This document shows, piece by piece, positions 1 through 22,696 of a stretch of DNA of 22,696 bases. Every line of letters begins with the position of its first letter. Positions within the stretch are counted from its first letter, which is position 1. The DNA lies in IMG/VR virus record IMGVR_UViG_3300044718_000043, positions 1 through 22,696 of that record. One strand, 5' to 3'. A model generated the notes under the pieces. The model ran no database searches, was not told where the DNA came from, and was given only the letters and a program-made list of their open reading frames with translations. A program made the position numbers and the translations under genes. This stretch comes from a virus.

Positions 1-781
1 TAGTCACCGCGCTGTTCACGATCGCGAGGTTGACATCGACGGCCGTGCCAGCGAGCAAGTCCGTGACGAACGTATTCGCATTGAGGATGAGTTCGAACTG
101 ACCATCGACGTGGAATTCTTTGGTGAGGAAATCGACGGGCGTGGTCGATCCGAGCACGTCCTGGCTCTCGATATTCTGGTCGATTGACAGCTTGGCGCTC
201 TTGACGGCGTAGGTGGTGCTTGCGACCTGGAGCGTCAGGTTCTGCGGCAGGAAGACGTTCTCAGTGGTCGTGGACGGCGTGTAGGAGCTTTCCGACGTGC
301 CCTTCTGCGCCATGAGCGTGGCGGCGTACTGGACGAATTGCTTGAGTGCGTACGTGATCTCCAGTTTCGAGATGATGCCGTTCGGGAACGCGTAGTCCTG
401 CCCTGAGCCGGGGTCGTGGAAGGCGAACGTCAACGATTTGTGCTGTGCGCTCTCGTTGACGTTGAAGACGTTGTCGTAGACGACAGTCTCGCCTGAGTGG
501 GCGCTGTGGGATGTGAGCGTGCCGAAGAGCGAATAGAGGATCAGGCCGAAAGTCTGGTCGTAGAGGTTGGCGGTGAGCGAGCCGGCCATCCACTGCTTTG
601 TCAGGTAGGCCCCGACCGAATCCTCGATAATCCCGTAGGCTTGCGTCTCGAACACCTGCTCGATCTTCTGGTCGAGTGTCAGGTCATTGAACGGAACCCA
701 GTAGGTCGGCGCAGCGACTGTGCCGCGGGAGGTCTCCTTTGCGATACCGATTTGCGACAGGCGACCGATGATCTTGGTCAT
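1..781 (-). CDS. Tail tube (major tail) protein, 3' end beyond window
   Basis: The frame opens with ATG at 781 (protein begins MTKIIGRLSQIGIAKETSRG) and stays open for 260 codons to the left edge, so the C-terminus is missing. The start 'G-I-A-KE-S-RGTVAAPTYWVPFND' followed by 'ETQAYGIIEDSVGAY' and beta-rich sequence resembles long-tailed phage tail tube proteins, which stack as hexamers to form the DNA conduit. Its place after the tail terminator and connector genes fits. No Shine-Dalgarno is visible before the start; the bases directly upstream are AT-rich and end in T. A TACAAT box lies at 796-801. The family assignment is by pattern and gene order. It could be a related tail structural protein, but it is clearly a real gene. 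Confidence 0.75.
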   Translation of the reverse strand, partial: MTKIIGRLSQIGIAKETSRGTVAAPTYWVPFNDLTLDQKIEQVFETQAYGIIEDSVGAYLTKQWMAGSLTANLYDQTFGLILYSLFGTLTSHSAHSGETVVYDNVFNVNESAQHKSLTFAFHDPGSGQDYAFPNGIISKLEITYALKQFVQYAATLMAQKGTSESSYTPSTTTENVFLPQNLTLQVASTTYAVKSAKLSIDQNIESQDVLGSTTPVDFLTKEFHVDGQFELILNANTFVTDLLAGTAVDVNLAIVNSAVT

Positions 782-793
782 AAGAGTATATGA

Positions 794-1003
794 TTATTGT
801 ACCTCGCTTTCCTGAGACGGTTCTGCCGCCGGTGTGGATTGCTCGATAAGTTGACGTTTTGCCAGCCACTCGTGGGTCGCGACTTCGATCGTTTCGGCGA
901 AAATGGTGAGGTTGTGATAGATGCCGTCGCCAGAGAAATGGAACGGCTGCTTGCCAGTGCTTTCGCGGATCATCTTGTCGTTAGAGGGGAAGTCGAGCGT
1001 CAT
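794..1003 (-). CDS. Small hypothetical protein between HNH gene and tail tube gene
   Basis: This encodes 69 residues starting MTLDFPSNDKMIRESTG and ending in an acidic, Ala/Pro-rich tail (AAEPSQESEVQ). I do not recognise a family. An upstream in-frame ATG at 1063 would add 20 residues, but that stretch lies inside the end of the HNH gene. ATG 1003 sits just after the HNH stop (1008-1010) and exactly 6 nt downstream of a TACAAT box (1010-1015), so I prefer it. Position between tail terminator and tail tube suggests a minor head-tail or tail protein gene that was separated from its operon by the HNH insertion. The 12-nt gap to the tail tube start implies co-transcription. Confidence 0.6.
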   Translation of the reverse strand: MTLDFPSNDKMIRESTGKQPFHFSGDGIYHNLTIFAETIEVATHEWLAKRQLIEQSTPAAEPSQESEVQ

Positions 1004-1007
1004 AGGG

Positions 1008-1661
1008 TCATTGTAGCGCACGCCTGATGATGTCTTGAAACATTGGGGATAACCGTGCTTCATCTGCGTGCTTACGCGGGTGGTGTCTCTTGCAGAGGGT
1101 TATGCCGTTCGAAAGCTCGTATCGAAGATGTTCATGGTCTCTTGCTGGCAAGATGTGATGAGCCTCAATCTTGTCGTCGCAGGTACAGTCGGCCAGTTGG
1201 CATTTGTGACCATCTCTTATCTTTACCAACAAGCTCCATTCGCGCATGCGATGGAGTGAGTGGTGGACGGTCCTGATCTTTACTTTGGATCGGTCGGCTA
1301 TCCAACGCCAATGTGAGGCGCCGCGTCGAACGCGCTTGAGACGCATTTCCGTCGGCTGCCGTTTCCCTAGCCAGTACTTGTTATTGGGATTGGCACGCTG
1401 AGCTTCGCTCATTTTCCGGCGCGTCTCAGCGCTGGCCGTTCTGCCTTTCATCCAGAGCCCATATCCACGCTGTCGTCCCACGAACGAGAGCTTCGCCTTG
1501 TGTTCTTCGCTGAGGTGTCGTCCTCGCTGTCGCGCGCTGATTGCAGCCCTCTGTTCAAGCGTCCAACGAGGTTTCCCCTTCTGCGCGGCGCTGATCTTCT
1601 TGGCGGCCTTGCGGTAGCTGTGCTGGGTCCGAAACCCGCTATGTCCCAACTGGAACGTCAT
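1008..1661 (-). CDS. HNH homing endonuclease with NUMOD3-like repeats
   Basis: This 217-residue, strongly basic protein is probably a free-standing homing endonuclease that cuts intron-less/intein-less alleles and spreads itself by repair. Residues about 20-110 hold repeated helix-turn DNA-binding modules of NUMOD3 type (for example 'GRHLSEEHKAKLS' and 'GRTASAETRRKMSEAQ'). The C-terminal HNH domain (about 143-200) has paired C154/C159, the H168-H169 pair in 'EAHHILP', N185 in 'NGITLC', then C190 and H193-H194. It is inserted between the tail terminator and a small gene of the head-tail operon. The ATG at 1661 has no Shine-Dalgarno but lies 6 nt after an extended -10 (TGT-TACAAT at 1668-1673), suggesting its own promoter. 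Confidence 0.85.
   Translation of the reverse strand: MTFQLGHSGFRTQHSYRKAAKKISAAQKGKPRWTLEQRAAISARQRGRHLSEEHKAKLSFVGRQRGYGLWMKGRTASAETRRKMSEAQRANPNNKYWLGKRQPTEMRLKRVRRGASHWRWIADRSKVKIRTVHHSLHRMREWSLLVKIRDGHKCQLADCTCDDKIEAHHILPARDHEHLRYELSNGITLCKRHHPRKHADEARLSPMFQDIIRRALQ
1010..1015 (-). promoter_or_regulatory. -10-like box TACAAT, 6 nt before the 1003 start
   Basis: TACAAT on the minus strand is followed by 6 nt and the ATG at 1003. The spacing would place transcription start at the start codon (leaderless). No convincing -35 is visible. It overlaps the stop codon of the HNH gene. Confidence 0.4.
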
Positions 1662-1667
1662 TCCAGC

Positions 1668-1673
1668 ATTGTA
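1668..1673 (-). promoter_or_regulatory. Extended -10 box (TGT-TACAAT) 6 nt before HNH start
   Basis: TACAAT preceded by TGT (extended -10 pattern TGn) ends 6 nt before the HNH ATG at 1661. The spacing would give a leaderless transcript. It sits in the 15-bp gap between the HNH gene and the tail terminator gene. Confidence 0.45.
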
Positions 1674-1676
1674 ACA

Positions 1677-2132
1677 TCACGTTCCCAGTTGGTAGAGCGT
1701 GCGACATTCGAGTGTTACTACAAAGCAAGCAAAATCTCCGCTAGGCGTCGTGACCGGGAACGCGGTGACCTGCGCGGGCGGCACCTGAGCCGCGATAGCA
1801 GTGCCTCCTAGCGTGAAGTTCGTGTCGAACTGATTGAGCACAGCGTCGATGACGCCCTCGACCGCGTAGTCAGGGGTGGGCATCGCGTCATAGTTGAGGA
1901 CGAACAGGATATCGAACCGGTAGCTCCGGATGTTGTTGGCGGTGTCCTCCATATCGTTGCCAACGCGCGGCATGCCGACGATGGCAAACGGGTAGCCCGT
2001 CGACGGGGCATTGTCCTTGCTGAGCGGGTCCTTGCCGCGGTCCAGCGCAATGAACGAGCTGATGACCCCTGCGGTCTGGAGCGCCTGGAGATTGACTAGG
2101 ATCTGGGTCTTGATGGCTTGGGCAAGCGTCAT
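1677..2132 (-). CDS. Tail terminator / tail completion-like protein
   Basis: This 151-residue protein begins MTLAQAIKTQILVNLQALQ. The length, the 'YPFAIVGMPRVGNDMEDTANNIRSYRFDILFVLNYD' core and the closing 'ACFVVTLECRTLYQLGT' strand resemble tail terminator/completion proteins, which cap the tail tube and bind the head connector. It follows the gp10-like gene with an ATGA overlap (2129-2132), so translation is coupled. The operon order connector, gp10-like, terminator, tail tube is the canonical siphovirus order. No Shine-Dalgarno is visible at the start. The assignment rests on order and general pattern. Confidence 0.65.
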   Translation of the reverse strand: MTLAQAIKTQILVNLQALQTAGVISSFIALDRGKDPLSKDNAPSTGYPFAIVGMPRVGNDMEDTANNIRSYRFDILFVLNYDAMPTPDYAVEGVIDAVLNQFDTNFTLGGTAIAAQVPPAQVTAFPVTTPSGDFACFVVTLECRTLYQLGT

Positions 2133-2584
2133 ACGGCATTTGGTGAAATCGCTTTGAGGATCTGCTGAAGCGCCACGCCGAATTGATCGTTGATGTCCGA
2201 GGTCGAGGCCTCGACGATCCGTTCCATGAAGGGATTGGGTCGAGTGCCGGGGTGCATGACGCTGCGAACCGGGTGACTGGCTCCCGGCCAGTAAAGTGCT
2301 TCCCGGTCAACTGGGGCGATGCGGTGCGGCGCTGTACCGAACTCGACGAAACGGGCGTAGCTGGCGGTTGGGTACCAGCGCAGGGTCGCATTCGAGAGGA
2401 CGGCCTGGAACGTCTGCACGAGGAAGCCGGTGCGCCACGGGACGGTGCTGCGATTGGTGTTCTTAGCCAGAACCGCCTGCGAGGCGGATAGCGCGCGCTG
2501 GAGGATGGGAGCTGAGATTGACGGGTACTGCGCTAGGTTGGCGATGAGCTGGGTCAAACCCGCAATCTGGATAACGAAATCCAT
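2129..2584 (-). CDS. HK97 gp10-like head-tail joining protein
   Basis: This 151-residue protein starts MDFVIQIAGLTQLIANLAQY. The features 'RTGFLVQTF', 'YARFVEFGTAPHRI' and 'HPGTRPNPFMERIVEAS' are the hallmark of HK97 gp10/neck-type proteins (a 'Y-x-x-x-V-E-F-G-T' block and a late 'P-G-x-x-x-x-P-F-M' block). These sit at the head-tail interface. Start ATG 2584 lies 2 nt after the stop of the connector gene and the gene's end overlaps the next by ATGA, so it belongs in a coupled chain. No Shine-Dalgarno is present. Confidence 0.85.
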   Translation of the reverse strand: MDFVIQIAGLTQLIANLAQYPSISAPILQRALSASQAVLAKNTNRSTVPWRTGFLVQTFQAVLSNATLRWYPTASYARFVEFGTAPHRIAPVDREALYWPGASHPVRSVMHPGTRPNPFMERIVEASTSDINDQFGVALQQILKAISPNAV

Positions 2585-2586
2585 AA

Positions 2587-3501
2587 TTAGAAATTGAGCT
2601 GGCGGTACTGCGCCAGAACGTCCTGATCCTCCTGGTCGAGTGCGTTGCGGAAGCTCTCGGTCGCGCCCTCGATTGCGCGGCTGCTCCTGCCGGCGAGGTC
2701 ACGGCGACGGAAGCGGCGGATAACGAGATTCTCGCAGACGCCTGTGAGGTCGCCCGGAAGCCAGTGCGTGTTGTGGTCTTCGGGGTTGGCCCAGTTGACC
2801 GGATAGCCGGCGGTGTAGGACGCACGGATCATGTTGCTGTAGAGGCGCGGCAGCACGCCGTAGACCCGCACCATGCCGCTCGGATACCAAATCTGGCCGC
2901 TTACGGGATCGGTGCGCGGGTCGACCAGCTCGTATTGATCGGGGATGAAGGCGGTCCAGCTCGGATTGCTCGGCGTACCCGCGCGCCACTGGAAACTCGT
3001 AAGGTGGATGCCGTCCGAGGCCGGGAAGACCGGCGTGTTCCGAAGGATGAGGAAATCCCGCGAGGTGTCGATCGAATAGGTGTCATTGACGTACGTCTGC
3101 TGAACGAAGCCGCCCGGCCGGCCGCACTCGTTGTTGATGTAGTTGGTGGCCCAATCGATGAGGCGGGTCAGCACGGTATCGAACGCGACCGGCTGGTCGA
3201 TGACGTAGAGCGTGACCGTGCCGGAGGCGGTGGCGTTCTGCGACATGGTGAGCGTGCCGCTGCCGAGCCCGGTCACGATCGTGCCGACCGGAACTCCGTT
3301 TCCTGCGATGGTCGGGATGCCGCCGCCGGTGATGATCTGTCCAATGAGGACGGCCTTGCCGGCTTCGACGGTGACGGCCGAGAGGTTGGGGCTGTTTAGC
3401 GTAGTCGTCGCGGTGACGCTGATGAGCTTGTTAGGGTCGAAGAGCAGGTCCTTGACCCGTGCCAATGTCGTCAACGCGAACGGCGATAGTGTTTCTGCCA
3501 T
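2587..3501 (-). CDS. Head-tail connector (gp6-like) with inserted beta domain
   Basis: This 304-residue protein begins MAETLSPFALTTLARVKDLL, the typical first helix of phage gp6-like connectors that sit under the portal ring. The second connector block 'AFDTVLTRLIDWATNYINNECGR' resumes only at residue about 105. Residues about 24-103 are an inserted beta-rich, Gly/Thr-rich segment ('ITGGGIP', 'GVPVGTIVTGLGSGTLTMSQNATASG'). After the connector core comes a long strand-rich region and a C-terminal helix ending DVLAQYRQLNF. A TTG start at 3546 would add 15 residues of unlikely composition; the ATG at 3501 matches the family start. The next gene begins 2 nt after its stop. Confidence 0.8.
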   Translation of the reverse strand: MAETLSPFALTTLARVKDLLFDPNKLISVTATTTLNSPNLSAVTVEAGKAVLIGQIITGGGIPTIAGNGVPVGTIVTGLGSGTLTMSQNATASGTVTLYVIDQPVAFDTVLTRLIDWATNYINNECGRPGGFVQQTYVNDTYSIDTSRDFLILRNTPVFPASDGIHLTSFQWRAGTPSNPSWTAFIPDQYELVDPRTDPVSGQIWYPSGMVRVYGVLPRLYSNMIRASYTAGYPVNWANPEDHNTHWLPGDLTGVCENLVIRRFRRRDLAGRSSRAIEGATESFRNALDQEDQDVLAQYRQLNF

Positions 3502-3564
3502 AGGTCGAGGTTGTGCCCTCGTCGCCGCCCCGCCGAAGCGAGGCAAAGCGAGGGTGCAACGCGA

Positions 3565-4080
3565 TTATGTGTTGCTGACTGCCGTGCGAACTGGCAACGG
3601 CTGGCCACTGCCGGGCGTGCCGATGAACTCACCGTAGGTGAGGATCGTCGGAGACGTACCGGATGTGAACGCAGGCGTGTAGACCAAACGCAGGTAGCGC
3701 TTGCGGCCACCAGCGTTCGTGGCCGGCTCCGTGTTCGAGCCGACGGATTGGAGGTTGATGCCTTCAACCCGTGCGTAGCTGTCCTGCGCCGTCGTGTGCA
3801 CGTTCAGCGTAGCGCCGATCACGGTGCCGGTGTTGTCCTTGGCATCCACGAAAGTCGAGTTGTCGTCGCTTTCTTGGAGCTTCCAGGCAGCCGTAGCCGC
3901 GGACGGCGAGCCGGCCGCGATTTCCGCGCGCACGTGCACCATGATGGACTCGGCCGGAAACACCTTTGCGGTGTCGATCGAGTCTTGGTTCACGGCTGAG
4001 CTGCCGGAGAGCGATTGGATCGCTACCGAGGTTGCCGTCACCGACTGGTGCATCGTGTCGTCATAGGGATTCATTTTCAT
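3565..4080 (-). CDS. Putative capsid decoration / auxiliary protein
   Basis: The protein has 171 residues from ATG 4080 (MKMNPYDDTMHQSV); a GTG at 4107 would add nine residues. The body is beta-rich, with 'AKVFPAESIMVHVRAEIAAG', 'AAWKLQESDDNSTFVDA', 'AQDSYARVEGINL' and 'GGRKRYLRLVYTPAFTSG'. This pattern, in which a deviation-from-ideal sample value is followed by an 'RYLRLVYT' strand, is often seen in proteins encoded beside capsid genes and annotated as capsid stabilising or hypothetical. Location between the capsid and connector genes supports a virion surface role. Function is inferred, not shown. Confidence 0.6.
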   Translation of the reverse strand: MKMNPYDDTMHQSVTATSVAIQSLSGSSAVNQDSIDTAKVFPAESIMVHVRAEIAAGSPSAATAAWKLQESDDNSTFVDAKDNTGTVIGATLNVHTTAQDSYARVEGINLQSVGSNTEPATNAGGRKRYLRLVYTPAFTSGTSPTILTYGEFIGTPGSGQPLPVRTAVSNT

Positions 4081-4158
4081 AGAATCTGTATGAATGTGCT
4101 GTGCCACTTGTCCGCGCGTCGATCCGGCGGCTGCGGGGGCTACCGCGTGGCCTAGTAA

Positions 4159-4386
4159 CTAGCCCTGATTCGGAATGCACACGAATGTGCCTTCTTGATC
4201 GCCGGCGTGAAGCGTGCCCGAACGCCCGTCAGGGCATGTGCATGCGTCGCCGGACTTCTGCTCGACAGCACCTCCCGCGTCTTGCGGCGTCTCCGAAGGA
4301 GTTTCGACTTGCGTCGTCTCAACTTCGGGCGTCGGTTGTTCGCCGGAGGGTTCGCTGCCAGCGTTGACCGTTTCTTCTGGGTCCAT
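4159..4386 (-). CDS. Small acidic protein with GDxC...VCIP motif
   Basis: This 75-residue protein starts MDPEETVNAGSEPSGEQPTP. Residues 1-45 are Glu/Pro/Thr-rich and probably disordered. Residues 46-72 form a compact Cys motif: G46-D-A-C49-T-C51-P-D-G54, G-T-L, then F-V-C70-I-P. A close relative of this motif lies at residues 217-245 of the prohead protease encoded two genes upstream. A metal-binding or disulfide module is possible. It directly follows the capsid gene, so it may be a capsid-associated or assembly factor. The ATG at 4386 has no Shine-Dalgarno and is preceded by T. Function is unknown. Confidence 0.65.
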   Translation of the reverse strand: MDPEETVNAGSEPSGEQPTPEVETTQVETPSETPQDAGGAVEQKSGDACTCPDGRSGTLHAGDQEGTFVCIPNQG

Positions 4387-4419
4387 AACTGGAAGATGTT
4401 ACCGAGTAAGGGCTGATTT

Positions 4420-4446
4420 CGCTCCGGGCGAGGAATGCGCGGAGCG
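4420..4446 (-). terminator. Hairpin after the capsid gene (attenuator or mRNA-protecting stem)
   Basis: CGCTCCG (4420-4426) and CGGAGCG (4440-4446) can form a perfect 7-bp stem with a 13-nt loop, between the capsid stop and the next start. No T-run follows on the minus strand, so it is not a strong intrinsic terminator. Partial attenuation or 3'-end protection of the capsid message is possible. Confidence 0.35.
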
Positions 4447-4464
4447 CCGCATCAGCTAAACGGA

Positions 4465-5730
4465 TCAGGACGCCGCCGTTTCGGCGACGACCATTGCACG
4501 CGGAAGCGTGAGCGAGAGAGCGTGGCGGTGCTTGTAGACAATGCCGCGCTGGTCCGCCAAAGCGATCTCCTTGCCGCCGAAGCTGCCGGATTCGAACTGG
4601 CCGACGCGCATCTCTCCCTTGTCGCCGAATGCGAATGCTCGCATGTTGCCGAAGACGAGGAAGTTGTTGTTCGCGCCGTCCGTGAATCCGTTGACGTTTG
4701 AGGCGCCAACAGCCGGAAGCCAGCGGTTGGTGTAGACCGGGTACCCGAGGATCTGGCCCGCAGGCTTGATCGGTCCGCCGCCAGCGTGGTTCTCGACTGC
4801 CGGCTCCGGCTTCGCCAATCCTGCGAAAGGCAGGATGTAGTTGCCGTTGCCGTCCTTCTCGACGCGAAGCTTCGCCCAGACGGTGCGGTTCATGTAGAAC
4901 GCAGCGCCGTCGAGGATCGATTCCTCGAGATTGCCGATCATGGCCGACGAGTCGTCCATGAGCTTGAAGGAGCCGAACGTCGTCTGGCCGGAGCCAAGGA
5001 CGTACGAGGTCACCTTCGTGCCGGTCTCGTCTACCGTCGTTGTCGACGGGTAGTTGAGAAGACCGAGGAACGGGTCGCCGCTGAGCGCGCCGCCGATGAA
5101 GCCTTGGTAGTCGATCATGTTCGCGAGGGCTTCCCCACCGAGGGCGAGGAGCCAGTCCGCGACGTTGACCGAGGCATCCGCGAGGAGGTCGTTGCCGACC
5201 ACGAACGCGAGCTGCCACTTCTTGGCGATGAGCTGGGCTTGGCCAAAGGCGATGCCTGTGACGTTGCCCGGCGCGTCTACGCCGAGGTACGCTCCCTTCA
5301 GGAACGATCCGGTGTAGTTCGGAACCGCAAGCTCGTCGGTCGACATTTCCCACTTGGCCGCCTGGCTCATGATCGTACCGACCGAAGCGGCGATACGAAC
5401 GATGGCGTCAGCGATTTCACGGGAAACGAGGTAGCCCCCGCGGTTGTCCTGCTCTTCAATCAAGGCCTCGTTGGCCTTGGTGTCGATCTGGACCGCACCG
5501 CGCATGAGGGCCGCCTTGGCGACTTCGACGAAGTCCTTCTTTGTCTTTTCAGACAATCCGGTTCTGTCTTTGCCGAACATCGCGCGTTCGACGCGAAGCT
5601 CTTGGACAATCTTCTGCGCTGCCGAGAAGGCGCGCTCGTCGATTACCGGACCAAGCTTCTCCGTCATTATGGAGTCGAATGCTTCAGTAGCTGCCTCCTT
5701 GTGCAGCGTTTTGATTTGTTCTGGTGTCAC
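4465..5730 (-). CDS. Major capsid protein, HK97 fold
   Basis: This 421-residue protein forms the icosahedral shell. Residues about 1-90 are helical and charged, like the cleavable delta/scaffold region. The mature part starts near 'LIEEQDNRGGYLVSREIADAIVRIAASVGTIMSQA'. The capsid core shows the usual blocks: 'WEMSTDELAVPNYTG', 'QAQLIAKKWQLAFVVGNDLLADASVNVADWL', 'DYQGFIGGALSGDPFLGLLN', 'AAFYMNRTVWAKLR', 'GQILGYPVYTNRWLP' and 'FLVFGNMRAFAFGDKGEMRVGQFES'. The start codon is GTG at 5730, without a Shine-Dalgarno and with T before it. The protease gene ends 24 nt upstream. Confidence 0.95.
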   Translation of the reverse strand: MTPEQIKTLHKEAATEAFDSIMTEKLGPVIDERAFSAAQKIVQELRVERAMFGKDRTGLSEKTKKDFVEVAKAALMRGAVQIDTKANEALIEEQDNRGGYLVSREIADAIVRIAASVGTIMSQAAKWEMSTDELAVPNYTGSFLKGAYLGVDAPGNVTGIAFGQAQLIAKKWQLAFVVGNDLLADASVNVADWLLALGGEALANMIDYQGFIGGALSGDPFLGLLNYPSTTTVDETGTKVTSYVLGSGQTTFGSFKLMDDSSAMIGNLEESILDGAAFYMNRTVWAKLRVEKDGNGNYILPFAGLAKPEPAVENHAGGGPIKPAGQILGYPVYTNRWLPAVGASNVNGFTDGANNNFLVFGNMRAFAFGDKGEMRVGQFESGSFGGKEIALADQRGIVYKHRHALSLTLPRAMVVAETAAS

Positions 5731-5754
5731 AAATGTTGTGTGACCGCAGCACTC

Positions 5755-7437
5755 TTATCGCTTGCCTCGCTTGTTAAGCGTTTCGAGGCCGCGCTGTGCT
5801 ACGGTAGCGATTTCCCGCAGAACCTCGCGATTGAACAGATGGCCGTTCAGCTCATCGTCAACGCGAACTTCTGCTGGCCTCGACCTTTGTCTTGTGGGAG
5901 CCGATGCCGGCGTTTCCACGCCGTCGCTGCGGCTTTCCTCCCCTTCGTCATTCCCAAGGCCTCCGTGGAGTGCCGCGACAATGGCGGTAGCAGCTTTCAT
6001 GTGTTGGTAGGCCTCGGCGATCTGGGCCTTCGTGAGCGCGGCGAGCTTCGAGCCGATCTTGCCGGTGATGGCGGGAAGCAGTTGCGCGTCGATGTGCGGA
6101 GAGAGGAATTCTTTGAGGATCTCGATTGCCTTCTCGTCGGCTTCGTCTTCTTCGCCATACGCCGATTTGCACATGGACTTGGCGATCTTCGAGACAGCTT
6201 TCTGGTGGACGTTTTGGTGGGTCTCCATCTTGCCGGTGATCCAGTCGGTGTGTCCGTCGACTTCGCCGGGTTCACCCTGCACGCTCTTCATGCACTTCTC
6301 TTCGAAAGTATCGAGGGACTTGTCGCACTTCGTGTCGTAGGTGTCGTGCTGGTCTCGGACGGCCTTGAGGTGCTCGTCCTTGCTGAACGCTTTGTCGGAT
6401 GGGTCGAAACCACGGAAGGCGGAGACTGAATTCGCTCGATGCATCGTGTGTTCGTCGGCCAGTGCTGAACGGAGGTCTTTCAGGTTAGTGCGCATGGCGC
6501 GTGCGTCGTCGGACAGGCGCTTGGTCTTCTTGCCCTCGTCCTCGTCGGCGCTCTTCTCAGTTCGGTCGTCGGCGACCGCCTTCTGGAAGCTGTCGAACGA
6601 CTTGGCTACCTCGTCGGCGTGGCGTTCTTGCTCCTCGGTGAGCGACGCGAGCAGGCGGGTTTTGCCTGGCTTCTCCGCCTTGGCGGACTTGTCAGCGTCC
6701 TGTGGGATGCAAACGAGCGCGCCGTCAGGGTCTTTCGGATCGGACGCGAGGACGCCCGGTGAACCGTCGTCGGTCGTGCAGGTGTCTCCAGCCTGAGCCT
6801 CTTTCGTCTCTACCTCCTTCCGTGCCTCGATGATGACGCCCTTCTTGATGAGGATCGCCGTGTCGAGATTGAGTTCGCGAGCTTCCTCGAACGAGAGGGC
6901 GCGGCCCTGTGCCGGTCCTACACCCTGGTTGGCCGGGATCGGAACGAAGGAGAATTCGAGCAGTTCGGCCTTGGTGATGGTGTTGCGGGCGTTCTCGTCG
7001 AATTCCTTGGGGATGAACCCGACCGAAGTCGTGCAGCCGACGCCCTCGCCCTTGCCAATGCCGAATTCGTAGAGCTTGCGGACCTGCTGGGCGAACGGAT
7101 TGATGTCGGCCGAGAGGAAAACGCCGCGCGCGCCAAGCGCCGGAATGCCGTTCTTCTCGGTGAGGTACGTCTCGGTGCAGACGCCGATCGGGAGCGAGTA
7201 GTAGTCATGGCCCCAGAGAACGATGGGGTTGTTCTTGTAGTTGGTGAGTTCCCAACCGTTCTGCTTGACGATCTCGCCGGAGCGATCGGTGTCTTCGGTG
7301 GAAATGATAACGTCGAAGGTGCCGTTCGCGTCCTTGGCCTTCTTGAGCTTCTCAACCGCCTTGAAATCGAACGACTTAACGCGGGCCTTGATATCGGTCG
7401 CGATCTCTTCGGTCAGCTTGAGGTAATTTGGCTCCAT
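5755..7437 (-). CDS. Prohead protease fused to long scaffold-like region
   Basis: This 560-residue protein combines a maturation protease and a putative scaffold. The N-terminal HK97-type serine protease (about 1-200) has 'NNPIVLWGHDYYSLPIG' with catalytic H77, 'GCTTSVGFIPKEF' with catalytic S138, and 'AELLEFSFVPIPANQG' at 157-172. Residues 217-245 carry a GD-x-C220 ... L-V-C243-I-P motif shared with the small protein at 4159-4386. From about 260 to 500 the chain is helical and highly charged, with Cys at 371, 382 and 423, ending in a basic tail. Such C-terminal extensions often act as scaffold. The protease alone is normally about 200 residues. ATG 7437 has no Shine-Dalgarno. Confidence 0.92.
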   Translation of the reverse strand: MEPNYLKLTEEIATDIKARVKSFDFKAVEKLKKAKDANGTFDVIISTEDTDRSGEIVKQNGWELTNYKNNPIVLWGHDYYSLPIGVCTETYLTEKNGIPALGARGVFLSADINPFAQQVRKLYEFGIGKGEGVGCTTSVGFIPKEFDENARNTITKAELLEFSFVPIPANQGVGPAQGRALSFEEARELNLDTAILIKKGVIIEARKEVETKEAQAGDTCTTDDGSPGVLASDPKDPDGALVCIPQDADKSAKAEKPGKTRLLASLTEEQERHADEVAKSFDSFQKAVADDRTEKSADEDEGKKTKRLSDDARAMRTNLKDLRSALADEHTMHRANSVSAFRGFDPSDKAFSKDEHLKAVRDQHDTYDTKCDKSLDTFEEKCMKSVQGEPGEVDGHTDWITGKMETHQNVHQKAVSKIAKSMCKSAYGEEDEADEKAIEILKEFLSPHIDAQLLPAITGKIGSKLAALTKAQIAEAYQHMKAATAIVAALHGGLGNDEGEESRSDGVETPASAPTRQRSRPAEVRVDDELNGHLFNREVLREIATVAQRGLETLNKRGKR

Positions 7438-7462
7438 AGAGTGAGAATGAGGATATGGCCTA

Positions 7463-7468
7463 ATTGTA
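7463..7468 (-). promoter_or_regulatory. -10-like box TACAAT upstream of protease gene
   Basis: The minus strand reads GGTATACAATTAGG in the 84-bp gap before the protease start at 7437, giving a leader of about 20 nt. An AAGGAGGTTGACC stretch lies just upstream (around 7475-7490) but has no start codon at a useful distance. No -35 at 17 bp is convincing. Confidence 0.35.
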
Positions 7469-7521
7469 TACCGCCGCGGTCAACCTCCTTGTTGCGCACG
7501 TGTGGATAGCGTGAAACGGGG

Positions 7522-7800
7522 TCATATGGCGCTGGCGACCAACTTGATGATGTCGTGCACGCTCCCGAACTGCTGGCCGATGACGATGCCACCCAGAAAG
7601 ACAAGGGCGATGATCATCTTGCGGACCTTGCCGTTGGTGTATTTTGCCTGCGTCTCGATGGCTTCCGTTTTGATTTCGATGCGGGAAAGGGAGTTCGCTG
7701 TTGAGTAGGAAACGCGCCTTTGTTCTTCGAGGGACGTAGTAATCTCCTCGAGCTTGTCGTTGACGCCCTGGCGATATGTCTGTTCTTCCGTTGGATTCAT
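7522..7800 (-). CDS. Small coiled-coil protein with C-terminal membrane segment
   Basis: This 92-residue protein begins MNPTEEQTYRQGVNDKLEEI. Residues about 10-58 are heptad-like and charged ('KLEEITTSLEEQRRVS', 'RIEIKTEAIETQAKYTNGKVRK'). Residues about 60-78 form one hydrophobic membrane helix ('MIIALVFLGGIVIGQQFG'), and a short tail follows. The layout resembles XhlA-type haemolysin-associated or spanin/holin-accessory proteins, but no holin or endolysin neighbours are seen, so a lysis role is only one option. It could also anchor the neighbouring exported proteins. Start ATG 7800 is 6 bp beyond the stop of the preceding exported protein, with a weak GGTGGTGAT stretch nearby. Confidence 0.7.
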   Translation of the reverse strand: MNPTEEQTYRQGVNDKLEEITTSLEEQRRVSYSTANSLSRIEIKTEAIETQAKYTNGKVRKMIIALVFLGGIVIGQQFGSVHDIIKLVASAI

Positions 7801-7806
7801 ATGGGA

Positions 7807-8532
7807 TCACCACCAAATGGCGCTTGCTAAGGGTAGACCGATTGCCGTTGAAGCTGCCGCGGCCGGAGCAATTGTCATGGCGACCCCGCCCGCTGAGCCT
7901 GCGCTTGAAAGATTCTGGGTCATAGAGAAGCTGCCGGCCGGATGGATAGGACCGTTCGAATCGTAGAGGCTGCCGCCAACGGTGGTTGCGCCGGAGCGGA
8001 TTGTGGAATTGGTCGAGGCCGTCGTTTGGCGTTGCAGACCCGACCAGGCAACCATCCAGGAATTGTCAGCGGTGCTCGTTATGCTCTCTGTGATCGAGCT
8101 GTTGCCAGCGCCGACGAAGGTCGACACGGTCCCATCGGGCTGGCCTGTCGTCTTCGCACCGGAGTATGAAACGATGCCGTAGTCTGCGGTGACCGTTGTG
8201 GTGAAGGTGATGACTAGTGTGTGCGCGCCAGTTGCGGGACTAATGAGGTAGTACAGATAATCGGATTCGCTAATGCCGTGGCCGGTTGAGGCAGCAGCGC
8301 GGGTCAGTGCCACTGCGTTGTACGTGATGCCGGATACGACATCCGAGTCGTTGTTCGGTGCGACGCCGACGATAAGGATGTTTCCCGCGGTGTTGGTGAA
8401 TGATGTGCTTATGGAACCGACGCTTGACTGACGCACCGTGGTTCCCGCGGTTGAGTCGAGAGCAATGGAAGCTGAGGCGAACGATGGTGAGAGGAGGAGG
8501 ATCGCGAGCGACAGTGTTAGCAACCGGCGCAT
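7807..8532 (-). CDS. Secreted beta-sandwich protein with Sec signal peptide
   Basis: This 241-residue protein starts at ATG 8532, 1 nt after the upstream stop. Residues 1-21 (MRRLLTLSLAILLLSPSFASA) form a typical Sec signal peptide with an A-x-A cleavage site. The mature part holds 'GNILIVGVAPNNDSDVVSGITYNAVALT', 'YLYYLISPATGAHTLVITFTTTV' and 'YGIVSYSGA', the pattern of a beta-sandwich (concanavalin-like) module common in bacterial exported proteins. The C-terminus is hydrophobic (IGLPLASAIWW). Signal peptides are rare in phage virion genes, so it may act at the host surface. A start at 8571 would run into the upstream gene and hide the signal peptide. Confidence 0.75.
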   Translation of the reverse strand: MRRLLTLSLAILLLSPSFASASIALDSTAGTTVRQSSVGSISTSFTNTAGNILIVGVAPNNDSDVVSGITYNAVALTRAAASTGHGISESDYLYYLISPATGAHTLVITFTTTVTADYGIVSYSGAKTTGQPDGTVSTFVGAGNSSITESITSTADNSWMVAWSGLQRQTTASTNSTIRSGATTVGGSLYDSNGPIHPAGSFSMTQNLSSAGSAGGVAMTIAPAAAASTAIGLPLASAIWW

Positions 8533-8533
8533 A

Positions 8534-10045
8534 TTAGGATGTTTGCACGATCTCGAAGGTGCAACGAGCATAGACGTTCGCGGTGACGGCCGTACTCGTG
8601 CCGACGTACATGCCGAGTTCTTGCCCGGCGGTGAACGTGTTGTTGGATGTGAAGCTAATCTTGCCGACTGTATTGGAGGCGACGAAGTACGAAGGCGTCA
8701 TAGCGGTCGAGCCGATGTATGGCGTGACGCCCAAGAAGGCGGCAGTCGAGGACGCTAGGCAACGAACGTCCTTCACCGTGCCAGAGAAGGTCATGATCGC
8801 GCCCGGCGTATAGGCTCCGGTGTCGGTCGCGGTCCACGTCGTAGTCGTGCCGGCGAAGAGCGTTAGATTACGGGTGGGCGTGGAGAGCCCGGACCATGCG
8901 TTGTCAGCGTCCTGAAGGGTGAGCGCGCCGGTGGTTGAAACGGTGTCAGTTGCGGTGCCCCCAAAGTAGGCGGTGTATGCCGAGAGCAGAGTTGAGGAGG
9001 CCTGTGGTGCGGTGAGGAGGGTTGAACTGAGCGTGTAGGTCGTCGATGGGATCGATAGCGCCGTGTTCCCGGAATTCATCGCGACCAGCCCGCTAGCGCC
9101 GGTGAGCGAGGCGTTCGTTCCACCATGCGCAAGTCCAATTTGGCCAGATACGTCTGCGTCCACGACGGACGCACAGGTGCTCGCGCCAAGCGCGGAGATC
9201 GCGGTCACGAACTGGTTCGTACACGCGGAAGCGCCGCCATAGGCAGCGACTTGATGAGAGGCGTTCACCTCCAAGAGCGCGGATGTGAACCCATCGAGGT
9301 AGGCGTTCGTGGTGGTGACTTCGAAACCCGTAGATGTCGCGTTCTGCAGGTTCAACTTCGCCCCGATGGTCGTTGAAGCGCTGAAGATATTGTTGCCGCC
9401 GAAGGTGTTGTTGTCTCCGAGCAGTGACGAGGACGCCGCAGTGATCGTGATGTTCGCCGAGCCGTTGAACGAAACCGTGTTGATCGTTCTTGGCGTGGTC
9501 AGGGTCGCGGCGCTGCCCGATGTGTTTTGGTTCAGCGTCGGGATGTCGGCGGCGACGATCGCACGCCATGTCGGCGCGCCTGAACCGGAGGTCGGTCCTG
9601 CGAAGAAGAAGTTCTGCGATGTGGATGTGAGGCCTGTGCCGCCCTGAGCTATGGCGAGTGGGTTGGTGAGGTTGAGGGTGCCAATCCAGCCCGTCGTTGC
9701 AGAGAAGACCGTTGACGACGCACCTTGCAGGTTGAGCTGCTGCTGCATGGTCGTGGAGGCGGTAAAGAGAGTGTGTCCGGAGAACGTGTTGTTGTCGGAT
9801 AGGAGGGTCGATGAAGCGGACGATCCTCCACCGAGGCCGAGCGAGGACGTAGCGGTTAGCGTGTAACCGCCTGACGAGTTCCCGACGAGCACTTGGCCGA
9901 ACGACGGGGACGATCCGAGGCCTGTGCAGCCATTGGGGACTTGGCAGACGGTGCCGGCCGCATGCGCGACGCCAGCCCATAAGAGAACGACTAATCCGAT
10001 AACGCCAAGAGCGGCGAGCGTGCGTTCAAACCATTTGTCTTGCAT
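8534..10045 (-). CDS. Tail-fibre-like Ser/Thr-rich repeat protein with N-terminal export signal
   Basis: This 503-residue protein begins with a membrane/signal segment ending A-H-A at residue 29. The body resembles phage fibres: 'GQVLVGNSSGGYTLTATSSLG', 'AIAQGGTGLTSTSQNF', 'GSGAPTWRAIVAADIPTL', and 'TTPRTINTVSFNGSANITI', the last being a common fibre motif. Two related units of about 45 residues occur at 77-121 and 205-250 ('LLSDNNTFSG..LFTASTT' and 'LLGDNNTFGG..IFSASTT'). A second GGTG-type block is at 308-320. A C-terminal globular domain (about 390-503) contains two Cys. It may be a receptor-binding or displayed adhesin protein. The signal sequence and its place inside the head operon are unusual. 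ATG 10045 lacks a Shine-Dalgarno. Confidence 0.75.
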   Translation of the reverse strand: MQDKWFERTLAALGVIGLVVLLWAGVAHAAGTVCQVPNGCTGLGSSPSFGQVLVGNSSGGYTLTATSSLGLGGGSSASSTLLSDNNTFSGHTLFTASTTMQQQLNLQGASSTVFSATTGWIGTLNLTNPLAIAQGGTGLTSTSQNFFFAGPTSGSGAPTWRAIVAADIPTLNQNTSGSAATLTTPRTINTVSFNGSANITITAASSSLLGDNNTFGGNNIFSASTTIGAKLNLQNATSTGFEVTTTNAYLDGFTSALLEVNASHQVAAYGGASACTNQFVTAISALGASTCASVVDADVSGQIGLAHGGTNASLTGASGLVAMNSGNTALSIPSTTYTLSSTLLTAPQASSTLLSAYTAYFGGTATDTVSTTGALTLQDADNAWSGLSTPTRNLTLFAGTTTTWTATDTGAYTPGAIMTFSGTVKDVRCLASSTAAFLGVTPYIGSTAMTPSYFVASNTVGKISFTSNNTFTAGQELGMYVGTSTAVTANVYARCTFEIVQTS

Positions 10046-10061
10046 ATACGATAAGCATAAC

Positions 10062-10604
10062 TCACTTCCGGTAGTCGCTGATGAGTGAGCCTGTGGAATA
10101 GCTCTGTGCGGTCGTAATGGCCGTGCCTGAGATTGTGTAATCGTTGCCTGCGCCGGGTGTGAGCCGGATGCCGCCTGCCCAGATCTTCACGCTTCCTGAA
10201 ACCGGGGTGTTGGCGAGTGTCCAAGACGTGCCGGAGCCGGACACGACTTCGTTCTCGACGAAGGTGCCGGGCAGCGCCGACTGAATATCGGCGATCATTT
10301 TGGCGGTGATGCCGAGCACGAGGCTGTAGGTCTTGCCGCCCGTGTTGTGGTTGGCGGCGCTCGTTCCCTCCTGAGCGCGGCTGATCGTCAGGGTGTCGCC
10401 GGTGACCCCGGTGACGCGGATGATCTCGACGTTCGGGTCGTTGGCCGGGTTCGGGAAGTCGGTGCTGTTCCACCAGACCATGTTGAACGGTGTCGCCGGC
10501 AATTTCGCGCCCTGGCCGGACTGAAGGGCGATCGACGTGACTGACGAGTTGTAGCCGGTGGAGGCTTGGACGTTTGCGAAGTTGGCGACGCTATCGAGGG
10601 TCAT
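10062..10604 (-). CDS. Beta-rich phage structural protein of unknown role
   Basis: This 180-residue protein starts MTLDSVANFANVQASTGYNS. The stretch 'TPFNMVWWNSTDFPNPANDP', then 'VEIIRVTGVTGDTLTISRAQEGTSAANHNTG', is a recurrent module of phage fibre/baseplate-associated proteins: a value-to-event beta domain with the 'V-T-x-V-x-x-x-T-L-T-x-x-R-x-Q-E-G-T' signature. The rest is strand-rich and Gly/Thr/Ser-rich, ending in ISDYRK. Its start overlaps the portal stop by ATGA (10601-10604), so it is coupled to the portal gene. It leads into the fibre-like gene 17 nt downstream, and the two may work together. Confidence 0.7.
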   Translation of the reverse strand: MTLDSVANFANVQASTGYNSSVTSIALQSGQGAKLPATPFNMVWWNSTDFPNPANDPNVEIIRVTGVTGDTLTISRAQEGTSAANHNTGGKTYSLVLGITAKMIADIQSALPGTFVENEVVSGSGTSWTLANTPVSGSVKIWAGGIRLTPGAGNDYTISGTAITTAQSYSTGSLISDYRK

Positions 10605-12961
10605 ATTTCAATATCTTCAGGGCGGATAAAGCAACGACAGTCAGGGTGAAGCGGCGGCGTATCGATGTCGCCGTAGCTGGCGGTCATGGTGCCGCCATTC
10701 GAACCTTCGATGGTGTCACCCGCATTGTAGAAATTCTCCTCAACCGCGATCTCCTTGCCATCCTGCGCTTGGCAGAATTCGCAGACCTTGCCGTCGTCGG
10801 CAGTGAACCACTTCACCGTCTTCACGACACCACTGGCCTGCCATGCGGCCTTGTTCGCGTAGTTGGCGGCGCGAAAGCTCTCGGTCTTCGCGATCAGGCC
10901 GGCTCGGCGCTCGTCCGCAAAGCTGTAGACGTCGTCGACTGTTTCGGTCAGCTCATTGAGGTTCGTGCCGCCTGTCTGCGTGAGCTTCTCGCCGATCTTG
11001 TCTTTGAGCTGATCGAGGGTCGTCTCGTTGTAGCTCCGGGCCATCTTCGAGATGCCCTGCTCCAGCGCGTTTCGAATGGACTGGTCGGCGAGAATGTCCT
11101 GTCCCTGTGCGCCGATCATCGCGAGCGCGGCCGCAGCCTCATCGCGCGCCAGGCTCATGATGATCGGCGTGGCGAGGTTGACGGTGATGCCCATCCATTC
11201 CTTTTCATCGAACAGCTCGTCGAGGGCTTTGACGATGCCGGTCGCCTTGGCCAGATTGGCGAGCACCTCCTCCTTCTGGTTCTTGTTGATACCGAGGAAG
11301 ACCTTGTGCAGCTCGGCTTCGGCGCGCTCGCTGCGGTCGGCGAAGCGTTTCCAGTGCTCCATGTACTCGGCATGGGTCAGGTCTTTGACGCTCTTGGCCG
11401 TGTAGTCGGTCTGGATTTTCGTATCGAGTTGCTTCTTGAACGCGTCGGTAAGAGCATGACGGAACTGAGCGGTCGCGCTGTGAGCCGATTTGCCGCCGGT
11501 GCGGATGCGGATCGGCCGTGCTGCCCAGCCTTCAACGGTCTTGGCGTTTCGCCGGAAAAGCTTTTCGGGTGTCGGGGCCGATTCCTTGCCTCCTGACGGT
11601 GCCGCCTCAGGAGCGAGTTCGTCACCTTCGGGTTCGGCGGTTTGGCCGGCGGGCACCATCGCGGCCGGTCGCATGAGCTGATCGCCGCCGGCAACCGGTC
11701 CCACGCCAAGGAATTGGTCACGGGCCTCGTTCTGCGTGAGGAGCGGCATGTTGCCGACGGTCGCCTGCATCTCCTGCGTTCGGAACGCCTTGTCCTCTGG
11801 CACTGGGTCGATGAAGGTCAGGTACAGGTCGTCGCCGTAGCGCGGGACGAGGAACTCGTTGAGGTACGAGAGGACGAGTTCGACCTTCGGCTTGATGGTG
11901 CGCTTGCTGAACACGTAGTCGGCCGTTTCGGCCGTGGCGCGATTGGTGTCGCTCTCGGCCGTGCCGAGGATCGTCTTTGAGACGCGGAAGCCAGCGAGGA
12001 TGCGGTCGCGGGTGGCCTCGGCTAGGTTCTGGAAGTCCATGTCCTTGTGGGTGACGCCGGTGTGCTCCAGCTTCACGCCCTTCGGGAGGACCGGGATTTT
12101 GTGGGCATTCTCGACACCAGCGTAGCCATCGCGCATGCCGCGCTTAATGCGATCGAGGTTTCCTTCGACGTTCGTTTCGGTCTCGATGTAGAGCCCGATC
12201 TGCGCGCCATTGAGGAAGTATTTTCTGTTGTACTCCATCGCGTAGTTGTCGCTGTCGATCCACACGGGGATCGTCTGCGGCACGCCAATTCCGACATACG
12301 GGTCATTCGGGTCGGGATATTTGCCGTGGAGGATCTGGTACGGCTGGAAGGTGTAGACCTTGCCATCGAGTGTGAACTCGTAATGGCTGATCTTGTATGG
12401 AAAGACGCTCTTGTTGAGCTTCACCTTCACACGGCCGGGATTGAGCGGATAGATCGCTCGCGGCTTGTCGCGGTCGCTGTTGACGCCATCGAGCAGCCAG
12501 AAGAAATTTCCGGTCAGCTCCAGGTGGGCCATCGTGACGTACTTCAGCTCCGGCCCGGTCATGTGCTCGTTCACGCCGTCGAGGAGCGTGAGCAGCTCGT
12601 GGTCGGGATCGGCTTCCTCCTGATCGTCGTTTGGTTTGACCTGGTAGAGCCTGAACTGAATGTTGGACACTTCGGACGCGATGGCGTTGACGGCTGCGTA
12701 GGTCCAGCCGGTGAAGTTGGCCATCGCCTTCGCGGCGTCCACACTCTTGGAGCCAGAGGGCTTGTAGATCGCGAGCGGGTCGCTGCCGCCCGCCCCGGAC
12801 TTGGTGTCTACGTCCGGGATTTCGGCCTTTCGGGTGCCGCGGCGGTCGCGGAGGATGACGCGGCCATCGCCCGTGAACCCCTCGTAGGCATTGACAGGCG
12901 CGGTGTCCTTGCGGTTGAATCTGCTGGTGAGTTCGTCGCCGATCGCGCGGAAGAAGGGCAT
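10601..12961 (-). CDS. Portal protein fused to MuF-type minor head protein
   Basis: This 786-residue protein is two canonical head proteins in one chain. Residues about 60-430 are an HK97-family portal, the dodecameric DNA channel: 'VNAIASEVSNIQFRLYQ', 'ELTGNFFWLLDGVN', 'YPLNPGRVKV', 'KYFLNGAQIGLYIET', 'FRVSKTILGTAESDTNRATAE' and 'RTIKPKVELVLSYLNEFLVPRYG'. A Pro/Ala/Glu-rich linker (about 430-470) follows. Residues about 640-780 are a MuF domain with C727-E-F-C730 and 'PPLHPDCRC' (H772, C775, C777), probably metal-binding. Family portals are normally 400-500 residues. ATG 12961 has no Shine-Dalgarno; an extended -10 lies at 12974-12979. Confidence 0.95.
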   Translation of the reverse strand: MPFFRAIGDELTSRFNRKDTAPVNAYEGFTGDGRVILRDRRGTRKAEIPDVDTKSGAGGSDPLAIYKPSGSKSVDAAKAMANFTGWTYAAVNAIASEVSNIQFRLYQVKPNDDQEEADPDHELLTLLDGVNEHMTGPELKYVTMAHLELTGNFFWLLDGVNSDRDKPRAIYPLNPGRVKVKLNKSVFPYKISHYEFTLDGKVYTFQPYQILHGKYPDPNDPYVGIGVPQTIPVWIDSDNYAMEYNRKYFLNGAQIGLYIETETNVEGNLDRIKRGMRDGYAGVENAHKIPVLPKGVKLEHTGVTHKDMDFQNLAEATRDRILAGFRVSKTILGTAESDTNRATAETADYVFSKRTIKPKVELVLSYLNEFLVPRYGDDLYLTFIDPVPEDKAFRTQEMQATVGNMPLLTQNEARDQFLGVGPVAGGDQLMRPAAMVPAGQTAEPEGDELAPEAAPSGGKESAPTPEKLFRRNAKTVEGWAARPIRIRTGGKSAHSATAQFRHALTDAFKKQLDTKIQTDYTAKSVKDLTHAEYMEHWKRFADRSERAEAELHKVFLGINKNQKEEVLANLAKATGIVKALDELFDEKEWMGITVNLATPIIMSLARDEAAAALAMIGAQGQDILADQSIRNALEQGISKMARSYNETTLDQLKDKIGEKLTQTGGTNLNELTETVDDVYSFADERRAGLIAKTESFRAANYANKAAWQASGVVKTVKWFTADDGKVCEFCQAQDGKEIAVEENFYNAGDTIEGSNGGTMTASYGDIDTPPLHPDCRCFIRPEDIEI

Positions 12962-12973
12962 AGGGGTGCTTTA

Positions 12974-12979
12974 AGTGTA
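12974..12979 (-). promoter_or_regulatory. Extended -10 box (TGC-TACACT) before portal gene
   Basis: TACACT preceded by TGC ends 12 nt before the portal ATG, giving a leader of about 5 nt. It lies in the 58-bp gap after the HNH gene, where a new promoter would restore portal transcription after the insertion. Confidence 0.4.
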
Positions 12980-13019
12980 GCACTCGGCTCTGCTCCATTC
13001 GGCGCGTTCGTGGGGATAT

Positions 13020-13526
13020 TCAGGCTACGTGAGCGGCCTTCTTGGCGTAATGGCGTTGTAAGATTGCGTTGGCTTGTTCGGGGTTTCGTCGCCGCCAACT
13101 CTTGCTGGAGCACCGCTTAGAACAGAATTGACGATTGGATTGCGGTGCATGAAATTGCTTTTGACATTCGTCACAGATACGTTCCTTGCTGATTAGTTGC
13201 CGGCTGGCGGCATGGCTAGCATGCCAACGTCGTCCTGCTGAAGTCCGGTGCCACGCTTTTGCATCGTTGAGAAAATGGTCGCGTGAGTGTTTTACACCGT
13301 CTATTGCTTGAAGATTGGATGGATTGTTATTAAACGTGTCATGGTCTTTGTGATGAACATGGATAGCGCTTGGAATATCGCCGAAGACATCAATGTATAT
13401 ATCTCTATGGAGAAAATGCGTCTTTCCGTCGAAACTGGCGCGGTAATAAACACGAGCGTCGCGTCGTTTGGACTGAGGGTAACGTCGATACGAACGGCCT
13501 TTGTAAATTACGGTATCTGGAGGCAT
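13020..13526 (-). CDS. HNH homing endonuclease with C-terminal zinc ribbon
   Basis: This 168-residue protein has the HNH_3-type core at residues 56-73, 'HVHHKDHDTFNNNPSNLQ', with H58-H59, followed by 'GVKHSRDH'. The N-terminus (YKGRSYRRYPQSKRRDARVYYR) resembles the strand region that precedes this core in phage homing nucleases. Residues 118-139 form a treble-clef/zinc ribbon, C118-x2-C121-x13-C135-x3-C139, that could bind DNA. The gene sits between the large terminase and the portal, a favourite insertion point. ATG 13526 follows a TATCCT box by 7 nt, so it may be transcribed leaderless from its own promoter. Confidence 0.88.
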   Translation of the reverse strand: MPPDTVIYKGRSYRRYPQSKRRDARVYYRASFDGKTHFLHRDIYIDVFGDIPSAIHVHHKDHDTFNNNPSNLQAIDGVKHSRDHFLNDAKAWHRTSAGRRWHASHAASRQLISKERICDECQKQFHAPQSNRQFCSKRCSSKSWRRRNPEQANAILQRHYAKKAAHVA

Positions 13527-13533
13527 ATTGAGT

Positions 13534-13539
13534 AGGATA
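13534..13539 (-). promoter_or_regulatory. -10-like box TATCCT 7 nt before HNH start
   Basis: TATCCT on the minus strand is followed by 7 nt and the ATG at 13526, inside the 35-bp gap after the large terminase gene. It fits the TANNNT pattern seen at other starts in this window. Confidence 0.35.
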
Positions 13540-13561
13540 TCAAATATCCAACTCGCGCAAA

Positions 13562-15013
13562 TTAGACGTAGTGGACAACCGGCGCTTCAATCCCGGCCCC
13601 GGCGACACCTAGAATCAGCCACACTAGGCCATCAACGCCGTCGTCATGTTTTTCTCCGCCAAACCCGAGTAACTGCGTCAGCAGTTGCTCACATCCAGTC
13701 CGCGGAAATTTCACCGTACCGTTTTTGATATAGCGTGCGGCGACGCGCAAACGCGCACGCTTATCTTTGATGGGATGCATGGGCGTTACGGCGAAGTTAC
13801 GCCGCTCCATTTCCTCGATAGCGGCTTGTTGATACGCGACTGCTTCGACATAAAACTCACTGCTCATTTGCGAACTGTGGCGAATGTTGTCCATTGTATC
13901 CATGGTTTCGTGAAAGCCCATTCGACGAATGCAAGGATGCGGCTGGATGTAGATTTCGAGCTTCCCGCCCGGCCAGGTGACTTCCCCACTCACGATCGCG
14001 GTGTAGTCGGCGCTCTCCTTCGTGCTGATGGCGAGGTCGACGCCGTGCGCCAGGTAGTTCCCGTCGTCGAACGGCGGATCATCGTAGTAGTGGATGTCTT
14101 CCGGGAGAACGTCCTGCCCTTCTTCCGGCACGACCTGCAAGAGCATTTCGCGGCGAAAGCCGATGTCGCCGAGTTCGTTGCGCTTCTGGTTGATCGCTTC
14201 TTGGGTCGGGTACTTGGCCTTCCAGGTGCAGCGTTCTATTTCCGTTCCTTCACCTTCTCTTAGGAGAGAGAACTCTAATACCTTGAATATTCCCGTGTTC
14301 TTCAAACGTGCCATCAAGCCGTCGGTGTGCAGCCAGTTCCCAATGCAGATGACGCGGCCGGTCTGCTCGTCGACTGAGGGGATGACCGTTCCACGGAACC
14401 AGCGGTCGGACTTGTCGCGGTTCTCCTGCGTGCGAACCCAGTCCAAGTCTTCCACGTCGTCGGCGACGACGAGGGATGGACGGTGTTGGCGGTGCTTCAC
14501 ACCGCGCACCTTCTGGCCGCGTGAGCGCGAGAGGATGCGTACCCCGTTGTCGAGGACGCAGTTCATCGTCTGCCAGTCCTCGTCGCTCTCCAGCGTCGGC
14601 TCAGGGCGCGGATCGTCGATCTTTTTGTATTTGAGGTGGCCGTAGTCCCGGAGGATCAGCTCGTTGTTGCGCAGCTCGTGCTGGACGCTAGAGGCGTTGA
14701 TCGAGGCCTGGCCGCGCGTGTCCGCGAGCATGATGATGAAAGGATAGCGGTCGGGGTGTTCCAGCGCCGCCCAGAGGATAAGCGCCAAGCTAGCCATCGT
14801 GCTCTTGGCGCAGCCACGGAAGCCGATGATCTCCAGGCGCTTGCAGTCGGGATCTTCGAGCGCGTTGGCCATCTCATCGAAGAAATCCGAGAGATCGGCC
14901 GGGAAGTGGTGCGGGAGGTAGGTGAGACAGAAGCCCTTGAGGGTCTTGGCCGCTGCGCGCCGGATTTCCGGGTCGTCCACGAGACGCTCAAGTTGAAGCG
15001 GCTCCGTTTGCAT
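13562..15013 (-). CDS. terL: Terminase large subunit (packaging ATPase-nuclease)
   Basis: This 483-residue protein is the motor that pumps and cuts concatemeric phage DNA at the portal. The ATPase half has Walker A G64-F-R-G-C-A-K70-S71 and Walker B at 181-188 (LVVADDVE). The RNase H-like nuclease half shows D326 in 'HGVDLAIS', E390 in 'FYVEAVAYQQ' and D457-D458/D461 in 'KHDDGVDGLVWLI', the expected acidic triad. Length and domain order are normal and no damage is seen. The start ATG 15013 lies within the end of a small upstream frame (26-nt overlap). No Shine-Dalgarno is visible and the base before ATG is T. Confidence 0.96.
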   Translation of the reverse strand: MQTEPLQLERLVDDPEIRRAAAKTLKGFCLTYLPHHFPADLSDFFDEMANALEDPDCKRLEIIGFRGCAKSTMASLALILWAALEHPDRYPFIIMLADTRGQASINASSVQHELRNNELILRDYGHLKYKKIDDPRPEPTLESDEDWQTMNCVLDNGVRILSRSRGQKVRGVKHRQHRPSLVVADDVEDLDWVRTQENRDKSDRWFRGTVIPSVDEQTGRVICIGNWLHTDGLMARLKNTGIFKVLEFSLLREGEGTEIERCTWKAKYPTQEAINQKRNELGDIGFRREMLLQVVPEEGQDVLPEDIHYYDDPPFDDGNYLAHGVDLAISTKESADYTAIVSGEVTWPGGKLEIYIQPHPCIRRMGFHETMDTMDNIRHSSQMSSEFYVEAVAYQQAAIEEMERRNFAVTPMHPIKDKRARLRVAARYIKNGTVKFPRTGCEQLLTQLLGFGGEKHDDGVDGLVWLILGVAGAGIEAPVVHYV

Positions 15014-15188
15014 ATACGCTGTTTTCGCGCAGCGATTTGCCGAGCGCTAAATTGCATCGCTCTCGGTGGGCTGGGAATGAATGGGAGCGCTTGTGATTAG
15101 GGCACCACATATAAAATCGGGTGTTCTTGATCGACCCTTCGCTGATTGCGCCAATTGCCTTCCGAATTGTTGGATTGATGTCACTCAT
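14988..15188 (-). CDS. Small Cys/His-containing protein upstream of terL
   Basis: This is a 66-residue frame from ATG 15188 (MSDINPTIRKAIGAISEGSI). The centre 'FYMWCPNHKRSHSFPAHRERC' has C-x2-H and H-x3-C pairs that could hold a zinc ion. It ends inside the terL start with a 26-nt overlap, which suggests coupling. A possible promoter (TGT-TACAAT) lies at 15259-15264, about 70 nt upstream. ATG is preceded by T, like the other structural genes. I do not recognise a family. Terminal overlap and plausible composition argue that it is translated, but a chance frame is possible. Confidence 0.45.
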   Translation of the reverse strand: MSDINPTIRKAIGAISEGSIKNTRFYMWCPNHKRSHSFPAHRERCNLALGKSLRENSVYANGAAST

Positions 15189-15258
15189 AAATTCGCTCAA
15201 ACGTGCGCCCGGCTAGCAAGACAGGCGCACACTCGAACGGGCTAGCTGATATGTGCAT

Positions 15259-15264
15259 ATTGTA
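15259..15264 (-). promoter_or_regulatory. Extended -10 box (TGT-TACAAT) for terL-side transcription
   Basis: The minus strand reads GTGTTACAATATGC. The TGT before TACAAT fits an extended -10. It lies in the divergent gap between the plus-strand DUF2441-like gene and the minus-strand small gene/terL. The heptamer GGCTAGC occurs twice beside it (15211-15217 and 15240-15246, 29 bp apart), a possible operator. Confidence 0.35.
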
Positions 15265-15275
15265 ACACGCGCGGT

Positions 15276-15283
15276 GAGGTGAT
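15276..15283 (+). promoter_or_regulatory. Strong Shine-Dalgarno of the DUF2441-like gene
   Basis: GAGGTGAT at about 15276-15283 is an eight-base complement of the conserved 16S rRNA 3' end and lies 4 nt before ATG 15287-15289. It fixes the start and contrasts with the Shine-Dalgarno-less genes around it. Confidence 0.75.
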
Positions 15284-15286
15284 TCG

Positions 15287-15898
15287 ATGGTCGAAAGCGT
15301 GACGAACAGGAAGCTATATCAGCTCTCGCTCAGCAGTGGCTACGAACAGGCCTTTGTGCTCGGCCAGAGCGTAACGATTGGCCAGGACTACAATCCATTT
15401 TTCAAGTTCTACGAAACGACGATGGTGTATCCGGTTGCGGACGGAAACACCGGCGCAACGATTCAGGTGAACGCCGTCGATTGGTTGCTAGCAGTGAGAG
15501 CAGGTAACATCGCGCCAAATCCTGGCGTCCTAGCCGACAAGGCAGTAGAGGTCAGTCAGCACTACATTATGTTGGCGCGTGAGTTGTTGATGGAGCAAAT
15601 TCGGCTTGAAGAGTTCAGTGGAAAACCACCGTCACGGCAGAAATGTCTATTTCTTGTGGACAGTGCTGATGAGGCAAAGACTTGGCTTCCGTTGTTGGGT
15701 GGGGCTCGAACCGTTTGCGAGCTGACATGTACCGGCAGCGTTCATCGGGCGGACTCGCGGCTGATGGTCAGAAATAGTGAGCCGTTGTCTGTGACGAGGG
15801 ACAGGGCGCGAGCGTATTGGCGGGGAGAAGCGAACGCCGATCCCCGAATGGAAATCCTTTTCGAGGGTGAGGCCGTGGTCTCAGGCGTTGGCTTGTGA
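15287..15898 (+). CDS. DUF2441-like protein, possible ADP-ribosyltransferase-type accessory gene
   Basis: This 203-residue protein begins MVESVTNRKLYQLSLSSGYE. The C-terminal half matches the DUF2441 pattern: 'EQIRLEEFSGKPPSRQKCLFLVD' region (103-125), W133, then 'VHRADSRLM', 'RARAYWRGE' (173-181) and 'EILFEGEAVV' (189-198). I recall such proteins as relatives of the ADP-ribosyltransferase fold; that link is an inference from memory. It is transcribed against the surrounding packaging genes and has a strong Shine-Dalgarno, GAGGTGAT, 4 nt before the ATG and complementary to the 16S 3' end, which its neighbours lack. Its end overlaps the convergent small-terminase candidate by 18 bp. It looks like an acquired 'moron'. 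Confidence 0.75.
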   Translation: MVESVTNRKLYQLSLSSGYEQAFVLGQSVTIGQDYNPFFKFYETTMVYPVADGNTGATIQVNAVDWLLAVRAGNIAPNPGVLADKAVEVSQHYIMLARELLMEQIRLEEFSGKPPSRQKCLFLVDSADEAKTWLPLLGGARTVCELTCTGSVHRADSRLMVRNSEPLSVTRDRARAYWRGEANADPRMEILFEGEAVVSGVGL

Positions 15899-16438
15899 AG
15901 CGGGCGTCAGTACGGGCACCAACCGCTCAATTGTTGCTGCGGGCAGCAATCCCCCACGTTTCCACGACGCGATGACCGCCACCCGGATTTCATCGGGGAG
16001 CGGGTCGTAGCGGAATTCCTTCGCGATCATGTCGATCGGCTTCTTGTACATGCCGGCTGCGGCTTCCGCGCTGAGGATGGCGAGGTCCATCATGACGATG
16101 TTCTTGGCGGCTTCGTTCACATCGCGGTTGAGGGGTGGCTTCTGGCCAGGGTGGTCGTCCTGCTTCCAGTAAAGGATTTCGAATAGGCGCTCGCGCATCA
16201 TGCGGTAGTTCTCGCGAGTGAACTGCATGCGCTCTTCGATCTTGGTGCGGTCGGCTTCGGATAGCGCTTGGCGCTCGACCTTCATGGCCAGCTTGGCGAT
16301 GAACTTGCGAGTGAAGGTGCGGGCGAACTGCTTTTCGAGCTGCTGCTGAAGGTCGACGACGCTGATGAGCGGGTCTTTGGCTCTGGCGTCGCGAATCTCG
16401 CGGCGAATCTTGTGGTCAAGCTCCGGGACGATCCTCAT
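15881..16438 (-). CDS. Probable small terminase subunit (HTH DNA-binding)
   Basis: The protein has 185 residues from ATG 16438 (MRIVPELDHKIRREIRDARA); an ATG at 16447 would add three residues but overlaps the TACAAT box. The N-terminal 60 residues are basic and helical ('HKIRREIRDARAKDPLISVVDLQQQLEKQF', 'FTRKFIAKLAMKVERQ'), consistent with a helix-turn-helix that recognises the packaging site. The centre is helical, suited to oligomerisation ('FTRENYRMMRERLFEILYWKQ', 'AAKNIVMMDLAILSAEAAAGMY'). It lies upstream of terL in the same direction, the usual place of terS. No family signature is certain, so it could be another DNA-binding protein. Confidence 0.55.
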   Translation of the reverse strand: MRIVPELDHKIRREIRDARAKDPLISVVDLQQQLEKQFARTFTRKFIAKLAMKVERQALSEADRTKIEERMQFTRENYRMMRERLFEILYWKQDDHPGQKPPLNRDVNEAAKNIVMMDLAILSAEAAAGMYKKPIDMIAKEFRYDPLPDEIRVAVIASWKRGGLLPAATIERLVPVLTPASQANA

Positions 16439-16445
16439 GGTCCCC

Positions 16446-16451
16446 ATTGTA
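16446..16451 (-). promoter_or_regulatory. -10-like box TACAAT 7 nt before the terS-candidate start
   Basis: TACAAT is followed by 7 nt and the ATG at 16438. Transcription starting about 7 nt downstream would begin at or next to the start codon. The alternative ATG at 16447 would lie inside this box and outside such a transcript. Confidence 0.4.
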
Positions 16452-16583
16452 CCCTATCTGCACTTTGTCTCATGTAATCAATGAGTTACGGCGCAGGGCC
16501 ATGGTTAATGAGAAGTTAATGCGCTTACGTCATTTTAACCTCTCAGTGATACCTGTGGCAGAAGTCGGGTACGGGAGTACGAG
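16452..16583. other. Divergent intergenic region with short repeats
   Basis: The gap between the minus-strand terS candidate and the plus-strand 44-residue gene holds GTTAATG twice 11 bp apart (around 16504-16521) and an imperfect inverted repeat GTAA...TTAC near 16475-16490. These could be operator or promoter elements for either direction. No further gene is seen. Confidence 0.3.
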
Positions 16584-16718
16584 ATGGATACGTTGAAGAT
16601 CGATCTGTGGGGCATGTCGGCGACAGCCAACGGTGAAATCGCAATCGTGGCGCTGACGGTTATTGTGCTGGCGGTTCTGGCGGTGCGTCTTGGGGCTCGG
16701 CCGACTCGGAAGGGTTAG
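16584..16718 (+). CDS. Small single-span membrane protein (44 aa)
   Basis: ATG 16584 opens a 44-residue frame (MDTLKIDLWGMSATANGEIA) with one clear membrane helix at about 18-35 ('EIAIVALTVIVLAVLAV') and a basic end (RLGARPTRKG), typical of an N-out/C-in small inner-membrane protein. A GGGAG Shine-Dalgarno ends 6 nt before ATG. It is on the plus strand, and its last 59 nt are antisense to the end of the coiled-coil gene at 16660-17109. Function is unknown. The ribosome site and well-formed helix favour a real gene, though the overlap leaves doubt. Confidence 0.55.
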   Translation: MDTLKIDLWGMSATANGEIAIVALTVIVLAVLAVRLGARPTRKG

Positions 16719-17109
16719 GCTGTGCCTCTTTCCACTCCCACGTCTCCGCATGCTTGGCGAGCGCGAGGTGCGTCTCGATCGTGCCGTAGAGGCGGTTGGC
16801 GTTCGCCTGGCCCTCCTGGATGGTGCGGCCGAGGAATTCCTTCTGGGCTGTGAGGCCGTTGCGGCGCTCCTGTAGCGCCTTGCGCTTGTCGCGGTTTTCC
16901 TTGGTGTGGTAGTCGATGGCTGTTTCCAGGCCTTTGATTTCGGCGGCGAACTTGTCGTCCTCCTCGGTGAGCTTGGTGTAGTCAGCTATCATCTTTTCGA
17001 GCTGGCCACTGATCCAGTCGGCGTTGCAGGCCGCGCCCCAAGCCTTCTGCTTGCACTCCTCGATGAACGCTGTGCGGTGCGGCTTTTGCTGCTCCTCAGT
17101 GAAGGTCAT
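16660..17109 (-). CDS. Coiled-coil protein of unknown function
   Basis: This 149-residue protein starts MTFTEEQQKPHRTAFIEECK. Residues about 35-115 are charged and heptad-like ('LEKMIADYTKLTEEDDKFAAEIKGLETAID', 'NRDKRKALQERRNGLTAQKEFL'), predicting a long coiled coil. The C-terminus is Pro/Glu/Ala-rich and likely disordered. Its ATG overlaps the stop of the preceding gene as ATGA (17106-17109), so it is translationally coupled to the CxxC protein. No Shine-Dalgarno is seen. No family recognised. Confidence 0.7.
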   Translation of the reverse strand: MTFTEEQQKPHRTAFIEECKQKAWGAACNADWISGQLEKMIADYTKLTEEDDKFAAEIKGLETAIDYHTKENRDKRKALQERRNGLTAQKEFLGRTIQEGQANANRLYGTIETHLALAKHAETWEWKEAQPNPSESAEPQDAPPEPPAQ

Positions 17110-17303
17110 AGTCCGAGGAGAGCGTTACGAGCGTTCACATGGACTGAGTAAAACCACCTGAAGCGATATTGCTCACTGGGGCGTGCGCCGCATATTTCGC
17201 AATACGGATACGCGCTGGGATCAACATCATGGAGGTGCCTTCCGACTAGCGAATGTTGCCAATGGAGCCAGGGGCGTATGGTGTGCCTCCAAAATTTCCG
17301 CAT
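17106..17303 (-). CDS. Small protein with CxxC pair, leaderless-type start
   Basis: The protein has 65 residues from ATG 17303 (MRKFWRHTIRPWLHWQHSLV), rich in Trp, His and Arg. 'PYCEICGARP' gives one C-x2-C pair and the rest of the protein supplies His that could complete a metal site. A start at 17318 would add five residues but lies upstream of any transcript from the TATAAT box. The consensus TATAAT at 17310-17315 is exactly 6 nt before ATG 17303, the clearest leaderless-type signal in the window. It ends in an ATGA overlap with the coiled-coil gene. Function unknown. Confidence 0.65.
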   Translation of the reverse strand: MRKFWRHTIRPWLHWQHSLVGRHLHDVDPSAYPYCEICGARPSEQYRFRWFYSVHVNARNALLGL

Positions 17304-17309
17304 AGGAGA

Positions 17310-17315
17310 ATTATA
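17310..17315 (-). promoter_or_regulatory. Consensus -10 box TATAAT 6 nt before ATG 17303
   Basis: A perfect TATAAT lies between the stop of the 52-residue membrane gene (17318-17320) and ATG 17303, spaced by 6 nt. This position would place the first transcribed base at the start codon. No good -35 hexamer at 17 bp is visible. Confidence 0.5.
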
Positions 17316-17317
17316 CA

Positions 17318-17476
17318 CTAGCGCGGCGGTTTCAGCAGGTCGTTGAAGTCACAGGAGAGGACATGCGCGACGGCTCGCATGATTACGCAGAGGACGAGGA
17401 AAACGATCATCAGCCCGATCACCGTGAGGCCGGCGAATATCACTCCGAGGCAGGCTTCCATGATGAACCAGATCAT
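17318..17476 (-). CDS. Small membrane protein (52 aa)
   Basis: This short frame encodes MIWFIMEACLGVIFAGLTVI and continues with a strongly hydrophobic helix ('GLMIVFLVLCVIM') before a polar end (SCDFNDLLKPPR). One or two closely spaced membrane passes are likely. The start ATG 17474-17476 overlaps the stop TGA of the preceding 52-residue gene as ATGA, which is strong support for translation. Possible roles are holin-like or envelope-modifying, but nothing in the sequence decides this. Confidence 0.65.
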   Translation of the reverse strand: MIWFIMEACLGVIFAGLTVIGLMIVFLVLCVIMRAVAHVLSCDFNDLLKPPR

Positions 17477-17631
17477 ATCTGGACATCGGCGGGGCTCGCG
17501 ACACCATCGCGGACGAACCGGCGGCCGAGATCCACGACCTCCGGGTCTTCTGGGACCATGCGTTTGCTGAACGGCAGGAGCTTCGCTGGGTCGTTGTCAA
17601 TCAGGAACGTGTCGGGCTCGTAGTCTTGCAT
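17473..17631 (-). CDS. Small acidic hypothetical protein (52 aa)
   Basis: Starts at ATG 17631 (MQDYEPDTFLIDNDPAKLLP) and reads 'FSKRMVPEDPEVVDLGRRFVRDGVASPADVQI'. An upstream in-frame extension to 17868 has poor composition and overlaps two better-placed genes, so I reject it. ATG lies 2 nt after the stop of the preceding gene and the end overlaps the membrane gene by ATGA. This places it in a chain of coupled small genes from 18262 down to 17318. I do not recognise a family. Confidence 0.6.
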   Translation of the reverse strand: MQDYEPDTFLIDNDPAKLLPFSKRMVPEDPEVVDLGRRFVRDGVASPADVQI

Positions 17632-17633
17632 AT

Positions 17634-17792
17634 CTATCGGCGTTGGCCGGGGATGAAGTCGGGCGATATGCCGCGGGATGTCAGCGGGTAGCTGGCGCGC
17701 CACGGGTGCTGAATCCGGAGCTGCTTCTCGACCATCTTTCGCTTGGCTGCCGGCGCGTGGGTGTTGGGGTGTTTGCCTCGTTCGTACTTCAT
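17634..17792 (-). CDS. Small basic hypothetical protein (52 aa)
   Basis: Starts at ATG 17792 (MKYERGKHPNTHAPAAKRKM), overlapping the stop of the NinG/HNH-like gene as ATGA, and ends TSRGISPDFIPGQRR. It is Lys/Arg/His/Pro-rich, so nucleic-acid binding is conceivable. The next gene starts 2 nt after its stop. No family or fold can be named. The coupling on both sides is the main evidence for expression. Confidence 0.55.
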   Translation of the reverse strand: MKYERGKHPNTHAPAAKRKMVEKQLRIQHPWRASYPLTSRGISPDFIPGQRR

Positions 17793-18262
17793 ATGCTGCG
17801 GAGGTAGGCGAGTTCGACACGCCAATCAGTCTCGGAGACCCGGTGTGGCTTCCAGCTATCCTTCTCACACTTGTTCCACAGCTCTACACGGTCTTGCGGA
17901 AGAATTTCGCGCATGATGGCGTCGTACTGCGCCTTTCTGGCGTTGCCGCCGAGCGATTTCCAGCCGTGGTGTGCCTTGCAGACACAGACGACTAGGCGCG
18001 GGTCCGCGTAGGTGGCTGAGCTGGCGCGGGTGATGAGGTGGTCGGCCTGAAGGATGAGATGGCCGTCGGTGGCGTAGCCGCCACATCCCGGAGTGTCGAA
18101 GGATGAGCGCAGGACACATCCTCCATCGCGTTCGATCACAATGCGGCGTAGTTCCGCTTGGATGTCTCGTTTGAGCTGCGCGGTGTCGGACTTGCCGAGG
18201 GCGGCAAGTGGGGTGCGGGTCTTGATCGGCGTTCGCCGTTGTAGAGCGGTTCTCCTTTCCAT
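17789..18262 (-). CDS. HNH-type nuclease resembling NinG
   Basis: The protein has 157 residues. The start 'MERRTALQRRTPIKTRTPLA' recalls the RTPLK-type basic N-terminus of NinG recombination proteins. A zinc/HNH core follows: C49, C60, 'LQADHLITRASSATYADPRLVVCVCKAHHGWKSL' region with D74-H75, C93, C95 and H98-H99. NinG-like proteins act in phage recombination, and an HNH nuclease is the alternative. The ATG at 18262 lies inside a leader inverted repeat (18260-18342) that could control translation. An AAGGAG sequence occurs just inside the gene but has no start codon after it. The end overlaps the next gene by ATGA. Confidence 0.75.
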   Translation of the reverse strand: MERRTALQRRTPIKTRTPLAALGKSDTAQLKRDIQAELRRIVIERDGGCVLRSSFDTPGCGGYATDGHLILQADHLITRASSATYADPRLVVCVCKAHHGWKSLGGNARKAQYDAIMREILPQDRVELWNKCEKDSWKPHRVSETDWRVELAYLRSI

Positions 18263-18342
18263 TCCGCCGACCGCAACCGGGGTCGTGGTTGCGTATCAGC
18301 GGCAAAACTCGTTGGCCGATCAAAAAATGGATCGGCGGAATG
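18260..18342 (-). promoter_or_regulatory. Structured 5' leader that can mask the NinG-like start codon
   Basis: The arms 18260-18270 (CATTCCGCCGA on the plus strand) and 18332-18342 form a perfect 11-bp inverted repeat; one arm contains the ATG of the NinG-like gene. Inside are two further perfect stems: 18315-18321 with 18330-18336 (7 bp, 8-nt loop) and 18272-18278 with 18287-18293 (7 bp, 8-nt loop). The first inner stem shares five bases with the outer helix, so the two cannot coexist. This looks like a two-state translation switch. Ligand or protein partner is unknown. Confidence 0.5.
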
Positions 18343-18358
18343 AAGGGGAGCTACGGCA

Positions 18359-18367
18359 ATTATATCA
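18359..18367 (-). promoter_or_regulatory. Extended -10 promoter (TGA-TATAAT) for the NinG-like operon
   Basis: TATAAT (18359-18364) preceded by TGA fits an extended -10, immediately downstream of an intrinsic terminator. It would start a leader of about 90 nt before ATG 18262. The surrounding TTTTGTGATATAAT nearly repeats the sequence at 20276-20290. Confidence 0.6.
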
Positions 18368-18400
18368 CAAAACGAAATGACCACGCGCTAGGCGTGGCCA
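18368..18400 (-). terminator. Intrinsic terminator after the HExxH gene
   Basis: Arms 18378-18386 and 18392-18400 form a 9-bp stem (one G-U pair) with a 5-nt loop, followed on the minus strand by TTTCGTTTTG. The stop codon of the HExxH gene (18388-18390) lies in the loop. This is a classical hairpin plus T-run. Confidence 0.8.
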
Positions 18401-18774
18401 TTGAAGTGACGCTCTACCTCGTCGGCAAACGTCATGTAGACGTACTGGACGAAGCGGGCACGGTTCTCTTTGTCGTTCGTGAACCGATCGGCAAGGTGTA
18501 CGGTCTCGTGGACTGCCCGCGAGAGCACGGTGCGCCGATCTGTTCCAAAGATCACGATGAGCCACGGGTGCTGCGTGTCGGCGAATGCGCAAAAGCCCTT
18601 CGCATGATCCATCAGTCTCTCGTAGTCCTTTCGGAAATCGACGCACAGTGACGGCCAGAACGCTCCTGACGCCTCAATGAGCCGCGAGAACTCCTCGGCG
18701 TCTGGCTTGGGCTGAACGACGAAGAGCCCGCGAACGTAGGTCTGGAGTTCAAGCGTGAACGTGAACGCCTGCAT
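18388..18774 (-). CDS. Small HExxH putative metallopeptidase-like protein
   Basis: This 128-residue protein starts MQAFTFTLELQTYVRGLFVV. The central helix 'SRAVHETVHLADRF' carries an HExxH zinc motif (H89, E90, H93). E103 in 'DKENRARFVQYVYMTF' is placed where a third ligand often sits in small phage HExxH proteins. The substrate is unknown. It might process a phage or host protein, or the fold may have lost activity. A GGAG Shine-Dalgarno lies about 8 nt before ATG 18774, within the end of the previous gene. It is the last gene before a clear terminator. Confidence 0.65.
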   Translation of the reverse strand: MQAFTFTLELQTYVRGLFVVQPKPDAEEFSRLIEASGAFWPSLCVDFRKDYERLMDHAKGFCAFADTQHPWLIVIFGTDRRTVLSRAVHETVHLADRFTNDKENRARFVQYVYMTFADEVERHFNGHA

Positions 18775-18777
18775 GGT

Positions 18778-18990
18778 TTACTCCGGTAGCTGGTGGACGG
18801 CATCGCGCTTCACAATCTCACGCCGCAACTGCCGAGCGATCATGAGGCTGACGCTGGTCTCGCTGCAATACGGCCCGCGCCAATCTTCCTTGTCGTCGAA
18901 TCGGGCTGTCTTTGCGAAGAACCAGCCCTTCGCACGGTGCTCGACGGTGTAGTCGGCGAGGCGGTAGGTGCGTTTCGTGTTTGCCAACAT
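18778..18990 (-). CDS. Hypothetical protein (70 aa), alphaproteobacterial-type
   Basis: This 70-residue protein begins MLANTKRTYRLADYTVEHRA. 'KGWFFAKTARFDDKEDWRGPY' and 'SLMIARQLRREIVKRD' resemble short hypothetical proteins I associate with Hyphomicrobiales genomes and phages; function is unknown. A GGAG Shine-Dalgarno sits 8 nt before ATG 18990, overlapping the end of the DUF3768 gene. Downstream the HExxH gene begins 3 nt after its stop. It therefore belongs to a short operon 19343-18388. Confidence 0.7.
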   Translation of the reverse strand: MLANTKRTYRLADYTVEHRAKGWFFAKTARFDDKEDWRGPYCSETSVSLMIARQLRREIVKRDAVHQLPE

Positions 18991-18992
18991 GA

Positions 18993-19343
18993 TCAGTACT
19001 CCGACAAGAAGCCGACGGTGAGAACCCGTGTCGTCTCCGACGTGTCTGCCGGGTTCTCGGAGCCGTTCTGTAGCTCGTGGTCGTAGTAGTCGATTTTGAA
19101 GAAGAACCGTTGGCCGGCGATGACGAACGATCCGTAGTCGTGTTCCTGGTGCGGATCATTGTCTTGGTTGAAGTGGTCGAACGCCCGCACACGGCGCAGC
19201 ACTTCGGCCCTAACCTCTCGACAAAGTGCATTCATGCCATGGGTGAGCGTGACAACGCCGCCGACGAACGTAGAGCGGAACCGATCGTTCAGCTCCTTGA
19301 TCCTCGCGCTTTGGCTTGGTGTGGTGATTTCAACGAGCGACAT
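18993..19343 (-). CDS. DUF3768 family protein
   Basis: The protein has 116 residues from ATG 19343 (MSLVEITTPSQSARIKELND). It carries the DUF3768 pattern: 'RIKELNDRFRSTFVGGVVTLTHG', 'VRAFDHFNQDNDPHQEHDYG', 'FFFKIDYYDHELQNGSENPAD' and the ending 'TTRVLTVGFLSEY'. The family is of unknown function and common in Alphaproteobacteria and their plasmids. A strong AAGGAGG lies 6 nt before the ATG, which rules out the frame's upstream start at 19409. A TATAAT box at 19409-19414 would give a leader of about 60 nt. A diverged paralogue lies immediately upstream. Confidence 0.88.
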   Translation of the reverse strand: MSLVEITTPSQSARIKELNDRFRSTFVGGVVTLTHGMNALCREVRAEVLRRVRAFDHFNQDNDPHQEHDYGSFVIAGQRFFFKIDYYDHELQNGSENPADTSETTRVLTVGFLSEY

Positions 19344-19408
19344 TGCGTCCTCCTTGCTATCCGCGGGCCTCAGTGACGCGCGGAACCGCAAGGACGACGC
19401 CTCGGCCA

Positions 19409-19414
19409 ATTATA
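19409..19414 (-). promoter_or_regulatory. -10 box TATAAT for the DUF3768 operon
   Basis: TATAAT on the minus strand overlaps the TAA stop of the upstream DUF3768-like gene and is followed by TGG. No -35 is obvious in the coding sequence upstream. It would start the 19343-18388 operon. Confidence 0.45.
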
Positions 19415-19718
19415 CCGCGACAGCGCCGAGCACGCGCTTGATGTCGCGGACACCGAGCCAGTCTTCGGAAAGCGAGAGCGTGATTGCGTGTTGGCCAGCG
19501 AAGCTGCCGATGTACCAGTAGTAAACGCGGCCGCCATGAACGAAGACGCCCTCGGCGTGGTACACGTCGGTGAACTTCTGCGCTCGCGTCATGCGATCGA
19601 TCGCGCGGCCTCGTTCGCTCGCGTCAAGCGCCCACACTGCGGGTGTCATGAGGACGACGCCGCCTTTGAGCGTGGTGCGGAACGTGTCGTTCTTTGCGAT
19701 TGCCCCTGCGAGCGTCAT
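19410..19718 (-). CDS. Diverged DUF3768-like paralogue
   Basis: The protein has 102 residues from ATG 19718 (MTLAGAIAKNDTFRTTLKGG). It aligns by eye with the downstream DUF3768 protein: 'AIAKNDTFRTTLKGGVVLMTPAVWAL' against 'RIKELNDRFRSTFVGGVVTLTHGMNAL', and 'HAEGVFVHGGRVYYWYI' against 'YGSFVIAGQRFFFKID'. The 'NDPHxEHDYG' block is reduced, so a conserved site may be lost. A GTG at 19760 could extend it by 14 residues. ATG 19718 has no Shine-Dalgarno but is 6 nt after TATCTT (19725-19730). Its stop lies inside the next promoter. Confidence 0.65.
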   Translation of the reverse strand: MTLAGAIAKNDTFRTTLKGGVVLMTPAVWALDASERGRAIDRMTRAQKFTDVYHAEGVFVHGGRVYYWYIGSFAGQHAITLSLSEDWLGVRDIKRVLGAVAV

Positions 19719-19724
19719 GCGCCG

Positions 19725-19730
19725 AAGATA
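19725..19730 (-). promoter_or_regulatory. -10-like box TATCTT 6 nt before ATG 19718
   Basis: TATCTT fits TANNNT and is spaced 6 nt from the start codon, like other leaderless-type starts in this window. No -35 recognised. Confidence 0.3.
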
Positions 19731-19812
19731 GTGGTGCGAGCTGAGGAATTCGCAGGCCACGATGGCGCACGTTGGCGCTAGAGGGGGCCTGTTGGCGAAC
19801 GGTGCATATAGA

Positions 19813-19950
19813 TCAATTAGGCGTGAACTGAGCGTGGTCGATTGAGAGATGTTGCCACTCCTTCGCGCACTTGGTGCAGTACGCTACATCGCAGTGGGCG
19901 CAATATTTTACGTCGTGCTCACAAGTCTGGTGTTGGTGGTCGTGTGACAT
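19813..19950 (-). CDS. B-box-like zinc-binding peptide (45 aa)
   Basis: This short frame encodes MSHDHQHQTCEHDVKYCAHC and continues 'DVAYCTKCAKEWQHLSIDH'. The spacing C-x-H ... C-x2-C ... C-x2-C ... H-x4-H is that of a small two-zinc B-box-like finger, seen in short phage proteins. ATG 19948-19950 is 1 nt after the stop of the preceding gene, with AAGTGAT as a weak ribosome site. It is likely co-expressed with the 93-residue gene. The role may be protein or nucleic-acid binding, unproven. Confidence 0.7.
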   Translation of the reverse strand: MSHDHQHQTCEHDVKYCAHCDVAYCTKCAKEWQHLSIDHAQFTPN

Positions 19951-19951
19951 A

Positions 19952-20233
19952 TCACTTCTTGTTGAGGGCGAGGTACAAGCGGGCTACGGCCTCGATGGGG
20001 GTTGAGCCGCTTTCCGAGAAGTGAGTCTGGCCGCGAACCGTCTCGGCCGTTGAGTATTCCTCATTCACTGTCAAAACGAGTTCCCCACACGCCTCTATGA
20101 GTTCTTCGAGGGTGGGATACGGCAGTATAGGATTGTCCTTAGACACATTCCCTGTTGGAACCAGCACTAGACTTGTTTCGCCGCGAAACTTAAATCCCCT
20201 GTCATCCAATTCCTTCGCAAGTGCGTAATCCAT
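19952..20233 (-). CDS. Conserved small phage protein of unknown function
   Basis: This 93-residue protein begins MDYALAKELDDRGFKFRGET. The features 'LAKELDDRGF', 'YPTLEELIEACGE' and the ending 'STPIEAVARLYLALNKK' are those of a small protein family that recurs in many tailed phages near replication genes; its function is not known. ATG 20233 has no clear Shine-Dalgarno and is preceded by T. A 10-residue frame (20237-20269) ends 3 nt upstream and may couple or regulate translation. An intrinsic terminator and a -10 box lie just upstream. Confidence 0.8.
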   Translation of the reverse strand: MDYALAKELDDRGFKFRGETSLVLVPTGNVSKDNPILPYPTLEELIEACGELVLTVNEEYSTAETVRGQTHFSESGSTPIEAVARLYLALNKK

Positions 20234-20236
20234 ACG

Positions 20237-20269
20237 CTACCAGTTGTTGCCTAATGCTCCGTCGGTCAT
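20237..20269 (-). CDS. Possible 10-residue leader peptide
   Basis: The frame encodes MTDGALGNNW and stops 3 nt before ATG 20233. Its ATG is exactly 6 nt after TAAAAT (20276-20281), with GGAG inside that spacer. It could be a leader peptide that delivers ribosomes to the next gene, or simply untranslated leader. There is only positional evidence. Confidence 0.3.
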   Translation of the reverse strand: MTDGALGNNW

Positions 20270-20275
20270 GGCTCC

Positions 20276-20284
20276 ATTTTATCA
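20276..20284 (-). promoter_or_regulatory. Extended -10 promoter (TGA-TAAAAT)
   Basis: TAAAAT preceded by TGA sits directly after a terminator hairpin. The preceding CGTTTTGTGATA matches the promoter at 18359-18367. It should drive the 20233-19813 genes. Confidence 0.5.
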
Positions 20285-20319
20285 CAAAACGCTGCCTCCT
20301 CCGAAGAGCAAGGCAGCGT
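20285..20319 (-). terminator. Intrinsic terminator downstream of the primase gene
   Basis: Arms 20289-20297 and 20311-20319 form a perfect 9-bp stem (ACGCTGCCT with AGGCAGCGT) with a 13-nt loop, followed on the minus strand by TTTGTGAT. It ends transcription from the primase side. Confidence 0.7.
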
Positions 20320-20451
20320 AGATCGCACTGTGGCCAGGTCCGGTACGAATTGAACGTATTCGGCGCGTTCCTGGGCAAGTCCCCGACCGGCAGCATTTCC
20401 GCCGCCGCGGATATCAGCTCTCCGGTCGTCATGATGGGAGGCGATTGAGTT
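20320..20451. other. Gap between primase stop and terminator
   Basis: A minus-strand frame opens at ATG 20432 (MTTGELISAAAEMLPVGDLP) and runs to 20202, but it crosses the terminator hairpin and the next gene's start, and lacks a ribosome site. I cannot support it as a gene. The gap may be 3' untranslated sequence. Confidence 0.3.
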
Positions 20452-21117
20452 TCAGCCGACCACCCGAAAGAGCTTGCGTAGCTCATCTGGTTCCGGCCGC
20501 TCCGTTTCTTCTTCTTCAACCGGCGCTGCGACTTTGCAGCGGTCGTCCAGGTTCTTGGGAAACAGCAGCAGGGGCGATTGCTCAGCCTTCGTTGCCAACG
20601 CCATGTACCCAATCAGTTCGCCCGAAGGCAGGCGCAGCGGGAACGCGATACGACCCGCGACGGTGCCTTTTCCTGCAAAGCCTATTCCCAGAGCTTCACA
20701 GACAGCCGGCGAGAGGCCGAGCAGCTCCAGAACTTCGTGCTGGTGCTCTAGGTAGGCGAGCGGCTGGAGACCGTTCTGTACCACAGGTTTACATACGTTA
20801 ACCTGTGGCTCCGAGGGTGTTGGTAGACGTTTCGCAACCCGGAACCGCTTGTCGAGCTCGGCCGCCGCGTCGTAGTTGCTGCATCCCTTCACGTGGGCAT
20901 ATAGGGCGATCTGGTCTCCGCCATTTTTGGTCGAAAAACAGAAAAATCCCTTGCCCGGCGTGATGGCGAGCCCGCGGCTGTTGCCCTCGTGTACCGGACA
21001 CTCACACCTGTACTGGCCGTTGCTCTTCTTCACCGGGAGCTGGAGCAGGTTGATGACCGCTTCGAGCGTGACGGCGTCTTTGATCGCTTGGAAATCGAGT
21101 TTGATGCGCTCTGGCAT
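20452..21117 (-). CDS. DnaG-type primase N-terminal fragment (zinc finger plus TOPRIM_N)
   Basis: The protein has 221 residues. Residues 20-78 form a CHC2-like primase zinc domain: 'YRCECPVHEGNSRGLAITPG', then 'GFFCFSTKNGGDQIALYAHV'. C40-x2-H43 and C60 match DnaG ligands, but the usual fourth Cys (C-F-x-C) is T63; C38 may replace it. Residues about 120-178 match the TOPRIM_N region ('LGLSPAVCEALGIGFAGKGT', 'GRIAFPLRLPSGELIGYMAL'). The catalytic TOPRIM half and helicase are absent and the acidic C-terminus looks like a natural end. It may be a primase accessory or template-recognition subunit. AAAGGAG lies 7 nt before ATG, inside a hairpin. Confidence 0.85.
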   Translation of the reverse strand: MPERIKLDFQAIKDAVTLEAVINLLQLPVKKSNGQYRCECPVHEGNSRGLAITPGKGFFCFSTKNGGDQIALYAHVKGCSNYDAAAELDKRFRVAKRLPTPSEPQVNVCKPVVQNGLQPLAYLEHQHEVLELLGLSPAVCEALGIGFAGKGTVAGRIAFPLRLPSGELIGYMALATKAEQSPLLLFPKNLDDRCKVAAPVEEEETERPEPDELRKLFRVVG

Positions 21118-21146
21118 GAGACCGCTCCTTTCAAGGTTCTGGTCTC
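21118..21146 (-). promoter_or_regulatory. Hairpin enclosing the primase ribosome binding site
   Basis: GAGACC and GGTCTC at the two ends (21118-21123 and about 21141-21146) can pair around AAAGGAG. An inner CCT/AGG stem with a TGAA loop also uses the Shine-Dalgarno. The hairpin begins where a transcript from the TACAAT box at 21152-21157 would start and ends at the ATG. It could hold primase translation down. Confidence 0.45.
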
Positions 21147-21151
21147 GACCA

Positions 21152-21157
21152 ATTGTA
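21152..21157 (-). promoter_or_regulatory. -10-like box TACAAT for the primase gene
   Basis: TACAATTGG on the minus strand lies about 35 nt before ATG 21117, placing the transcript start at the RBS hairpin. No -35 hexamer is convincing. The context AGGTACAATTGG resembles the boxes at 19409 and 7463. Confidence 0.45.
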
Positions 21158-21159
21158 CC

Positions 21160-21303
21160 TCAGTGTTAGACTGTACGAAGAATTCGAGTGCGGTTATGCG
21201 GCGTGGCGGAATAGTATACGCGGGCGACCTCGACTTGGTACGTCTGCCGCACAAATAAGCGAGACAATAGCGGATTGCGAGGTGACTAACTGCGACTGAT
21301 TCA
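21160..21303. other. Divergent control region between primase and plus-strand genes
   Basis: It has no gene that I can support. It contains a tRNA-Leu-like 5' segment (21197-21251, see findings) and a GAGGTGA sequence near 21280 that has no start codon at the right distance. The plus-strand promoter for 21304-21650 should lie here, but no clear -10/-35 pair stands out. Confidence 0.4.
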
Positions 21304-21396
21304 ATGGCTTTGATGCCTTTATCAAGCACAGACAAATCCTCGCCGCCGCATACTCGCACTCGAACGAAGTCGCGAGAGAAAGAGAGTTCTCGATGA
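21304..21396 (+). CDS. Possible 30-residue upstream peptide
   Basis: The frame encodes MALMPLSSTDKSSPPHTRTR and a basic end. Its TGA overlaps the ATG of the next gene as ATGA (21393-21396). Low-complexity composition and no close Shine-Dalgarno make it doubtful. The exact overlap is the only support. Confidence 0.25.
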   Translation: MALMPLSSTDKSSPPHTRTRTKSREKESSR

Positions 21397-21650
21397 GCAT
21401 GACCGACACACCCGCGCGTCCGCGTCGCGGGCAGCAATCCGAGAAACGGGATGTCGCGTTTTTCATCCGGGCCAAGACCGGCCCCGGCCCGCGCGATTGG
21501 TCACCTTGCGGTGCCGCGTTCGCTCGCAAAAATGGGCAGGAGGGCTTCGTGCTGAAGCTCAACACCTTGCCCCTGCCGAACAGTGGCTGGAATGGTCTTC
21601 TGGTGATGGTCCCGCCGTTCGTCCAGGACGACGAGCCGATCGAGGAGTGA
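21393..21650 (+). CDS. Small single-domain protein of unknown function (plasmid/phage type)
   Basis: This 85-residue protein begins MSMTDTPARPRRGQQSEKRD; the second ATG at 21399 is an alternative. The core 'DVAFFIRAKTGPGPRDWSPCGAAFARKNGQEGF' followed by 'VLKLNTLPL' and 'GLLVMVPPF' recalls a short beta-rich family common on alphaproteobacterial plasmids and mobile elements ('W-x-x-I/C-G-A-A-F-x-x-K-x-G-x-G-F-x-L-x-L'). Its function is not known to me. It is plus-strand, opposite to its neighbours, and ends before a strong bidirectional terminator. A weak GAGAG lies 5-9 nt before the start. Confidence 0.75.
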   Translation: MSMTDTPARPRRGQQSEKRDVAFFIRAKTGPGPRDWSPCGAAFARKNGQEGFVLKLNTLPLPNSGWNGLLVMVPPFVQDDEPIEE

Positions 21651-21667
21651 TCGAACGGCACAAGCAA

Positions 21668-21693
21668 AACGGGCGGCCTCGCGGCCGCCCGTT
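21668..21693. terminator. Strong bidirectional intrinsic terminator
   Basis: AACGGGCGGCC (21668-21678) and GGCCGCCCGTT (21683-21693) form a perfect 11-bp GC-rich stem with a TCGC loop. T-rich sequence follows on the plus strand (GTCTTATTT) and TTTGC on the minus strand. It separates the convergent genes ending at 21650 and 21697. Confidence 0.85.
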
Positions 21694-21696
21694 GTC

Positions 21697-21984
21697 TTAT
21701 TTACCCCCTTCACCGCCTTCACCGCCTTCACCATCCCCACCATCGCCGTCCGCATCACCGTCAGTGTCGCCCTCGGTATCTGCTTCACCAGCTTCAGCGG
21801 CGTCTATGTCGCCGAACTGTTCCGAGAGGTCTGTTTCGGGAGCTTCGGTCATGCGGTCGTTGATTTGATCCACAAGGTCATCGGTGGTGAGGGCGTGCGG
21901 ATCATCTACTTTGTCTCCGACCGCTGGGTCTGGGAACGGGTCGACGGGAACCATACCGAACAGAAATTCGAACATTCTACCCAT
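21697..21984 (-). CDS. Acidic protein with Gly/Asp/Glu-rich tail (95 aa)
   Basis: Starts at ATG 21984 (MGRMFEFLFGMVPVDPFPDP), supported by AGGAG 8 nt upstream. The longer frame to 22053 runs against the zinc-knuckle gene and has no ribosome site. Residues 15-65 are Asp/Pro-rich and polar. The last 30 are a low-complexity acidic tail (repeated D-G-D, G-E-G-G) that is surely disordered and highly negative. Such tails occur in DNA mimics and in SSB-like partners, but no specific function can be claimed. It overlaps the zinc-knuckle gene by 8 nt. Confidence 0.7.
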   Translation of the reverse strand: MGRMFEFLFGMVPVDPFPDPAVGDKVDDPHALTTDDLVDQINDRMTEAPETDLSEQFGDIDAAEAGEADTEGDTDGDADGDGGDGEGGEGGEGGK

Positions 21985-22162
21985 TGGTCTGCTCCTGTTT
22001 GGTAGGGCATGTACGGGCGGTGTGGCCTTCTTTGCCGCAGACCGAGCACACACGGGTTTTGGGCTCCTTTAGTGGCGTGCCGCCGATGAGGCTCTCTAAC
22101 TCGGTGTCGATTGCTTCCTTTTGGCTGATGAGGTCGCGGATACGTTCGAGCTTGGCGTCCAT
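21977..22162 (-). CDS. Zinc-knuckle protein (61 aa)
   Basis: This 61-residue protein begins MDAKLERIRDLISQKEAIDT with an amphipathic helix ('LERIRDLISQKEAIDTELESLI'). It then carries a CCHC zinc knuckle, 'CSVCGKEGHTARTCP' (C-x2-C-x4-H-x4-C), a single-stranded nucleic-acid binding motif, and ends TKQEQTNG. GAGGAG lies about 9 nt before ATG 22162, which itself overlaps the previous stop (TAATG). The helix plus knuckle suggests an oligomeric RNA/ssDNA binder among early genes. Confidence 0.8.
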   Translation of the reverse strand: MDAKLERIRDLISQKEAIDTELESLIGGTPLKEPKTRVCSVCGKEGHTARTCPTKQEQTNG

Positions 22163-22341
22163 TACTCAGTCTCCTCTTTTGGTCGGGGCCGAGTGGACCG
22201 GATGTGAGGGTAACGGGGGAACCAAAGGGTGTGCAGGCGCTCAATACGTTGCTGAGCGTTCCACAGAACGTCCTCGGTGTGAGTTGCGAGATTGCCGAAT
22301 AACCACACGATGTTGTGCAGTGTACGAAGGGCAGTGCGCAT
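22162..22341 (-). CDS. Small hypothetical protein (59 aa)
   Basis: Starts at ATG 22341 (MRTALRTLHNIVWLFGNLAT), with AGGAG 8 nt upstream. The frame extends to 22401 but that part covers the preceding gene. The chain has an N-terminal hydrophobic helix and a basic, aromatic C-terminal half ('NAQQRIERLHTLWFPRYPHI'). No family is recognised. It overlaps the zinc-knuckle start by one base, so the genes 22696-21697 form one operon. Confidence 0.65.
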   Translation of the reverse strand: MRTALRTLHNIVWLFGNLATHTEDVLWNAQQRIERLHTLWFPRYPHIRSTRPRPKEETE

Positions 22342-22352
22342 TCCGATTTCTC

Positions 22353-22696
22353 CTATGTTGCCTGGTTGAGTTGCAGCGGGTCGTGCCCCACGCGTTCGCA
22401 TGGGGTGGTGAAGAGGTAGCCCGGCGGGGCTTCCTCATTGACGAGGTGGAACAGGATGAAGCGGGCAGCAGGTGAGTGGAACGATTCGAGCGTCTTGATC
22501 GCTCGGCGCATCCTGACCGCGCTGCGAAAGCAGAAGAGCACCCAGAAATTCGGCAGCCCGTATTTTTCGTGGTAGAGCTTGCCCTCGATGCGGATTCCGA
22601 CGAAGGCGGACAGCTGTTCCGATTGAAGGCGGCCAGTGATTCCGATCGATTGCGGACAGCAATCCGATGATCCCGGACAGGCGCTCCCATCGACGG
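22353..22696 (-). CDS. Unknown protein, N-terminus beyond window
   Basis: The frame is open from the right edge for 113 codons to TAG at 22353-22355, so its start is missing. It reads through 'SEQLSAFVGIRIEGKLYHEKYG', 'NFWVLFCFRSAVRMRRAIKTLE', 'ARFILFHLVNEEAPPGYLFTTP'. Alternating strands with an 'F-W-V-L-F-x-x-x-S-x-x-R' segment faintly recall the nuclease-like C-terminal part of replication-relaxation proteins, but this is weak. The next gene's Shine-Dalgarno overlaps its stop, so they are co-transcribed. Confidence 0.6.
   Translation of the reverse strand, partial: VDGSACPGSSDCCPQSIGITGRLQSEQLSAFVGIRIEGKLYHEKYGLPNFWVLFCFRSAVRMRRAIKTLESFHSPAARFILFHLVNEEAPPGYLFTTPCERVGHDPLQLNQAT

What the first reader, a model, noticed from the sequence alone, without database searches (positions are those of the whole stretch)
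15201..15898. Divergent DUF2441/ART-like accessory gene between the terminase genes
A plus-strand gene interrupts the minus-strand packaging module. It has an 8-base Shine-Dalgarno, lacks T at -1 and has a control region with two GGCTAGC copies 29 bp apart. The C-terminal pattern suggests DUF2441. If that family has the ADP-ribosyltransferase fold, the protein could modify host or phage targets, as T4 Alt and Mod do, or serve as prophage-expressed defence.
Basis: partly seen in the sequence, partly recalled or inferred. Interest (0 to 1): 0.6.

Follow-up and report, generated by a model that had tools for sequence, protein, structure and literature searches.

The report
Phage cargo gene, ADP-ribosyltransferase fold (DUF2441)
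A phage carries, wedged between two conserved DNA-packaging genes, a swappable extra gene for a small untested protein with the fold of ADP-ribosyltransferase enzymes; close relatives carry unrelated genes in the same slot, so it is probably cargo that helps the infected bacterium or the phage against rivals, but its activity has never been measured.

Summary
A 203-aa plus-strand ORF (15287-15898) lies inside a minus-strand packaging module, with an 8-base Shine-Dalgarno and two GGCTAGC 29 bp apart. It is a DUF2441 protein (Pfam 47.4 bits, cut-off 25). The ART-fold question is largely answered: Pfam places DUF2441 in the ART clan, the protein matches the solved DUF2441 structure 2AUA (linked by others to diphtheria-toxin-type catalytic sites), and a model of a family member matches rifampin ADP-ribosyltransferase (Foldseek probability 0.99), then RES toxins. 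It is cargo: 0 of 11 close relatives with a readable slot have it; their slot is empty (8-29 bp) or holds unrelated genes, one of the AbiGi phage-resistance family. Two corrections. The control region is not the gene's own: it is a conserved element of about 70 bp (10 copies, 8 phages) whose promoter and hairpin leader point the other way, into small genes before the large terminase. And the window protein and its nearest relative have Gln where 17 of 20 family members have the motif-I His, so activity cannot be assumed. No sequence link to T4 ModA/ModB was found. Best reading: a stand-alone ART-fold lysogenic-conversion gene, function untested, defence most likely. New member of a known kind.

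The parts
15287..15898 (+). DUF2441 gene, 203 aa; predicted ADP-ribosyltransferase fold; Gln12 at the motif-I position in strand 1, Glu189 in the last strand
   Evidence: ORF; Pfam PF10386 47.4 bits; AlphaFold2 model pLDDT 89, pTM 0.80; alignment of 20 proteins
15276..15283 (+). Shine-Dalgarno GAGGTGAT, 3 nt before the ATG
   Evidence: read directly
15192..15268 (-). conserved promoter-leader element of about 70 bp, functional direction minus (towards TerL); holds both GGCTAGC copies
   Evidence: 84-90% identical copies in the slot of relatives; nhmmer window E 1.9e-23; alignments
15259..15267 (-). extended -10 like sequence TGTTACAAT of the element (TGnTATAAT type in nearly all copies)
   Evidence: alignment; read by eye, no transcription data
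15194..15239 (-). leader hairpin of about 18 bp with G-U pairs, ending just before the small gene's ATG
   Evidence: fold -30.6 kcal/mol, z -3.85; 85% of cells paired, 5 pairs changed on both sides
15211..15217 (+). GGCTAGC copy 1
15240..15246 (+). GGCTAGC copy 2
   Evidence: homologue at the same place in L037, 44% identity, E 5e-12
13562..15013 (-). terminase large subunit
   Evidence: PHROG 38
15881..16447 (-). conserved gene in the TerS position; overlaps the DUF2441 3' end by 18 bp
   Evidence: conserved in 11 relatives; no family match

Best explanation
The gene is a stand-alone lysogenic-conversion (moron) gene of a temperate-type phage of Alphaproteobacteria, probably of Bradyrhizobium kin. 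It sits in a slot of the packaging module where relatives carry other, unrelated cargo. The protein has the ADP-ribosyltransferase fold. Proposed mechanism (inferred): it is made in the lysogen from its own ribosome-binding site, independently of the minus-strand late genes, binds NAD+ in the cleft between strand 1 (Gln12) and the last strand (Glu189), and modifies an intracellular macromolecule (or consumes NAD+), most likely when a competing phage infects, so that the prophage's host resists superinfection. Shown by computation: family, fold, cargo status, slot turnover, purifying selection. Inferred: lysogenic expression, NAD+ use, target, defence role. Part by part I would put ART-fold cargo at about 0.9, catalytic NAD+ chemistry at about 0.55, and a defence role at about 0.4.
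For: Pfam DUF2441 47.4 bits; Pfam ART clan lists DUF2441 (PMC7955679); profile match to PDB 2AUA E 4.6e-17; 2AUA was matched by ProFunc to the catalytic sites of diphtheria toxin, exotoxin A and cholix (PMC3024214). The window model matches 2AUA at TM 0.70. The phiES15 family member matches Arr with probability 0.99, then RES toxins, and about 20 of the 48 other listed hits are ART-fold chains by name. Fifteen invariant columns in 20 proteins, all present here. Absent from 11 of 11 relatives with a readable slot; slot sizes 8 to 2001 bp with mostly mutually unrelated cargo, one in AbiGi (PF10899 29.4 bits over cut-off 22.4). The rest of the family sits at moron or mobile sites: between lysis genes and terS in lambdoid phages, beside integrases (L003, L020), opposite-strand inside tail genes (L019), on plasmids, and in a Bradyrhizobium island near a CAP12/Pycsar TIR effector (L023). 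Rare: 3 of 385 and 2 of 369 genomes over cut-off.
Against: Motif-I His is Gln here and in the nearest homologue (17 of 20 have His). No PADLOC match. No promoter or terminator of its own was found by the consensus scan. For the window model itself, ART hits other than 2AUA are individually weak. In lambdoid phages the gene is co-directional with late genes, which would also fit late expression. I found no measured activity for any DUF2441 member; only two papers in the library name the family.
Confidence: 0.45

Rival explanations
1. Host-takeover or injected enzyme, as T4 Alt and Mod: made late or packaged, modifies host proteins at the start of infection.
For: About 44% of phage ARTs in one survey lie in packaging/virion or T4-like contexts read as packaging into the head (PMC9503650). 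In phiES15 and kin DUF2441 is co-directional with late genes, directly before terS.
Against: In the window the gene is on the strand opposite to the packaging genes and absent from close relatives. Many relatives are on plasmids and chromosomes without phage heads. No profile similarity to ModA/ModB. No MuF or structural fusion.
Confidence: 0.12
2. Anti-defence enzyme: modifies a host immune protein, as AcrIF11 ADP-ribosylates a CRISPR-Cas component.
For: AcrIF11 is a phage- and plasmid-carried ART with low sequence conservation (PMC12421852); DUF2441 has the same phage-plus-plasmid distribution.
Against: No anti-CRISPR-associated regulator or other anti-defence gene was recognised next to it in the loci read; the slot's one identified cargo is defence-like, not anti-defence.
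Confidence: 0.15
3. Catalytically silent or altered ART-like protein: the motif-I Gln abolishes classical transfer, and the protein works by binding (NAD+, ADP-ribose or a partner) or needs a partner protein.
For: Gln12 here and in L023, Tyr in L018. Human PARP9 (Q-Y-T) and PARP13 (Y-Y-V) carry the same motif-I changes; PARP13 is listed inactive and PARP9 inactive or partner-dependent (PMC7955679, PMC11088682).
Against: All 15 invariant columns, Glu189 included, are kept and the gene is under purifying selection. The Gln is shared with a 60%-identical protein, as if functional. Which residue is motif II was not assigned.
Confidence: 0.2
4. NAD+-depleting or small-molecule-modifying enzyme (RES toxin or Arr-like) rather than a macromolecule modifier.
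For: Apart from 2AUA, the nearest solved folds to a family member are Arr (probability 0.99) and RES toxins (0.23-0.35).
Against: Fold nearness does not fix the substrate. RES toxins come with a Xre antitoxin, and no constant partner gene was seen beside DUF2441.
Confidence: 0.08

Closest known systems
DUF2441 (Pfam PF10386), solved member BC2332 (PDB 2AUA)
   Same: Same family by profile and fold; many of the same conserved residues; similar length.
   Different: About 23% identity in the Foldseek alignment; 2AUA is from a Bacillus cereus genome; function of both untested.
Cronobacter phage phiES15 gp27 (DUF2441)
   Same: Phage-borne DUF2441, next to the terminase genes.
   Different: 29% identity; co-directional with late genes between Rz and terS; keeps motif-I His; separate clade.
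Diphtheria-toxin-like (H-Y-E) ARTs, Arr, RES toxins
   Same: ART fold; Glu in the last strand.
   Different: Motif-I His is Gln in the window protein; no secretion signal apparent by eye; no antitoxin partner.
T4 ModA/ModB and Alt
   Same: Phage ART superfamily.
   Different: No detectable profile similarity to ModA/ModB (Alt not compared); different context; absent from close relatives.
CmdT of CmdTAC (mRNA ADP-ribosyltransferase defence)
   Same: Works-like candidate: a diphtheria-type ART protecting against phage (PMC11618068).
   Different: CmdT comes with CmdA and CmdC; DUF2441 stands alone. No sequence comparison was made.

Membership tests
DUF2441 (PF10386) | match above the curated cut-off | tested here: met
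   47.4 bits against 25; profile positions 46-141
DUF2441 (PF10386) | fold of the solved member 2AUA | tested here: met
   Foldseek E 1.3e-11, TM 0.70; profile E 4.6e-17
ADP-ribosyltransferase superfamily | ART fold | tested here: met
   a family member matches Arr at probability 0.99 and RES, LT and cholera-toxin chains; the window model itself only weakly; Pfam clan and ProFunc in the literature
ADP-ribosyltransferase superfamily, H-Y-[EDQ] clade | motif-I His in strand 1 | tested here: not met
   Gln12; 17 of 20 family members have His
ADP-ribosyltransferase superfamily, H-Y-[EDQ] clade | motif-III acidic residue in the last strand | tested here: met
   Glu189 invariant in 20 of 20, in strand 188-201; its catalytic role is inferred
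ADP-ribosyltransferase superfamily, H-Y-[EDQ] clade | motif-II Tyr | tested here: inconclusive
   no coordinates available for superposition; several conserved aromatic or polar candidates (Tyr177, Trp178, Ser116)
ADP-ribosyltransferase superfamily | NAD+ binding and transfer | not testable with these tools
   needs the protein
T4 Mod family | sequence profile similarity | tested here: not met
   hhalign probability 0.6%
Moron / lysogenic-conversion gene | absent at the site in close relatives | tested here: met
   0 of 11 relatives; empty sites of 8 and 29 bp
Moron / lysogenic-conversion gene | composition differs from the phage core | tested here: met
   GC3 0.63 against 0.75-0.81 for TerL, TerS-position gene, portal and capsid; modest
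Moron / lysogenic-conversion gene | own promoter and terminator | tested here: inconclusive
   consensus scan found no promoter for the gene and no terminator directly behind it
Moron / lysogenic-conversion gene | expressed in the lysogen | not testable with these tools
   no transcriptome
Known anti-phage defence systems (PADLOC-DB 2.0.0) | match to a listed defence protein | tested here: not met
   no hit for six DUF2441 proteins

The most novel reading that the evidence does not exclude
DUF2441 is an undescribed antitoxin-free class of phage-exclusion ART that spreads as a single gene among prophages, plasmids and islands, and in this phage group it is one of a set of exchangeable defence genes kept in a terS-terL slot beside a conserved promoter-hairpin element. 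The window branch has replaced the motif-I His by Gln and works with altered chemistry or through a partner.
Probability: 0.2. Interest if true: 0.65.

Novelty: new member of a known kind. Interest (0 to 1): 0.4.

Why it matters
DUF2441 has had a solved structure since 2005 and a place in the ART clan, yet I found no measured activity for it. The phage-cargo setting makes a testable proposal: a single-gene ART used in phage-phage competition. The His-to-Gln change in one branch offers a natural test of what motif I is needed for. The terS-terL slot, with different cargo in most relatives, is a place to look for further unknown accessory (possibly defence) genes in phages of this group.

Tried and rejected
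T4 Mod homology: hhalign against ModA/ModB gave probability 0.6%. The GGCTAGC pair as an operator of the DUF2441 gene: set aside, because the element is shared by phages without the gene, faces the TerL-side small genes, and a 7-base repeat alone is common by chance; that it also acts on DUF2441 is not excluded. A cos/pac site: considered because of the position beside the terminase genes; judged less likely because L044 has three copies hundreds to thousands of bases apart and most copies stand directly before start codons, but not excluded. An Rfam leader family: no match. PADLOC: no match. A direct single-sequence scan of genome contigs found nothing although a 60%-identical homologue exists; the alignment-based scan found it, so absence in the first scan means little. 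E. coli genomes: no DNA-level match to the phiES15 gene. The TerS label: no family match, kept as positional only.

Full report
What is there. The window is a 22,696-bp IMG/VR virus record. The plus-strand ORF 15287-15898 encodes 203 aa behind an exact 8-base Shine-Dalgarno, GAGGTGAT. It lies between TerL (13562-15013, minus; PHROG 38) and a minus-strand gene in the TerS position (15881-16447) that has no family match but is conserved in the same place in 11 relatives. The two genes overlap tail to tail by 18 bp. The protein is over the Pfam cut-off for DUF2441 (47.4 against 25 bits).

Fold. The literature places DUF2441 in the Pfam ART clan (PMC7955679). A profile of six family members finds PDB 2AUA at E 4.6e-17. 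2AUA (BC2332) was matched by ProFunc to catalytic sites of diphtheria toxin, exotoxin A and cholix toxin (PMC3024214). An AlphaFold2 model of the window protein (13-row alignment, pLDDT 89, pTM 0.80) matches 2AUA at E 1e-11 and TM 0.70; other ART chains appear only as weak hits. A model of the phiES15 homologue (pLDDT 92) matches 2AUA, then Arr (E 0.023, probability 0.99, 201 columns), then RES toxins (0.23-0.35), then many LT and cholera-toxin chains: about 20 of the 48 listed non-2AUA hits are ART-fold by their names. The ART fold of the family is therefore well supported; for the window protein it rests mainly on family membership.

Active site. In 20 aligned members 15 columns are invariant and all are kept here, including Glu189 in the last strand. 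At the strand-1 position where 17 of 20 have His (the YFHI pattern), the window protein and the Bradyrhizobium homologue L023 have Gln, and L018 has Tyr. The same changes occur in PARP9 (Q-Y-T) and PARP13 (Y-Y-V), which are listed as partner-dependent or inactive. The gene is under purifying selection against L023 (dN 0.35, dS 2.76, the latter saturated), so it is not a decaying copy, but classical catalysis cannot be assumed.

Cargo status. Thirteen contigs encode TerL at 61-89% identity. Eleven show both the TerS-position gene and TerL; none encodes DUF2441. The gap between the two genes is 8 bp in L043, 29 in L046, 193 in L047 and 831 to 2001 in the rest, against 867 in the window. The cargo genes are mutually unrelated except one small gene shared by three phages. 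One cargo gene (L040) is an AbiGi-family protein (29.4 bits, cut-off 22.4) and one (L037) has a sub-threshold DUF4145 match and a weak PDC-M05B match. The other cargo genes have no confident assignment. The slot is thus a turnover site, with a hint of defence content.

Family distribution. DUF2441 is rare: 3 of 385 and 2 of 369 genomes over the cut-off in two class-wide samples, each of which included the genome used as centre. It occurs in phages, on plasmids, in islands and next to integrases. In phiES15, L014, L015 and L018 it follows lysis genes, with a terminase small subunit next or nearby where the contig extends far enough. In L019 it stands on the opposite strand among what look like tail genes. 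In L023 it is close to a CAP12/Pycsar TIR protein and to recombinases. In two Kordiimonadales contigs it is in a shared chromosomal setting. No constant partner gene was seen. In the tree the window protein groups with L023 (99) and L003 (96), apart from the lambdoid clade, so the placements beside terminase genes look independent.

The control region. Window 15192-15268 is 84-90% identical to stretches in the slot of L035, L036, L038, L039, L040 and L044, with a partial copy in L037. nhmmer finds ten copies with E below 1e-5 in eight phages, window included, three of them in L044; an exact pattern search of viral contigs finds it only in the seven relatives' contigs. Read on the minus strand, nearly all copies have TGnTATAAT-like sequence, then a hairpin, then GAGCGAA and, in seven copies, an ATG 3-6 nt on that opens small genes reading towards TerL; in the window this is a 66-aa gene (14988-15188) with a homologue in L037. 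The leader folds at -30.6 kcal/mol (z -3.85). Pair counts show 5 pairs changed on both sides (6 of 500 shuffles reach this; slid controls reach at most 3), with only ten related sequences, so support is moderate. The element is therefore best read as a promoter-leader of the TerL side. DUF2441 starts about 19 bp beyond it on the other strand; whether the element also drives DUF2441 is open. In L037 and L044 other cargo genes start divergently from it in the same way.

Host. A search of 250 genomes of the Bradyrhizobium family found one contig with 88% identity to the first 104 residues of TerL, with an integrase-like ORF nearby that I recognised by eye. With the Bradyrhizobium homologue of DUF2441, this suggests a host in that family and a temperate lifestyle; it is suggestive only.

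Mechanism. I favour a lysogenic-conversion gene acting in phage competition, for the reasons above. Fold, cargo status and selection are shown by computation; NAD+ use, target, timing and defence are inferred. The T4-type takeover role is less likely because of strand, sporadic presence, plasmid and chromosomal kin and lack of similarity to ModA/ModB. A survey of viral ARTs found about 44% in packaging/virion or T4-like contexts (PMC9503650), so position beside the terminase is itself a known pattern for phage ARTs and not new.

Novelty. New member of a known kind. What may be new is the terS-terL turnover slot with its shared promoter-hairpin element in this phage group, and the motif-I Gln branch.

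Noticed in passing
window 15192-15268 and L035, L036, L037, L038, L039, L040, L044: Conserved element of about 70 bp with an extended -10 like sequence and an 18-bp leader hairpin directly before start codons of mostly unrelated small genes; three copies in L044. Reminiscent of start-associated sequences of Cluster K mycobacteriophages, but no similarity was tested.
   Followed up: partly
L040 4956-5615: AbiGi-family gene (PF10899) in the same terS-terL slot.
   Followed up: partly
window 13020-13526; L035, L041, L045: HNH-domain gene between TerL and portal, present in some relatives only: a second variable slot; in others this slot holds GIY-YIG-like (sub-threshold) or nucleotidyltransferase genes (L043, L042).
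   Followed up: partly
window 10601-12961: Portal protein fused to a Mu F-like head-morphogenesis domain in one 786-aa ORF.
   Followed up: no
L021, L024: Two Kordiimonadales contigs keep DUF2441 in the same chromosomal setting, as if domesticated.
   Followed up: no
L023 6990-7628: CAP12/Pycsar-type TIR effector gene close to the nearest cellular DUF2441 homologue, between recombinase genes.
   Followed up: partly
L036 2888-3229, L038 5211-5537, L040 5688-6011: Recurring small gene of unknown function (MDYELAKQLK... type), about 42-44% identical among three phages, in the slot; directly behind the element in L038 and L040.
   Followed up: no
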